Origin: a virus
Length of the DNA stretch: 47,501 nucleotides
Direction: 5' to 3' (one strand)
Virus record (IMG/VR): IMGVR_UViG_3300001915_000002
Coordinates: 1 to 47,501 of that record
Positions 1 through 47,501 of this stretch are shown here, one piece after another. The translations under genes and the position numbers were made by a program. Position 1 is the first letter of the stretch; the number at the start of each line of letters is the position of its first letter. The notes under the pieces were generated by a model. The model saw only the letters and a program-made list of their open reading frames with translations, ran no database searches and was not told the origin of the DNA.

Positions 1-253
1 CGCTATCCTGTGGCCTGCAATCGTTGTTATATGCGGCTGGGAGTGGTGGGTTTCGGGCGCTGAGCGCAAGGAAATGCGTGCAGCGCGCAAGGAGAGCAAG
101 AAGCGTGCCGCGGAGATTGCGGAGCGTGAAAAGAAGAATGCGGAACGTGATGATGTCATGCGCCCGTGGAAATTGATGCTTCGTGACCCTGACGCTTCCG
201 AGGAGATGAAGGCGTTCGCGAAGGATGTCCTGAGAGGCTTGGCCGAGAAGTAA
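1..253 (+). CDS. Membrane-anchored coiled-coil protein, 3' part only
   Basis: Truncated by the window edge; the open frame begins at base 2. The visible part starts with a hydrophobic stretch rich in Trp, Ile and Val (a membrane segment), followed by a long Lys/Arg/Glu/Ala-rich helix and a short conserved-looking tail. It resembles small phage membrane proteins with a cytoplasmic charged helix. Function unknown. It is followed 22 bases later by another small membrane protein. Confidence 0.6.
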   Translation, partial: AILWPAIVVICGWEWWVSGAERKEMRAARKESKKRAAEIAEREKKNAERDDVMRPWKLMLRDPDASEEMKAFAKDVLRGLAEK

Positions 254-275
254 CGATTAAGATGGAGGTGTAATA

Positions 276-413
276 ATGCGTGTCAACCCCGCATTCTTCG
301 GAATCCTGCTAGTGCTCATGTTCTGTACCGTGATGCTGTTCATTGCTGGTGTCGCGTGGTGGTGGGTCGGTCTCATTGTCCTGCTAATTTACACGGCTTG
401 GGCCGTCACGTGA
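276..413 (+). CDS. Small two-helix membrane protein (45 aa)
   Basis: Starts at ATG with a GGAGG ribosome site 7 bases upstream. Almost the whole protein is hydrophobic: two membrane segments, around residues 7-24 and 25-42, with a WWW turn between them. No enzyme motif. It sits in a rightward group of small membrane proteins at the left of the window, so a role at the host envelope is possible but not shown. Confidence 0.6.
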   Translation: MRVNPAFFGILLVLMFCTVMLFIAGVAWWWVGLIVLLIYTAWAVT

Positions 414-513
414 CATGGAAGCAGAGGTTTGTTACAGGATGTAGTTGGGGGATCACGTACTGTATAAGTTTAGAGGTTTGGCGCTTCATCCTGGCGTCCT
501 CAGCCGCGTGAAA

Positions 514-619
514 AATGACAGATTGCAGTTCTGACGTCATTTTGAGGTTTTATTTGTATAACTCCATGCGCGTGCGCGTATACGTGAAAATATATAATTA
601 CCTGTCACTCCTGTCACTT
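514..619. repeat. Intergenic repeat element, copy A (106 bp)
   Basis: Matches copy B at 20476-20581 over 106 bases without a gap, at about 85 identical positions by hand count. The best conserved parts are the core CCATGCGCG-x-GCGCGTATACG and the 3' part CCTGTCACTCCTGTCACTT. Copy A lies in a 335-base non-coding stretch ahead of the rightward gene at 749, and its 3' end overlaps a promoter -35. It is probably a regulatory or replication element. Confidence 0.8.
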
Positions 620-630
620 TAGTGTATAAT
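602..630 (+). promoter_or_regulatory. Promoter with paired CTGTCACT operator
   Basis: A -35 like CTGTCA (602-607), 17-base spacer and perfect TATAAT (625-630) point rightward to the gene at 749. The -35 lies in the direct repeat CTGTCACT-C-CTGTCACT (602-618, 9-bp period); a second pair CTGTCACT-A-CTGTCACT lies at 699-715. A binding protein here would cover the promoter, so repression or activation at this site is likely. Confidence 0.55.
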
Positions 631-748
631 ACAGAGATATGGACAGGTCAGAGGGTGTTTTAGACAGTGACGGGTTAGAGGTTTGAAGTGTCACGGACCT
701 GTCACTACTGTCACTGGAAGCATCACGATGACGAAAGAGAGGCTTGAA

Positions 749-1105
749 ATGGACCGTTACTCGCGTGATTACATGACGGCACGGGAGGAGGCCGCGTGGG
801 TGGCGCTACGTGTCAAGTTCTACACAATGGTTGTGGGTGGGGGTGTGCTCACGCTCGGCATCGCCGTCACATGCATCATGCTCTCCATTTTCCTCACGCC
901 GCCTGCAATCATCGGCATCCTTATGTGCCTGATGACGGGCATGCTCCCGTTCTTTGGGTACAGTGAGTATGGGCAGGAATTTCACACGGAGCGCATTGTG
1001 CGCAAGCGAGAAAAGGAGAGGGAACAACGTACGCGTCAGGAGAGGGAAGAGATCACGTTAGAAGAGGCTGAGCGCATCGTAGCGGCGTTTGGGAAGGGGA
1101 AGTGA
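749..1105 (+). CDS. Two-TM membrane protein with charged tail (118 aa)
   Basis: I chose the ATG at 749 because GAGAGG lies 6 bases upstream; earlier in-frame starts have no ribosome site and run into the operator repeats. Residues about 25-75 hold two membrane segments; the C-terminal third is Lys/Arg/Glu-rich helix. It resembles its downstream neighbour in plan (charged N-terminus, two helices, charged coil) and may be a diverged tandem duplicate. Function unknown. Confidence 0.65.
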   Translation: MDRYSRDYMTAREEAAWVALRVKFYTMVVGGGVLTLGIAVTCIMLSIFLTPPAIIGILMCLMTGMLPFFGYSEYGQEFHTERIVRKREKEREQRTRQEREEITLEEAERIVAAFGKGK

Positions 1106-1437
1106 TGCCCAGTACATCGAAAGGCTTCAGGCACGAAATCAGGCGCAAGAAACGTGCCCTGAAGAGCGCCAAGGCACAAAGAGCGCTCGTAAACCTCTTC
1201 TACCTCGTGGCCGTCAGCATGTTCGCGACAGCAATCACGCTTGGTGTAACGATCAGTGGCGGGTTCTTCTTACTCATCATGGGCGCTGTTATGTGTGGTG
1301 GACTGACTACAGCGTTCGTGGTAGAGTTCGGACCGTACGAAGAGGTTCGAGACGCTCGGGATCAGTTGGAAGAGCTGGTGGAGGACTACGAAGAGTGGAA
1401 GTATGAGCAGGCAAATAAGATCGTTCAGGAAGGGTGA
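1105..1437 (+). CDS. Two-TM membrane protein, possible paralog of upstream gene (110 aa)
   Basis: The ATG at 1105 shares its A with the TGA of the upstream gene, and GGGAAGGGG precedes it. Basic N-terminus (KGFRHEIRRKKRALK), two membrane segments at about residues 29-75, then an acidic coiled tail. Coupled translation and shared architecture suggest that it forms a pair with the gene at 749. Function unknown. Confidence 0.65.
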   Translation: MPSTSKGFRHEIRRKKRALKSAKAQRALVNLFYLVAVSMFATAITLGVTISGGFFLLIMGAVMCGGLTTAFVVEFGPYEEVRDARDQLEELVEDYEEWKYEQANKIVQEG

Positions 1438-1441
1438 TTAG

Positions 1442-1555
1442 GTGATCAAGCGCACGGGGAATGTTATGGTTGTCACGGATCGTTTCGGGGATTCTGTGAC
1501 CGTGTACAATTGCAAGGATGGCAGTATCCTCATTGACTGGCGCTCACAGCAGTGA
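1442..1555 (+). CDS. Small protein, GTG start (37 aa)
   Basis: GTG start with GGAAGGG 7-8 bases upstream, directly after the preceding stop. The product is a short beta-rich protein with motif VVTDRFGDSVTVYNCKDG and no membrane segment. Nothing about function can be said; spacing within the gene string and the ribosome site support it. Confidence 0.5.
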   Translation: MIKRTGNVMVVTDRFGDSVTVYNCKDGSILIDWRSQQ

Positions 1556-1567
1556 TAGGGTAGGGAC

Positions 1568-1795
1568 ATGGTAAAGGACCCAAGGAAGCACAGGCACGAT
1601 AAGGCCGCGGGCGGTAGGGTTTTTGATATCGTCAAGGGCGTATGGGTGTATACATACATGGAGCAGAAGTGCTCCAAGTGTGGTATAGTGATGGGTAAGA
1701 GGTTGGTACAGAAAGTGAAAAGCCCATTGCGCGCACGGCTTGGTCCTAAGGCGGGTAAGCATGCGCTTAGGCGTGATCCGAAGGAGAAGAAGTGA
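1568..1795 (+). CDS. Small basic protein with CxxC (75 aa)
   Basis: ATG start after TAGGGTAGGG. Very basic, with EQKCSKCGIVMGKR near residue 35, half of a zinc knuckle. No second Cys pair is visible, so zinc would need His or a dimer. It is coupled to the next gene by a GTGA overlap. Function unknown; nucleic-acid binding is plausible from the charge. Confidence 0.6.
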   Translation: MVKDPRKHRHDKAAGGRVFDIVKGVWVYTYMEQKCSKCGIVMGKRLVQKVKSPLRARLGPKAGKHALRRDPKEKK

Positions 1796-1947
1796 AGCTT
1801 TGGGAAGTTGTCCTGTGGATCGGACTGTTACTGGCTGGAATTTTCTTCATTGCGTGGGGTGTGGTGGTGTTGGCTACGCGCCCACCGCACGATACGTACA
1901 AATGTGAAGAGACTTCATCCGTGACATTCGAATGTGTCAAGTCTTAA
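1792..1947 (+). CDS. Single-TM small protein, GTG start (51 aa)
   Basis: The GTG overlaps the previous TGA (GTGA), and AAGGAG sits exactly 5 bases upstream, a strong start. Residues 5-30 form one membrane segment; the short tail carries two Cys and is probably outside. Last gene before the terminator. Function unknown. Confidence 0.6.
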   Translation: MKLWEVVLWIGLLLAGIFFIAWGVVVLATRPPHDTYKCEETSSVTFECVKS

Positions 1948-1956
1948 AGGCATGAC

Positions 1957-2004
1957 AAAAGCCCCACACATCAGGCGGAAGGGGACCTGATGTGTGGGGC
2001 TTTT
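1957..2004. terminator. Bidirectional terminator
   Basis: A perfect 19-bp inverted repeat (AAAAGCCCCACACATCAGG and its complement) with a 10-base loop, T-rich on both sides. It separates the rightward genes ending at 1947 from the leftward operon ending at 2105. Confidence 0.9.
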
Positions 2005-2104
2005 TGCGCTTCAACCTTCTACGAGCGGGGAGCGCTTCTAAAAGAGGCTTGACGCACTGTGAGAGGGTGCAGAGCGTTCATTGAACCTCACCCTCATACT
2101 GCAT

Positions 2105-2773
2105 TCAGTCCTTGGTGTAGCGCTCGCTCAATGATTGCTTCAACACCACACGCAATTTGTTTACAGCCTTGACAAAAGTCTTGCGCACATGCTCCGCATT
2201 CATATTCAATTCCTGTGCCACCTGAGCATTCGTCAGACGCATCCACATACGCAAATGCACGATCTGACGTTCCTTCTCCGTTAGTTCGTACATCGCGACA
2301 CGGATGTTGTCCTCGTCTTGCTGTGACACGGAAGAGGTTTCGTCACGCTCAGTAACGTCAATCTCACCCAAGTACTCCGGTGAGTAGAGCGAAGGCCCCG
2401 ACGCCACGGCATAAATCAACTCACGCCCCACACGGCTCGTCGACAGCTCCGCCTGGATGGCGTAAGCGGCCCTAGGATCGCCACCAGCGGCCTGAAGAGC
2501 GTTCATCGCGGTACGGTGCGCCTGATGCTTCACGCCGCTCACAGGGAGCCTGTCAGCGAAGCTTTGCGCGATGACTTCCTTAACAACGTTCGTCGCCCTT
2601 CCCCACAACGCCCTAGCGTTCTCGAAGGCACCCTTCTTCTCCTCTTCCTCAAGGAGTTGTAGCACAGTCTGCTGCACAATGTCGTCGATACGTGATGCGT
2701 CTGCTCGCCATGCGTAGCACTTGCTCCTCAAGTACTTATCAAGCTCTTCGTACTTCTCCGTGATGATACTCAT
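2105..2773 (-). CDS. Sigma-factor-like transcription regulator (222 aa)
   Basis: The C-terminal 55 residues match sigma-70 region 4: a helix ELTEKERQIVHLRMW followed by a helix-turn-helix (LTNAQVAQELNMNAEHVRKT) and a closing helix. The N-terminal RIDDIVQQTVLQLLEE resembles region 2 of ECF-type factors, though the rest of region 2 is weak. It would redirect host RNA polymerase or bind DNA directly, perhaps for late or middle genes. It is last in the leftward operon and is preceded by a long palindrome. It could instead be a LuxR-like HTH protein; the sigma assignment rests mostly on region 4. Confidence 0.65.
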   Translation of the reverse strand: MSIITEKYEELDKYLRSKCYAWRADASRIDDIVQQTVLQLLEEEEKKGAFENARALWGRATNVVKEVIAQSFADRLPVSGVKHQAHRTAMNALQAAGGDPRAAYAIQAELSTSRVGRELIYAVASGPSLYSPEYLGEIDVTERDETSSVSQQDEDNIRVAMYELTEKERQIVHLRMWMRLTNAQVAQELNMNAEHVRKTFVKAVNKLRVVLKQSLSERYTKD

Positions 2774-2795
2774 TCAAATTCCCTCTCATAGGAAC

Positions 2796-2858
2796 GCCCT
2801 TGTTCATTTAGAGCGCATGTTCAATCATTTTGAACGCACACTCTAATTGAACAAGGGC
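2796..2858. repeat. Long imperfect palindrome upstream of sigma-like gene
   Basis: Two arms of about 29 bases (2796-2824 and 2830-2858), starting GCCCTTGTTCA and ending TGAACAAGGGC, with nested GTTCAA/TTGAAC. It lies between the stop of the gene at 2869 and the start of the sigma-like gene. There is no T-run, so this is either a weak terminator, an operator or an mRNA structure. Confidence 0.75.
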
Positions 2859-2868
2859 CGTTGCCAAA

Positions 2869-3516
2869 TTATTCCATATCGTCCAAGTCACCGAGCGCAG
2901 GGTGTAGGGTATCTAGCCTCTGATCGTGCCTCCACGTGGCGAGGATGCGTCCCTGAAGCTCTTCACGTAGCTCGTCATCCTCTTCGTACTCACCCATGTC
3001 CGCGTCCCAATGATTCCAATGATCGGGGTGAGGTGGGCGTGTACAGCACCAATTGTCCTCGTGCACAGCACCACACACGCCGTCCTTCAAGAGCGTCTCA
3101 GGCGCCACATCCCCCGCACGCAGGTCCTTGTATGGGTCCTCCATATCGAGAGCGTCAGGGACCGTGTCAGGCACCTCTACACGTGTCTCAATGTCCGCGC
3201 GTAGCTCCTCGATACGAAACACCAAGAAGTTCTTAGCCTCCTGGACGCCCCTCAACCAAGACTTCGGGGTGCTGGGTGCCGTCTGCACAGCTTCAATCGT
3301 GTCAACCGCAGCGTCCAACCCTGCCAGCTTGTTCTTCACGTGCGCCTCGTAAACGTTATACGCCAGGGCGCGCCACAGCCTCTTCCTCTCGTCGGTCATT
3401 CCCTCCCATGCCTCGTTCATCGCCGCTGCGTACACTGGGGCTGTTGCATCCACCACTCGCGTTGGGTCGGCCAACGTACTCACCACCCTTTCGTTCGTCA
3501 TTCTCATGATCTGCAT
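2869..3516 (-). CDS. Unknown protein with Cys/His-rich C-terminal part (215 aa)
   Basis: I placed the start at ATG 3516; the ribosome site is weak, and ATGs at 3507 and 3501 are alternatives. Largely helical and acidic. Near residue 150 it has CGAVHEDNWCCTRPPHPDHW, a Cys/His cluster that may bind metal; the tail is strongly acidic. No family recognised. It lies between the RusA-like gene and the sigma-like gene. Confidence 0.6.
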   Translation of the reverse strand: MQIMRMTNERVVSTLADPTRVVDATAPVYAAAMNEAWEGMTDERKRLWRALAYNVYEAHVKNKLAGLDAAVDTIEAVQTAPSTPKSWLRGVQEAKNFLVFRIEELRADIETRVEVPDTVPDALDMEDPYKDLRAGDVAPETLLKDGVCGAVHEDNWCCTRPPHPDHWNHWDADMGEYEEDDELREELQGRILATWRHDQRLDTLHPALGDLDDME

Positions 3517-3566
3517 GGCACCCAAACGGGCACATGCTCAACTCAGTGCATGAACATGAATTCATT

Positions 3567-3965
3567 TCACGTCAGCCTCCAAACTTGAATGATCACACCT
3601 TCCGCATGAAGATCATCATACTCCTTCGAGCACACAAGTTCAACCACACGCGAATCGTCCGTGATGATCTTACTATCTGTCAACGAATCCAAAGCCGCAC
3701 GCGTCAACTTATCCAAATCGCCTGCCGTGATCTTGTGCTTCCTCTTCACTGACGCGGGGCGCTTATGGTAGAACTTCAACACAACCCTAACCCCATCATC
3801 GTAACCATCGCCGAGGTCACGGGGCATGAACGCCTGAATGACTTCGGTCATGGCACGCCTCCATGGGCGTAGTGTCTTTGTGTTACTCCAATACAACTGA
3901 CCGTTACGACCCTGTGCCAATGATCCTTGCGGCACCGGAGTGCCAGGTACGAACACGTCAAGCAT
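3567..3965 (-). CDS. rusA: RusA-like Holliday junction resolvase (132 aa)
   Basis: RusA family endonucleases cut Holliday junctions and branched phage DNA before packaging. The start VFVPGTPVPQGS and the core GDLDKLTRAALD...DDSRVVEL match the family; catalytic-type acids are Asp83, Asp85 and Asp103/104, with Lys86. Length fits the family (about 120-140). ATG at 3965 was chosen because GGAAG is 8 bases upstream; the longer start at 3986 has no ribosome site. Likely resolves replication intermediates made by the polymerase and primase of this operon. Confidence 0.85.
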   Translation of the reverse strand: MLDVFVPGTPVPQGSLAQGRNGQLYWSNTKTLRPWRRAMTEVIQAFMPRDLGDGYDDGVRVVLKFYHKRPASVKRKHKITAGDLDKLTRAALDSLTDSKIITDDSRVVELVCSKEYDDLHAEGVIIQVWRLT

Positions 3966-4008
3966 CAATTCATCTTCCATGCACACATACTCTATGGAGA
4001 TGAAAAAG

Positions 4009-4037
4009 CCCTGCTCACCGCGTTGGCAAGCAGGGTC
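4009..4037 (-). terminator. Intrinsic terminator
   Basis: On the minus strand ACCCTGCTT...GAGCAGGGCTTTTT, a GC-rich stem followed by a T-run, just after the stop of the gene at 4042. It would reduce transcription into the resolvase and sigma-like genes. Confidence 0.8.
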
Positions 4038-4041
4038 ATTC

Positions 4042-4281
4042 TCACTTGAACCGTTCGTTGATCCACTCGGCCAGGGCTAGCGCATCCTCTCGTGAGATTG
4101 CCACTGCCGATGACTGATACGTCAGGTAGTCTTGCCCTCGCACCTGGCCCCACCTATCCTCCCTTACCAGCAGAGTCAGTGTTTGGTCCTTTCTGTCCTC
4201 GTTGAAGACCTTCAGGTAATGTCCACTGATTTCGTTCGCATCGTACTCTTCACTGGTTTCGAACTTCATCTCATCCAACAT
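4042..4281 (-). CDS. Conserved-looking small protein (79 aa)
   Basis: ATG at 4281 follows AGAGGAGTGAT. The protein mixes beta strands (LTLLVRED...YLTYQSSAVAIS) with a final helix REDALALAEWINERF, a plan seen in many small actinophage proteins. Function unknown. Last gene before the terminator at 4009-4037. Confidence 0.65.
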   Translation of the reverse strand: MLDEMKFETSEEYDANEISGHYLKVFNEDRKDQTLTLLVREDRWGQVRGQDYLTYQSSAVAISREDALALAEWINERFK

Positions 4282-4291
4282 ATCACTCCTC

Positions 4292-4681
4292 TCACGGACG
4301 CAAAACATGAATTAAGAACCCTGTACCGTAGTACCCATTACCGTCATCGCCCTCGAAGCGTGCCACGTTGATCTGCTGGTTGTTTGCGATCACGAAGATT
4401 TCGTAAACACCTGCACCATCACCATAGTCCTCCGCTGGGTCCTGCTGGATGGTCACGTTGGTGATGATGTTGTCCACCGTGTTCAGCTCCGTAAGGTAGT
4501 AGTCACCCGAAGAGCAACAACAACCACCCTCATTGCCTTCCACTTCCAGGATCGTTCCATCATCCAATGTCAACAGACCATCGAACTCATGGTCACCCTT
4601 GCGCTCAGCCTTGACGATCTTACGACCAACCAAAACTTCGCGCAACTTGTCCTCTTCCCAATGTCCGATGTACTCGCCCAT
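4292..4681 (-). CDS. Small phage protein, DUF7448-like (129 aa)
   Basis: ATG at 4681 has AAGGAG 9 bases upstream. The order GRKIVKAE...LTLDDGTILEVEGNEGGCCCSSGDYYL is the pattern of a phage family of unknown function found in many actinophages; the CCC run with Glu-Gly-Asn before it may bind metal. The family number is from memory and should be checked. Probably accessory. Confidence 0.65.
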   Translation of the reverse strand: MGEYIGHWEEDKLREVLVGRKIVKAERKGDHEFDGLLTLDDGTILEVEGNEGGCCCSSGDYYLTELNTVDNIITNVTIQQDPAEDYGDGAGVYEIFVIANNQQINVARFEGDDGNGYYGTGFLIHVLRP

Positions 4682-4685
4682 CGTA

Positions 4686-4865
4686 TCATGCTCCTTCCAA
4701 AAAGTCGACGATGAATTCCCGTGCCTCACGCTCCGTGTAAGCGGAGTAGGCAGGTTCCGATGTGAAGGGGTCGAAGAGGTCAACGACCTCGAACATCTTC
4801 ACCTTGCCCTTGACGTAATCGTTGGGGTCAATGGTGTACACTTCGCGAATCGTAGGAACCTGCAT
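4686..4865 (-). CDS. Small acidic protein (59 aa)
   Basis: GGAGG lies 6 bases upstream of ATG 4865. Acidic, aromatic, with final helix TEREAREFIVDFLEG. No recognised domain. It follows the 33-residue basic protein directly. Confidence 0.6.
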   Translation of the reverse strand: MQVPTIREVYTIDPNDYVKGKVKMFEVVDLFDPFTSEPAYSAYTEREAREFIVDFLEGA

Positions 4866-4883
4866 CTCCAACCTCCTATATGA

Positions 4884-4985
4884 TCACTTGCGACGATTAC
4901 GCTTAAAGCGCCTGTCCTTCTTCCCACCACGCTTTGCCTTCGTGCTGGTGTGCTTCTTGCCTGTACGACCCTTCTTACCTGCCAT
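4884..4985 (-). CDS. Tiny highly basic protein (33 aa)
   Basis: AGGAGGTGATACA precedes the ATG, one of the strongest ribosome sites in the window. More than half of the 33 residues are Lys or Arg, with Gly and Ser, no hydrophobic core, and likely disordered. The charge suggests nucleic acid or ribosome binding. It looks like ribosomal-protein tails, but no family is recognised. Confidence 0.65.
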   Translation of the reverse strand: MAGKKGRTGKKHTSTKAKRGGKKDRRFKRNRRK

Positions 4986-5014
4986 TGTATCACCTCCTCA
5001 GGGATACAGGCAAG

Positions 5015-5293
5015 CTACATGTTTTCGTTCGCTGCCCTATCACTCAGTAACTCATCGTCACTCTGTTCCATGATACTACTAAACACAGCGCCTCGGGAGA
5101 ACGTGATGCCTTCACTGTCAGGGTGCTTCTTGTCATATAGGACGCACGAGCAACTTTCACGTGTAGGGTCCTCACATGCCGTGACCTTGAGACTGAACAT
5201 GGGCTGACCCCACATGCCCGCAGTACTAGGAATTAAATTGTGAACAGTCCACAGGTAATCGTCACGTTCCTGTTCTGAATCCCACCAGGCCAT
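5015..5293 (-). CDS. Unknown protein (92 aa)
   Basis: GAGAGGAG precedes the ATG. Begins MAWWDSEQERDDYLW, with three Cys (ACEDPTRESCSC) mid-protein and an acidic end. No family recognised. Sits just downstream of thyX. Confidence 0.6.
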   Translation of the reverse strand: MAWWDSEQERDDYLWTVHNLIPSTAGMWGQPMFSLKVTACEDPTRESCSCVLYDKKHPDSEGITFSRGAVFSSIMEQSDDELLSDRAANENM

Positions 5294-5306
5294 GCTCAGT
5301 CTCCTC

Positions 5307-5987
5307 TCAGTCGAACGCTTGATCGGGAAAATCTTGGAAGATGTTCGGGGCTTCCATACGCAGTAACTCTAGCACACGCTCAGCAAACTGTCGAATCTCC
5401 GCATCGGCATGTGTCGAGTACCTTTTCTTCAGGACGTCACGCCACGCACGCATGTTCCCTGTAACGACGAACTTCGTTTCAAGGTTGCCTGAGAGCGCCA
5501 CACGAGCAGCTTCACGGGCCTCCTTACGTGACTTCCCTGCCAGCACGAGACGGTCGTTCAAGGCAACGTACGCTTGCCGTGCTTGCTCCGCCTGTTCAAT
5601 GATCACATTCTCTGAGATCGTGTCACCACGCAAAGCCGGAGGAATGATCACTTCCGTGTGCTCACTGTTCACGAAGCGCGTTGAGATCACCGAAAAGGAA
5701 AGGTGTCGGTGCCGCTCAAGTTCGAGAAGCATGTTCCGTGACACACCCTGCACGTAAAACGAAATCGATGCGTGCTCAAGGACGCTTTCGTGTCCCTGTG
5801 CGAGGATATTGGCCAAATAATCCTCATTGTACCGTGTAGCGGCATTAGGCTTATTGAACGACTGATAACAAGCTCGTCCTGCAAATTCCGCCAGATCCTC
5901 AGCGCCCGTGGATGAGTAGTCGAACTCCATGTATTGCCCGACTGTGTCAATGTCCACGATCGTACGGGCGACAACCTCAATTTGCAC
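5307..5987 (-). CDS. thyX: FAD-dependent thymidylate synthase ThyX (226 aa)
   Basis: Makes dTMP from dUMP using methylene-tetrahydrofolate, FAD and NADPH. The ThyX signature RHRxxSxxxxSxR is intact at residues 92-104 (RHRHLSFSVISTR), and the flanking ILAQGHESVLEHASISF block is typical. Length fits the family (210-260). I use GTG 5987 with GGGAG upstream; it overlaps the previous gene by 11 bases. With dCMP deaminase (15061) and dNMP kinase (29532) it would supply dTTP for replication. Confidence 0.95.
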   Translation of the reverse strand: MQIEVVARTIVDIDTVGQYMEFDYSSTGAEDLAEFAGRACYQSFNKPNAATRYNEDYLANILAQGHESVLEHASISFYVQGVSRNMLLELERHRHLSFSVISTRFVNSEHTEVIIPPALRGDTISENVIIEQAEQARQAYVALNDRLVLAGKSRKEAREAARVALSGNLETKFVVTGNMRAWRDVLKKRYSTHADAEIRQFAERVLELLRMEAPNIFQDFPDQAFD

Positions 5988-6210
5988 CGAAGTACTCCCT
6001 CTCAAACTCAGGAGCAACAGGAAGCATGATCCAGCGAAACTCTGCCTTTGTCCCATCTTCCATTGTCGCGGTGTAGGTCAAAAACACGTGCCCTTGTACC
6101 CACGTGACGTCATGCCCTTCATAGGTAATGGGATCATCACCATCGTTCAGATCATTGGCGAACGCGCTCCCGATGGCGGAAATGCGCTCCAACGCCTCTT
6201 CCTCAGTCAT
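5977..6210 (-). CDS. Unknown protein upstream of thyX (77 aa)
   Basis: ATG 6210 overlaps the end of the upstream gene by 8 bases. Begins with a helix (TEEEALERISAIGSAF), then beta strands (HDVTWVQGHVFLTYTATMED). Small alpha/beta protein, no family recognised; translationally linked to thyX. Confidence 0.6.
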   Translation of the reverse strand: MTEEEALERISAIGSAFANDLNDGDDPITYEGHDVTWVQGHVFLTYTATMEDGTKAEFRWIMLPVAPEFEREYFGAN

Positions 6211-6442
6211 CGATCTGCATCGTCTTCTTGATTTGCACGTACCCCGAGACGAGTCCCACGATCCCCAGGGACACGAGAACGCCCCACACCCAAGCAGCAA
6301 CCATCACGAGCCCAAAGGCCGCCGGAATCGCCGCCACGGCACCCGATAGAATCACCATCGACAGAAACGTCATGGTCAGCCCGAACGCCAGGTTGCCAGA
6401 GTTGAACTCTTCACCCGTGTTGGGGTTGCGATACGTCGCCAT
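6203..6442 (-). CDS. Two-TM membrane protein (79 aa)
   Basis: GGAGAAGAAGTAA precedes the ATG. A polar N-terminus (TYRNPNTGEEF) is followed by two or three hydrophobic segments (residues about 19-70) and a short basic end. No holin partner nearby. Function unknown. Confidence 0.65.
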   Translation of the reverse strand: MATYRNPNTGEEFNSGNLAFGLTMTFLSMVILSGAVAAIPAAFGLVMVAAWVWGVLVSLGIVGLVSGYVQIKKTMQIDD

Positions 6443-6565
6443 TTACTTCTTCTCCCTTCGCTTGAAGCCCTTCTTAGGCTTCTTATTGTGCACCTTGTTT
6501 ACGTGCCTGTCAAGCGCCTTTGCAGAACGAAAGGGCTTGTCGCACGAGTGACAATGATATTCCAT
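6443..6565 (-). CDS. Tiny C2H2 zinc-finger protein (40 aa)
   Basis: The start is decided by AAGGAG 6 bases before ATG 6565; upstream starts would overlap the previous gene. One textbook C2H2 finger fills most of the protein: C-x2-C-x3-F-x5-L-x2-H-x4-H (YHCHSCDKPFRSAKALDRHV), followed by a basic tail. Likely binds DNA or RNA. One finger alone is usually weak, so it may act as a dimer or with a partner. Confidence 0.75.
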   Translation of the reverse strand: MEYHCHSCDKPFRSAKALDRHVNKVHNKKPKKGFKRREKK

Positions 6566-6587
6566 ACCCCACTCCTTCATGTGAATG

Positions 6588-6812
6588 TCAAGCGTCTTCG
6601 TTCTGCGCTTCATCATGCGACACATCGTACCATGTCCCTTCATGCTCATGCAACCCTACAACACCAGGGCGACGGCAACGACGATACTTGTCACCGTAGC
6701 GGTGCATGTCAAATACACGTGGATTTGCAAACGTGAAGTGACATGCGGAGCAATGCGCTCGACGTGTCTCACCAGCCCACTCATTCGTGCATCCCCCGCA
6801 TGTCGCCTTCAT
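6588..6812 (-). CDS. Zinc-finger protein (74 aa)
   Basis: GAGGTAAG precedes the ATG. Two Cys pairs (CGGC near residue 5, CSAC near 21) and FTFANPRVFDMHRYG, a C2H2-like finger of a type common in phage small proteins; further His and Cys follow. Probably a nucleic-acid or protein adapter. Heads the C2H2 pair that ends at 6443. Confidence 0.7.
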   Translation of the reverse strand: MKATCGGCTNEWAGETRRAHCSACHFTFANPRVFDMHRYGDKYRRCRRPGVVGLHEHEGTWYDVSHDEAQNEDA

Positions 6813-6835
6813 CTTACCTCACTTCATTTTGAAAA

Positions 6836-7015
6836 TCAAAAAATATGCGTGTGCTTGGAAGTCTTCTTGCCCTTACAGCCAGGAACCGTGCAGACCCACT
6901 TCATTTTCAGGGGCAGCGCGCGACCAGTCTTGTTCAAACATTCCTTACACACGCCGCTGCTACTAGCCAGTGCCCACGTGTGGTCACCTTCATGTGATCG
7001 AACGCGCACAGCCAC
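6836..7015 (-). CDS. Small zinc-ribbon protein, GTG start (59 aa)
   Basis: GGAGGT sits 5 bases upstream of GTG 7015. Two Cys pairs, CKEC and CTVPGC, separated by a helix-poor stretch with a Trp just before the second pair (KWVC). The same CxxC...W-x-C-x4-C layout occurs in the next two genes, so they look like tandem paralogs. Function unknown. Confidence 0.65.
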   Translation of the reverse strand: MAVRVRSHEGDHTWALASSSGVCKECLNKTGRALPLKMKWVCTVPGCKGKKTSKHTHIF

Positions 7016-7018
7016 ATT

Positions 7019-7165
7019 TCACCTCCGTTTGCATCGGCATGCGATTTTCTCATGGTTTGATTTGTTGCACCCTGAAATCGCACACTTCCAGTTGCTTTGT
7101 GTCGTTTCCTTACACACTTTACAGGGCTTGGACGTGTTTTGCAACACCCATTTATGTCTATGCAC
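7019..7165 (-). CDS. Small zinc-ribbon protein, GTG start (48 aa)
   Basis: AGGAGG lies 5 bases upstream of GTG 7165. Cys pairs CKVC and CAISGC with Trp-Lys before the second, plus a C-terminal CRC. Shares layout with the genes on both sides. Stop and next start are 3 bases apart. Function unknown. Confidence 0.65.
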   Translation of the reverse strand: MHRHKWVLQNTSKPCKVCKETTQSNWKCAISGCNKSNHEKIACRCKRR

Positions 7166-7179
7166 TTTTGCCTCCTGTC

Positions 7180-7377
7180 CTAGGGAAGAGACAATGTAAC
7201 ATCGTTATTTCCCCCACAACGATGATTCATCTTTGACGTTTTGTTACAAACGGGGAACGCACAACGAATCTGCCACTGCTTACGATCACCGCACTTAGGA
7301 CACTTGCCCTTCGTGTACTTATCGAACACCCACGAACACTTACCGTCATGACCCTTGCTCTGTGACCAATATGACAC
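7180..7377 (-). CDS. Small zinc-ribbon protein, GTG start (65 aa)
   Basis: GGGAGGG precedes GTG 7377. Cys pairs CPKC and CAFPVC with Trp two residues further before the second, and NHRCGG near the end. It is the longest of three tandem related ribbons (6836, 7019, 7180). Likely nucleic-acid binding; no specific family recognised. Confidence 0.65.
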   Translation of the reverse strand: MSYWSQSKGHDGKCSWVFDKYTKGKCPKCGDRKQWQIRCAFPVCNKTSKMNHRCGGNNDVTLSLP

Positions 7378-7431
7378 TAGCCCTCCCTACTATCACGAAT
7401 CGCACGACTACGTTGTGTAGCACGTGTACGG

Positions 7432-7602
7432 TTACGCTTCGTTCGACGATCCTTCATCACTCCGGACGCGTTCGACCTGCGCAACTCTACCGAGCGCCTT
7501 GCCCTGTCGTTCGAGTTCACGAATCTCACGCACCTTTCGTTCTTGTCGTCTTGCGTAATCGTAGCACGATCGAACGTACTTGACAAGGCTACATACGAAC
7601 AT
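7432..7602 (-). CDS. Small charged helical protein (56 aa)
   Basis: ATG 7602 shares its A with the stop of the upstream gene. The product has a Cys-containing start and a long charged helix YARRQERKVREIRELERQ. This frame is preferred over an Arg-rich overlapping frame at 7377-7586, which has only a TTG start and no ribosome site. Confidence 0.55.
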   Translation of the reverse strand: MFVCSLVKYVRSCYDYARRQERKVREIRELERQGKALGRVAQVERVRSDEGSSNEA

Positions 7603-7868
7603 CAAATGCCTACAGGAGCGATAGGAACGTCGTCAGGCCACTCATCCTCACCGAGAAGGTATGCTTTGATGCCGTCAATGTCATCGTTCGATTCCACGAA
7701 GGGGCGAAGACGTGCGAAGCCGTAAAGGTCCATGTCCTCCTGTGTGATGGTCACAGGGCCCGTTTTAGTCAGCAAGAGACCGATGACATAGCCGTAGAAC
7801 GCAGCCACGCGCTCCCAATCCGTATTTGAGTACCCGTGAGCGTTGTTGTGGTTCATGTACCGCGCCAT
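7602..7868 (-). CDS. Unknown protein (88 aa)
   Basis: AAAGGGG precedes ATG 7868; longer starts would cover the small gene at 7870. Central helix WERVAAFYGYVIGLLLTKTG and a C-terminal acidic part with DGIKAYLLGEDEWPDD. No family recognised. Confidence 0.6.
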   Translation of the reverse strand: MARYMNHNNAHGYSNTDWERVAAFYGYVIGLLLTKTGPVTITQEDMDLYGFARLRPFVESNDDIDGIKAYLLGEDEWPDDVPIAPVGI

Positions 7869-7869
7869 G

Positions 7870-7974
7870 TCACTTCCCCTTTCGCTTGCAATTGCACTTA
7901 CCCCACGTCTTCGTCCATACCCTGCAATCTGCTGTGTGGACGTTCTTAGGCTCTTTCTTAGCGCTCTTAGGCAT
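7870..7974 (-). CDS. Tiny basic Cys protein (34 aa)
   Basis: GGAGGT lies 8 bases upstream of ATG 7974. Lys-rich, with HTADCRVWTKTWGKCNCKRK, a pattern of three Cys and one His that could hold a metal. Fits exactly between its two neighbours (1 and 4 bases apart). Function unknown. Confidence 0.55.
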   Translation of the reverse strand: MPKSAKKEPKNVHTADCRVWTKTWGKCNCKRKGK

Positions 7975-7978
7975 TGTA

Positions 7979-8161
7979 TCATACCTCCATGTCGCCATAC
8001 AGCCATACAAATCGAGGATCTTCCGTCATCGTGGTAAGGAATTCAATGTACGCCATCCAATACGCTACCTGAGCTCTGATGTCCTGCGGTAGCCCTTGCT
8101 GCGTCCTAGCGCCTCCTGTGCGCACAGTTTCATACTTACTTCCGCGAACCTTCTTAGACAT
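7979..8161 (-). CDS. Unknown small protein (60 aa)
   Basis: AAAGGGG precedes ATG 8161. Basic N-terminus (SKKVRGSKYETVRTGG) and a helical C-terminal half (IRAQVAYWMAYIEFLTTM). First gene after the terminator at 8201-8234. No family recognised. Confidence 0.6.
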   Translation of the reverse strand: MSKKVRGSKYETVRTGGARTQQGLPQDIRAQVAYWMAYIEFLTTMTEDPRFVWLYGDMEV

Positions 8162-8200
8162 CAAATCCCCTTTCAAACTCTGTCAAAAATTTTGTGAGAA

Positions 8201-8234
8201 ATCACAAAGGGGGCACCTTCACCTTGAAGGCACC
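8201..8234 (-). terminator. Intrinsic terminator
   Basis: On the minus strand GGGGGTGCCTTCA and TGAAGGTGCCCCC form a 13-bp stem (two G-T pairs) with a 3-base loop, followed by CTTTGTG. It ends the transcript of the gene at 8252. Confidence 0.8.
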
Positions 8235-8251
8235 CCCTAAGCGATTCTGCA

Positions 8252-8620
8252 TCAGCCCTCGAACGGGCTCCTCAGCAAGGCCGTGAACTCGTCCTCCTCC
8301 GAGGGGCGCTCAGGCTTCGACGTGTCCTCAGTGAGGGTGTACACGAACTCCTTGCGGTCCTCAGTCTCCTCACCCTTCAGAGTCAGGCGCCCGGTGCTGA
8401 GCTTGCCGTCGGTCGCACGAACCGTGGGGCCATGCAGGCGCAGCTCGTTCGTCCCCTCCTGCTCCATCAGAGTGGCCACCATCAGATCGTGCGTCTCAGT
8501 GAGGTGCTTGACGATCTCCTCCTGAACCACATCGGTGATCTGACCAGCAAACTTCTCAAGGAGGGCAGTCGGGACACCGTAAGCCTCGATAGCCTCCGCA
8601 GTGGTGCAAGTGTCACACAT
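8252..8620 (-). CDS. Unknown protein, N-terminal CxxC (122 aa)
   Basis: ATG 8620 avoids overlap with the RNA ligase gene and has AGGA upstream. Starts MCDTC, followed by helices (AEAIEAYGVPTALLEKFAGQ) and a beta-rich, acidic C-terminal half. Followed by a strong terminator, hinting at high or separate expression. No family recognised. Confidence 0.6.
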   Translation of the reverse strand: MCDTCTTAEAIEAYGVPTALLEKFAGQITDVVQEEIVKHLTETHDLMVATLMEQEGTNELRLHGPTVRATDGKLSTGRLTLKGEETEDRKEFVYTLTEDTSKPERPSEEDEFTALLRSPFEG

Positions 8621-8624
8621 AATG

Positions 8625-9269
8625 TTACCGTCCTTCCTTTTCGGACTTAGGACGACCATCGTCCCAAGTAAAAGCCTTGTACGTGCTCTGAGTCAAGGCG
8701 CTCTGGATGATCAAACCCTCGGGGCGCATGAACCCTGGCGCTGCCTTGCTTCCTTCCTTCTCAAGCTTAGCAATCTCCTTGCAGACTGTCAAGTCATCCC
8801 AACCACCAGTGTAGAGCGTCGGGACCACATCAAGGCCGAGAACTTCATCAGTCAGAGCAAGATGCTCGTAACGCCACGGACGGAAGAGTGAGAACTTCTT
8901 GTGATCCAAGTTGTACCCTCGCTGAATGCTACGGCCCCACCACTCTCCGTAGTGCTTGCCGTAACCAAGGAGTTCGATCAATGCCTCTGCATTGTCCCAC
9001 GCCCACGCCGCAAAGCCAGCGTTGTCGGTGTCCTTGCCCGGCTTGATGAACCGCTTACGTGACTGAGTAGCGAACAGATACTTCTCGGAACCTGAGAACG
9101 TCCGGAAGAAATCTGCGTAACCGTCACGCACCAGGGGCTGAGGCTGACCCTCTTCGTAAGGCAAGATGATCACGGCGGCATTGGTGCCGTCGATCTTCTC
9201 CGTCACCGTAACAGTGTCCTTGGCCCATCGCGGGATCTTAGGCCACGATTCGAAAACAAGCTCGCTCAT
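8625..9269 (-). CDS. RNA ligase, Rnl2-like (214 aa)
   Basis: Nucleotidyltransferase-superfamily RNA ligase that would reseal 3'-OH/5'-P breaks. Motif I is EKIDGTN with the AMP-accepting Lys25; motif III-like GEWWG is near residue 110, motif IV RPEGLII near 185, and motif V YKAF near 200. At 214 residues it lacks the long C-terminal domain of T4 Rnl2, so it is a minimal catalytic module. Lies in the same operon as PNK and a second RNA ligase. Confidence 0.85.
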   Translation of the reverse strand: MSELVFESWPKIPRWAKDTVTVTEKIDGTNAAVIILPYEEGQPQPLVRDGYADFFRTFSGSEKYLFATQSRKRFIKPGKDTDNAGFAAWAWDNAEALIELLGYGKHYGEWWGRSIQRGYNLDHKKFSLFRPWRYEHLALTDEVLGLDVVPTLYTGGWDDLTVCKEIAKLEKEGSKAAPGFMRPEGLIIQSALTQSTYKAFTWDDGRPKSEKEGR

Positions 9270-9272
9270 GTA

Positions 9273-9701
9273 TCAGAATTCCTTTCCGCGAATCGCCGCA
9301 GCCACATCATGTGCTGCCTCAACAGACGAACCCCACGACTCTCCCTTGTCCTGAGCACGTTGAGCGACACGCAGAATTGCACTTGCCTCCGGAGTCACCT
9401 CAAACTCCTCCGACAGTTCAGCCCGAATCGCCATGATCGTGCTGTTCACGGTACCGTTGTGCTGGAACAGGAACTCCAGCGGTACGCCCGCGTAACTGAA
9501 AACCGTGCCTGCAATGCACGAAGCGTACAAGACGGGCTCGTCAAGCTTGTTACCATCCTCGTCATTGTACTCCTTCTTGACATTGCAGCACCCAAGCGCA
9601 TCCGTCGAACCAGGGTCGACGTAATCATCGCCCCGTTCATTGAGTGCATCACGCAGCCATTCGAGCGCCTTCTCCATGTCAATAACAACCTTCTCGCTCA
9701 T
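9273..9701 (-). CDS. Unknown protein (142 aa)
   Basis: GGAGAAGAAG precedes ATG 9701, which shares its A with the previous stop. N-terminal helix (DMEKALEWLRDALNERG), then a central LGCCNVKKEY and a hydrophobic strand segment, and a helical end. No family recognised. Neighbour of the RNA ligase; role unknown. Confidence 0.65.
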   Translation of the reverse strand: MSEKVVIDMEKALEWLRDALNERGDDYVDPGSTDALGCCNVKKEYNDEDGNKLDEPVLYASCIAGTVFSYAGVPLEFLFQHNGTVNSTIMAIRAELSEEFEVTPEASAILRVAQRAQDKGESWGSSVEAAHDVAAAIRGKEF

Positions 9702-9826
9702 TACTTCTTCTCCTTCCACTTGGGCTGGTACGGATGGCTGTAAAATCCTCGTTGGATCTTGCGAATGTGATCTTGAAGGGTACGTGCACCGCAAGTCATG
9801 CACTGTCCCGGGCGTTCCTTGCTCAT
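9701..9826 (-). CDS. Tiny CxxC protein (41 aa)
   Basis: Starts at ATG 9826 just after the lipoprotein stop, with no clear ribosome site, so reinitiation is likely. CMTCGARTLQDHI near residue 9 is half a zinc site with a following His. Basic end. Function unknown. Confidence 0.55.
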   Translation of the reverse strand: MSKERPGQCMTCGARTLQDHIRKIQRGFYSHPYQPKWKEKK

Positions 9827-9827
9827 G

Positions 9828-10127
9828 TTACTTGACGCACGCCTTGTGGTTCGGGACCACGAACACACCACTGCCGAGTCCCCCACCGTTCGGACCACCA
9901 GCGATGTCACTGCCTCGCGACGTCACGAAGATCATATCCCCGTACTGATTGCAGCCAAACGCCACGTTACGAAATCCATCGGGCATTCCCACGACACCCT
10001 TGACCGGAGTCTTCTGAATGGTGTTCGAGGTCGGGTCCGGAGAGGAAGTCTTCGTGCCCATGTCACACGCACTCAGCGCGAAGACAGAAGCGATGACAAC
10101 CCCACCGATTGCGAAAGCCTTCTTCAT
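9828..10127 (-). CDS. Phage lipoprotein (99 aa)
   Basis: Signal peptide II: MKK, hydrophobic core and lipobox L-S-A-C with Cys21 as lipid site. The mature part is Gly/Pro/Ser-rich with one further Cys pair. It would sit on the outer face of the host membrane. Phage lipoproteins in this position often block superinfection, but that role is inference. It has its own promoter at 10182-10211. Confidence 0.8.
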   Translation of the reverse strand: MKKAFAIGGVVIASVFALSACDMGTKTSSPDPTSNTIQKTPVKGVVGMPDGFRNVAFGCNQYGDMIFVTSRGSDIAGGPNGGGLGSGVFVVPNHKACVK

Positions 10128-10181
10128 CTCAATCTCCTCTCATGTTCCTTGATATAGAGCCACGTTCGCTGTTCTGTCTGT

Positions 10182-10211
10182 ACAGTACACCGAACATGAC
10201 CCTTATGTCAA
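10182..10211 (-). promoter_or_regulatory. Promoter for the lipoprotein gene
   Basis: On the minus strand TTGACA (10206-10211), 18-base spacer, TACTGT (10182-10187), about 55 bases before the lipoprotein start. The -35 is a perfect consensus. Confidence 0.6.
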
Positions 10212-10214
10212 GGA

Positions 10215-10511
10215 CTACTTAGCGCCCACGATGATGCTCTGACCAGGCGTCGAGATGTTGATGTTCGCCTTGCCGTTCTTGATGGCTTCGTTGACAGCGA
10301 GCGCCTGCTGGTAGTTCAGGTACTCCTGGAACGAAGAGAACTGCTGCGCGTTCTTCCAGAGGTTAGACTGCTGCCTGATCTCGCGAATCAACTCATGCGC
10401 TTCGTTCAACTCACGGCCTCGCTTCACGATACCATACACGAAACCAGCGATCAACCCTCCAACCACAACTGCTGCGATCACGAGGACACAAAAGATGATC
10501 AACAGTTTCAC
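10215..10511 (-). CDS. Membrane-anchored coiled protein (98 aa)
   Basis: I use GTG 10511, whose GTGA overlaps the previous stop; GTG 10532 is an alternative. Residues 1-27 form a membrane anchor, followed by a basic turn, a helical middle (AHELIREIRQQ) and a short beta tail. No family recognised. Confidence 0.65.
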   Translation of the reverse strand: MKLLIIFCVLVIAAVVVGGLIAGFVYGIVKRGRELNEAHELIREIRQQSNLWKNAQQFSSFQEYLNYQQALAVNEAIKNGKANINISTPGQSIIVGAK

Positions 10512-10831
10512 TGCCAGCCTGCCTGATTCCACTCGTTGATCGCTTCAGTGAGAGCGTCACGCAATGCGATAGCGTCCTTCAGGTCAGTGACCTCGCCCTT
10601 CACCAGCAGGACACGAGTCTTCTGAATCTTGACCAAGTCCTTCTGCACCTCCCGAATCTCCTTAAGCTTATCGTACGGGTCAGCATCGTACTCTTCAAGT
10701 TCAGACAAAGTCCGTGTCTTCGTCGGGAACGAGGCTACCTTACCTTCGTTCACTTGGTACACACGACCATCCACCACATCGAAGCCAGTGTCATGCTCAT
10801 CGGTCCAACGGAATTTACGAACCTCTTCCAT
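10508..10831 (-). CDS. Unknown protein (107 aa)
   Basis: GAGAGGAG precedes the ATG. N-terminal beta strands (FRWTDEHDTGFDVVDGRVYQV) then a long charged helix (YDKLKEIREVQKDLVKIQK). Possibly a small DNA mimic or adapter; no family recognised. Coupled to the membrane-anchored gene by a 4-base overlap. Confidence 0.65.
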   Translation of the reverse strand: MEEVRKFRWTDEHDTGFDVVDGRVYQVNEGKVASFPTKTRTLSELEEYDADPYDKLKEIREVQKDLVKIQKTRVLLVKGEVTDLKDAIALRDALTEAINEWNQAGWQ

Positions 10832-10843
10832 GTGTATCTCCTC

Positions 10844-11020
10844 TCACTTCCGACGGCTTATGTTCTGGACGACCAGTACCTGTGCCTTCTTCACATAATC
10901 ATTGTGCTTACGATCACGTGTAGTTTCATTAGCAAACCAATGATCGGAGGTGTCTCCGTTCGCCCACCGAACACGGATACCGTACTGTGTCTCCGCTTCT
11001 CTACGGCCAAACACTGCCAT
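10844..11020 (-). CDS. Unknown small protein (58 aa)
   Basis: GGAGGGGG precedes ATG 11020, which shares its A with the PNK stop (TAATG). Basic, beta-rich (QYGIRVRWANGDTSDHWF). Translation is coupled to PNK. No family recognised. Confidence 0.65.
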   Translation of the reverse strand: MAVFGRREAETQYGIRVRWANGDTSDHWFANETTRDRKHNDYVKKAQVLVVQNISRRK

Positions 11021-11943
11021 TAAAAATCCCCCTCCGCGACCTGTGCGCACGTGAGTCCAATCTCACGCCACATCCTTACAACTTTGTTCCTATCATCGAT
11101 AACGTACCACACGTTGAAGTCCCACTCAACCTTCTCCTTGAACAAGTCGTACTTCACATCGTCATCAGGACGCCCACGATCCTCAACGCTTCGACGCATG
11201 ATCAACTCGAAGTCATCCTCCAGCCACGGCATCTTCTCGTTCAGCCACGCACGCGTGTCATCATAGCACCCGTCCGTGCGCCCGGACATGAAGATGATCT
11301 CAATGCCCTGGTAGAATGCCACCTGAACCATGAGAGCCACGTACTCGAACAGCTCATCGTTCTTCACCAAGTGCTCATCGAACGGTCCACGTCCCACCAT
11401 GCGGGCCACGGTGCCATCGATGTCCACGATGATAGCAATGGGCTTACTCTCATCACGCACGTACGGTTCGTATCGCTTCTCAGGAAGCTTAGCACCGGTG
11501 AACTGAAACGGCAAGGGGTAGGGCTTGCCCTTGATGAACCGCCGGTAGTTGTTGATGATCACGTCTTCCGGGACCTTCTTACCCTGAACACGACGTCTGG
11601 GGTCAGCGTTGCGTGCCAAGCACGTACCAACATCCACGTTCGTTAGGTCCACGATCTCCACAGGCACGTTGTGCTTCCATGCAATGCTGTACAACGTCTG
11701 CACATACTGATTGCGAAGGTTCATGTCCGACACGAACACGTTCTCACCCATGCGCAGGCCCTCTTCAATCAAGGCATGTTGCACATTGGTGACAAGCTTC
11801 TCGTCACAGTCGACGTAGCGGCCGTAGAGCATGTACCTCACCTCGTCACGCTCTACGACCCTACCACCGATGTCCCTCTGCATCTCCCTGGCCTTCGTGC
11901 TCTTACCACAACCAGGGAGGCCACGGAAAATGTAGAGAGTCAT
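11020..11943 (-). CDS. pnkp: Polynucleotide kinase/phosphatase, T4 Pnkp-like (307 aa)
   Basis: Heals broken RNA or DNA ends by 5' phosphorylation and removal of 3' or 2',3'-cyclic phosphate. N-terminal kinase: P-loop GLPGCGKST (Lys14, Ser15), Asp33 as likely base, and an Arg-rich lid near RNADPRRR. C-terminal HAD phosphatase: VDIDGT with Asp174 and Asp176, then IIFMSGRTD, Lys in KEKVEWD and VIDDR. Order and length (T4: 301) match T4 Pnkp. Encoded with two RNA ligases, it completes a heal-and-seal tRNA repair pathway. Confidence 0.93.
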   Translation of the reverse strand: MTLYIFRGLPGCGKSTKAREMQRDIGGRVVERDEVRYMLYGRYVDCDEKLVTNVQHALIEEGLRMGENVFVSDMNLRNQYVQTLYSIAWKHNVPVEIVDLTNVDVGTCLARNADPRRRVQGKKVPEDVIINNYRRFIKGKPYPLPFQFTGAKLPEKRYEPYVRDESKPIAIIVDIDGTVARMVGRGPFDEHLVKNDELFEYVALMVQVAFYQGIEIIFMSGRTDGCYDDTRAWLNEKMPWLEDDFELIMRRSVEDRGRPDDDVKYDLFKEKVEWDFNVWYVIDDRNKVVRMWREIGLTCAQVAEGDF

Positions 11944-11944
11944 G

Positions 11945-12184
11945 TTACTTCCTCCTATACTCTGTCTTCACCACGGTCACGGGCTCTACCTCGAACGCTA
12001 CCACATCATGGTCACGATAATCAACCGTGACGTAACGCACATCTCGTGTTTCATCGTTCAGTGCCAACGAAAAGACATCAACACCGTCCGAAGAGTACAC
12101 TTTACGAACGAACTGAGAATCGTAAACAAATTCATCGCTCATTGCCAGGTCGATGAAGTTCTTCACGAGCTGATTTATAGTCAT
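11945..12184 (-). CDS. Unknown protein (79 aa)
   Basis: Helix-then-beta protein: INQLVKNFIDLAM then repeated strands (YVTVDYRDHDVVAFEVEPVTVV). Lies between PNK and the RNA ligase 1-like gene, one base from each reading unit, so probably co-translated. No family recognised. Confidence 0.6.
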   Translation of the reverse strand: MTINQLVKNFIDLAMSDEFVYDSQFVRKVYSSDGVDVFSLALNDETRDVRYVTVDYRDHDVVAFEVEPVTVVKTEYRRK

Positions 12185-12202
12185 ACATGTTCCTCTCAGT
12201 TA

Positions 12203-13270
12203 TTACTGATCTTCTTGCTCTTCTTCCTTCGGGCGGATCGCCTTCCATAGTACAGGGGTTGCACTCTTCCCGTCAAGCACCGCAAAAAACGCGCTCTGCA
12301 CATGCTTAGGATACCCTGACTCTTGTACGAACACAGCCTTTTCCTTACGCGTGCTCATCTGCTTCGTGTTCCACACCAACTCACTGACCTGCGATGACTG
12401 AACGACGTACTCTGCGATCAAACGATTGGCCACACCCATCAGCCAATCGGCGTGCTCCTCGGGGATTTCCTGTGCAATTGCACGTGCACGATAAATGTGT
12501 GGACCTTCCATTGCTTCCCACACATAGCGCTCCGTCAAATGAGACACGATACGATGCAACCGCACGTACTCCTCTTCCTTCACCTTAACCCTGCGCCCAT
12601 CCGAGGTGACAGCGACAACACCTTCCTTGCCCTGCCTGTTCGACAGATTGAAAACACCCTCGAAAGGTCCGATGTATACGGGGTCTGCGCGCAAATCGTA
12701 CATGTCATCTTCGAACTGAAAACGCCCAGTGTAATTTTCGATCGTACCAAGGTACACTAAGCCCTCAAGCCCACCGTACTCCACAACGATACGGTTGTCA
12801 GGATAGATGATCTCGAACAGGTCGGTGTAACCAGGGATGAAGGGAAAGTATTCGATGCCCTTGCTGTGCGCGAAGTTGGTTGCCCACTGCGCCTGCTCAC
12901 TGCTGAACGAACCACGTGTAGCAATACGATACATACCGTTAGGGTCCGGATAGGCAATACCCAACGAACCATCGAACTTTTCGTATGCCCGTACTACTTC
13001 CTGCCCCGTGATAACGTCGGCATTCTTTTCACCGTAATTGTAGAACTTACGGAACGGGCGCGCCACAATCTCCAGGGTGGCAGGGTGAAAGATCAGCCCA
13101 CGGCAATTCTCCGTGACCGCATTCCAGTGGTAGTTTTGCTGCGCCTTGTGCGTATAGTTAGCGAGCGCCAAATCGTCGGGGAACTCGGGGTGGCGCTGCA
13201 CCTTGATAAAGCCCGCGTTACGCATCTCCACGTAATCGTCCCATGAGAACAGGTCAGTGATTCGGACCAC
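12203..13270 (-). CDS. rnlA: RNA ligase, T4 Rnl1-like (355 aa)
   Basis: Seals healed tRNA breaks. The Rnl1 N-terminal blocks are present: RGLIFHP, RPFRKFYNYGE (compare T4 RPMxKFFNxxE), then motif I YEKFDGSL with Lys98 as AMP acceptor. Later come EGLVYLG, KEGVVAV (motif IV) and VKVKEEEY (motif V); the C-terminal 120 residues are helical as in the tRNA-specific domain. Length is close to T4 (374). Works with PNK at 11020. Confidence 0.9.
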   Translation of the reverse strand: MVRITDLFSWDDYVEMRNAGFIKVQRHPEFPDDLALANYTHKAQQNYHWNAVTENCRGLIFHPATLEIVARPFRKFYNYGEKNADVITGQEVVRAYEKFDGSLGIAYPDPNGMYRIATRGSFSSEQAQWATNFAHSKGIEYFPFIPGYTDLFEIIYPDNRIVVEYGGLEGLVYLGTIENYTGRFQFEDDMYDLRADPVYIGPFEGVFNLSNRQGKEGVVAVTSDGRRVKVKEEEYVRLHRIVSHLTERYVWEAMEGPHIYRARAIAQEIPEEHADWLMGVANRLIAEYVVQSSQVSELVWNTKQMSTRKEKAVFVQESGYPKHVQSAFFAVLDGKSATPVLWKAIRPKEEEQEDQ

Positions 13271-13469
13271 GGCTCAACCTCCTTAGAATCGTCGCACTAT
13301 CTCCTTCAACATCCCCACCACTCTCGCACGACAACGACCATGTGTCAAGGGGGAAAGCGCGGACGATGCTCCGAACCTGTGACCTGACAATCGAGAAGGC
13401 CACAATGATCGGAGCATCGTCCCGCATCACATAGAGATGGTAGCGTTCGAGCGCCTTAGGCTGGTCCAC
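13254..13469 (-). CDS. Unknown small protein, GTG start (71 aa)
   Basis: GTG 13469 has GAGGA 8 bases upstream and overlaps the previous gene by 14 bases; a longer frame begins at TTG without a site. HLYVMRDDAPIIVAFSIVRSQVRSIV suggests alternating strand and helix. Overlaps the RNA ligase start by 17 bases. No family recognised. Confidence 0.55.
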   Translation of the reverse strand: MDQPKALERYHLYVMRDDAPIIVAFSIVRSQVRSIVRAFPLDTWSLSCESGGDVEGDSATILRRLSRGPNH

Positions 13470-13611
13470 GAAATTCGTCCTCAAGTTCGCTGTAAACACT
13501 GGAGGCAAGCCAAAGAATCTGACTAGCCGTCAATGTGACATTGATCCCTTCCAAGTTCTCTTCCAGATCATCAGCGATACGATCGATGATGTTGTCACTG
13601 TAGTGTAGCAT
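13456..13611 (-). CDS. Small helical acidic protein (51 aa)
   Basis: ATG 13611 follows the previous stop by one base (TGACATG). Sequence starts LHYSDNIIDRIADDLEENLEG and continues with a second helix. Too short to assign. Position in an unbroken overlapping gene string supports it. Confidence 0.55.
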   Translation of the reverse strand: MLHYSDNIIDRIADDLEENLEGINVTLTASQILWLASSVYSELEDEFRGPA

Positions 13612-13612
13612 G

Positions 13613-13735
13613 TCACACACCACGCAGGAAGATCACGAGTCGGTTGTAGAAATAAACGTACTCTTCGTCTGCGGCAGCGACATTGAAGACGATGCAGAGG
13701 TAGGCGAAGAAGTTGAAGATGTCAAGGATGTCCAT
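13613..13735 (-). CDS. Tiny single-TM protein overlapping another gene (40 aa)
   Basis: GGAGG lies 10 bases upstream of ATG 13735. Residues 2-22 (DILDIFNFFAYLCIVFNVAA) form a membrane segment; the end is also hydrophobic. It overlaps the 3' 103 bases of the gene at 13633 in another frame; that gene's overlapped tail is a low-complexity Ser/Thr run, which suggests that this frame is the constrained one. Confidence 0.5.
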   Translation of the reverse strand: MDILDIFNFFAYLCIVFNVAAADEEYVYFYNRLVIFLRGV

Positions 13736-13935
13736 GTTACATCAGCCTCCTGTAGTGTGTAGGTCATCTGAACTGGGGGCTTAGGCCGCTTACGATCGTA
13801 ATCATAACCGCCGTACTGTGTCTTTGGCAAGCGCTTCATCGCACGCTCCGCAGAAACTTTGTCTTCGTAGTAGCCCCTGAACTGATTGCTACGATAGACC
13901 CTACCATGCTGATCGACGATGCGCCATAGTTTCAC
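13633..13935 (-). CDS. Small protein of a repeated family (up to 100 aa)
   Basis: Begins MKLWRIVDQHGRVYRSNQFRGYY and has QEADVTW near residue 66; genes at 14225 and 14638 have the same layout (L-hydrophobic-IV-D/N-x-x-G-x-x-x-x-S, then a helix, then a Val-Thr-Trp end). After residue 70 the sequence is almost only Ser, Thr and Pro, where it overlaps the membrane ORF at 13613. The functional part is probably the first 70 residues. Function unknown. Confidence 0.6.
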   Translation of the reverse strand: MKLWRIVDQHGRVYRSNQFRGYYEDKVSAERAMKRLPKTQYGGYDYDRKRPKPPVQMTYTLQEADVTWTSLTSSTSSPTSASSSMSLPQTKSTFISTTDS

Positions 13936-14255
13936 GCGTCTCCTCCCTCATCTTCGTACTCATCGAACTCCACAGTGACGCGCATCACACGGCCTTCCTG
14001 AATCTCAGCGTACACCGGATACGACCCATCGCCCCACGCCGTTTCAACGACAACACCAAGGCCGCCGGGCCCAGGGATAGCGTGCTCACGCTCCACATCC
14101 CCGCCAAAGCGCGCGCCCCACCCCCTCAGCAGTTCGTGGTAGGAGAACCCTTCATCCACGTAACATGGATCAGTGAGAATTACCTGCCCACTGTCCACGC
14201 TAACATGCCCCACGAGCTTACGTTCTACGGGGTTGTGTCGTCCAAATCCTCCCAT
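13932..14255 (-). CDS. Unknown protein with VDSGQ...DPCY motif (107 aa)
   Basis: GGGAGAGGTGAC precedes the ATG; overlaps the upstream gene by 31 bases. VSVDSGQVILTDPCYV is a signature of a widespread small beta-rich family of unknown function in phages and bacteria; the rest (GGLGVVVETAWGDGSYPVYAE) fits a beta sandwich. Acidic C-terminus. Confidence 0.65.
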   Translation of the reverse strand: MGGFGRHNPVERKLVGHVSVDSGQVILTDPCYVDEGFSYHELLRGWGARFGGDVEREHAIPGPGGLGVVVETAWGDGSYPVYAEIQEGRVMRVTVEFDEYEDEGGDA

Positions 14256-14635
14256 GTCACCTCTCCCTTCTGAATACGAACCTTGCGGCTGAGTCGATTA
14301 CGTGCATAAGACGCCGCACTCTTAACGCCACTTAGCGTAGCATAGTACGGCTTGTTTAGTGCGGTACTATGACGACTACGCTCTACTTCCCCACGCTCGT
14401 TCACAATTCGATACAGAGTCGTGGGGAGGTTCCCCGTGCCCAATTCATCTTGGAACTGGGCATCGGGGGTTTCATCTTCAGGCACCCAATCCTCAGCGCC
14501 CGGTAGCATTGGCTCCTTCACGAAGACAGGGGTACTCTCGCCTTCACGGTATTCACGAGAGTACCCCATTTCCTCCATGAACGTAGCCAACTTCTCCGGA
14601 TCACGCATGATATATCCGGGGACCACGTTGCTCAT
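14225..14635 (-). CDS. Unknown protein, member of repeated family (136 aa)
   Basis: AGGAGG lies 7 bases upstream of ATG 14635. The N-terminal half is Pro/Glu-rich; the C-terminal half (TLYRIVNERGEVERSRHST ... QKGEVTWEDL) resembles the genes at 13633 and 14638, giving three related genes within 1.2 kb. Function unknown. Confidence 0.65.
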   Translation of the reverse strand: MSNVVPGYIMRDPEKLATFMEEMGYSREYREGESTPVFVKEPMLPGAEDWVPEDETPDAQFQDELGTGNLPTTLYRIVNERGEVERSRHSTALNKPYYATLSGVKSAASYARNRLSRKVRIQKGEVTWEDLDDTTP

Positions 14636-14637
14636 GC

Positions 14638-14841
14638 TCACGCCTCCTGCGCCTCCCACCTCTTGACCTTGAACGGGGCGCCCTGCAACTGCACACCCTC
14701 ACCGTCCTTGATCACGATAATGTTGTTGTACTGTGTCGCCACACCCTTGGCAACGCTCTCCGTGAAGTAAAAGCGCTTGTTGAAACGCGACACTCCCCTG
14801 AGTTCGTTGCCATCCTTGTCAACCACACTGAACAATTCCAT
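14638..14841 (-). CDS. Small protein of the same repeated family (67 aa)
   Basis: AAGGAAAG precedes the ATG. MELFSVVDKDGNELRG...RFNKRFYFTE matches the N-terminal block of the two genes downstream in the operon. It lacks the Val-Thr-Trp end. Function unknown. Confidence 0.65.
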   Translation of the reverse strand: MELFSVVDKDGNELRGVSRFNKRFYFTESVAKGVATQYNNIIVIKDGEGVQLQGAPFKVKRWEAQEA

Positions 14842-14843
14842 TG

Positions 14844-15077
14844 TTACTTTCCTTCCTCGTAACCAAATTCATGCGCAATGTCATTACGCAAGTTACCGAT
14901 CAAGGCATGCGCCTCATTCAGACCCATGATGAACTTGCCATCTTCATCAGCACTGTACGCCTCCCTGATCTTTTCGTTCAAGCATCGCTTCAACACCTCC
15001 AGGATAACATACACATCGCTAGGGTGTCTAGCCTTTGTGACTAGTTCGTTACGCCACCTGTCACGGAACTCTGACAA
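14844..15077 (-). CDS. Unknown helical protein, TTG start (77 aa)
   Basis: AGGAGG sits 8 bases before TTG 15077; longer starts would run far into the dCMP deaminase gene. All-helical: LSEFRDRWRNELVTKA, VILEVLKRCLNEKIREA and HALIGNLRNDIAHEFG. The last helix resembles HEPN-type ends (RNDIAHEF), but no second motif confirms it. Overlaps the deaminase by 17 bases. Confidence 0.55.
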   Translation of the reverse strand: MSEFRDRWRNELVTKARHPSDVYVILEVLKRCLNEKIREAYSADEDGKFIMGLNEAHALIGNLRNDIAHEFGYEEGK

Positions 15078-15468
15078 TGTGTACACCTCCTGTCGACAAA
15101 AGATCATGCCCTGCGTTCCTACCATACCACTCACGATAGTAGACAATACGCACAGGCGTATTCAAAATGAGTTTCGAACACTCGAAGCACGGCATGTGCG
15201 TGCAGTACATCTTCGTAGGCTCCAACGTGTCATCATCAAACCTAGCGTACAGCAAGGCATTCACCTCTGCGTGCACACTGATCTGACAGGGGGCGTCCTC
15301 GTAATGTACACAGTGTGAGATATTTTGTGGTGCGCCGTTGTATCCCATGCCAATAACACGGTTATTCAACACAACAACAGCCCCAACCTGTAGACGAGAG
15401 CAGGTGCCACGCTTAGCAGCTTGCTCCGCCAACAACATAAAATACTCATCCCACCCTGGGCGCTTCAC
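15061..15468 (-). CDS. dcd: dCMP deaminase (135 aa)
   Basis: Converts dCMP to dUMP, the substrate of ThyX. Zinc site: His67-Ala-Glu69 (SVHAEVNALLYA) and Pro93-Cys94-x-x-Cys97 (MPCFEC). The start RPGWDEYFMLLAEQAAKRGTC is typical for the family and fixes GTG 15468 rather than the TTG at 15522. Length fits (130-180). The gene symbol is generic. Confidence 0.9.
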   Translation of the reverse strand: MKRPGWDEYFMLLAEQAAKRGTCSRLQVGAVVVLNNRVIGMGYNGAPQNISHCVHYEDAPCQISVHAEVNALLYARFDDDTLEPTKMYCTHMPCFECSKLILNTPVRIVYYREWYGRNAGHDLLSTGGVHIVRVP

Positions 15469-15469
15469 C

Positions 15470-16045
15470 TCAGATGCGCCTATTGTCAAACCCAAGTTCC
15501 CAATCACGTCCTTCACCTTCAATGCCCTTGCGCCCTAGCTTGATCACCTCAATGAGACGGCCGTTCTCCGCAGACATCTGACGAATCAATTCATCCTTCT
15601 TCAGGATAGCCTTGCCTCGTTCCTCGAAAGCCTTAGCCTGGCGTTCGTTCTGTGCCTCCAAACCTCGTACCTTTTCCTCGGCGATGCGACGTGCGTCCCT
15701 GTGGATGTTAGACACACGCTCCATATCGTGATACTTCTCACGCCAATGCTCACGCTGCCCCTCAACCTTGATCTTGGCATTATCCTTCAAGCGCATGAAC
15801 TCACTATAACGATCTACCGTCTGCTCAAGTTCATGTACCTGTGCCCGAAGCTGGGTTAGTTCGAACTGTGCACGCATAGAAGGGAGGTCGTTCAACCGCG
15901 CAACAGCATTGTCACGTTCCTTCTGCAACACATCAATCGCGGCGCGCTGATTATTCACACGTCGCGTCAACTCTTCCAGTTCATTGACCATGATCTCAAC
16001 CTGCTGCCGCACGAGATTCTTGGCCTGCACCCACTCGTCACTCAC
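15470..16045 (-). CDS. Long coiled-coil protein (191 aa)
   Basis: GTG 16045 has GGAGGT 8 bases upstream and overlaps the gene before by 8 bases. Almost the whole length is coiled coil (VNELEELTRRVNNQRAAIDV onward) with few Gly or Pro. No enzyme motif. Could be a structural or DNA-organising protein; function unknown. Confidence 0.65.
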   Translation of the reverse strand: MSDEWVQAKNLVRQQVEIMVNELEELTRRVNNQRAAIDVLQKERDNAVARLNDLPSMRAQFELTQLRAQVHELEQTVDRYSEFMRLKDNAKIKVEGQREHWREKYHDMERVSNIHRDARRIAEEKVRGLEAQNERQAKAFEERGKAILKKDELIRQMSAENGRLIEVIKLGRKGIEGEGRDWELGFDNRRI

Positions 16046-16196
16046 TTTCCTTGACCTCCCTCTTACGCGTGTCCCACATGATGAGACCAAGCAACTTATT
16101 GGCATCAGTGGTGGTGATGGGGCCTGTAACGACACGCCACGAGTTCAACTTTGGGTCCTTGATCTCAACCACGTAGCGTTTAGCCTTAGCTGGCAT
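16038..16196 (-). CDS. Small basic protein (52 aa)
   Basis: GAGAGGAGTAAG precedes ATG 16196. Sequence PAKAKRYVVEIKDPKLNSW, then TGPITTTDANKLLGLI; a small beta-then-helix protein. Coupled to the coiled-coil gene. Function unknown. Confidence 0.6.
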   Translation of the reverse strand: MPAKAKRYVVEIKDPKLNSWRVVTGPITTTDANKLLGLIMWDTRKREVKESE

Positions 16197-16206
16197 CTTA
16201 CTCCTC

Positions 16207-16401
16207 TCAATCCCTTGTTACATCGATGATACGCCATGTCGGTACAGACAACAACAGTTCATTCCCGTCAACTGTACGAATGATCAACCAATAACTGTTC
16301 AGTTCTACGTGAACGTCCCTAGATGTGCTCCAAATCTCCACCATAGGCTTGCCCGCGTGATCACCCAAATTACGTACGGCCTGCCATTTCACGTTCAGCA
16401 T
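16207..16401 (-). CDS. Unknown small protein (64 aa)
   Basis: ACAGGAGGC precedes the ATG. Beta-rich (VEIWSTSRDVHVELNSYWLII, then LLLSVPTWRIIDV). Behind its own predicted promoter and directly after a hairpin. Function unknown. Confidence 0.6.
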   Translation of the reverse strand: MLNVKWQAVRNLGDHAGKPMVEIWSTSRDVHVELNSYWLIIRTVDGNELLLSVPTWRIIDVTRD

Positions 16402-16417
16402 TTACTTGCCTCCTGTA

Positions 16418-16446
16418 ACTAAAATCTAACAAGATCAACATGTCAG
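16418..16446 (-). promoter_or_regulatory. Probable promoter after the hairpin
   Basis: Minus strand CTGACA (16441-16446), 17-base spacer, TTTAGT (16418-16423). It follows the hairpin at 16457-16495 and would restart transcription for the genes from 16401 downward. Confidence 0.4.
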
Positions 16447-16456
16447 TTGGTGTGAT

Positions 16457-16495
16457 TACACCCTAGGACGTAAAACTCTCGTCCTAGGGTGTAAT
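16457..16495. terminator. Inverted repeat, probable terminator
   Basis: TTACACCCTAGGACG and its exact complement CGTCCTAGGGTGTAA flank a 9-base loop. A perfect 15-bp stem just after the stop at 16505, but with only a short T-run, so factor-independent termination is less certain. Confidence 0.7.
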
Positions 16496-16504
16496 ACGTA
16501 CCTA

Positions 16505-16897
16505 TTACGGGGCACTCTCGTAGACGCGAATGACCTTCTGTGTTGGACGAACTTCCTTCACCACACTCTGCCAGTCTTCACCGTCGTAAGACGTGTACTC
16601 GCCCTTCAGCCGGAAGTACTTCTCAAACTCGCCGCCCGTCAGAGTGTTGTCGACCTCGATACGCCACACCATCTCGGTCTCCATAGTGTTGTACCCGGCG
16701 GTGTCGTAGTCACCCAGCGACTCCTGCACCTTCACCACACGTGCGTTTCCGTAGGTGAACACCTTATCAACAGAAACGTCATGTGCCCACCAAGCCCAGC
16801 CCTTGTTGTACAGGGCGCTTTCACCGGCGATGCCCAGAAGGATGCTCTGCGCGCTCTTCGCGTTCAGTGGGATGCTCACCATCACCTCATCACTCAT
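16505..16897 (-). CDS. Unknown protein, paralog of the upstream gene (130 aa)
   Basis: Contains KGWAWWAHDVSVDKVFTYG and ends FRLKGEYTSYDGEDWQSVVKEV, which parallels the end of the gene at 16890 (FKKEGYYASHYGTDWDGPFR). The order (strands, then a D-T-G/D-N-T turn, then G-x-Y-x-S) suggests a tandem duplication. Overlaps its neighbour by 8 bases. Function unknown; last gene before the hairpin. Confidence 0.65.
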   Translation of the reverse strand: MSDEVMVSIPLNAKSAQSILLGIAGESALYNKGWAWWAHDVSVDKVFTYGNARVVKVQESLGDYDTAGYNTMETEMVWRIEVDNTLTGGEFEKYFRLKGEYTSYDGEDWQSVVKEVRPTQKVIRVYESAP

Positions 16898-17231
16898 AGA
16901 ACGTCACCATCCTCTCCACTGCGTGCACCTCACGGAACGGGCCATCCCAATCCGTGCCGTAATGAGAGGCATAGTACCCCTCCTTCTTGAACAACTGACC
17001 CGTGTCCACAACCTCGAATACGAATTCGATGTGATCACCCTGGCCTTCCCCGCCATCTTCAGCGACATGCTTGAAATCACCAAGCACAGTGTTCAGTTCA
17101 CCACCACGCCAACCGAGGACTTCGTTTACCTCACTCCAGTCCAGATCGTCCGGATCATTGGCGTAGTCCAAGTTCAGGGCACGCGACAACGCATCCTGTA
17201 CCTGCTCCTCCGTATACTGTGTGTTACCCAC
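16890..17231 (-). CDS. Unknown protein, paralog of the downstream gene (113 aa)
   Basis: N-terminal helix EEQVQDALSRALNL, acidic middle, C-terminal block shared with the gene at 16505 (see there). Widespread in actinophages as a small protein of unknown role, as far as I can recognise. Three bases from the gene upstream. Confidence 0.65.
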   Translation of the reverse strand: MGNTQYTEEQVQDALSRALNLDYANDPDDLDWSEVNEVLGWRGGELNTVLGDFKHVAEDGGEGQGDHIEFVFEVVDTGQLFKKEGYYASHYGTDWDGPFREVHAVERMVTFYE

Positions 17232-17234
17232 TCG

Positions 17235-18026
17235 TTACTCTCCCTTCCTGCGGTGCGGCACCAACATGTGTGCCCTATCCTTGTGCCTTTTCACGTAGTC
17301 TACGTCAGGTTGCATGAACGTGTCAAGGTGCGTAACGATGAACTGTGCCGATCGTCCCTTCGTGAGATTGGTGATCGTCTTCTGCAACGCCATAGCATAC
17401 GCGCGCCGAGGGCTGAACTGATAGTCCTTCGGGATCAACGTGCGCTCCAACGCCGTCGCATAGATCTCTTCACGGAACAACTTCACCTGTGTCTCAAACG
17501 GGGCGCTCCACACCTTCTTCATGTCCATAGCAATCTCCGCGCCTGGCTTGAAGAAGTCCTCGTACAGAGGGTAATCACCATAGCACACAGAGTAATGCAC
17601 ACTGTCATGGTCCCACTTCCGCGGAACAGCATCATCGAAGAAGTCCGCTTTGTCCATGTTCAAGTCGATGATCTTCTTCCCGAAGTCACGCTCCCACACA
17701 CGATACAAAACATCGTGCATCGACGGTATCAGCACCGCACCACGTTGCTTCAACCACACAATGTCCTGCGCATGCTTCCACCAACTCCCATTTTTCAACG
17801 ACCAATACTGATGTGACACCTTGATCGTGTAAAGCTCCGCGACCGTAGCGTGCCGTCCCGTGTTACCGAACAACTGAAGAAACTCAGGCGCCCAGTAAGC
17901 ATCAATCCCTGCTGCGTTGTGCTCTTCCATCGCGTCCGTGAACACGTCCAAGTCTTTCGGTTCGCGCGGCCACTCAGCACCAAAATGATGTTGAGCAGCC
18001 GTGCTCCCCACGATCAAAAATGTCAT
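17235..18026 (-). CDS. Nucleotidyltransferase-fold-like protein (263 aa)
   Basis: The N-terminus IVGSTAAQHHFGAEWP...PKDLDVF has the order of the polymerase-beta type nucleotidyltransferase motif (h-G-S, spacer, D-h-D), with Asp25 and Asp27 as likely metal ligands. SWWKHAQDIVWLK near residue 80 may give a later catalytic residue. The remaining 170 residues are unlike known tRNA CCA-adding enzymes. Target unknown; near the RNA repair genes, it might add or transfer nucleotides to RNA, but a protein or drug target is possible. Confidence 0.6.
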   Translation of the reverse strand: MTFLIVGSTAAQHHFGAEWPREPKDLDVFTDAMEEHNAAGIDAYWAPEFLQLFGNTGRHATVAELYTIKVSHQYWSLKNGSWWKHAQDIVWLKQRGAVLIPSMHDVLYRVWERDFGKKIIDLNMDKADFFDDAVPRKWDHDSVHYSVCYGDYPLYEDFFKPGAEIAMDMKKVWSAPFETQVKLFREEIYATALERTLIPKDYQFSPRRAYAMALQKTITNLTKGRSAQFIVTHLDTFMQPDVDYVKRHKDRAHMLVPHRRKGE

Positions 18027-18244
18027 CGCGCATCATCCTCCGTTACTACGTTCAACGTTACGTCCTTAAAGGCGTCACGATACCGCATGAGAGAGGCAGG
18101 AGTCCAGCCGTGTGTCACCCACTCCCCATCCTTGTACCACTCCATGATCTCAAGGGTCGAGTTCCAACGATAATACTCTTGACCGAACTCATCGATCAGT
18201 TCGTACACATCGTAGGGCGTCAACTCCGCGCTTCGCTCAGCCAC
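18023..18244 (-). CDS. Unknown small protein (73 aa)
   Basis: ATGA overlap with the downstream gene. Aromatic and acidic: YDVYELIDEFGQEYYRWNST, then WYKDGEWVTHGWTP. Alpha/beta, no family recognised. Confidence 0.6.
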   Translation of the reverse strand: MAERSAELTPYDVYELIDEFGQEYYRWNSTLEIMEWYKDGEWVTHGWTPASLMRYRDAFKDVTLNVVTEDDAR

Positions 18245-18492
18245 TCTTCCGCCTCCTCTTCTGTAGTGCTCTCACCCTTGATCACGTAAACTTCATTTGT
18301 TGCGTTCCAGGTCTGAAGTTCCTTCACCGAACGCCCCACACTAGCGGGCAGCCACGTACCGCTGGTAGTCAGTAGTTCAACCTGACCCTGCGGGGTTCGC
18401 TGACGATAAAAAATTTCCTCACGTTCATTCAGACCGAACACAGCGCCCAACCCATCGTTGAACACCGTGGTCACCTTGGCGTACTCAGTCAT
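18220..18492 (-). CDS. Unknown protein downstream of DNA polymerase (90 aa)
   Basis: GGAGG lies 5 bases before ATG 18492, which overlaps the polymerase stop (ATGA). Beta-rich first half (AKVTTVFNDGLGAVFGLNE), acidic helix at the end (STTEEEAEEWLSEAR). Translationally coupled to polymerase. Function unknown. Confidence 0.65.
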   Translation of the reverse strand: MTEYAKVTTVFNDGLGAVFGLNEREEIFYRQRTPQGQVELLTTSGTWLPASVGRSVKELQTWNATNEVYVIKGESTTEEEAEEWLSEARS

Positions 18493-20387
18493 GCTGCCTC
18501 CATCCAATCCGGAATCAAGTTCTTAGTGCCCTTAGAGCGTACCATACCATCACTATCCTTGAACACATAACCATGCGCCCATGTCTTCCCATACACCTCA
18601 CCGGTGGCTGAGATCGGGACATCGATGAACATGCCGCTCATCACTTCCCCTACAGTATGCGCTACTTCGTGGGCGATGTCAACAGGGGCCTGGAACAAAA
18701 TTTCATCGTGCACAGGCAACAACAGATAGTCATCAAGACCCTGGCGCGCCAGATCGATGAGAGCCTGTGCTAACAGATCGCGTGCGATCGACTGCACACT
18801 GTAGTTGACAGCAGCGTACTCGCGTCCCGAGTCCAATGGCAGGTAGCGGCCATGATGGTTGATGATGTACCCACCATTAGTCCGTTGTTCGCTCTGCAAC
18901 TTGCGTGCGTAGGCAGGGAGCTCGAAGTACGCCGCCTCGTATTCGCGGATGGCGTGCTTGACTTGATCAATAGGTGCTCCCGTTTGACGTGACAACGTGC
19001 GTGCCCCGCCACCAAACACCTTACCGAACCCAACGCCCTTGCCAATGCTTCGTTGGAACTTTGTAAATTCCTTACCGTACACGAGTTCGGCGGTGTAGTC
19101 ATGAAGGTCAATGCCGTTGTTGATGGCGTACTTCATCCGTGAAATTCCTGCAAGAGCCGCCAACACCCTAAACTCAACCTGATCATAGTCCGCACTACCC
19201 AACACATAGCCCTCGTCAGCGATCACAGCGCGCCTGATGAGCCAAGCGTTATCGCCACGTGAAGGGAGTTGCTGAAGGGGTGGGTTCCCGATGGACATGC
19301 GTGACGTGCGGGCCTGAAGGGAATTGATGTCAGGATGGACGTGGTCGTTGAAGTCACGAGCGTTGAGCATGGCTTCGGCGTATGCCGTCTTCCACTTCTT
19401 CGCCCTCTTGCTTTCCATGATTGCCGTAAGCAACTCCTGCACGTCTACAGGCGTGTGCACATCTTCAACGAGCTTTTCCATGACGGCCTTATCGACCTTC
19501 GGCTTACCCGTCTTCGTGAACTCCTCAGGACGCCATCCACGCGCCAACAATGCCGCCCCAACTTGCTGTGTGCTCTGCATGTTCTCCACGCCCAACTCCT
19601 GAACTCGTCGAGTGCCCTCCTTCCATTCCTGTTCAAGGCGACGCACCAAGTACTCCGAGAACTTGACATCAACACGGAAGCCACGCCGCTTCATGCGTGT
19701 TGTCACACGCTGAACCTCATGCTCGAAACGTGCCAAGCGGCCGTAGCCCTCACGATTGACACGGGCGCGCATCATGTCGTGCAACCTCTGTGTCAAGATC
19801 ACATCAAGTCCCGCGTACAAAAGGTATAGGGGGTTGTTGATATCGATCTGGGCCCACCCTGTTTGTAGCGTGGCCCCGATCTTATGAAACTCTTCCTTCA
19901 AATCCTTCTGTGTGTCGGGGGCGCTCGGATCGATGTACTTGGCGCTGAGTTCCTTCAGGCCATGCCCAACGCCTCCGTCCATCTTGCTACGTGGATCTAG
20001 AAGGTGAGAGAGGATACGTGTGTCGTGATACTTGTCCTCAGTCTCACTCAACGACATCAGTTGCGTGACGTCGAAGGCGAGAAGGTCGAACGGGGCGTTG
20101 TGGAGGTTCACGCCGCGCCTGAACAACCTACGCAAAAACTCAATCACTACGCGCGGACGCACCGAGAACAAACGATAAACATAGGCGGTGCGTGCGTTGC
20201 CAAACTGTAGTGTTCGAATACGAAAAGTAGGTGAGAAGAGATCAAGACCTGTGGTCTCGGTGTCAACGCTCAGTTCGAAAGGTTCGTGATCGTCGATGAA
20301 GTGCATTGCTTCGCGCACATCCTCATCACTTTCGATCACGTTGACTTGGCACTCAATGCCGTCCAACGTATAGGGGTAACGAATCAT
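18489..20387 (-). CDS. polA: DNA polymerase I, family A with 3'-5' exonuclease (632 aa)
   Basis: Replicative phage polymerase. Exonuclease: Asp42-x-Glu44 (VDTETTGLD), HNAPFD with Asp101, and YAGLD with Asp195. Polymerase: motif A SADYDQVEFR (Asp400, Glu405), motif B RSIGKGVGFGKVFGG (Arg446, Lys450, Phe454), motif C VHDE (His560, Asp561). All catalytic acids are intact. Phe454 matches E. coli Phe762, which favours dNTPs. The position of Tyr766 is Phe458 here, which is unusual. It lacks a 5'-nuclease domain, as most phage enzymes do. Own promoter at 20443-20472. Confidence 0.96.
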   Translation of the reverse strand: MIRYPYTLDGIECQVNVIESDEDVREAMHFIDDHEPFELSVDTETTGLDLFSPTFRIRTLQFGNARTAYVYRLFSVRPRVVIEFLRRLFRRGVNLHNAPFDLLAFDVTQLMSLSETEDKYHDTRILSHLLDPRSKMDGGVGHGLKELSAKYIDPSAPDTQKDLKEEFHKIGATLQTGWAQIDINNPLYLLYAGLDVILTQRLHDMMRARVNREGYGRLARFEHEVQRVTTRMKRRGFRVDVKFSEYLVRRLEQEWKEGTRRVQELGVENMQSTQQVGAALLARGWRPEEFTKTGKPKVDKAVMEKLVEDVHTPVDVQELLTAIMESKRAKKWKTAYAEAMLNARDFNDHVHPDINSLQARTSRMSIGNPPLQQLPSRGDNAWLIRRAVIADEGYVLGSADYDQVEFRVLAALAGISRMKYAINNGIDLHDYTAELVYGKEFTKFQRSIGKGVGFGKVFGGGARTLSRQTGAPIDQVKHAIREYEAAYFELPAYARKLQSEQRTNGGYIINHHGRYLPLDSGREYAAVNYSVQSIARDLLAQALIDLARQGLDDYLLLPVHDEILFQAPVDIAHEVAHTVGEVMSGMFIDVPISATGEVYGKTWAHGYVFKDSDGMVRSKGTKNLIPDWMEAA

Positions 20388-20442
20388 TGCTCACTCTCAT
20401 TGGTCGTGCCTGGCGCTTGAGGCCAGGGTTACACGTGCGCGT

Positions 20443-20472
20443 AGTCTATCATGCTGAGCGCCCTCAGGTCAA
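20443..20472 (-). promoter_or_regulatory. Promoter for the DNA polymerase operon
   Basis: Minus strand TTGACC (20467-20472), 18-base spacer, TAGACT (20443-20448), 55 bases before polA. The same TAGACT with an 18-base spacer occurs at the primase and tRNA promoters. Intergenic repeat copy B begins 4 bases upstream of the -35. Confidence 0.65.
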
Positions 20473-20475
20473 GAC

Positions 20476-20581
20476 AATGACAGATGGCAGTTTAGGTGCC
20501 ATTTTAAAGTTTGTTTTGTATAGCTCCATGCGCGGGCGCGTATACGCGTAATAACTGTAGTACCTGTCACTCCTGTCACTT
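20476..20581. repeat. Intergenic repeat element, copy B (106 bp)
   Basis: Gapless match to copy A at 514-619. Contains the perfect palindrome CGCGTATACGCG and the pair CTGTCACT-C-CTGTCACT (20564-20580); a third related pair follows at 20651-20666. It fills the non-coding interval between polA and the primase gene, which makes it a candidate for replication control or an origin part. Non-coding 20388-20720 holds only this, the promoter and the extra repeat. Confidence 0.8.
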
Positions 20582-20720
20582 AAACGATAAAGAAGGGGTA
20601 TTTATGCAGGTCATATGGTGTGACGGGTGGGATGACAGGTGCAAAATGTTCTGTCACTCCTGTCATGGTCGAGGGCATGAAAGAAGGGCACCATCACACA
20701 GAGTGACGATACCCTTACTC

Positions 20721-23084
20721 TCAGAACATCTCCCTTACAGTGGCCATAGAGTTACCGTCTGCTCGGTCCGGCTGTGCCGCGCCTTCGGAGCTATGCTGCC
20801 TGACGGCGGTAATCTCCTCGTTCGCTGCCAATCCCAGGAAGACCGTGCCTGTGGCCGTGCGCTTGGTGTTGTACCCGCGTTCCTCCAACGCGGCCTTGAA
20901 CGCCTTCTGTGAGAGCATGTCGCGCTCACTGTAAGACTGTGTCAACGCCCACTTCTTGTATAGCGAATATGTCCACGCGCTCGGTACCTTCTTGTTATCT
21001 TCAGGTACCAACCAACCACCATGCTCGACAAGTTCAATGAACCCACCGAGGATGTCAGCGCTCTCGCGGTACTCACGGGTAGCGTTGCGCACACGATCAG
21101 GTTCCTGCAACCCCGACGCGTACCACTCGGCCGCGCCCCGTACCGCCCACGACAAAATCCCTGGTGCTTCACCAAGCAATGTCGTAGCAAGTCCGTGGTC
21201 ACGTTCGTGTGGCTCAAAGAACCTCTGCCACGGAATTAGCTTCACCCTGCGCCAAATGCCTTCATCAGCACCACGAATGTCAGGCTTCGCATTCGTCGCC
21301 ATCTGCAAGAGGAAGTTCGGGTAGAACTCAATCTCGTTCTGGTGGAGGGCGCGCGCCGTAATCATGTCACCCGAGGCCATTCGCTTGATTTGCGCCTCGT
21401 CAATAGATGCACGAGCGTCTGCCTCGTTGACCGTGACAAGACGGGAACCACGCAATCGCACCAAGTCAGGTCGAGCGGCCCCTGCTCCATCGCGCTTACG
21501 CTCGAATGAGGACCAATCAGTAACGCTGCTAATACTCCCGAACACTGATCGCAAAGTATCCAGGAAGATTGACTTTCCATTGCTGCCCCTTCCATAATGA
21601 ATGGCCATGGCATGCTCCGATGTCTCACCTGTAATGCCATAGCCTACTAGGCGCTGAAGGAACGGAGGCATGTCCGGCATATCAGGCATGACCTCTTCCA
21701 AGAATTGCTGCCAGCGTGGCGCTACAGCCTCGGGATCGTAATCGATATCGACCAACTGCGTCATGTGCAGTTCAGGACGATGCTCATACAACATTCCCGT
21801 GCGCAAATCCACCACACCATTCCTCACTGACAAGAGGTTCTTGTGACTGTCCAAGTCCTCGGCCGTCAGGCGAATGGTGTACGTGGCCTGCATCAGCTTC
21901 ATCGCATTCTGCAAGCCTGTGTGACTCAATGAATAACGAATATGCTGCTTGGCTAGCTTGGCGCTCCTTTGCTCCTTAATCAATTCCGATAGGTCTTCGT
22001 AAAGGAATTCCTGTGCTTCCTTCACCATCTGTAGCACGGACGCTGAGTTTTCATTCTCAGGCATCCACACCTTACCGTTCCAAATCAACCACCCGATACC
22101 CTCACAGTATCGAATTCGGTCACGGAAGATCTCCACAAGACGGTTGGCGTTGCCAGCGTCCGTGAGACGTTCATCATCAAGCGCCTCTGCGCTAGCTGTA
22201 TAATTGGTCACCTTGATCCATCCAGGAGTAGTCTTACCCTCGCCATCGCTTGCGCGCGGAGGGATCGATACGCTAGGGTGGGGTCGAGGTGTTACCTCGG
22301 CGAACTGCCAGGCACGTTCAACCTTGCCCGACAATCCCTTCAGCGTGTACGGCAACTTCCTGACGAAGTCGTTCACGATCATGTCCTGATTGAGGACAGC
22401 GTCAGGGACACACATTGACAACTGAAACGAGCGCACCAACAAGCGGTACGCTGTATCGTCGCGTGTCCCGTCTTCAGCCTCGGCGGCCTCGCGCACATTC
22501 ATGCGATGCCACCTGACTACATCATCCCACTGATCCTCAGGATACTGATAGTGGGATTCAGGAACGTCACGTGCCTGGCCTACGATCTTGTTTAGGATTC
22601 CAGCGGGGAGTGGTTCCAAATCTCCGCTGTCAACAACACGGTATTCCCTTCCCTCAATGGATGATGTTGGAGCAACGATATAGCCGCCGTCAGCGCGGAC
22701 ATCAATGCCTGGTCCGAGTCGTCCGACGGAGTTTCCGATGTGATCGACACCGTCAGGGTATCGGAATAGAAGGTGCACTCCACCTGAAGGTGTTTCGTGT
22801 TCTCGCGTGCGTACCTTTCCTCCGCCCAGGTCATATACAGCCTCCTTCGTTCCTCCGTGCTTAGGATCAACATCGATCACGACAATGCCACTGCTCTTGC
22901 CCGTGACAATGCCTACGTTAAACTGTTCATTCTCCAACTCATCAATGAAATCTTCCGAGTCTAGTTGACTCCATGACAAGTGACCCGAAGTTCCCTCGGG
23001 AGGGCGCTTCGAGTTATTTGCAAGTGGAAATAGAACCCATCCCTCTCGCATCATCTGTGTAATTGTCTGCTTACGCAGGGTCAT
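20721..23084 (-). CDS. Bifunctional primase/polymerase-helicase, D5-like (787 aa)
   Basis: Unwinds and primes phage DNA. N-terminal PrimPol domain: VVIDVDP with Asp71 and Asp73, GGVHLLFRYP near 101-110, and GIDVRADGGYIVAP. Central D5 N-terminal region. C-terminal SF3 helicase: Walker A GRGSNGKS (498-505), Walker B-like VTVNEAD (Glu554), sensor QMATNAKP (Asn598) and arginine finger region WRRVKL. Length is typical for fused phage primase-helicases. Promoter at 23145-23174. Confidence 0.93.
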   Translation of the reverse strand: MTLRKQTITQMMREGWVLFPLANNSKRPPEGTSGHLSWSQLDSEDFIDELENEQFNVGIVTGKSSGIVVIDVDPKHGGTKEAVYDLGGGKVRTREHETPSGGVHLLFRYPDGVDHIGNSVGRLGPGIDVRADGGYIVAPTSSIEGREYRVVDSGDLEPLPAGILNKIVGQARDVPESHYQYPEDQWDDVVRWHRMNVREAAEAEDGTRDDTAYRLLVRSFQLSMCVPDAVLNQDMIVNDFVRKLPYTLKGLSGKVERAWQFAEVTPRPHPSVSIPPRASDGEGKTTPGWIKVTNYTASAEALDDERLTDAGNANRLVEIFRDRIRYCEGIGWLIWNGKVWMPENENSASVLQMVKEAQEFLYEDLSELIKEQRSAKLAKQHIRYSLSHTGLQNAMKLMQATYTIRLTAEDLDSHKNLLSVRNGVVDLRTGMLYEHRPELHMTQLVDIDYDPEAVAPRWQQFLEEVMPDMPDMPPFLQRLVGYGITGETSEHAMAIHYGRGSNGKSIFLDTLRSVFGSISSVTDWSSFERKRDGAGAARPDLVRLRGSRLVTVNEADARASIDEAQIKRMASGDMITARALHQNEIEFYPNFLLQMATNAKPDIRGADEGIWRRVKLIPWQRFFEPHERDHGLATTLLGEAPGILSWAVRGAAEWYASGLQEPDRVRNATREYRESADILGGFIELVEHGGWLVPEDNKKVPSAWTYSLYKKWALTQSYSERDMLSQKAFKAALEERGYNTKRTATGTVFLGLAANEEITAVRQHSSEGAAQPDRADGNSMATVREMF

Positions 23085-23144
23085 GCAGTCCTCCTTATGG
23101 CCGTAGCCAAGTTGCGACGCTCTCAGCGTGAGGAACGTAGGTAC

Positions 23145-23174
23145 AGTCTACATGACCGGAGGTGATCTTGTCAA
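23145..23174 (-). promoter_or_regulatory. Promoter for primase/helicase
   Basis: Minus strand perfect TTGACA (23169-23174), 18-base spacer, TAGACT (23145-23150), about 60 bases before the gene. A degenerate copy of the CTGTCACT pair (GCATCACTCCCGTCACT, 23176-23192) touches the -35. Confidence 0.7.
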
Positions 23175-23191
23175 CGCATCACTCCCGTCAC

Positions 23192-23302
23192 TCAGCGCTT
23201 CCATTTCTGTCGAATGCGCCAACATAACGCGCACAAACTCGTGCCATATACCAACAACTTTGTCTTACCACAATCCGAGCAACGTTCTTTACCTTTACCC
23301 AT
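23192..23302 (-). CDS. Tiny zinc-ribbon protein (36 aa)
   Basis: AAGGTG lies 8 bases before ATG 23302. Two Cys pairs, CSDC and CALC, with a basic tail (RIRQKWKR). The whole protein is one ribbon. Its stop codon overlaps the operator-like repeat beside the primase promoter. Function unknown. Confidence 0.6.
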   Translation of the reverse strand: MGKGKERCSDCGKTKLLVYGTSLCALCWRIRQKWKR

Positions 23303-23307
23303 ACCTA

Positions 23308-23397
23308 TCACACCTTCTTCTTACACTTAGTACACCAATAATTACCTTTAGTTGTTGGCTTAATTCTATTGCCGCACGTAGGGCAGCGCTTGAACAT
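23308..23397 (-). CDS. Tiny zinc-ribbon protein (29 aa)
   Basis: Complete ribbon CPTCGNRIKPTTKGNYWCTKC in 29 residues, basic end. AAGGAGG precedes the ATG, at a rather short distance. Five bases before the next ribbon gene. One of the smallest probable genes in the window. Confidence 0.6.
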   Translation of the reverse strand: MFKRCPTCGNRIKPTTKGNYWCTKCKKKV

Positions 23398-23411
23398 CCC
23401 CTCCTTACCGC

Positions 23412-23546
23412 TCACTTTTTCTTGTCCTTCCTCTGTGCCTTACGCGAGCAACCACGACACACGTAGGTGCCTTTAATAAACGCCCGCAAATGCTTCCACT
23501 TACCACAGATGATGCATTGCCTGTCGGGCTCGGGGTGATTTGACAT
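23412..23546 (-). CDS. Tiny zinc-ribbon protein (44 aa)
   Basis: AAAGGA precedes ATG 23546. Cys pairs CIIC and CRGC separated by KWKHLRAFIKGTYV, Lys-rich end. Its start codon lies inside the -35 of the rightward promoter at 23540, so the two transcripts are divergent and overlapping. Confidence 0.65.
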   Translation of the reverse strand: MSNHPEPDRQCIICGKWKHLRAFIKGTYVCRGCSRKAQRKDKKK

Positions 23547-23568
23547 AGAAGATCCTTTCCTGTATACT
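23540..23568 (+). promoter_or_regulatory. Strong rightward promoter
   Basis: TTGACA (23540-23545), 17-base spacer, TATACT (23563-23568), 26 bases before the ATG at 23594. It starts the rightward block to the HNH and RecB-like genes. Confidence 0.8.
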
Positions 23569-23593
23569 TGCGTGAACAAGGAGGTAATCAAAC

Positions 23594-23794
23594 ATGAAAC
23601 TATACTTGCGTGATCTAATCCCAGTGACCACGCCCATGGAAAATATCGTAGCACTCAACGCGCTACGAGACAAGTACGGAAAGCATCTACGAGATGAGTA
23701 CGGAGCATACTACAACGTCGAACCTGAGGACTTGTCGATCCTGCCAACAGGTGTTAGTGTTGGAGCGGTTTCCCATCGCGAAGAGCAACCCTAA
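23594..23794 (+). CDS. Small protein overlapping the HNH gene (66 aa)
   Basis: First gene after the strong promoter, with AAGGAGG 10 bases upstream. Basic N-terminus and a helix-rich middle (MENIVALNALRDKYGKHLRDE). Its last 101 bases overlap the HNH gene in another frame; which tail is constrained is unclear. Function unknown; it could act as a leader for coupled translation of HNH. Confidence 0.55.
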   Translation: MKLYLRDLIPVTTPMENIVALNALRDKYGKHLRDEYGAYYNVEPEDLSILPTGVSVGAVSHREEQP

Positions 23795-24245
23795 CGGGGT
23801 TGTTTATCGTCGCACTGTGTGTAAGCCCTGTTACAGTTTGACAAGTCGACGTAATCGTACTACGGAAGTTGGCCGCGCCAAATATAACAAGGCGATGCGC
23901 GTCATCAACATGAGACGTCGCGCCATCAAGCTGAGCCTACCGCATGTAGCGTACGATGCACAAGAGATCTACACCCGAGATGACGGTGTGTGCGTCCTCT
24001 GTGGTCATCAGGTTGATCCTGAGAACTACGAGGTTGAACACATCGTGCCACTGCAAGTAGACGCACAGTTACTCCTCTCATATGACGTGGGCAATCATCC
24101 TGGTGATGTCCCATGGAACGTCTCCATTGCTCATCCTAGCTGTAACTCTAGCAAGGGCAACCGCATGACGCAAGAGGACCGTGCTCGTTACTTACTGTGG
24201 CGATACATGTACAAGGAGCAACATGACACTCCGCAGGGAGTATGA
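23694..24245 (+). CDS. HNH endonuclease with zinc knuckles (183 aa)
   Basis: Metal-dependent DNA nuclease. Cys pairs at 14/17, 43/46 and 100/103; the HNH core is EVEHIVPL (His116), Asn142 in WNVSIAHPSCN, His147 with Cys150. The form fits homing or free-standing phage HNH proteins. ATG 23694 keeps the first Cys pair, but its ribosome site is poor and the start overlaps the upstream gene. Either a homing enzyme or a DNA-processing factor. Confidence 0.8.
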   Translation: MSTEHTTTSNLRTCRSCQQVLVLERFPIAKSNPNGVVYRRTVCKPCYSLTSRRNRTTEVGRAKYNKAMRVINMRRRAIKLSLPHVAYDAQEIYTRDDGVCVLCGHQVDPENYEVEHIVPLQVDAQLLLSYDVGNHPGDVPWNVSIAHPSCNSSKGNRMTQEDRARYLLWRYMYKEQHDTPQGV

Positions 24246-25029
24246 TAACGACTCAGATCGATGGTACATCGACAAGGAGTCAGGTGAAAAGTACGCGGGA
24301 GTAACTTCAGTGTTGAATGTCCTGAATAAGGAGGGCATCAACAAGGCCAAGATGAAGAAGCAAGCTGTGTATTTGGCCGACAACAGGAAGCGCATGGCCG
24401 ACCTCACCAAGGCCCAATACCTTGCTGAAGTGAAGAACGATGATGTGTATTTGGACGAATGGCGCGTAGCGCGTGACGTCGGGACACAAGCACATGCAGT
24501 ATTGGAAGATCTCATTGACGGGGTTCGTCCCGGAGATGGGTACAGCGAAGTTGATGGGTGGGAAGGTCAAAGCCCGGAACTTTGGATGACACGCGCCTGG
24601 GAAGAGTTGAATGAGCAGTTCAATGTTCAACCATTGTATAACGAGCGCATGGTCTTCAGTCCTAAGTGGGGTTATGCGGGAACGTATGACAATGCGTGGC
24701 TGATTGATGGCGAGTTGTGTATGGTGGATGCGAAGACCAATGCGAAGGGACCACGTGACAGCGTGGCGCTTCAGAACATCGCTTATGCCATGGCAGAAAA
24801 GATGTACCTTCCCGATGGAACGATCGCGGACAACTTAGAGTTCGAGCGCTCCCGTGTGTTTTGGGTGCGACCGGAAGGGTGGAACCTTTACGAGCTACGG
24901 TTTGATAATGAACTGTGGATTGATTTTAGGGCGATGCTGCGTAGTTATCAATATGTTAAGCTCAGGCAGTCACGCGTTGTAGAGGAGCCGTTGGTGGAAG
25001 ACGGGTTGACATTCAGGAGGTGGTTCTGA
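24223..25029 (+). CDS. RecB/Cas4-like PD-(D/E)XK exonuclease (268 aa)
   Basis: AAGGAG lies 5 bases before ATG 24223. Motifs in order: H91 in GTQAHAVLED, E141, D156 in GYAGTYD, D169-A-K171 (MVDAKTN), and Q184-x3-Y188 (QNIAYA), the signature of the RecB-family nuclease fold. Probably acts in recombination or end processing of phage DNA. It lacks the four iron-sulfur Cys of Cas4. Confidence 0.85.
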   Translation: MTLRREYDNDSDRWYIDKESGEKYAGVTSVLNVLNKEGINKAKMKKQAVYLADNRKRMADLTKAQYLAEVKNDDVYLDEWRVARDVGTQAHAVLEDLIDGVRPGDGYSEVDGWEGQSPELWMTRAWEELNEQFNVQPLYNERMVFSPKWGYAGTYDNAWLIDGELCMVDAKTNAKGPRDSVALQNIAYAMAEKMYLPDGTIADNLEFERSRVFWVRPEGWNLYELRFDNELWIDFRAMLRSYQYVKLRQSRVVEEPLVEDGLTFRRWF

Positions 25030-25190
25030 TGGCAGACCTTCGTGACGACCTATTGGAGGCCATCGACAAGACTGTTCCGGGCGCTCTCATGAACGACCCT
25101 AAGATTGAACGCACGAAACTGTACGCATTGCTGTATTTGGTGCGTCGGGAAATGGAGAGGGAGGAGGCAGAACGGAATGGCAGAAGTTAA
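25029..25190 (+). CDS. Small helical protein (53 aa)
   Basis: ATG overlaps the nuclease stop (TGATG). ADLRDDLLEAIDKTVPGAL followed by a charged helix LVRREMEREEAERN. Function unknown; coupled to the nuclease. Confidence 0.6.
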   Translation: MADLRDDLLEAIDKTVPGALMNDPKIERTKLYALLYLVRREMEREEAERNGRS

Positions 25191-25329
25191 TGTTCAGCTC
25201 ATCGTAGGATGGGTTGGGAAGGCACTCGACCTTTTGTTGGAAGTTGATGAGTATCAGCAGACAGAAGAATGGCGGAAGGATGTGGACGCGCTACGTGTGC
25301 GTTTCCATAACTTCATCGACGAGAATTGA
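25177..25329 (+). CDS. Small protein (50 aa)
   Basis: GGAGG precedes ATG 25177, overlapping the preceding gene by 14 bases. VQLIVGWVGKALDLLLEVDEY then an acidic-helical end. Function unknown. Confidence 0.6.
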   Translation: MAEVNVQLIVGWVGKALDLLLEVDEYQQTEEWRKDVDALRVRFHNFIDEN

Positions 25330-25354
25330 CAAATGCCACGTCATGTGGTATCAT
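25326..25354 (+). promoter_or_regulatory. Promoter for the OB-fold/SSB-like gene
   Basis: TTGACA (25326-25331), 17-base spacer, TATCAT (25349-25354), 42 bases before the ATG. Its -35 overlaps the stop of the preceding gene. Confidence 0.75.
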
Positions 25355-25395
25355 GTAGAATGTAAGAAGATAGGAACGAAAGGTAGGGAGCACTA

Positions 25396-25755
25396 ATGGG
25401 TGCTTGGGATGATCTAGGCATTGAGAAGAACGAGGGTCCGGAATATTGGAACCCTCAGGAGCCCGAGAAGATTCAGGGCAAGGTTGTTGAACTCGGCACT
25501 TACACCGATGACGACGACAAGAGTCACCCGCAGGTCGTGCTCGACGTCGAGGGCGAAGAGTTGACAGTCACGGCCTTCCGTACTATCCTGGCGCAGGAGC
25601 TGAACAGCATTGATGACCTTGCGGTTGGAGATGTCATCAGCATCGACTTTCAGGGTAAGCCGAAGGGTAAGAGGTACTTCGTGTACCGTGTGAAGAAGAT
25701 CAACGCCGCTCCGAAGCGCGCCTCTAAGGGCGACGAGGAGAAGGAAGAGTTCTGA
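25396..25755 (+). CDS. OB-fold ssDNA-binding-like protein (119 aa)
   Basis: Strand pattern IQGKVVELGTYTDD, then QVVLDVEGEELTVTAF, then VGDVISIDFQGKP and YFVYRVKKI fits an OB fold. Ends with a flexible Lys/Asp/Glu tail that finishes in ...EEKEEF, like the acidic tip of bacterial SSB that recruits partners. With its own strong promoter it is a good candidate for the phage single-strand-binding protein. Assigned by pattern only, no clear family match. Confidence 0.6.
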   Translation: MGAWDDLGIEKNEGPEYWNPQEPEKIQGKVVELGTYTDDDDKSHPQVVLDVEGEELTVTAFRTILAQELNSIDDLAVGDVISIDFQGKPKGKRYFVYRVKKINAAPKRASKGDEEKEEF

Positions 25756-25757
25756 GG

Positions 25758-25787
25758 TTGACACACCCCACGAGGGTCTGGTAGACT
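25758..25787 (+). promoter_or_regulatory. Promoter for the rightward tRNA cluster
   Basis: TTGACA (25758-25763), 18-base spacer, TAGACT (25782-25787), 83 bases ahead of the first tRNA. Confidence 0.7.
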
Positions 25788-25826
25788 TACGAAGCTGAAG
25801 TTGATAGTCTGGTATACGGACCGCTG

Positions 25827-25864
25827 GCCGCGACGGGACATCCGTCACTTGTAAATATCGCGGC
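25827..25864 (+). other. Structured leader hairpin before the first tRNA
   Basis: Outer stem GCCGCGA/TCGCGGC and an inner stem GACGG/CCGTC (25832-25846). It ends 6 bases before the first tRNA and may guide processing of the tRNA transcript. Confidence 0.5.
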
Positions 25865-25869
25865 GACAC

Positions 25870-25943
25870 GCCCCTTTAGGCAAACAGGCAAAGCCGCCTG
25901 ACTTAGAATCAGGTGTATGAGAGTTCGACTCTCTCAGGGGGTA
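25870..25943 (+). tRNA. tRNA with anticodon UAG (Leu?) on a class I body
   Basis: Cloverleaf: acceptor GCCCCTT/AGGGGGT, anticodon stem CCTGA/TCAGG, loop CTTAGAA, T arm GAGAG-TTCGACT-CTCTC. Anticodon UAG reads Leu CUA, but the variable region is only about 5 bases, not the long arm of bacterial tRNA-Leu. No CCA encoded. Confidence 0.7.
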
Positions 25944-25962
25944 CTGTGACGCAAGTCACTAT

Positions 25963-26047
25963 GGCCTTGTGGCGGAATTTGGCAGACGCGCCGGACTCAA
26001 AATCCGGTGTCCGCGAGGGCGTGTGGGTTCAAGTCCCACCGAGGCTA
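25963..26047 (+). tRNA. tRNA-Leu (CAA)
   Basis: Acceptor GGCCTTG/CGAGGCT, anticodon stem CCGGA/TCCGG, loop CTCAAAA, and a long variable arm as expected for Leu. T arm GTGGG-TTCAAGT-CCCAC. Reads UUG. Confidence 0.9.
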
Positions 26048-26134
26048 CGCTGTGCAAAAGTACAGTAACATTGTTGGGGTTCCTTTCCCTGACGCGTTCG
26101 ATCAACACAACTGCATAGGTTTCTTGAAAAGCTG

Positions 26135-26168
26135 GACTGTGACACGGAAGACACGCCGTGTCACAGTC
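26135..26168 (+). other. Perfect hairpin just before tRNA-Phe
   Basis: GACTGTGACACGG and its exact complement with an 8-base loop, ending 2 bases before the tRNA. May be a processing site or terminator/attenuator; it lacks a T-run. Bases 26048-26134 show no other feature. Confidence 0.6.
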
Positions 26169-26170
26169 GA

Positions 26171-26243
26171 CGTTCGATAGCTCAGACGGTAGAGCGCACG
26201 GTTGAAGCCCGTGGCTGCGGGGGTTCGACTCCCTCTCGAACGA
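26171..26243 (+). tRNA. tRNA-Phe (GAA)
   Basis: Acceptor CGTTCGA/TCGAACG perfect, anticodon stem CACGG/CCGTG, loop TTGAAGC, T arm with TTCGACT. 73 nt. Confidence 0.9.
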
Positions 26244-26321
26244 CGTAACGACGTGATGTATCGAACAGTAGCCTAGCGCTGGGTGGCCTTCGATGAAGCG
26301 AAGTGAAAAGGTAAGTGGATC

Positions 26322-26394
26322 AGCGGTGTAGCTCAGGAGGAGAGCGGGGCCATGAGAAGTCCGTCAGTCCCGGGTGCAAATCCCGGCTCCGTTG
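26322..26394 (+). tRNA. tRNA-like, anticodon possibly GAG
   Basis: T arm CCGGG-TGCAAAT-CCCGG, D stem GCTC/GAGC and acceptor AGCGGTG/CTCCGTT (one mismatch) are good, but the anticodon stem has two mismatches. Loop read as ATGAGAA, giving GAG (Leu) on a class I body. Could be decaying or specialised. Confidence 0.55.
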
Positions 26395-26414
26395 ACATAA
26401 GTCCACTTACACAA

Positions 26415-26483
26415 CCTGACCGTCCTGGTGGCAGAGCGCGGCTGTAAACCGCTACTCGTGGGGTTCGATTCCCTGGGGCAGGA
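26415..26483 (+). tRNA. tRNA-Tyr (GUA), short D arm and short variable arm
   Basis: Acceptor CCTGACC/GGGCAGG (one mismatch), loop CTGTAAA, T arm TGGGG-TTCGATT-CCCTG. D arm is only a 3-bp CTG/CAG stem with a 4-base loop, and the variable region is 5 bases, whereas bacterial tRNA-Tyr has a long arm. 69 nt, unusually small. Confidence 0.65.
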
Positions 26484-26530
26484 CAATGCACACGTGGGTT
26501 TCTCCGAGCCCTCCTGTGACGTGTGCATAT

Positions 26531-26602
26531 GGGGTATAGATGTTGATGGCGGCATATCTGGCTTCCAACCAGAATGGGCGGGTTCGAGACCCGCATACCT
26601 CA
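26531..26602 (+). tRNA. tRNA-Gly (UCC)
   Basis: Acceptor GGGGTAT/ATACCTC, anticodon stem TCTGG/CCAGA, loop CTTCCAA, T arm GCGGG-TTCGAGA-CCCGC. Normal body, 72 nt. Confidence 0.88.
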
Positions 26603-26607
26603 CGTTG

Positions 26608-26717
26608 TTCGATGACCGTAGCAGTAAACGGGTTCGAATCCCGTCAAGAGCATGGTGCGCAGGCCGTAGGCCAAATAGGTTGATCACCGCTGGTGGGTGC
26701 AAGTCCCTCCATCGAAC
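26608..26717 (+). other. Composite tRNA-like remnant
   Basis: The outer ends TTCGATG and CATCGAA pair perfectly, with a T-arm-like TGCAAGT loop before the 3' end (26690s). Between them sits a second, canonical T arm ACGGG-TTCGAAT-CCCGT followed by CAAGAGCA, which resembles the 3' end of the tRNA-Asp at 46298. No full cloverleaf fits; it looks like two tRNAs recombined. Confidence 0.5.
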
Positions 26718-26724
26718 ATCTTAC

Positions 26725-26797
26725 ATCCTTGTAGTTCAGGGGACAGAACGTCGCTCTCCTAAAGCGAATGTCGCAGGTTCGAATCCTGCCAAGGATA
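26725..26797 (+). tRNA. tRNA-Arg (CCU)
   Basis: Acceptor ATCCTTG/CAAGGAT perfect, anticodon stem TCGCT/AGCGA, loop CTCCTAA, T arm GCAGG-TTCGAAT-CCTGC. Reads AGG. Bases 26798-26903 after it show only a short hairpin GTCTAG/CTAGAC. Confidence 0.92.
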
Positions 26798-26903
26798 CGA
26801 GCGTACTGACCGATGCGCCTCACAACGTCTAGCTACCTAGACAACATCAGGTGAGGAAGTGTGACGGGGACTCGGTAGAGTTGTCCCACGGCACGCGGTC
26901 CCT

Positions 26904-26979
26904 ACCGTTGTAGCTCAGTGGATAGAGCAGCGGCCTACGAAGCCGCGTGTCGGAGGTTCGAATCCTCTCAGCGGTACCA
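26904..26979 (+). tRNA. tRNA-Arg (ACG), encoded CCA
   Basis: Acceptor ACCGTTG/CAGCGGT, anticodon stem GCGGC/GCCGC, loop CTACGAA, T arm GGAGG-TTCGAAT-CCTCT; CCA at 26977-26979. Reads CGU and, if A34 is edited to inosine, CGC and CGA. Confidence 0.92.
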
Positions 26980-26980
26980 T

Positions 26981-27051
26981 TCCTGGGTCGTCTAATGGCA
27001 GGACGCTTGGCTCTGAACCAAGTAACGGTGGTTCGACCCCATCCCCGGGAG
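26981..27051 (+). tRNA. tRNA-Gln (CUG)
   Basis: Acceptor TCCTGGG/CCCGGGA, anticodon stem CTTGG/CCAAG, loop CTCTGAA, T arm GGTGG-TTCGACC-CCATC. One base after the CCA of tRNA-Arg. Confidence 0.92.
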
Positions 27052-27127
27052 CAATGCAAGTTCCACTCTTCGCGATTGAGTGGCTAAGCTTCGGTGCCAA
27101 CGATCGGCCGGACGGCTTGCAGTTTTT

Positions 27128-27213
27128 GGAGTATCGCATAGGCGTGCTTATCGGTCTTGAAAACCGTGATGCCTCAGAGATGGGGCGTGGGGGTTCGACT
27201 CCCTCATACTCCG
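27128..27213 (+). tRNA. tRNA-Ser (UGA)
   Basis: Acceptor GGAGTAT/ATACTCC perfect, loop CTTGAAA, long variable arm, T arm GGGGG-TTCGACT-CCCTC. The next gene starts with ATG 2 bases after the discriminator G. Confidence 0.92.
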
Positions 27214-27214
27214 C

Positions 27215-27358
27215 ATGTCAAATAAAAAATGTGAAGTTCATTTCTGTGGCCGTGATGGTGTTGCTCACTTTTCCCGTGACGGGAAGACAATGTGGGTGTG
27301 TCAGCATCACCTGGATAAGAAGTTGGACGCTGTCAAACGACGAAATAGGCGTTCATAA
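27215..27358 (+). CDS. Tiny zinc-binding-like protein between two tRNA-Ser genes (47 aa)
   Basis: ATG lies in the GCATG right after tRNA-Ser(UGA); TAA ends at the base before tRNA-Ser(GCU). Cys/His pattern CEVHFC and CQHH, with a Lys/Arg-rich end. There is no ribosome site, so after tRNA 3' processing the mRNA would start almost at the ATG. Function unknown. Confidence 0.6.
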   Translation: MSNKKCEVHFCGRDGVAHFSRDGKTMWVCQHHLDKKLDAVKRRNRRS

Positions 27359-27443
27359 GGATTGGTGCGGTATTGGTAACCGCAACGTGACTGCTAATCA
27401 CGTGCGCCTCAGGGCGTTGGGGGTTCGATTCCCTCCCTCTCCG
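27359..27443 (+). tRNA. tRNA-Ser (GCU)
   Basis: Anticodon stem CGTGA/TCACG, loop CTGCTAA, long variable arm, T arm GGGGG-TTCGATT-CCCTC. The acceptor GGATTGG/CCTCTCC has two mismatches in the middle. Reads AGC and AGU. Confidence 0.85.
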
Positions 27444-27444
27444 C

Positions 27445-27813
27445 ATGGCAGAGTTAGCATTTAGTGTGAGCATCAACGACTGTGAAGTGCAAACGTTTCG
27501 CGCAGGAGGGAAGGGTGGTCAGAATCAGAACAAAAGGGATACTGGCGTTCGGGTTATTCATCCTGATAGCGGTGCTCGGGGTGAAGCTCGTGACGAACGT
27601 TCGCAACTGCAAAATAAGCGTCTGGCTTTTAAACGTATGGTTGACACGCCAGAGTTCAAGCGGTACATTCAGATGAGGATGTACGGCATCGGACGCGCAG
27701 AGGCTGAGGTCGAACGTCAGATGCAACGCGAACAGGACTTCCGTACGGAGGTTCGTGTCAACGGAAGGTGGGTTGTGGACGATGGGTCACAAGATCAAGG
27801 GACGCAAGCCTGA
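27445..27813 (+). CDS. GGQ peptide-release-factor-like protein (122 aa)
   Basis: Catalytic domain of class 1 release factors: FRAGGKGGQNQNKRDTGVRV with GGQ at 24-26, then DERSQLQNKRLAFKRM. It lacks codon-recognition domains, so it should hydrolyse stalled peptidyl-tRNA, like ArfB/ICT1 or PrfH. The basic ArfB tail is missing; the end is acidic. ATG lies 2 bases after tRNA-Ser(GCU), without a ribosome site, so the mRNA may be leaderless after processing. Confidence 0.85.
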   Translation: MAELAFSVSINDCEVQTFRAGGKGGQNQNKRDTGVRVIHPDSGARGEARDERSQLQNKRLAFKRMVDTPEFKRYIQMRMYGIGRAEAEVERQMQREQDFRTEVRVNGRWVVDDGSQDQGTQA

Positions 27814-27919
27814 GTGTCCTCATACGCGCACGAAGGAAAAGAAGACCGTAGACAGTGTCTACACCATCTGTAAGGACTGTGGTGCTACGATCCAAGTCAA
27901 GGCGCGAGGTCGTTACTAA
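27782..27919 (+). CDS. Tiny zinc-ribbon protein ending at tRNA-Cys (45 aa)
   Basis: GGAAGGTGGG lies upstream of ATG 27782, inside the release-factor 3' end. Cys/His set CPH and CKDC in a Lys-rich protein. TAA ends at the base before tRNA-Cys. Probably nucleic-acid binding. Confidence 0.6.
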   Translation: MGHKIKGRKPECPHTRTKEKKTVDSVYTICKDCGATIQVKARGRY

Positions 27920-27993
27920 GACTTGCTGACAGAGCGGCGATGTGGTACCCTGCAAAGGTACATAGCCGGGTTCGACTCCCGGGCGAGTTTCCA
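27920..27993 (+). tRNA. tRNA-Cys (GCA), encoded CCA
   Basis: Acceptor GACTTGC/GCGAGTT, anticodon stem GTACC/GGTAC, loop CTGCAAA, T arm CCGGG-TTCGACT-CCCGG, discriminator T, CCA at 27991-27993. D loop AGAGCGGCGAT is typical for Cys. Confidence 0.9.
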
Positions 27994-28007
27994 ACGTAGG
28001 GAGGGAT

Positions 28008-28184
28008 ATGATCAAACGGTGGGGTGATCAGTGGTATTGGAAGGTCACCGTGAAGTTGAAGACAGGTGACAAAGCCGTTCACACTGATCTCACATTGAAC
28101 GACGCAAACGCCATCGAATCTGAGGCCAAGCGCTCTCCAATGACGAAGAGTGTCAAGAAGGAACGTGACCGACGACGTGATTGA
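28008..28184 (+). CDS. Small basic protein (58 aa)
   Basis: AGGGAGGG precedes the ATG. Starts IKRWGDQWYWKVTVKLKTGD, a beta sheet with a basic helix at the end. Function unknown. Confidence 0.6.
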   Translation: MIKRWGDQWYWKVTVKLKTGDKAVHTDLTLNDANAIESEAKRSPMTKSVKKERDRRRD

Positions 28185-28458
28185 TCCTACGGCGTGGGTG
28201 CCGTGGTTGCTTGCAGCGGGTAACGTATCGAGTGCGTTCTGTACAGGAAAGGGACTCAACGCAGGTTGGGCGCTCTTGGTGTTGACACAGCTCGGGTTCA
28301 TTGTGTATGCTCTAGCAACAGGGCAGCCGGGGTTCTTGCTACAGAACGTGGCAATGATCGTTATTGGAGTTTATAACTTCATTAAGTGGAGAAAGAAAAG
28401 GAAGGCAGAGGAAAATGGCCCACGGATGGGAGGAACGATTCCACGCGATCCTAGCTGA
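28165..28458 (+). CDS. Multi-TM membrane protein, PnuC-like fragment (97 aa)
   Basis: GTG start uncertain (28150, 28165 or 28177). Three membrane segments between residues about 10 and 75: AWVPWLLAAGNV, GWALLVLTQLGFIVYALATG, FLLQNVAMIVIGVYNFIKW. The YNFIKW end resembles the substrate-transporter PnuC, but it is half its length. Probably a small phage membrane protein; NAD precursor import would be speculation. Confidence 0.55.
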   Translation: MTDDVIDPTAWVPWLLAAGNVSSAFCTGKGLNAGWALLVLTQLGFIVYALATGQPGFLLQNVAMIVIGVYNFIKWRKKRKAEENGPRMGGTIPRDPS

Positions 28459-28663
28459 AATCCTGCGCGTTAAGTACGATGTTGAGGATGTTAAGAAGGT
28501 TCTATGGTTCGACGAGGGCTCGTATTACAGTGGCGGATGTGAGACATGCGGTTATACTATTCACGAACTTACTGTTGGGTATGAAGACAGTGAAGGCGTG
28601 AAGCACACCTTCATGATTGAAGGCGAAATGTCTGACTTCTTCTACGAACCTACCGAACAGTAA
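28415..28663 (+). CDS. Unknown protein with CxxC (82 aa)
   Basis: GAGGAAA precedes ATG 28415, 44 bases inside the previous gene. Helical start (WEERFHAILAEILRVKYDVED), CETCG near residue 45, then acidic strands. Function unknown. Confidence 0.65.
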   Translation: MAHGWEERFHAILAEILRVKYDVEDVKKVLWFDEGSYYSGGCETCGYTIHELTVGYEDSEGVKHTFMIEGEMSDFFYEPTEQ

Positions 28664-28694
28664 CAAACTCGGCGCTGTGTACGCATGGCGCTTT

Positions 28695-28769
28695 GCCTCC
28701 GTAGCTCAATTGGTCTAGAGCACCCGACTCTTAATCGGGGGGTTGCAGGTTCGAGTCCTGCCGGGGGCA
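28695..28769 (+). tRNA. tRNA-Lys (CUU)
   Basis: Acceptor GCCTCCG/CGGGGGC, anticodon stem CCCGA/TCGGG, loop CTCTTAA, T arm GCAGG-TTCGAGT-CCTGC. Confidence 0.93.
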
Positions 28770-28785
28770 CATGTAGTGTATCATT

Positions 28786-28857
28786 GCCCTCATAGCTTAT
28801 GTGGTAAAGCACCTGTCTTGTAAACAGGAGTACGCGGTTCGAGCCCGCGTAGGGGCT
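28786..28857 (+). tRNA. tRNA-Thr (UGU)
   Basis: Anticodon stem CCTGT/ACAGG, loop CTTGTAA, T arm CGCGG-TTCGAGC-CCGCG, acceptor GCCCTCA/TAGGGGC with one C-A mismatch. Confidence 0.9.
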
Positions 28858-28863
28858 CAAGGA

Positions 28864-28909
28864 GGCCCTTGCAAGTTGTCAAACGAGACACTTGCAAGGG
28901 CCTTTGTCA
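28864..28909 (+). terminator. Terminator after tRNA cluster
   Basis: AGGCCCTTGCAAGT pairs with ACTTGCAAGGGCCT around a 13-base loop and is followed by TTGTC. It closes the tRNA transcript; its 3' arm is reused as the -35 of the next promoter. Confidence 0.8.
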
Positions 28910-28920
28910 TGTGATATGCT
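28892..28920 (+). promoter_or_regulatory. Promoter giving a leaderless mRNA
   Basis: TTGCAA (28892-28897), 17-base spacer, extended -10 TGATATGCT (TATGCT at 28915-28920). A start 7 bases after the -10 falls on the ATG at 28927, and no ribosome site exists. Leaderless translation is common in actinobacteria. Confidence 0.6.
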
Positions 28921-28926
28921 GTTCAC

Positions 28927-29103
28927 ATGGTCAAGGAGCAGAAGCGAATCTATCGGATCGCATACAAGAAGCACAACGGGACGCGTGAGTTGATCAAACG
29001 CCTTCCCCGCGGAATTAGCCCTTCCGAAGCACAGGCAGCACGTGCTAGGATGGCAGCAGACTCAACGATCGAATACGCTGAACTCAGGGAGGAGTGGAAG
29101 TAA
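28927..29103 (+). CDS. Small basic protein, leaderless (58 aa)
   Basis: The ATG coincides with the predicted transcription start. RIYRIAYKKHNGTRELIKRLPRG resembles a small beta sheet, then a helix SEAQAARARMAA. Function unknown; first gene after the tRNA terminator. Confidence 0.6.
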   Translation: MVKEQKRIYRIAYKKHNGTRELIKRLPRGISPSEAQAARARMAADSTIEYAELREEWK

Positions 29104-29104
29104 C

Positions 29105-29341
29105 ATGGGATTTAAGGACGCTTTTAAGGGTGACAGCAAGTGGAAGCTTGGACTTGGTAAGTCTTACCACGGAGGCAACGCATACGAAGGCCGTACAGGG
29201 GCACGAGCCAAGGAAGCCGCTGCCGCCGCCAAAGTCTCACAGGCCAAGGCCATCATGAAGGGCTGTAAGGGCTGCAAGAAGCTTGGCGTTTGCCCGAAGC
29301 ACAAGAAGGAAGGTAAGATCATTCAGAATGGTGGTAAGTGA
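29105..29341 (+). CDS. Basic Gly/Ala/Lys-rich protein with C-terminal Cys site (78 aa)
   Basis: GGAGGAG precedes ATG 29105. Start GFKDAFKGDSKWKLGLGKSYH is a form I see in actinophage small proteins. Ends with CKGCKKLGVCPKHKKEGK, a likely zinc site. Function unknown. Confidence 0.6.
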   Translation: MGFKDAFKGDSKWKLGLGKSYHGGNAYEGRTGARAKEAAAAAKVSQAKAIMKGCKGCKKLGVCPKHKKEGKIIQNGGK

Positions 29342-29535
29342 TGGAACAGATCAGGTTGAAGCAGAAGTACCTGCGTGGTAAGCTGGTCGGGTACAAGAGC
29401 AAGCACAACGACGGGACGCGTCGTCGACTGAAGAGGAAGGTGAGCGACGCAATGAAGATCGGGATCAAGGCGTCTCAGCCCGACATGGTGCGTCTCGTGG
29501 GCGTGACGGGCAAGAGCAAGATGGTGAAGCGTTGA
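29341..29535 (+). CDS. Small highly basic protein (64 aa)
   Basis: ATG shares its A with the previous stop. Basic all along (KQKYLRGKLVGYKSKHND, RRRLKRKV). Likely nucleic-acid binding. Overlaps the kinase gene by 4 bases. Confidence 0.6.
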   Translation: MEQIRLKQKYLRGKLVGYKSKHNDGTRRRLKRKVSDAMKIGIKASQPDMVRLVGVTGKSKMVKR

Positions 29536-30113
29536 GTATCGGTAAGCTTGTAGGTCTCACGGGTTACGCAGGGAGTGGGAAGGATACCTTTGCCAAGTCC
29601 CTGCGTCTCCGTGGCGGCTACGAGCGTGTAGGGTTTGCCGATGCTGTGAAGGAAATGGCGTTGGTGCTGGACCCCTGGGTACTGACACCAAACAAGAACG
29701 GAGATCATGATCTTCAGCCACTTAGTGTGGTGGTTCGGGTTCTTGGATGGGATGAGGCCAAGAAAATCCCGGACGTTCGACAATACTTGCAGAAGCTCGG
29801 CACCGAAGCCGTCAGGGACATCATCAATAAGGACGCATGGGTGATGGCAGCACAGGCAAAGATCTGGCCCTTGATCACAGAAGGTACGAATGTTGTCGTG
29901 ACTGATGTCAGGTTCCAGAACGAGGCGGACTTGATCAGGAGCTGGGGCGGAAGGGTGTTTCGTGTTACGCGTCCCGGGTTCGAGCCCGTGAACAATCACA
30001 TTTCGGACACAGGCATTGACACGATCGCCGTCGACGGTGTAGTATCAAACTCAGGATCGATCGATGATCTTGGTGCGGAGGCTGTGCGTATCATTAAGTT
30101 GATGGAGGCGTGA
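29532..30113 (+). CDS. Deoxynucleoside monophosphate kinase (193 aa)
   Basis: T4 gp1-like dNMP kinase. P-loop GYAGSGKDT with Lys17, then GFADAVKEMA, the substrate region HDLQPLSVVVRVLGWDEAKK, LGTEAVRDIINKDAW, and VTDVRFQNEADLIRSWGG, all family traits. It phosphorylates dTMP/dGMP/HMdCMP in T4; substrate here not determined. TTG start overlapping the previous stop (TTGA). Supplies dNDPs with ThyX and dCMP deaminase. Confidence 0.88.
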   Translation: MSIGKLVGLTGYAGSGKDTFAKSLRLRGGYERVGFADAVKEMALVLDPWVLTPNKNGDHDLQPLSVVVRVLGWDEAKKIPDVRQYLQKLGTEAVRDIINKDAWVMAAQAKIWPLITEGTNVVVTDVRFQNEADLIRSWGGRVFRVTRPGFEPVNNHISDTGIDTIAVDGVVSNSGSIDDLGAEAVRIIKLMEA

Positions 30114-30206
30114 GTGTACGATGATGACGATGTTGATCCATACTCATTGATCGACGGAATTCTAGAAACGGAAGATGTCACGGTCATCGAACCGTGGTGG
30201 GAATAG
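30114..30206 (+). CDS. Tiny acidic protein (30 aa)
   Basis: GGAGG lies exactly 5 bases before GTG 30114, directly after the kinase stop. About a third of residues are Asp or Glu; ends TVIEPWWE. Peptide may be real or only a coupling leader for the next gene. Confidence 0.5.
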   Translation: MYDDDDVDPYSLIDGILETEDVTVIEPWWE

Positions 30207-30219
30207 GAAAGGAGACACG

Positions 30220-30411
30220 ATGCGCGGCTGTATCACACTGTTGATGTTCATTGCCCTGCTCTCGTTGCCCTTCGTAATCCTAGGGTACAGCGTGGCGGCG
30301 TTCATCATCATGGCCGTGATCTTCAGTGCGTTGTGGCTCTTGACGAAGGGTCTAGAGGTGCTCGGTAATGCGCTTGCTCAGGACGATGAGGAGGAAAATG
30401 GCACAGAATAG
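30220..30411 (+). CDS. Two-TM membrane protein (63 aa)
   Basis: AAAGGAG precedes ATG 30220. Two membrane segments at residues about 4-23 and 25-45, acidic tail (QDDEEENG). No lysis gene adjacent on this strand. Function unknown. Confidence 0.65.
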   Translation: MRGCITLLMFIALLSLPFVILGYSVAAFIIMAVIFSALWLLTKGLEVLGNALAQDDEEENGTE

Positions 30412-30580
30412 TAACGACATGTATCTGTTCGACTTCGAACGGACACGTAGTCGTGTAGAACTTGTGATGCACTCATTTGAAGGCGCTGTAGGGGTCGATC
30501 AGGAAGAGCTACAGCGCGCCTGGAAGATGTTCGATGGCGCATTCGGGTCATTGTACGACGCGCTCGGAATCCAGGAATGA
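30398..30580 (+). CDS. Unknown small protein (60 aa)
   Basis: GAGGAGG precedes ATG 30398, overlapping the membrane gene by 14 bases. Helical and acidic: FERTRSRVELVMHSFEGAV. Last rightward gene before the terminator. Confidence 0.6.
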   Translation: MAQNSNDMYLFDFERTRSRVELVMHSFEGAVGVDQEELQRAWKMFDGAFGSLYDALGIQE

Positions 30581-30582
30581 CA

Positions 30583-30614
30583 AAGGGGACCTTACAATGT
30601 GTAAGGTCCCCTTT
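30583..30614. terminator. Bidirectional terminator between convergent transcripts
   Basis: AAAGGGGACCTTACA and its exact complement with a tiny loop (30585-30616), between the rightward gene ending at 30580 and the holin gene ending at 30623 on the other strand. Confidence 0.9.
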
Positions 30615-30622
30615 GCTATGTG

Positions 30623-30847
30623 TTACAGGGTGTCGGACGTATCCTTCTTGGCCTTCTGATCCTCCTGTGGGATCACCACGGAGTTCAACAACGACGCCAA
30701 CATACTACCACCAACGAGCGCAGCAGTGCTGCCCACGTCAAGGCCAACGATGCCAGCGCCATCAGCACCAAGAGCAACCAACAGAACCTGCGCACCCGTA
30801 CGGATAGCACGGATGGCAGCGTCCTTCCAAAATGCTACAGTGAACAT
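30623..30847 (-). CDS. Holin, r1t type (74 aa)
   Basis: Starts MFTVAFWKDAAIRAIRTGAQVLLVALGADGAG; W-K-D-A-x-x-R-A-I-R-T is the mark of the r1t-like holin family. Two membrane segments (residues about 15-30 and 35-55) and a charged tail. Forms the membrane lesion that lets the lysin out. Ends the leftward late transcript. Confidence 0.88.
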   Translation of the reverse strand: MFTVAFWKDAAIRAIRTGAQVLLVALGADGAGIVGLDVGSTAALVGGSMLASLLNSVVIPQEDQKAKKDTSDTL

Positions 30848-30864
30848 TCTTTCACCTCATTCTA

Positions 30865-31719
30865 TCAGGCGATCGCCTGAATGTAAACATCAACTTCACT
30901 GGCGCACGAGTACTTGATCTTGGCCTTCGTGCTACCAAGCGGGGCATCGATCTGATAGCCCTGATTTACCTCACCTCGCCAGCCATTCTTCAAGTCATAG
31001 GTTCCAAGCAACTGGTTATTTGCCGGTCCCCAAAACTCAATCAGGCCACCGAAGATCGTAGTGTTAGCCGAAAACACCAGGCGAACCTTAGCCTGAGGCG
31101 GCAAAGAAACACTGGCAGTATTCGTATCCATAGCAACAGGTAGCTTCACGCTAGAATCTCCATCCAATAGTCGCTGCTTTGTGGGGCTTGTCATCTTTAC
31201 GCGAATCCTGTCGCGCAGTCCATTCATATCTCCAGGAAGACCAGCAGGGTCAACCTTGCGGCCCACTGGCTTGCAAATCTCCTTGTGACCCTTTACACGG
31301 TCAACGGAGATACCGTAATGAGCACACAGAATGGCGCATAGCTTTGCGTATGCATCAACCTGAACCTCAGGCCAAGGCTGTGTACCTGTGTTTTCGGCCT
31401 CGATACCGATTGACCATGAATTGCCGTAGACAGAATCATCAAGCGTCGCGCCCGCATGCCACGCAACACCGTTACTGATTACGTACACCGTACCGTCGCG
31501 CGCCAAACCGAGCTGAGCCAAAGGACCCGCCAAGTCCGTGCGTCCATTGGTTACCACAGGCAATGATGGGTAATTACCCGTGGCAGCGCCCGCTGTGTGA
31601 TGGCAGACAATTGCGCGAACGCCAGCCATGCTTCCGTGGTTTCGGAACTGCCAACCACTAACCTCAACCACATTCATTCCACCAGCGCGAATTACACTGG
31701 CTAGATCATTAAGATACAC
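30865..31719 (-). CDS. Endolysin, N-acetylmuramoyl-L-alanine amidase (284 aa)
   Basis: Amidase_2 fold: zinc ligands His40 (VCHHTAG) and His145 (GHKEIC), Glu107 and Asp157 (GRKVDPAG) in expected places. Residues 200-284 form a beta-rich C-terminal part that is likely the wall-binding domain. GTG 31719 chosen with GGAG 7 bases upstream; it overlaps the upstream gene by 11 bases. Cuts the amide between stem peptide and MurNAc. Confidence 0.92.
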   Translation of the reverse strand: MYLNDLASVIRAGGMNVVEVSGWQFRNHGSMAGVRAIVCHHTAGAATGNYPSLPVVTNGRTDLAGPLAQLGLARDGTVYVISNGVAWHAGATLDDSVYGNSWSIGIEAENTGTQPWPEVQVDAYAKLCAILCAHYGISVDRVKGHKEICKPVGRKVDPAGLPGDMNGLRDRIRVKMTSPTKQRLLDGDSSVKLPVAMDTNTASVSLPPQAKVRLVFSANTTIFGGLIEFWGPANNQLLGTYDLKNGWRGEVNQGYQIDAPLGSTKAKIKYSCASEVDVYIQAIA

Positions 31720-32305
31720 AGAAATCTCCTCGTACTGGGAGGACGAATGGTTCGCCTTCACTCATTGTGATCACTAGGTTGCAATCGGCTACAGTCCCCT
31801 GAAAGGCAAACCCTGTGATGACAGGGGCAGGCTGACCATCTGATCCACGCTCGCCTTGCACGCCCTGATCGCCCTTCTCACCCTTCGGACCCTGCTCTCC
31901 GGTGTCACCCTTCGGGCCTGTCTGTCCTGTCTCGCCTGTGAGCCCCTGAGCGCCCTGTTCTCCGTTGATACCTGGGATGCCCTGATCGCCCTTGTCACCG
32001 TTGAGCCCGTTCTGACCGTTGATGCCATCATCACCGCGGTCCCCCTTCTCGCCCTTGTCACCCTTAGGGCCAGGAACGAGGACAGGCGCATCGCTGTCCT
32101 TCACCTCCTGAGCCTGCTGGCAGTTGAGGTTTTGAGCGTGAGCAAGATCGGGGCGGTCATGGCAAACCTGAGCAACCTGGGCTGCCAAGGACGCCGCCTT
32201 GCTATCACTGCTGACCTGATTGTAGATGGCATAGCCACTAGCAACCAAAGCTGCACACAACAAGACTACATAGATTGCCCTCTTTGTTCGTAGCCACCTG
32301 GTCAT
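31709..32305 (-). CDS. Membrane-anchored collagen-like protein (198 aa)
   Basis: One membrane segment (residues 10-28), then a helical linker with two Cys, then about 26 Gly-x-y triplets (79-157; typical GPKGDKGEKGDRGDDGINGQ), and a small beta C-terminal domain. It would form a trimer. Located between fibre and lysin genes, next to a coiled-coil membrane protein. Could be a wall-binding stalk, a spanin-like element or a lost fibre. Overlaps its upstream gene by 4 bases. Confidence 0.85.
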   Translation of the reverse strand: MTRWLRTKRAIYVVLLCAALVASGYAIYNQVSSDSKAASLAAQVAQVCHDRPDLAHAQNLNCQQAQEVKDSDAPVLVPGPKGDKGEKGDRGDDGINGQNGLNGDKGDQGIPGINGEQGAQGLTGETGQTGPKGDTGEQGPKGEKGDQGVQGERGSDGQPAPVITGFAFQGTVADCNLVITMSEGEPFVLPVRGDFCVS

Positions 32306-32634
32306 AGCTTATCAATTCCCGACTGCAATCGAATACGGTGCGCCTCTTCTTGAGCACGCATTCGCTCTGTGCGCTCGGCCTGCAACTCCAAACGCAATTG
32401 ATCAATTTCCTTACGCAACTCCCTGATGTCATCACGAAGTTCCTTGATCTCATCATCATGTGCCTTGTTGATACGAGTCAACTCGGCCTCGTGCGCCTTG
32501 CTCAGACGATCTAGCTCTGCCTGATAGCGCCTATCGCTCACTAGCCACTGGCGCCCCACATACGTGAGGATCACCAAGATGACACCGACTGGACCAATTG
32601 TTGGTAGTGCCCCAAGAATCGCGGTGAAATCCAT
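32302..32634 (-). CDS. Membrane-anchored coiled-coil protein (110 aa)
   Basis: One membrane segment (VGVILVILTYVGRQW), then a charged coiled coil of 80 residues with Glu/Arg heptads. Fits a lysis accessory or second holin-like protein in actinophages; not proven. AGGAGAAG precedes the ATG. Confidence 0.7.
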   Translation of the reverse strand: MDFTAILGALPTIGPVGVILVILTYVGRQWLVSDRRYQAELDRLSKAHEAELTRINKAHDDEIKELRDDIRELRKEIDQLRLELQAERTERMRAQEEAHRIRLQSGIDKL

Positions 32635-32652
32635 CGCTTCTCCTAGGGTGTG

Positions 32653-33201
32653 TTAGTTACCGATCTTGTAGATGGTAAATCCAGGCGTGAAGTCACCCGA
32701 AACATTTTCGCGCTGCACGTTCTGTGTAGTGGCAGCGTACGCATATGTACGGACCTGCTGACCGGCCGTTAGTCGACGCACACCACTCACGGCACAGTTA
32801 ACCGCTGATGTCGTAGAGTTCTTAAACCAAATGTCGTTCGCTGCGGCACCTGAAATCCATGCGTACTTATCACCACCGGCGGAGAAACGCAATGAAAGAC
32901 TCATTACGTAAAGCCCCGCCTCGGTCACTGTGAAAACGCCTGCCGAATACGTGATGCCGGACGGGGTACCTACAGCTGCCCACTGATTGAGCAAGTTGTT
33001 ACCTGCGTTAACGCTCTGTGTGGCAGCGTTGAACGCGTACTCTCCACCCTTACGTGGAACCTCGCCCGTACCACCGCCAACAGCAGCCTCGACTGCCGTG
33101 GTGCGCGTGTCAAGGTCCGTAATGTTGGTGATTAGCTTGTTGTACTCTGCTGCGAGCGCAACGTTACCTGCAACCGCAGGTGTCATAGCGACAATAGCCA
33201 T
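32653..33201 (-). CDS. C1q-like tail fibre or spike protein (182 aa)
   Basis: N-terminal 50 residues form a short helix/coil; the rest has the jelly-roll pattern of C1q/TNF heads: GVFTVTEAGLYVMSLSLRF and the final FTPGFTIYKI. Such trimers bind receptors. Follows the large minor tail gene, so a distal tail element for host recognition is likely. Confidence 0.7.
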   Translation of the reverse strand: MAIVAMTPAVAGNVALAAEYNKLITNITDLDTRTTAVEAAVGGGTGEVPRKGGEYAFNAATQSVNAGNNLLNQWAAVGTPSGITYSAGVFTVTEAGLYVMSLSLRFSAGGDKYAWISGAAANDIWFKNSTTSAVNCAVSGVRRLTAGQQVRTYAYAATTQNVQRENVSGDFTPGFTIYKIGN

Positions 33202-33205
33202 ATCA

Positions 33206-35668
33206 TCAGTTCCAAATCAAACTCTGGTCCCAGCGTCCATACTGAGACGAATCCCAAATTCCCTGTCCCGCAGGACGTAGCAATTCGACAGTCAATGTGT
33301 CCGTGAGACCACCGCGCTTTGAGAACTTCCTATTGATACCTGTAATCTGTGCGCGCAAATCTGTTCCCAAACCATCCTTATCGTTCAACGTGACAGTATC
33401 ACCGAGCTGTAGACGAGGGTCGCCAGCGATAACAATGTTATCTGTGGTAGGAATTGGCTTCGCGGTGCGCGGCAACAGGACATTCATCAAGCCCTTGTCG
33501 TTGTAATACTCCTGGTACCAATCCCCAGACGCCTCGAAGTTCCTCTGCCCATACTTACCAACCGATGCATTATCGCTTGTCGTAATGCCAAAGGTGCTCT
33601 GATCATTAATCAAAGTACCACCGATAACACAAGCAGGTGTCGAACTAGCATTTCCTACTGTAGGCTGATTCGACACAGCTAGGCGCGCAGGCTCCGACCA
33701 AGGGTTGTACACACGAACACGCATCACACCATCACGTGTATACCACGCGGACACGTCCAAGTTATTGAAGTTGTTCGGTTCGCGCCATCCATCTCCAAAC
33801 AGCGCCTGGTATACGAATGCGTGCGTTGACCACTCATCCCACTGCGGGAAGTTAGAAAACGCAGTACCTGAAGTGTGCTTTGTACACCTTTGCAAGAAGC
33901 GTGGCTCCATGAACTGAACGTTGTCAACCTGCACGTCGAAATATGCAATCTGCGGCCCCGGTCCTACATAGAACTGATCCACCGATGCACTCTTGTACAC
34001 GTTGATGTTATTAGCGCTCTGACGCTTCTTGACACTAACTGAGTAGGAATTTCGGATACTGTCCAACGAGTTAGTGATGTTCAAGTCATTGATGTGATTG
34101 ACGTTCAGAGAACGCACCACGGTGTCCTGCTTGGACTTAATTGTGTTGTAGTTCCAGAAGTGGAAGCATCCACTCTCGTCCCAAAACACCGACCCAAATT
34201 CAGCGCCCGCCACAGACGTAATGATGTCCCATGCGTCCTTGCCTGTAAGTCCGTCAGGAACAAAAGAGAATGTGTTAATTCCCGAGTCTAAAACGGCAGG
34301 ATAAGTTGCTGAACGCCACGTTACGCCCTCATAACCAGCAGGTCGTGATGACTTGAAGTCAAAGCTGTACGCGATGTCGCTCAGCGAAATGTTACGCTGA
34401 ATCTGGATCAAGCCAACAAGAGGATCGTAGTTGTTGACACCATCCCATCCGTTAGAAATGTACTGCCATCCAGGATGTGAGTTTGAACCGACGCGCATGT
34501 AGCCACGTGTACCCGAAGCCGCGCTCGTATCAACCTGAGCAAACACCTCAATGTTGTTACCGGCAGGAATGTTCAGCTTAGGTGTGGTGTTCGAGAAGCC
34601 ATTGTTCTCGTTAACGAACCTAATCCACATCTGATTGCTACCAACCAAAATGTCCACACGACGCTTCTCACCCACGCGCACGACCATGATAACGGTGTCA
34701 GGTGCGGTCACGTGCCACGACCCGTTAGGGAATGCCGGGTCAAGGTTCATTGTAAATGCAATGGTTGTGGCACCATTAAGTGATGTTTCGAACCTGTCGG
34801 CGATCCAGTACTTCTGGTAGATGTTATCAGGGTTCGAACCTAGCGCGCCAAAACTGTATGGCTTGTTCGTAGGCTCTGGTGACAGAGGGTGAACAGGTCC
34901 GTTCTTAACGTAATTGACCGCTCCACCCTCGACATTGGCGATAGGTACGGCGCCCGCGTTGTCCCACCATCCGACAGTAGGCACATGACCATTGGCACCT
35001 GAAATGAACGTCGTCTTGTAGCCCTGTGTTCCCAAAACAGATGACCACTCAGCACGTGTTACGGGGCGCCTTGGGGATGCGGAGGTGTCACACTGCTGAA
35101 GGCACATCTGAATGATGTTCTGTGTGTCAAACAACTGACCACGGCGCAGTCCACGGTTCGCCCAATAGTCCGAAATGGCCCACTGAGGTGTACGAATTGG
35201 GACACGAAGCTTCTCCACGCGGTCAAGCGCGGTCATTTCTACTGTGTTATCGGCACGCTGAGGCGTTACTGTGGAAACGTTACCAATGAACTGTGGGTAC
35301 CAAATTGTACCAAGAACGGTGTCCACACCCAGTTCGTACTTGATCTCACTACCGATTACGTCCTTGGTGTACAAGGGTGACAAACCGTTGTAGGGCGAGA
35401 ATACGGAGGTCAAAGATAGATCGTTGTACCTACCACCGAGTGAAATACTTAGCTCAGCCGCAGCGCTACCCTCTACCAACACAATGTCGGCGGGAAGGGA
35501 GCCCTTGAGAGCACGGTCAGTGGAAATTTCCTCAACATATCCAGAAATGTCACTGAATACGTGATCGTAGTTACCGTTATTGTTCCAGTCGACACGCAAG
35601 CGGACACGGAAGGCGCGCTCCTCTGCCAAAATGGCAGTTTCGGCTGCCGTTCCTCCCTGAGTCTGCAT
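33206..35668 (-). CDS. Minor tail protein (820 aa)
   Basis: Large beta-rich tail-tip protein read after the distal tail protein. N-terminus ERAFRVRLRVDWNNNGNYDH; a central laminin/LamG-like part (ATTIAFTMNLDPAFPNGSWH, SRPAGYEGVTWR); C-terminal turn and PRLQLGDTVTLNDKDGLG as in actinophage minor tail and hub proteins. Probably the tail hub or baseplate. Confidence 0.85.
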   Translation of the reverse strand: MQTQGGTAAETAILAEERAFRVRLRVDWNNNGNYDHVFSDISGYVEEISTDRALKGSLPADIVLVEGSAAAELSISLGGRYNDLSLTSVFSPYNGLSPLYTKDVIGSEIKYELGVDTVLGTIWYPQFIGNVSTVTPQRADNTVEMTALDRVEKLRVPIRTPQWAISDYWANRGLRRGQLFDTQNIIQMCLQQCDTSASPRRPVTRAEWSSVLGTQGYKTTFISGANGHVPTVGWWDNAGAVPIANVEGGAVNYVKNGPVHPLSPEPTNKPYSFGALGSNPDNIYQKYWIADRFETSLNGATTIAFTMNLDPAFPNGSWHVTAPDTVIMVVRVGEKRRVDILVGSNQMWIRFVNENNGFSNTTPKLNIPAGNNIEVFAQVDTSAASGTRGYMRVGSNSHPGWQYISNGWDGVNNYDPLVGLIQIQRNISLSDIAYSFDFKSSRPAGYEGVTWRSATYPAVLDSGINTFSFVPDGLTGKDAWDIITSVAGAEFGSVFWDESGCFHFWNYNTIKSKQDTVVRSLNVNHINDLNITNSLDSIRNSYSVSVKKRQSANNINVYKSASVDQFYVGPGPQIAYFDVQVDNVQFMEPRFLQRCTKHTSGTAFSNFPQWDEWSTHAFVYQALFGDGWREPNNFNNLDVSAWYTRDGVMRVRVYNPWSEPARLAVSNQPTVGNASSTPACVIGGTLINDQSTFGITTSDNASVGKYGQRNFEASGDWYQEYYNDKGLMNVLLPRTAKPIPTTDNIVIAGDPRLQLGDTVTLNDKDGLGTDLRAQITGINRKFSKRGGLTDTLTVELLRPAGQGIWDSSQYGRWDQSLIWN

Positions 35669-35671
35669 AAC

Positions 35672-36544
35672 TTACGCCTCCAATAGTGTGACTGAAACAT
35701 TCTGAAGAGGATAGCGAGGGCTCTCACTCTTGATACTATCGATTACTACCTTCTGCCATCCTCCTCCTATACTAAATGCCGTAGGTGCACTTCCGTATTC
35801 GATCTGTGGAGCAGCCAAGCACAAGTTGTAGGTGCCGGGTGTTGTCAACGACACAGTAGCGCGTACGCACGCTACACCAGCGACAGGAGTAACCGTGACG
35901 TTAAACCTCTGCCAGGACGTTGTGACCGACGCCGAGGTACTTGCACCGGCACCAGGAACCTGCACGCCATACTTATCCAGAGCGTCCATATAAACGCTCG
36001 CTGAAATGCTACCACTTGTTGTGCGCAAATAAATACTGAACGTGATAGGCTCGCCTACCTTAACGGGGACAAAGCCGCGCAAACCATCCAAGGTGTAATA
36101 CTGTGGACCTGAGGAAATACTGATCACACGTGGCACCTGAGTACCTGGAGTGGTAATTCCAGATGGAAAGTCACGTACGCTATCTACCGTGTTACCGAAA
36201 CTACCGATGAAAATACCAAGATCATCAGCGTTGGTGAAGTATGCCTTGCTGCTCTGCTCAGACAGGAGGTTCTTGCGCATAGGGTTTCGCAGGAACAACG
36301 ACTCGGAGATGTGTCCCAAGTAGCAGGCGCGCAAGAATTCATACTCGGCATCTGTCAAATACTTGAACTCAAAGTCAAACTTCTGACGGAAGCCTGTTGT
36401 GTCGATAGTGCGCGCACCACTCAATGACTGATGAACGCCGCCGAAGCGCTCCTCAGTCATATCGAATCCTGTTTCAGGTGTTACAGGGAAGGGTCGAATG
36501 TCACCGAGCCATCCCAAGTACCACGTCTTCGAATCAAATGGCAT
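35672..36544 (-). CDS. Distal tail protein with a carbohydrate-binding-like domain (290 aa)
   Basis: The N-terminal 110 residues (PFDSKTWYLGWLG...FEFKYLTDAEYEFLRAC) fit a Dit-like belt; residues 130-265 form a jelly roll with strands typical of a carbohydrate-binding module (ITFSIYLRTTSGSISASVYM). Start overlaps the tape measure stop (TAATG). Joins tape measure end to tail tip. Confidence 0.75.
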   Translation of the reverse strand: MPFDSKTWYLGWLGDIRPFPVTPETGFDMTEERFGGVHQSLSGARTIDTTGFRQKFDFEFKYLTDAEYEFLRACYLGHISESLFLRNPMRKNLLSEQSSKAYFTNADDLGIFIGSFGNTVDSVRDFPSGITTPGTQVPRVISISSGPQYYTLDGLRGFVPVKVGEPITFSIYLRTTSGSISASVYMDALDKYGVQVPGAGASTSASVTTSWQRFNVTVTPVAGVACVRATVSLTTPGTYNLCLAAPQIEYGSAPTAFSIGGGWQKVVIDSIKSESPRYPLQNVSVTLLEA

Positions 36545-38877
36545 TAGCCTCGCCTACCCAACTTCTGCTGTCCCTTGTTAACCAGGCGCGCAATGCCTGT
36601 CTCATCAATCTGCACTGACCAACCACTCAAAGCGGCAGCAACAGCTTCGCTCAACCCATTGTCCACGCTACCGGCAATGTCTAGCTGTGATGTACCAACA
36701 GCAGCGATATCCTGGCCAGTCATGGTGATGTCGCCCTGAAGCGTAGGGCTTGTGAAACTATTCCCAATGTCCGTAGTCATGGCGCCGAGCGTCTTCTGAA
36801 CGTCGCCATAACCATCCTTCAAACCGATAACCAACGACTTCATGATCAACTGACCATTCTTGATCAACAGCTTAGCATCTGTAGAAGGCGGACCCTTCCA
36901 CTGAGGAATCAAACTTGTTACGGAACCCAGGATGCTAATGATGCTCGGGATCGCCGAACGAATTCCCGACACCAAACCACTGATGATCTCACGACCTGCA
37001 CTCAGTAGCCATGACCCTGCGCCATAGAAGAACGCAATCACACGGTTCTTGATGCTCATAACAGTCATCTGCACTGTGAGCCAAGCGCCCGAGATACCCT
37101 GACCCAAACCGTTGATAATGTTACGGCCCGTCTCCAACAACCAATTTCCGGCACCAACGAAGAAGCCCTTGATGCGTCCAGGAATGCTCTGGAAGAATGT
37201 CACGACGTTCGTGAACGCTGTCGTCGCTCCGTCACGGATGCCGTTAATGATGGCCTCGCCCTTATCACGAATCCAAGAACCAGCATCTGAGAAGAATGAC
37301 TTCACCTTGTCGGGAATCTCACCCAACCACGTTACAAACTCACCCATCTTCTCGACGGCGCCCTGCTTCAACCCACTGATCAAGTCGCCACCCTTAGTGA
37401 ACAACTTATCAAACCAATCAGGGATGCCGTCAATGAAATCACCGACATTAGCGATAGTCTCAAGCAGACCGTCAAATGCGTGAATTACACCAGTGACGAT
37501 GTCAATTACCATCTGGAAACTAGCGATGAGTACGTCAAATGACTTACCATCTACCAAATCACCAACAGCGTCAGCAAACTTCTCAAACGATGTGGTGATA
37601 CTTTCAATAGTTTCCGGCGGGATTTCGTCGATAGCCTTACCTAGGCGCTCGAAGATCTTACCAAACGCGGCACCCAGGCGCTCCCAATCGATCTTCAAAA
37701 AGAATGATGACAGGGAGTCAAAGAACTTGTTCATACCAGGGGCGGCACCGTTGAAGAACTTCAAGGAGTTACGCAACAATGCCGTGAAAAGACCTGTCAA
37801 TGAGTACAGGGTAGTGTGAAGGTTATCAAGGCCCTTCTTCAACGAGCCATCAGCAACGCTCTGATCAAAGAAACCCTTGAACTTGAATAGAACATCGCTC
37901 AAGGTCTGGCCCATGACCTTCAAGGCATCTGTTACTGCGGTAGCCTTCAAAAAGGATGTCAAGAATGAGGACACGCCCGGCTGCAACTCAGACAAGAAAT
38001 CCTTCACACCACCAAGCGCGGTCTTCAGGTTATCCATGTTCTCCTTGGCAGTGAGCGTCTTCGAAATCTCATTGATGAAGTTGCTCGTTGCCTCAGCCGC
38101 CTGGTTCAACCCATCCGACAGGATAGGCATTAGCTTCTGCAAAGACTGTACAGCAGGCTTAAGACCCTTTTCGAACGTGTTCGACAAACGGGCCTTCAGC
38201 GCGTCAAATTCCTTACCTAGCGGCTGAAATGCCTTCTTAAGACCATCAAAACCCAAGATCAGGGCAGCAATAGGTGCGCCAAGACCAACGATCAAGGCAG
38301 GGAGACCACCGATGGCGGCAGCGATAATACCTACCAAGTAGGTGATAGCGCCAGCAGCAAGCATCAACAAAGGAACCCAGATCGTCAACTGAATGATCAG
38401 GGCTGAAATTGAGCTACCGAATGACCTAGCGCCGTCAGCAAGTTCTGAACCCATCTTAGAGCCCAACTCACCCAACTGACCCGCGGCACGCTGCGCAAAG
38501 GACCCTAGCGTTGAGAAGAAAGACGATAGACGGGATACGCGCCTGCCCGTGCTATCGCTGTCATCGCCAACGTCCTTCAGCTTTCGGGCAGTCTTGCCAA
38601 GCTCCTCTCCGGCCTTCTTTACGTCATCACCAAGTGTAGTGATGCCGCTGTTCTTGTCGATCTTGACATTGACCTCTTCATCCTGGATGGACTTAAGGGA
38701 TGCCTTGACCTCTTCAATCTGAGCGTGAAACTTCTCAAGGTCGAGGACAACCTCGACCTCAGCTTCCAGGCGCTCAATCTCCCTTAGTTCCTTCTCGACT
38801 TCCCGACGGAAATTGTCAAGGTCCGGAACTACACGTACGGAGACGCGACCAACTTCAGTACCACCAGCACCAGCCAT
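36544..38877 (-). CDS. Tape measure protein (777 aa)
   Basis: Sets tail length. Follows the chaperone pair; N-terminal coiled coil, a block of membrane-like helices at about residues 170-220 (LIIQLTIWVPLLMLAAGAIT), then repeated Gly-Ala-Gly-Ser-Trp modules (SDAGSWIRDKG, GAGNWLLETG, GAGSWLLSAG) near 560-690, probably lytic-transport related. GGAGG precedes the ATG. Confidence 0.95.
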   Translation of the reverse strand: MAGAGGTEVGRVSVRVVPDLDNFRREVEKELREIERLEAEVEVVLDLEKFHAQIEEVKASLKSIQDEEVNVKIDKNSGITTLGDDVKKAGEELGKTARKLKDVGDDSDSTGRRVSRLSSFFSTLGSFAQRAAGQLGELGSKMGSELADGARSFGSSISALIIQLTIWVPLLMLAAGAITYLVGIIAAAIGGLPALIVGLGAPIAALILGFDGLKKAFQPLGKEFDALKARLSNTFEKGLKPAVQSLQKLMPILSDGLNQAAEATSNFINEISKTLTAKENMDNLKTALGGVKDFLSELQPGVSSFLTSFLKATAVTDALKVMGQTLSDVLFKFKGFFDQSVADGSLKKGLDNLHTTLYSLTGLFTALLRNSLKFFNGAAPGMNKFFDSLSSFFLKIDWERLGAAFGKIFERLGKAIDEIPPETIESITTSFEKFADAVGDLVDGKSFDVLIASFQMVIDIVTGVIHAFDGLLETIANVGDFIDGIPDWFDKLFTKGGDLISGLKQGAVEKMGEFVTWLGEIPDKVKSFFSDAGSWIRDKGEAIINGIRDGATTAFTNVVTFFQSIPGRIKGFFVGAGNWLLETGRNIINGLGQGISGAWLTVQMTVMSIKNRVIAFFYGAGSWLLSAGREIISGLVSGIRSAIPSIISILGSVTSLIPQWKGPPSTDAKLLIKNGQLIMKSLVIGLKDGYGDVQKTLGAMTTDIGNSFTSPTLQGDITMTGQDIAAVGTSQLDIAGSVDNGLSEAVAAALSGWSVQIDETGIARLVNKGQQKLGRRG

Positions 38878-38878
38878 G

Positions 38879-39250
38879 TCACGCCTCCTTCGTCAATTCT
38901 GTCATTTGTGCCTGCACCATCTGTGCGAACGGGTTGTTTGCATTTTCACGCTTACGACGCTCTGCATCGCCCGGACGCGGAACAGGGACGGGTGCCTTGA
39001 CCCTCTTCTTACTATTTACCTTTGCGAACATGTAGTTCGAGACCTGCAACGAATCTACCAACGCCGCCAAAAGGTGAGTGTTAATGTCCCATCCCAAATA
39101 CTCCTTACCGCCTTGAACAGCAGCCACGGTACGGGATGTGTGAGGAAGGTTACGCGCAAGGATGGCAGCCTCCCCGATAGGAAGACTGCCATCAAACTTG
39201 AAAACGTCTGTGACGCGCAGCCCATAGTACTCTCGGAAGTCCGCGAACAT
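38879..39250 (-). CDS. Tail assembly chaperone, frameshift part (123 aa as own frame)
   Basis: Normally made only as the -1 extension of the gene at 39271; the upstream frame reads KLIREHPEEMFADFREYYGL through the ATG, so the ATG is not the real start. C-terminal part is basic with NPFAQMVQAQMTEL. Works with the tape measure. Confidence 0.88.
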   Translation of the reverse strand: MFADFREYYGLRVTDVFKFDGSLPIGEAAILARNLPHTSRTVAAVQGGKEYLGWDINTHLLAALVDSLQVSNYMFAKVNSKKRVKAPVPVPRPGDAERRKRENANNPFAQMVQAQMTELTKEA

Positions 39251-39270
39251 CTCCTCAGGATGCTCGCGGA

Positions 39271-39648
39271 TTAGCTTTCCGAGGACGAGGCTTCCCCCAA
39301 GTTCACGTGCTCAAAATAGGCTGTGAACACATTCATCGCAACAACCAAGTCATTACGAATACTCTCCACCAACCTGAACACGTTCTCGTCACCCACCAAC
39401 TCCAAAATCTCAATGACCACAGGGTGAATGGCCTTGACGTCCTCGGGTGTATATTCGTGATCATCACCAAAATCGAACGCCTTAGCAAGCTCAATCACAC
39501 GATCACGTGCCTCGGGAGCGATGCGCATCGGGTTGAACAGGCGAACGATCTCACCGTCCACACGAATCTCAAACGATTCGTACAATTCCTCGGCGGCCTT
39601 CTGGAACTTAGTCAGGTCCACGATCTTCTTGTTCTTTGTGTTCGTCAT
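39271..39648 (-). CDS. Tail assembly chaperone (125 aa)
   Basis: ATG 39648 has GGAAGG about 5 bases upstream. Helix-rich: VDLTKFQKAAEELYESFEI, then PEARDRVIELAKAFDFGDDHEY. Precedes the frameshift part; the stop TAA at 39271 lies 21 bases after the slippery site. Binds the tape measure during assembly. Confidence 0.9.
   Translation of the reverse strand: MTNTKNKKIVDLTKFQKAAEELYESFEIRVDGEIVRLFNPMRIAPEARDRVIELAKAFDFGDDHEYTPEDVKAIHPVVIEILELVGDENVFRLVESIRNDLVVAMNVFTAYFEHVNLGEASSSES
39292..39298 (-). promoter_or_regulatory. -1 ribosomal frameshift site GGGGGAA
   Basis: Minus strand reading in frame TTG-GGG-GAA; slipping back one base gives an open frame that runs through LIREHPEEMFADFREYY. Fuses the two tail chaperones. 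Confidence 0.8.
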
Positions 39649-39667
39649 CATACCTTCCAAATGAAAT

Positions 39668-39706
39668 ATGCCCATACAGACCCACTCAGGGCCTATATGG
39701 GCATAC
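39668..39706 (-). terminator. Hairpin after the major tail gene
   Basis: TATGCCCATA and TATGGGCATA arms; minus strand continues with TTTCATTT. It may reduce read-through so that the major tail protein is made in excess of the chaperones. Confidence 0.6.
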
Positions 39707-39721
39707 TACATATGTCAAAGA

Positions 39722-40303
39722 TCAGCTCTCGTCGAAGGCCGCAACCTTAGTCCAAGAGTAGATCGGAGTGCCAGGAAGCTTCAAGAATGTGGCACGCAAC
39801 GGGAAGGCAGCGAACGAGTCCGTAGCCAACTGAATTGCGTCCTCACGACGAATCGATGCACTTGAAGCGTGGAAGGCGACACGGCGCGGTCCATCAACGA
39901 TTACAACCAATAGAGCACGCTCAATGGTCGATGTCGGAGCGTCTGTAACCTCGATTGTTCCGTCACCCGGAAGGGCATCGGTAACGCCGTAGTAGTACGA
40001 CAAGATCTGCTCGTCGAACTGTAGGGCGTTGAAGGTCACGAAGTCACTCGGAGCGGCCGTCACAACCTCACGGAAGGATGCGTTGCTCCACGTACCCTGA
40101 ACCTCACTGTCACCACCATCAAAACCAAACTGCGGCAAGTCGTCACGAGACGTGTGACCGGCACTGGTCCAACCAGGGAAGTGAGTATCATCCATAGCGG
40201 TATACGAAGTAATCAACGCATCCGAAGGACGCGCAGTACCAGGTGCCGCGAAGAAGATGAATCCTGTTCCCGGGGTAATGACCGCACTATCTACGTGTGG
40301 CAT
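39722..40303 (-). CDS. Major tail protein (193 aa)
   Basis: Fits size and place of the siphovirus tail tube subunit: after the connector genes and before the chaperones, followed by a hairpin. Beta-rich, e.g. ERALLVVIVDGPRRVAFHAS and FPLRATFLKLPGTPIYSW, as in actinophage tube proteins. Confidence 0.88.
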   Translation of the reverse strand: MPHVDSAVITPGTGFIFFAAPGTARPSDALITSYTAMDDTHFPGWTSAGHTSRDDLPQFGFDGGDSEVQGTWSNASFREVVTAAPSDFVTFNALQFDEQILSYYYGVTDALPGDGTIEVTDAPTSTIERALLVVIVDGPRRVAFHASSASIRREDAIQLATDSFAAFPLRATFLKLPGTPIYSWTKVAAFDES

Positions 40304-40316
40304 GTTTCTTTACTCC

Positions 40317-40736
40317 TTAGGAGATGGGAAGTGGTCGGAACCCGAACTGAATCAGGCTCTGAACGCGCCATGTGTTATCATATGGCGAGTCGAACTGTGT
40401 AATTCCAAAGGTCTGCCTGTATGAGTGCAGATAGCCAACGCCAGGTACGACAGTTTGGTTCTCAACAGCATCCCACAAAACGATCTGAGCCTTCTTTAGA
40501 AGATCCTCAGTGTCCTCGTAGCACACATCACCGTACGAGGTAATCTCAACCGTGCCACGGTCAAGAAGCTTCGGGTTCACGGGGTAACCACCCGCGCGAC
40601 GCACATTCAAGATAGGAAACTCACGGTCCGTGTTCACGGGAATCCACGATGTCACCTGTACATCCGGGAACGCTTCACGCAGCAGGGGAATGATGATGCT
40701 CTGGACGCGAGGCATTTCATGCATATCGCTTACCAT
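40317..40736 (-). CDS. Tail terminator (139 aa)
   Basis: GAGGGGG precedes ATG 40736, which shares its A with the previous stop. PRVQSIIIPLLREAFPDVQV and FPILNVRRAGG match the lambda gpU-type neck proteins seen between connector and tube genes. Caps the tail tube. Confidence 0.75.
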   Translation of the reverse strand: MVSDMHEMPRVQSIIIPLLREAFPDVQVTSWIPVNTDREFPILNVRRAGGYPVNPKLLDRGTVEITSYGDVCYEDTEDLLKKAQIVLWDAVENQTVVPGVGYLHSYRQTFGITQFDSPYDNTWRVQSLIQFGFRPLPIS

Positions 40737-41050
40737 CACAACACCCCCTCATGGTACCAATCAATGAACAAATGTAGACCACGTACGAACTGACGATTCA
40801 GACCGCGCGCCTGTGATCCCAAGTAATGTCCGAATTCAATTGAGAGGGCTGCTTCATCAACTAGTGACACGAATGTATCAACTGTTCCACGTGACACTTC
40901 AATATGAGCAGCACCCGTGCGGCGATGCGGAGCCAAGCGTCCTTCGGCGATTTGTCCGATCTCGCGACCTACATCGTAAACTGCGCCACGAACACCAGGC
41001 ATGTGAGAGATCTTCTTGTTGAGCTGCTTTTCCTTCATCAAGTCGATCAT
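40736..41050 (-). CDS. Head-tail connector/neck protein (104 aa)
   Basis: DVGREIGQIAEGRLAPHRRTGAAHIEV and SIEFGHY, GLHLFIDWY are features of the small HK97 gp10-type connector proteins of actinophages. Coupled by 4-base overlap on both sides. Confidence 0.7.
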   Translation of the reverse strand: MIDLMKEKQLNKKISHMPGVRGAVYDVGREIGQIAEGRLAPHRRTGAAHIEVSRGTVDTFVSLVDEAALSIEFGHYLGSQARGLNRQFVRGLHLFIDWYHEGVL

Positions 41051-41406
41051 GTGCGCCTCAACGTGTAATCCATGTGCTTGGTGTTATCACTTCCGTTGAA
41101 GTGCTTAGCACGACCAATAACACTCCACATCAACCCGCGCCATTCAACCTTGGCTTCAAACCCAATTTCACGGGTGTAGGAACGCGGAGGACGCAAGCGA
41201 TACACCTGTTCAGTATCGTATCCCTCTTCATCCTGCTCCGCGCGCCTAGCCGACGTTCCGCTCTGCGCAGCCACCTGCACGGCACAATTCGCGATCGTCT
41301 CGACATCCGTGCCGGAGGCTCGATACATAGGATTACCGTCAGGCGATGTCCAGCGCTCTTCGTGATGAACAATGACCGTCTCACGGCCGTGGTCTAGAAG
41401 GCTCAC
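41047..41406 (-). CDS. Head-tail stopper (119 aa)
   Basis: I use GTG 41406 with the GTGA overlap; ATG 41424 and a longer start at 41445 are possible. Beta-rich second half (RSYTREIGFEAKVEWRGLMW) fits stopper proteins. Located right after the head adaptor. Confidence 0.65.
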   Translation of the reverse strand: MSLLDHGRETVIVHHEERWTSPDGNPMYRASGTDVETIANCAVQVAAQSGTSARRAEQDEEGYDTEQVYRLRPPRSYTREIGFEAKVEWRGLMWSVIGRAKHFNGSDNTKHMDYTLRRT

Positions 41407-41852
41407 GGGACACGCACCGTCCATCCATAGCTTGGTGGGCACCAATAGTGGGCGTCAGGCTGCCTAGCGCCTCCCTCGACCCTATCGCCGAAAGGGGACA
41501 CAGGCACGATCTGGAACATGCCCCCACCGCCAAACAACCAATCCCATTCAATAGGAAGCAATTCCAAGTAACCGTTAGCGCCCTCAGTACTACGTGTATA
41601 CGAATAGTTACCGTCAGTTTCAGAGACGTAAGCGTCGGGGTTACGAAGGACACGTACGACCGCATTTACTTCGATCATGATGACAAGGCGCTCAGGGATA
41701 TCCCCTGCGGTCACCTTAGCGTCGAGATCGGGAATGCGGAGCTTGATAATGGTTTCGACATCTTCTAGAAGCTCAGTGACCTGAGCCTCCTCTTCGGGGG
41801 AAAGGTCACGGCCTAGACGCGTCTCCACATCTGATGGGGTAGCGTACGCCAT
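41403..41852 (-). CDS. Head-tail adaptor (149 aa)
   Basis: Begins AYATPSDVETRLGRDLSPEE and continues with helices (EAQVTELLEDVETIIKLRIPD), the common form of the gp6/gp15-type adaptor that docks to the portal. First connector after the inserted Stealth-like gene. Confidence 0.85.
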   Translation of the reverse strand: MAYATPSDVETRLGRDLSPEEEAQVTELLEDVETIIKLRIPDLDAKVTAGDIPERLVIMIEVNAVVRVLRNPDAYVSETDGNYSYTRSTEGANGYLELLPIEWDWLFGGGGMFQIVPVSPFGDRVEGGARQPDAHYWCPPSYGWTVRVP

Positions 41853-41858
41853 GTTGCC

Positions 41859-42566
41859 TCACTTCTCGTAGCGGCACTTCTCTGGGAAGCGCTCACGAAT
41901 ATAGTCACCGATCATGCCGTACTGAAAGCTACGGTCTGAGGTTGACAGAAAGTCTCGTCGAGAAAGATCCGAAGGTAGTTCGTAAAGTTCGTGGACCTTC
42001 ACGTCTTCTCGGTATGACTCCCCACCCCAATTGTAGATGTTGCCTGCCAATGTTACTTGGTGCAACCATGCGCCGTTAGGAGCGGGAGACTCAAAATCTG
42101 TGAACACCTGCACCAATTGATCCTTGGGGATGACACAAGGAATGTGCAGTTGATAGTTGATTGTTGACAATCCACGCTCCATCAAGATGTTACGTGTAGT
42201 CACCATGCTCTTACGAAACGAGTCGCCTAGGGAGCGACAGTTGTCGATGGCGTGGTTGAGGTTGCCCCAATTCAAGATTGGCATACGTTCAAAGCGCTGC
42301 ATGATGAAGTGATCGTCATTGAACAAATAGAACGTGTCGCTTACGTCAGGGTGCGTGTACGCGGCCATTTGATTGCGCAAGGAGTTCGGGTGCTTTTGTC
42401 CCGCGACTTGTGTCACAGGGATGTGAATCACGTTCTGAACCCATGATGGCTTATAGCCTGCAAAGAACACACGATCGTGGCGAAGGTTCTCGCTCAATGA
42501 ACGAAGAGAGTGTCGCAACTCCTCGTTGCGTTCCTCTTCCTTCACGATATACACTACATCCGCCAC
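41859..42566 (-). CDS. Stealth-like sugar-phosphate or glycosyl transferase (235 aa)
   Basis: VVYIVKEEERNEELRHSLRSL and FYLFNDDHFIMQRFERMP match the conserved blocks of the Stealth family (CR1 and CR2, with the catalytic-type Asn-Asp-Asp). Members transfer sugar-phosphates or hexoses to capsular and cell-wall glycans. Here it sits between major capsid and connectors, so capsid or tail glycosylation, or host wall change, are possible roles. GTG start with AAGGTG upstream. Confidence 0.8.
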   Translation of the reverse strand: MADVVYIVKEEERNEELRHSLRSLSENLRHDRVFFAGYKPSWVQNVIHIPVTQVAGQKHPNSLRNQMAAYTHPDVSDTFYLFNDDHFIMQRFERMPILNWGNLNHAIDNCRSLGDSFRKSMVTTRNILMERGLSTINYQLHIPCVIPKDQLVQVFTDFESPAPNGAWLHQVTLAGNIYNWGGESYREDVKVHELYELPSDLSRRDFLSTSDRSFQYGMIGDYIRERFPEKCRYEK

Positions 42567-42586
42567 GTCATTTCACCTTTGGATAT

Positions 42587-42619
42587 GGAAAAGGAGGGCC
42601 ACCCGAAGATGACCCTCCC
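42587..42619 (-). terminator. Terminator after the major capsid gene
   Basis: Minus strand GGAGGGTCA and TGGCCCTCC stem (one G-T) followed by TTTTCC. Reduces read-through from the highly expressed capsid gene to the Stealth-like gene. Confidence 0.8.
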
Positions 42620-42631
42620 ATTCACGTTAGA

Positions 42632-43702
42632 TCAGCTCTCTGTCGGAAGCGGGTAGGTCTCGGTAGGAACATCGTCCCCACCAGACTCACCAGCAGGAAC
42701 CGTAGTTCCAGTGACGATTCCGGCAGTGTCAGTCAAGCGCACGAAGGCAGTTGGGTCTACCAACCATCCGAAAGTGGTTTCGATCAACACGGCGACCTGG
42801 TTAGTCTGCCATAGGTTGACCTGAGTACCGTCGGCGGAGTTGATGACACCAGTGTCGGTAACCTTCACGCGAACCTGGTCCGCGTAACCATATACCAAGC
42901 GGCTCCAGTCACCCAAGATAGCACGGGTACCTGAATCCTCACCACGACCAACAACACCACTTACAGCCTTGCCCTGCTCAACAGGAAGACCTGCCAAGGT
43001 ACCAAGACTCTGGTTGGCCAAGTTCAACTGGCCCTGGAAAATCAAGTTGCCGTTAGCATCACGCGCTGTCAATACCGGAGGTACGAAGCGAGCGTCAATA
43101 GCCCAAGCGTTCGGCGAAAAGCCACGGTTTACAAGAGTTGCCCACGCGTTCGTTAGGTCAACGTCAAGTGTCTCAGTAGTGGTTGGGTAGTTGATCGCAC
43201 CCGTGCTCTGCTGAATGTAGTGGTTGTTCGCAATACCCAACAACGAATCACCGTTGTCAGGGCGCTTACCGTGGAAAACGGCCAAGTCAATACCACGAGA
43301 GATAGCACGAGCCATCTGAGGCCCTACGCTGCTCCACAGACCGTTCACGTTGGCACGAGCGAACTCCTCAGAAGCAGTTACGATCGTAGCCATCTTGATC
43401 GGCGCGAAGCTTGTGCTCTCCCACGCGATACCGCTCACTGGCTTGCGGTAACCCTCACGGTCCTGTGGGCGCGTACCCACACCGACCTGGCCTACCTCAG
43501 GCTCAAGCGTGTTCATCGCAATCAGCGTCTCGCCATACCCGACCGGAACCTGACGGCCCAAACGAAGCACCAAACTACCCTCGGTAGCAGTCTCCCAAAG
43601 AAGACCTGCGTTCTCCTTAGGAAGCATGTCGTCGGTCAAATATGCCAAACGCCCCTGGTGACGGTCTTCGCGATTCGGCGAGACCTCATTCTGGAAAGCC
43701 AT
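42632..43702 (-). CDS. Major capsid protein, HK97 fold (356 aa)
   Basis: Order of portal, MuF, scaffold then this gene, plus internal parts MARAISRGIDLAVFHGKRP, NHYIQQSTGAINYP, NRGFSPNAWAIDARFVP and LPVEQGKAVSG, typical for actinophage HK97-like capsids. AAAGGA precedes the ATG. Followed by a terminator. Confidence 0.93.
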   Translation of the reverse strand: MAFQNEVSPNREDRHQGRLAYLTDDMLPKENAGLLWETATEGSLVLRLGRQVPVGYGETLIAMNTLEPEVGQVGVGTRPQDREGYRKPVSGIAWESTSFAPIKMATIVTASEEFARANVNGLWSSVGPQMARAISRGIDLAVFHGKRPDNGDSLLGIANNHYIQQSTGAINYPTTTETLDVDLTNAWATLVNRGFSPNAWAIDARFVPPVLTARDANGNLIFQGQLNLANQSLGTLAGLPVEQGKAVSGVVGRGEDSGTRAILGDWSRLVYGYADQVRVKVTDTGVINSADGTQVNLWQTNQVAVLIETTFGWLVDPTAFVRLTDTAGIVTGTTVPAGESGGDDVPTETYPLPTES

Positions 43703-43719
43703 TTAGCATCCTTTACTAT

Positions 43720-44232
43720 TTACTGACCCCACCCAAGCTTGCCCGACAAGAAATCGCCGAACGTCTCTTCAGGTGTGGAAGGCTTGTCTGTTTCGTTACC
43801 GCGGCCTGCGGAACGATCCGTGGCACGACGCTTCTCGCCGAAACCACCAAATGCTTCTGTGACACTCTTCGCATCAATCTTCAATTCGTCGATGGTACTA
43901 CCACGAAGACGATCTGCAAGCGCATTCGCGGGAGAAGCATCGATACCAAGCGCTTCAAGCGCGGCTTCGAACTTCAAAGATGTCAGCTTAGTGTCCTCCA
44001 ACGTAGCCTCAGCGTTCTTCGCCTTGGTCACTTCGTCGTCATAGGACTTCTGAAGCGTGTCACGGGCTGCCTCGGCCTCACGCAAGCGTGTACGATAGTT
44101 GGCAGCATCGTTGCGGGCGCGAGATAGCTCGCTCTGTGCCCACTCGGGAAGCTGACTCACATCCGAAGCATTCGACTTTACAGTCTCCTGCGTGTTGTTT
44201 TCGGTTGTGCCTTCAGTCTGCTTCTCAGTCAT
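43720..44232 (-). CDS. Scaffolding protein (170 aa)
   Basis: GGAGGTTGAGA precedes ATG 44232. Acidic disordered start, central coiled coil (NYRTRLREAEAARDTLQKSY), then the end helix ETFGDFLSGKLG that binds capsid. Typical position before the major capsid gene. Confidence 0.88.
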   Translation of the reverse strand: MTEKQTEGTTENNTQETVKSNASDVSQLPEWAQSELSRARNDAANYRTRLREAEAARDTLQKSYDDEVTKAKNAEATLEDTKLTSLKFEAALEALGIDASPANALADRLRGSTIDELKIDAKSVTEAFGGFGEKRRATDRSAGRGNETDKPSTPEETFGDFLSGKLGWGQ

Positions 44233-44285
44233 TCTCAACCTCCAGGGTCAATACGCGCGGTCACCAGGATCGCGGAATGTCAACA

Positions 44286-45131
44286 TTACGCTACATTCCG
44301 TCCTAGGTTTGCAGCGTCCTGTTCCAAATTCTTCGAATAAATCAATTCACGCATCTTATTCAAAATGAGGCGTGTGTTAATCTTGCTTTGTCCGACCTTC
44401 AAATCCTTGGCAACAGCCTTGCGCGCACGATCATAAATATCGAACGCCTCCTGCTCCTGTGCCAATGTTGGGTAATTGTCATACTTGTAAACGGGAACGA
44501 CGAGACATGTGCAATCAGGATGCCACTTGTTCATCATTTCACTGAGCTTCTCGGGGCTCTCTTCAAGAAGGGCCTTCTCAAGCCTCTGTGTGTCAAAAGG
44601 CCAACCTCCTGTGTTGGGGTTGACATACACGGGGCCACGTGAGATCATCATGGTACAGAAGGCACACGTGGGCGGGCGTGGGTCGAAACGGGCGAAACCA
44701 CGTACAACATGAGAGGAGTCACTTTGTACAGCCTGAATGAGAGTGCGACGAGCGCCATCTTCAACAACCTTGACAACGCGCGCTACGGACTCCTCAACCA
44801 AGTCCTCAGCAGATCGATTCTCCTGAGCGTGCTGAAAGACAGGGCGCATGGTCTGCCTGTACCACTGCTCAGGGAAGTAGTCATCCTTGAAGACGTCGTG
44901 CCTAACGCTATCACCGGTCTGTGCAGTCCTATTATCATCGTGGAAACGACGTGCAAGTTCAGTTGCCTGATCACGATAGGGCTTCATAACGCGGTAGGTC
45001 GTTTGCATAGCCGCGTCCCAATCACGCGCTGACATGTACCCGCGCATGAACTGCTGGAAGACGTGCAACAACGCCGCAACCATGCGCGCTAGAATGCGTT
45101 GCTTGGCTGCGGCGTACTCGTTGATGTCCAT
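44286..45131 (-). CDS. MuF-like minor capsid protein (281 aa)
   Basis: C-terminal two-thirds match MuF heads: GFARFDPRPPTCAFCTMMISRGPVY, then WHPDCTCLVVPVY with the conserved Cys set. Probably packaged and bound to portal. ATG 45131 has no ribosome site and lies 19 bases after a tRNA end, so it may rely on transcripts made by tRNA processing. Separated from portal by ten tRNAs. Confidence 0.88.
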   Translation of the reverse strand: MDINEYAAAKQRILARMVAALLHVFQQFMRGYMSARDWDAAMQTTYRVMKPYRDQATELARRFHDDNRTAQTGDSVRHDVFKDDYFPEQWYRQTMRPVFQHAQENRSAEDLVEESVARVVKVVEDGARRTLIQAVQSDSSHVVRGFARFDPRPPTCAFCTMMISRGPVYVNPNTGGWPFDTQRLEKALLEESPEKLSEMMNKWHPDCTCLVVPVYKYDNYPTLAQEQEAFDIYDRARKAVAKDLKVGQSKINTRLILNKMRELIYSKNLEQDAANLGRNVA

Positions 45132-45149
45132 GAAATTATACTGTATGTG

Positions 45150-45222
45150 TCGGAATGGCTGGACTCGAACCAGCGACATCTCGCTTCCAAGGCGAGTAGG
45201 CTACCAACTGCCCCACACTCCG
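45150..45222 (-). tRNA. tRNA-Pro (UGG)
   Basis: Acceptor CGGAGTG/CATTCCG, anticodon stem CTCGC/GCGAG, loop CTTGGAA, T arm GCTGG-TTCGAGT-CCAGC. Confidence 0.92.
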
Positions 45223-45289
45223 TTAAACGCCTCGCGCGAAGGTTGACCTTCACCAGACGGAATTACGGCAGTGCCGCAACGCTATAGCG

Positions 45290-45363
45290 TGGAGAACACG
45301 GGTCTCGAACCCGTCACCTCCTGCTTGCAAGGCAGGTGCTCTACCGAAATGAGCTAGATCCCC
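45290..45363 (-). tRNA. tRNA-Ala (UGC)
   Basis: Anticodon stem CCTGC/GCAGG, loop CTTGCAA, T arm ACGGG-TTCGAGA-CCCGT, acceptor GGGGATC/GTTCTCC with one mismatch. Confidence 0.9.
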
Positions 45364-45428
45364 ATACGATGGTTCCTCTGTAGATCATGTGGAGGGGGAG
45401 AAACCAACAAGCCGCCCGCACCACTGAG

Positions 45429-45500
45429 TACTCTGAGAGGGATTTGAACCCCCGACCAACTGGGTGTAGGCCAGTCGCTCTTCCGCTGAGCTACCAGAGT
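45429..45500 (-). tRNA. tRNA-Val (UAC) with C33
   Basis: Acceptor ACTCTGG/TCAGAGT, anticodon stem ACTGG/CCAGT, loop CCTACAC, T arm GGGGG-TTCAAAT-CCCTC. Position 33 is C instead of the near-universal U. All other parts are normal. Confidence 0.88.
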
Positions 45501-45544
45501 AAACGACGCAGGGGTCCGTCCCGCTGGACGGTCTTTACGTCTAG

Positions 45545-45618
45545 TCGTGCCTCCAGGTTTTGAACCTGGCACCTCCCGGATATCAGCCGGACGCTCTAAC
45601 CAAATGAGCTAAGGCACG
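45545..45618 (-). tRNA. tRNA-Ile (GAU)
   Basis: Acceptor CGTGCCT/AGGCACG perfect, loop CTGATAT, T arm CCAGG-TTCAAAA-CCTGG. Confidence 0.9.
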
Positions 45619-45621
45619 TGG

Positions 45622-45693
45622 GGAACAGGACGGGAATCGAACCCGCGTCACCAGAGTCACAGTCTGGTGCTCTACCATTGAGCTACCTGCAAC
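45622..45693 (-). tRNA. tRNA-His (GUG)
   Basis: Anticodon stem CCAGA/TCTGG, loop CTGTGAC, T arm GCGGG-TTCGATT-CCCGT. The extra G-1 opposite C73 expected for His is present, but pairs 1-72 and 2-71 look mismatched. Confidence 0.85.
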
Positions 45694-45694
45694 G

Positions 45695-45767
45695 TCGCGG
45701 GAGAGGGATTCGAACCCTCGACCTCTCAGCTTATGAGGCTGGCGAGCTACCGCTGCTCTACCCCGCT
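45695..45767 (-). tRNA. tRNA-Met (CAU), initiator-like
   Basis: Loop CTCATAA; T arm GAGGG-TTCGAAT-CCCTC; acceptor AGCGGGG/TCCCGCG with mismatch at 1-72, the mark of bacterial initiators; D arm TAGAGCAGCGGTAGCTCGC is also fMet-like. The three G-C pairs of the anticodon stem are not complete, so elongator use cannot be excluded. Its first two bases overlap the stop of the gene at 45766. Confidence 0.82.
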
Positions 45768-46104
45768 ATCGCGAACGCTTTGCCGTGAACGACGTCACAG
45801 TCTCGGCGTCCTCAGTTACATCATACTTCAAACGTGTCGCGCTGTCAAGCGTGGAATACTGAGAATCCCAACTCTCCTGCGACATATACCCAATACCACC
45901 CTGCAACAACATCACAGTACCGATAGGGTATTGATTTGCTTCCTCAATGGTCAACCCATAGCACAAGTTGCCATTTTCTTCGTTGATAAAGAACAAATTG
46001 GACGGCCAATCGCTGAACGCGTCCTGAATCTCTTCAATGTTGTCACCTTCCCATACTACGCCCCAAATAGGCTGAGGACGTGCAACACCGTAAATCTTCG
46101 CCAT
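45766..46104 (-). CDS. Unknown protein between tRNA genes (112 aa)
   Basis: AAGGAACATA precedes ATG 46104. Begins AKIYGVARPQPIWGVVWEGD; beta-rich start, then helix NIEEIQDAFSDWP; resembles a small barrel. Not a structural protein as far as can be seen. Its TAG shares two bases with tRNA-Met. Confidence 0.65.
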   Translation of the reverse strand: MAKIYGVARPQPIWGVVWEGDNIEEIQDAFSDWPSNLFFINEENGNLCYGLTIEEANQYPIGTVMLLQGGIGYMSQESWDSQYSTLDSATRLKYDVTEDAETVTSFTAKRSR

Positions 46105-46125
46105 TATGTTCCTTATCGTAGAAAG

Positions 46126-46198
46126 CTGAGCCACCAGGATTCGAACCTAGAACCTCTGATTAACAGTCAGAGATGTTCGCCGTTTACACCATAGCCCA
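46126..46198 (-). tRNA. tRNA-Asn (GUU)
   Basis: Acceptor TGGGCTA/TGGCTCA, anticodon stem TCTGA/TCAGA, loop CTGTTAA, T arm CTAGG-TTCGAAT-CCTGG. Confidence 0.9.
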
Positions 46199-46297
46199 TT
46201 GATGGCACCTTTTACGTTACGTGCCCAAACGTCCATAGGGAGCGACCCTATGAATGTCCGTTAATCAGCCGACCGCTACGTAGGACATCCGGCAGTG

Positions 46298-46370
46298 CGC
46301 TCCTGACGGGACTCGAACCCGCGATAACCTCTTCGACAGAGAGGCGCCTTAGCCGCTAGGCGACAAGAGC
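46298..46370 (-). tRNA. tRNA-Asp (GUC)
   Basis: Acceptor GCTCTTG/CAGGAGC, anticodon stem CCTCT/AGAGG, loop CTGTCGA, T arm GCGGG-TTCGAGT-CCCGT. Bases 46199-46297 hold only a hairpin CATAGGG/CCCTATG and an ATGTCC/GGACAT stem. Confidence 0.92.
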
Positions 46371-46457
46371 AAAAACCATACGGTTGTTTCTGACGACGAT
46401 ACCGTAAAACGCCAAGACCATGCTGTTCCAGCGTCGTTTACAGCAAACCTTCGCTTG

Positions 46458-46529
46458 TACCCCTACGGGGGCTCGAACCCCGTCCGACAGATTGAGAGTC
46501 TGCCATGCTGCCGTTTACACCATAGGGAC
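46458..46529 (-). tRNA. tRNA-Glu (CUC)
   Basis: Anticodon stem GCAGA/TCTGT, loop CTCTCAA, T arm CGGGG-TTCGAGC-CCCCG, acceptor GTCCCTA/TAGGGGT. Confidence 0.9.
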
Positions 46530-46571
46530 ACCAACACGTCTTTTGGAACCGGAAGACGTGTAAACCGTATG

Positions 46572-46715
46572 TCACTTGTTCTTTGGACGCTTATGCCATT
46601 GTACCACACTCTGACAGTTCGTGCAATAGGATGTGACCTCGATCACATTCCCCTTATCATCACGCACTGTACGCATCTCAACCTTGCGCATATGGCACTG
46701 TGGACACTTCTGCAT
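46572..46715 (-). CDS. Tiny zinc-ribbon protein between tRNA genes (47 aa)
   Basis: AAAGGA lies 5 bases before ATG 46715 (ATG 46718 also possible). Cys pairs CPQC and CTNC separated by a strand-rich part; basic end. Complete ribbon. Function unknown. Confidence 0.65.
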   Translation of the reverse strand: MQKCPQCHMRKVEMRTVRDDKGNVIEVTSYCTNCQSVVQWHKRPKNK

Positions 46716-46731
46716 CATGTTCCTTTGTGAG

Positions 46732-46802
46732 CACGAGATACAGGAATCGAACCCGTGACAGCGGGGTTGGAAGCCGCTGTGTTGCCATTACACCAATCTC
46801 GC
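46732..46802 (-). tRNA. tRNA-Gly (UCC) with a 9-base anticodon loop
   Basis: Acceptor GCGAGAT/ATCTCGT, T arm ACGGG-TTCGATT-CCTGT. Anticodon arm CAGCGG-CTTCCAACC-CCGCTG is a perfect 6-bp stem with a 9-base loop instead of 7. A normal tRNA-Gly(UCC) is also present at 26531. Confidence 0.75.
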
Positions 46803-46827
46803 ACCCACATACTACATCAAAGATGTG

Positions 46828-46959
46828 TCATTGACAAGCTTCACACTCTGTGTCTCCAAGGTCACATGCCGCACCCAAATCCCATGTCTCGGCGTCCGTA
46901 TCGAACACCTCAACCTCATCGGGCGCATTTAGTTCCCATGGATCAAGCTGTGCTGTCAC
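46828..46959 (-). CDS. Small acidic Cys protein after the portal gene (43 aa)
   Basis: AGGAGG precedes GTG 46959, overlapping the portal stop by 17 bases. Asp/Glu-rich, with CDLGDTECEAC at the end. Function unknown; could be a tiny acidic partner of portal or scaffold. Confidence 0.6.
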   Translation of the reverse strand: MTAQLDPWELNAPDEVEVFDTDAETWDLGAACDLGDTECEACQ

Positions 46960-47500
46960 GTCGATTTCCTCCTGTCTCGCTTCCACCTGCGTTATTCTGT
47001 GCCTGAGCGCGCTGAGCTGCCTCAGGGTCTACGGCCTTCGTTGCCGACGTAGTCAGCATTGGGAAGGTAGGTGAAGGTGATGTTCCCAAAAGCGCCCCGA
47101 TGTACTCGGTCTTCTCCCGAGCGTCCCACAACTCCATCTGCTCCAACTCAGCAGGAGTGTAACGCATGTCACGTCGCGCCTGCTGAACAGGAATGACAGG
47201 CTTTCCGCCGGTCAACTTCACCGCTGCATCTGCCTTAGCAGCATACGTCGGAGTGGCAGGGTCTGTCAAGATGGCTTCGCACATGCGCACCTCATCACTG
47301 ACCACACCTGTCATGACCAGCGAGGCCACGATCATGACGCGCTCCCACACGTTGCCGAACATGGCGCCCTTCAACTCAGCCTTCTTCACCAAGCGTGACT
47401 CGGCGCTACGGATTGCTTCCGCAGAGGCAGGAGTCTGAGATGAAAATGAAAGGTACTGCGGAGGCAAGCCTGTATACGAAGCGGCCTCCTTGGCCAACTC
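46943..47500 (-). CDS. Portal protein, C-terminal part
   Basis: 5' end lies beyond the window. SSQTPASAEAIRSAESRLVKKAELKG is the typical SPP1 gp6/portal clip-to-stem helix region (P-x-S-x-E-A-[LI]-R), followed by helices (MFGNVWERVMIVASLVM) and a Gln/Ala-rich tail. Forms the 12-subunit DNA gate of the head. Confidence 0.88.
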   Translation of the reverse strand, partial: ELAKEAASYTGLPPQYLSFSSQTPASAEAIRSAESRLVKKAELKGAMFGNVWERVMIVASLVMTGVVSDEVRMCEAILTDPATPTYAAKADAAVKLTGGKPVIPVQQARRDMRYTPAELEQMELWDAREKTEYIGALLGTSPSPTFPMLTTSATKAVDPEAAQRAQAQNNAGGSETGGNRRDSTA

Positions 47501-47501
47501 C

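Follow-up and report, generated by a model that had tools for sequence, protein, structure and literature searches.

The stretch of DNA analyzed here (the window) is a virus record of 47,501 bases. Its genes include a P4-family primase-helicase, a family A DNA polymerase and a sigma-factor-like protein (Table 1). The family assignment of the primase-helicase follows from scores of 249.6 bits against TIGR01613 (primase_Cterm; cut-off 108.7) and 108 bits against PF08706 (D5_N; cut-off 22.4). The best solved match of its profile is chain 7ola, "DNA primase," which we take to be the SaPI5 protein. Relatives in cultured phages all fall below 60% identity in this protein, and we infer an actinobacterial host from the closest annotated hosts, which are actinobacteria. 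Elsewhere in the window, genes for a polynucleotide kinase-phosphatase and a T4-type RNA ligase (11020–11943 and 12203–13270) accompany 22 tRNA genes in two arrays, which together look like a tRNA repair set.

An earlier note on this DNA had reported that two non-coding intervals share 106 bases without a gap at about 80% identity. The duplication is real and not a product of chance. Ungapped alignment of 514–619 with 20476–20581 gave 85 identical bases out of 106 (80%), and BLAST of 490–760 against the whole record returned 20476–20581 at 80% (E 4.7e-23), with no third comparable copy in the record. Both copies lie outside plausible genes. Copy A sits close to the record's left end, flanked by small genes of the + strand, and shares their orientation. 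Copy B occupies the gap between the 3′ end of the primase gene and the start of the polymerase gene, as the note had stated and as the gene positions confirm, and is oriented against these two − strand genes. The 106 bp held up as a similarity but not as a unit, as they are the left half of module A, and each complete module spans ~190–200 bp. Likewise, among the parts that the note had called conserved, the CTGTCACT words are conserved (in a spelling specific to each lineage), whereas the GC-rich core lies within a spacer and is kept only by the closest relative; the words, rather than the CGCGTATACGCG palindrome, are what is preserved. The word CTGTCACT occurs seven times in 47.5 kb against ~1.4 expected, with all seven inside the two regions and on one strand. 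GCGCGTATACG is found in the record solely at 574 and 20536, within the spacers; among the relatives, only the closest, G002, has it.

Table 1. Coordinates of the modules, their parts and the neighboring genes (window positions unless another record is named)
Feature	Position	Strand	Sequence or annotation
Module A, complete iteron module	515–715	+	
A, left inverted word pair	515–528	−	ATGACAG ATTGCAG, second copy degenerate; G002 ortholog GTGACGGGTGACGG
A, spacer	529–601		73 bp, 64% A+T; contains CCATGCGCGTGCGCGTATACG and AAAATATATAATTAC
A, direct word pair	602–617	+	CTGTCAC-TC-CTGTCAC, 9-bp period
A, inverted word	667–673	−	GTGACGG
A, second direct word pair	699–714	+	CTGTCAC-TA-CTGTCAC
Module B, gap between primase 3′ end and polymerase start	20477–20666	+	
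B, left inverted word pair	20477–20490	−	ATGACAG ATGGCAG
B, spacer	20491–20563		73 bp, 58% A+T; contains CCATGCGCGGGCGCGTATACGCG
B, direct word pair	20564–20579	+	CTGTCAC-TC-CTGTCAC
B, inverted words	20620–20638	−	GTGACGG (20620–20626), ATGACAG (20632–20638)
B, second direct word pair	20651–20666	+	CTGTCAC-TC-CTGTCAT
Sigma-factor-like protein, 222 aa	2105–2773	−	TIGR02937, 51 bits (cut-off 42.9)
Family A DNA polymerase, 632 aa, downstream of primase, same direction	18489–20387	−	
Prim-Pol/D5_N/P4-family primase-helicase, 787 aa, proposed initiator	20721–23084	−	Pfam Prim-Pol, D5_N
Primase-helicase C-terminal residues 738–752, proposed wing	20829–20873	−	lineage-variable residues TATGTVF
Paired module positions in the four long records	window 514/20476; G002 4683/26032; G005 45033/31534; G006 52032/31311		

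Each module follows one layout: it opens with one or two inverted words, usually with TTTA next, and continues with a spacer and a direct word pair; most modules add an extra inverted word and direct pair to the right. Tandem short words thus appear on both strands within about 200 bp, with A+T-rich DNA separating or adjoining the groups of words, as in iteron regions. In the ten modules that we located in the window and its relatives, the spacers measure 73, 73, 73, 73, 68, 75, 75, 69, 70 and 72 bp. Their sequence differs between lineages, while their length stays at 68–75 bp. Spacer A+T content is 58–72%, compared with a window average of 47%, and 1.1% of the record consists of 73-bp stretches reaching 60% A+T or more. 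Neither A nor B matched an RNA family in Rfam. A further motif, TGACCTGC, occurs inside modules (20606–20613 in the window, 4440 in G004, 31591 and 45090 in G005), 3′ of the primase in two Streptomyces plasmids (L061 and L062; either orientation), and at a few other places. Two readings of the words were discarded. Pho-box repeats have an 11-bp period, and the period here is 9 bp. The words also resemble arm sites of lambda-type integrases, a reading set aside since the layout goes with the primase gene.

Megablast of positions 1–24000 found no match among phages. Protein searches identified G002 (primase 89% identical), G004 (81%), G006 (69%) and G005 (65%), along with the truncated records G003 and G007 and a contig in an Algoriphagus assembly, L043. 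In viral contigs, the pattern CCATGCGCGNGCGCGTATACG occurred only in G002 and one short contig (L005). The latter 21-bp match was isolated and taken as chance, so attention moved off the GC-rich core. Direct DNA searches for A or B in G003–G007 were empty, as these relatives use other words and the sequences of G003 and G007 break off within the primase gene; the modules of G004–G006 were instead found by reading the orthologous gaps. A generic repeat search in the relatives returned mainly tRNAs and collagen-like repeats. A genome scan for prophage relatives yielded the single contig L043, and further viral scans added no new lineages. Primase relatives from Arthrobacter, Azeevirinae, Curtobacterium and phiC31 had no clear module in the regions searched. 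L043 (JAFIDK010000016.1) is a 7-kb contig of the Algoriphagus aestuarii assembly that carries the replication genes of the group and a module. The C-terminal part of its primase is 99% identical to that of viral contig G007 over 225 residues, and the contig is possibly a contamination of that assembly.

The check on related phages that had been proposed for the duplication gave a clear picture: each long relative has two modules of equal layout, with a word that differs by lineage. All four long records (window, G002, G005 and G006) contain exactly two modules, in one orientation per record and 13.5–21 kb apart, so that distant regions carry the same putative initiator words in each. One module lies 3′ of the primase-helicase gene and the other near the sigma-like gene, which is conserved in G002, G005 and G006 and is within ~1–2 kb of module A in all four records (about 1.4 kb in the window). 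In G002, both copies are at corresponding places. The fragments G004 and L043 each show one module. In the window, G002, G004, G005 and G006, it is module B, not A, that directly follows the 3′ end of the primase gene; the L043 module is a little further downstream or next to the end of the primase gene. In G004, G005, G006 and L043, the region downstream of the primase keeps the layout with another word. The window uses CTGTCAC; G002, CCGTCAC; G005, CCTACAC; G004, CCTACAT and variants; G006, CCGTCACC with CCTACAC; and L043, CTGCCAT and CCTACAT.

The words change in step at the two sites. Between the window and G002, the same T-to-C change affects 10 of the 11 CTGTCA words (five in A and six in B; counted by hand on alignments), the exception being the word at 20651. 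The same base altered at two sites 20 kb apart points to one trans-acting protein reading both. Within genomes, A and B are 76, 77, 99 and 87% identical, compared with 57–70% for B modules of distant lineages, indicating that the pair evolves in concert. The window and G002 modules are slightly closer as orthologs (80–82%) than as paralogs (76–77%); any copying between modules is therefore slower than that split.

We also searched for word clusters without reference to position, accepting any 7-mer that had four or more occurrences in 230 bp, used both strands and included a tandem pair. Modules were recovered in the window, G002, G004 and G005, with nothing else in these records, and 1 of 20 simulated genomes gave any match. 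This strict setting missed module A and both mixed-word modules of G006. With the tandem period widened to 12 for other replicons, the search returned the annotated ori1 and crr of P4 and nothing else; in Sfi21 it found the annotated origin and a single additional cluster. When the both-strand requirement was lifted, a Thermaerobacter plasmid that encodes a P4-family primase yielded a module of inverted-spacer-direct layout, located upstream and not downstream of the primase gene, and a Bacillus plasmid yielded a cluster immediately 3′ of its primase. With that requirement kept, a Streptomyces plasmid showed clusters 3′ of its primase plus unrelated ones. High-GC comparison genomes showed some other clusters. 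In the plasmid of Streptomyces sp. NBC_01102 (L062, ~3430–3530), the G002 word occurs as an inverted pair, GTGACGGGTTGAGGTG / CCACCTCAACCCGTCACTC, 3′ of a P4-family primase.

The C-terminus of the primase-helicase is a candidate reader of the words. Helices followed by a β hairpin are predicted after the helicase, in low-confidence AlphaFold models (pLDDT 41–43), and the C-terminal domain alone had no match in the PDB. With structure models this poor, the assignment is based on predicted secondary structure and family, from which we infer a winged-helix-like, putative word-binding domain. The word CCGTCAC and the exact wing TNKGAVYL occur in both G002 and G006, even though G006 as a whole is distant from G002 and from the window; at primase residues 744, 745, 747 and 749, G002 equals G006 and differs from the window. 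This association amounts to one coincidence among six lineages, and Fisher tests applied to sites in the primase did not reach significance (p 0.30 and 0.12), so the wing evidence is suggestive only. Residues 157–176, outside the C-terminal domain, show a similar pattern of G002 and G006 against the window, possibly reflecting mosaicism of the Prim-Pol domain.

Several characterized replicons share parts of this arrangement. The C-terminal domains of the D5-type helicases SaPI Rep and Cch2 (SCC) are reported to bind iterons directly downstream of the genes (PMC7581432). SaPI5 Rep and SCC Cch2 resemble our case in pairing a D5/Primase_Cterm helicase with iterons in the gap downstream of its gene; unlike our case, the account consulted describes one origin beside the gene and no distant second copy (PMC7581432), and the Cch2 word, AAGTG, is unlike the window word. 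The annotation of the P4 record places type 1 repeats in the origin region and in crr, directly 3′ of the alpha gene. P4 is similar in its P4-family primase-helicase (alpha), in having two regions (ori1 and crr) with the same words in both orientations, and in its word period of about 9–11 bp. It differs in that ori1 and crr are not copies beyond the word TGTTCACC and crr is a 120-bp direct duplication, whereas both sites of the window share the whole module. Moreover, ori1 and crr are ~5 kb apart in an 11.6-kb genome, compared with 13–21 kb here, and the window, unlike P4, has a primase with a Prim-Pol N-terminus and belongs to a phage with its own polymerase. In the Streptococcus phage Sfi21, too, an A+T-rich middle is flanked by inverted and direct word pairs, in a 302-bp non-coding origin region that resembles B in lying 3′ of a putative primase gene, but a single module was found and its word is AGTAACTA.

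The Bacillus phage SPP1 has two gp38-binding origins, oriL and oriR, about 13 kb apart; as here, distant origins combine direct repeats and an A+T-rich unwinding element under one initiator (PMC6316719). Unlike here, gp38 acts together with a distinct helicase loader and a helicase of the DnaB type, and oriL is inside gene 38. ORF904 of the Sulfolobus plasmid pRN1 is likewise a Prim-Pol and helicase protein with an essential cis region just downstream, but that element is a 100-nt stem-loop in which the authors found no iterons (PMC4234260).

Taken together, A and B are probably two copies of an iteron origin, or a pair of the ori1/crr kind, bound by the C-terminal domain of the primase-helicase. 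Support for the origin reading comes from lineage-specific words within a conserved architecture, the A+T-rich spacer, the site 3′ of a P4-family primase-helicase, and the recovery of known origins by the blind search. In the mechanism that we propose, the winged-helix-like domain would bind the words, hexamers of the primase-helicase would assemble in opposite orientations on both flanks, and melting of the spacer would start theta replication. B would then occupy, directly 3′ of the initiator gene, the place held by the origins or required sites of SaPI, Sfi21, P4 (crr) and SCC. A may be a second origin, as with SPP1 oriL/oriR, or the partner in a bipartite origin, as with P4 ori1/crr; by analogy, the two modules would be origins, or an origin and a cis partner. 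Both modules would change word together because one protein must read both, and copying between them by recombination would also keep A and B alike.

The earlier note had proposed a regulatory module, a recombination site or part of an origin; the origin is well supported, a promoter or operator is less likely, and no positive evidence emerged for recombination. Its promoter statements were weak, with few promoter-like matches, scoring 10/12 at A and 9/12, near chance, at B. Its GC-skew check did not mark an origin either, as skew tracks gene strand with no turning point at A or B. An operator array, at which a phage regulator (for example, acting with the sigma-like protein) would switch the early operon through A and the polymerase through B, is unlikely in our assessment. 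The 10/12 matches overlap the words of A (602–630 on the + strand and 617–589 on the − strand), module A is near the sigma-like gene in four of four records, and concerted change of the word would also be expected of an operator with several sites. Nevertheless, A runs in the direction of its neighboring genes whereas B runs opposite to those for primase and polymerase, G002 lacks the promoter-like spacing seen at A, and sigma-70-type hexamers stand in no fixed relation to the words and the downstream gene. This opposite facing and the lack of any preserved promoter relation make the operator less likely. In addition, the constant 68–75 bp A+T-rich spacer and the location 3′ of a P4-family initiator gene are characteristic of origins and recur in plasmids, which must have an origin there.

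Within the origin reading, it is possible, though we doubt it, that one module is the true origin and the other a fork block or recombination start used by the same protein. SPP1 provides a precedent, as a fork stall proposed at oriR would trigger the switch to concatemer synthesis (PMC6316719), and the modules here are 13.5–21 kb apart versus ~13 kb. Both modules, however, have retained every part of the layout, the A+T-rich spacer among them, so neither gives the impression of having shrunk to a mere binding site. Far less probable than any of these is a recombination or integration site, or a mobile repeat inserted twice. Long gapless direct repeats, 99% alike in G005, would suit it, but position and orientation are constant in four lineages, each with its own word, and we saw no extra copies and no target duplication or integrase gene beside the modules. 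The fixed positions and lineage-specific words thus speak against it.

To our knowledge, the origins of actinophages with Prim-Pol/D5 primase-helicases are mostly unmapped, and our literature search found none described with iterons. The P4-family iteron origin is a known class; what is new is the pairing of complete copies and the concerted change of their word. The analysis offers a candidate origin pair, an initiator domain and six lineages with matching words, with which the origin-reading code of a self-loading primase-helicase becomes testable. Two complete copies kept alike 13–21 kb apart also pose the choice between two origins and one bipartite origin. More tentatively still, initiator and words may diverge fast and in step, with selection and gene conversion rewriting both copies, such that the lineages would constitute origin-compatibility groups. 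If so, separate groups would perhaps allow these phages to evade satellites or decoy origins that titrate away the initiator.
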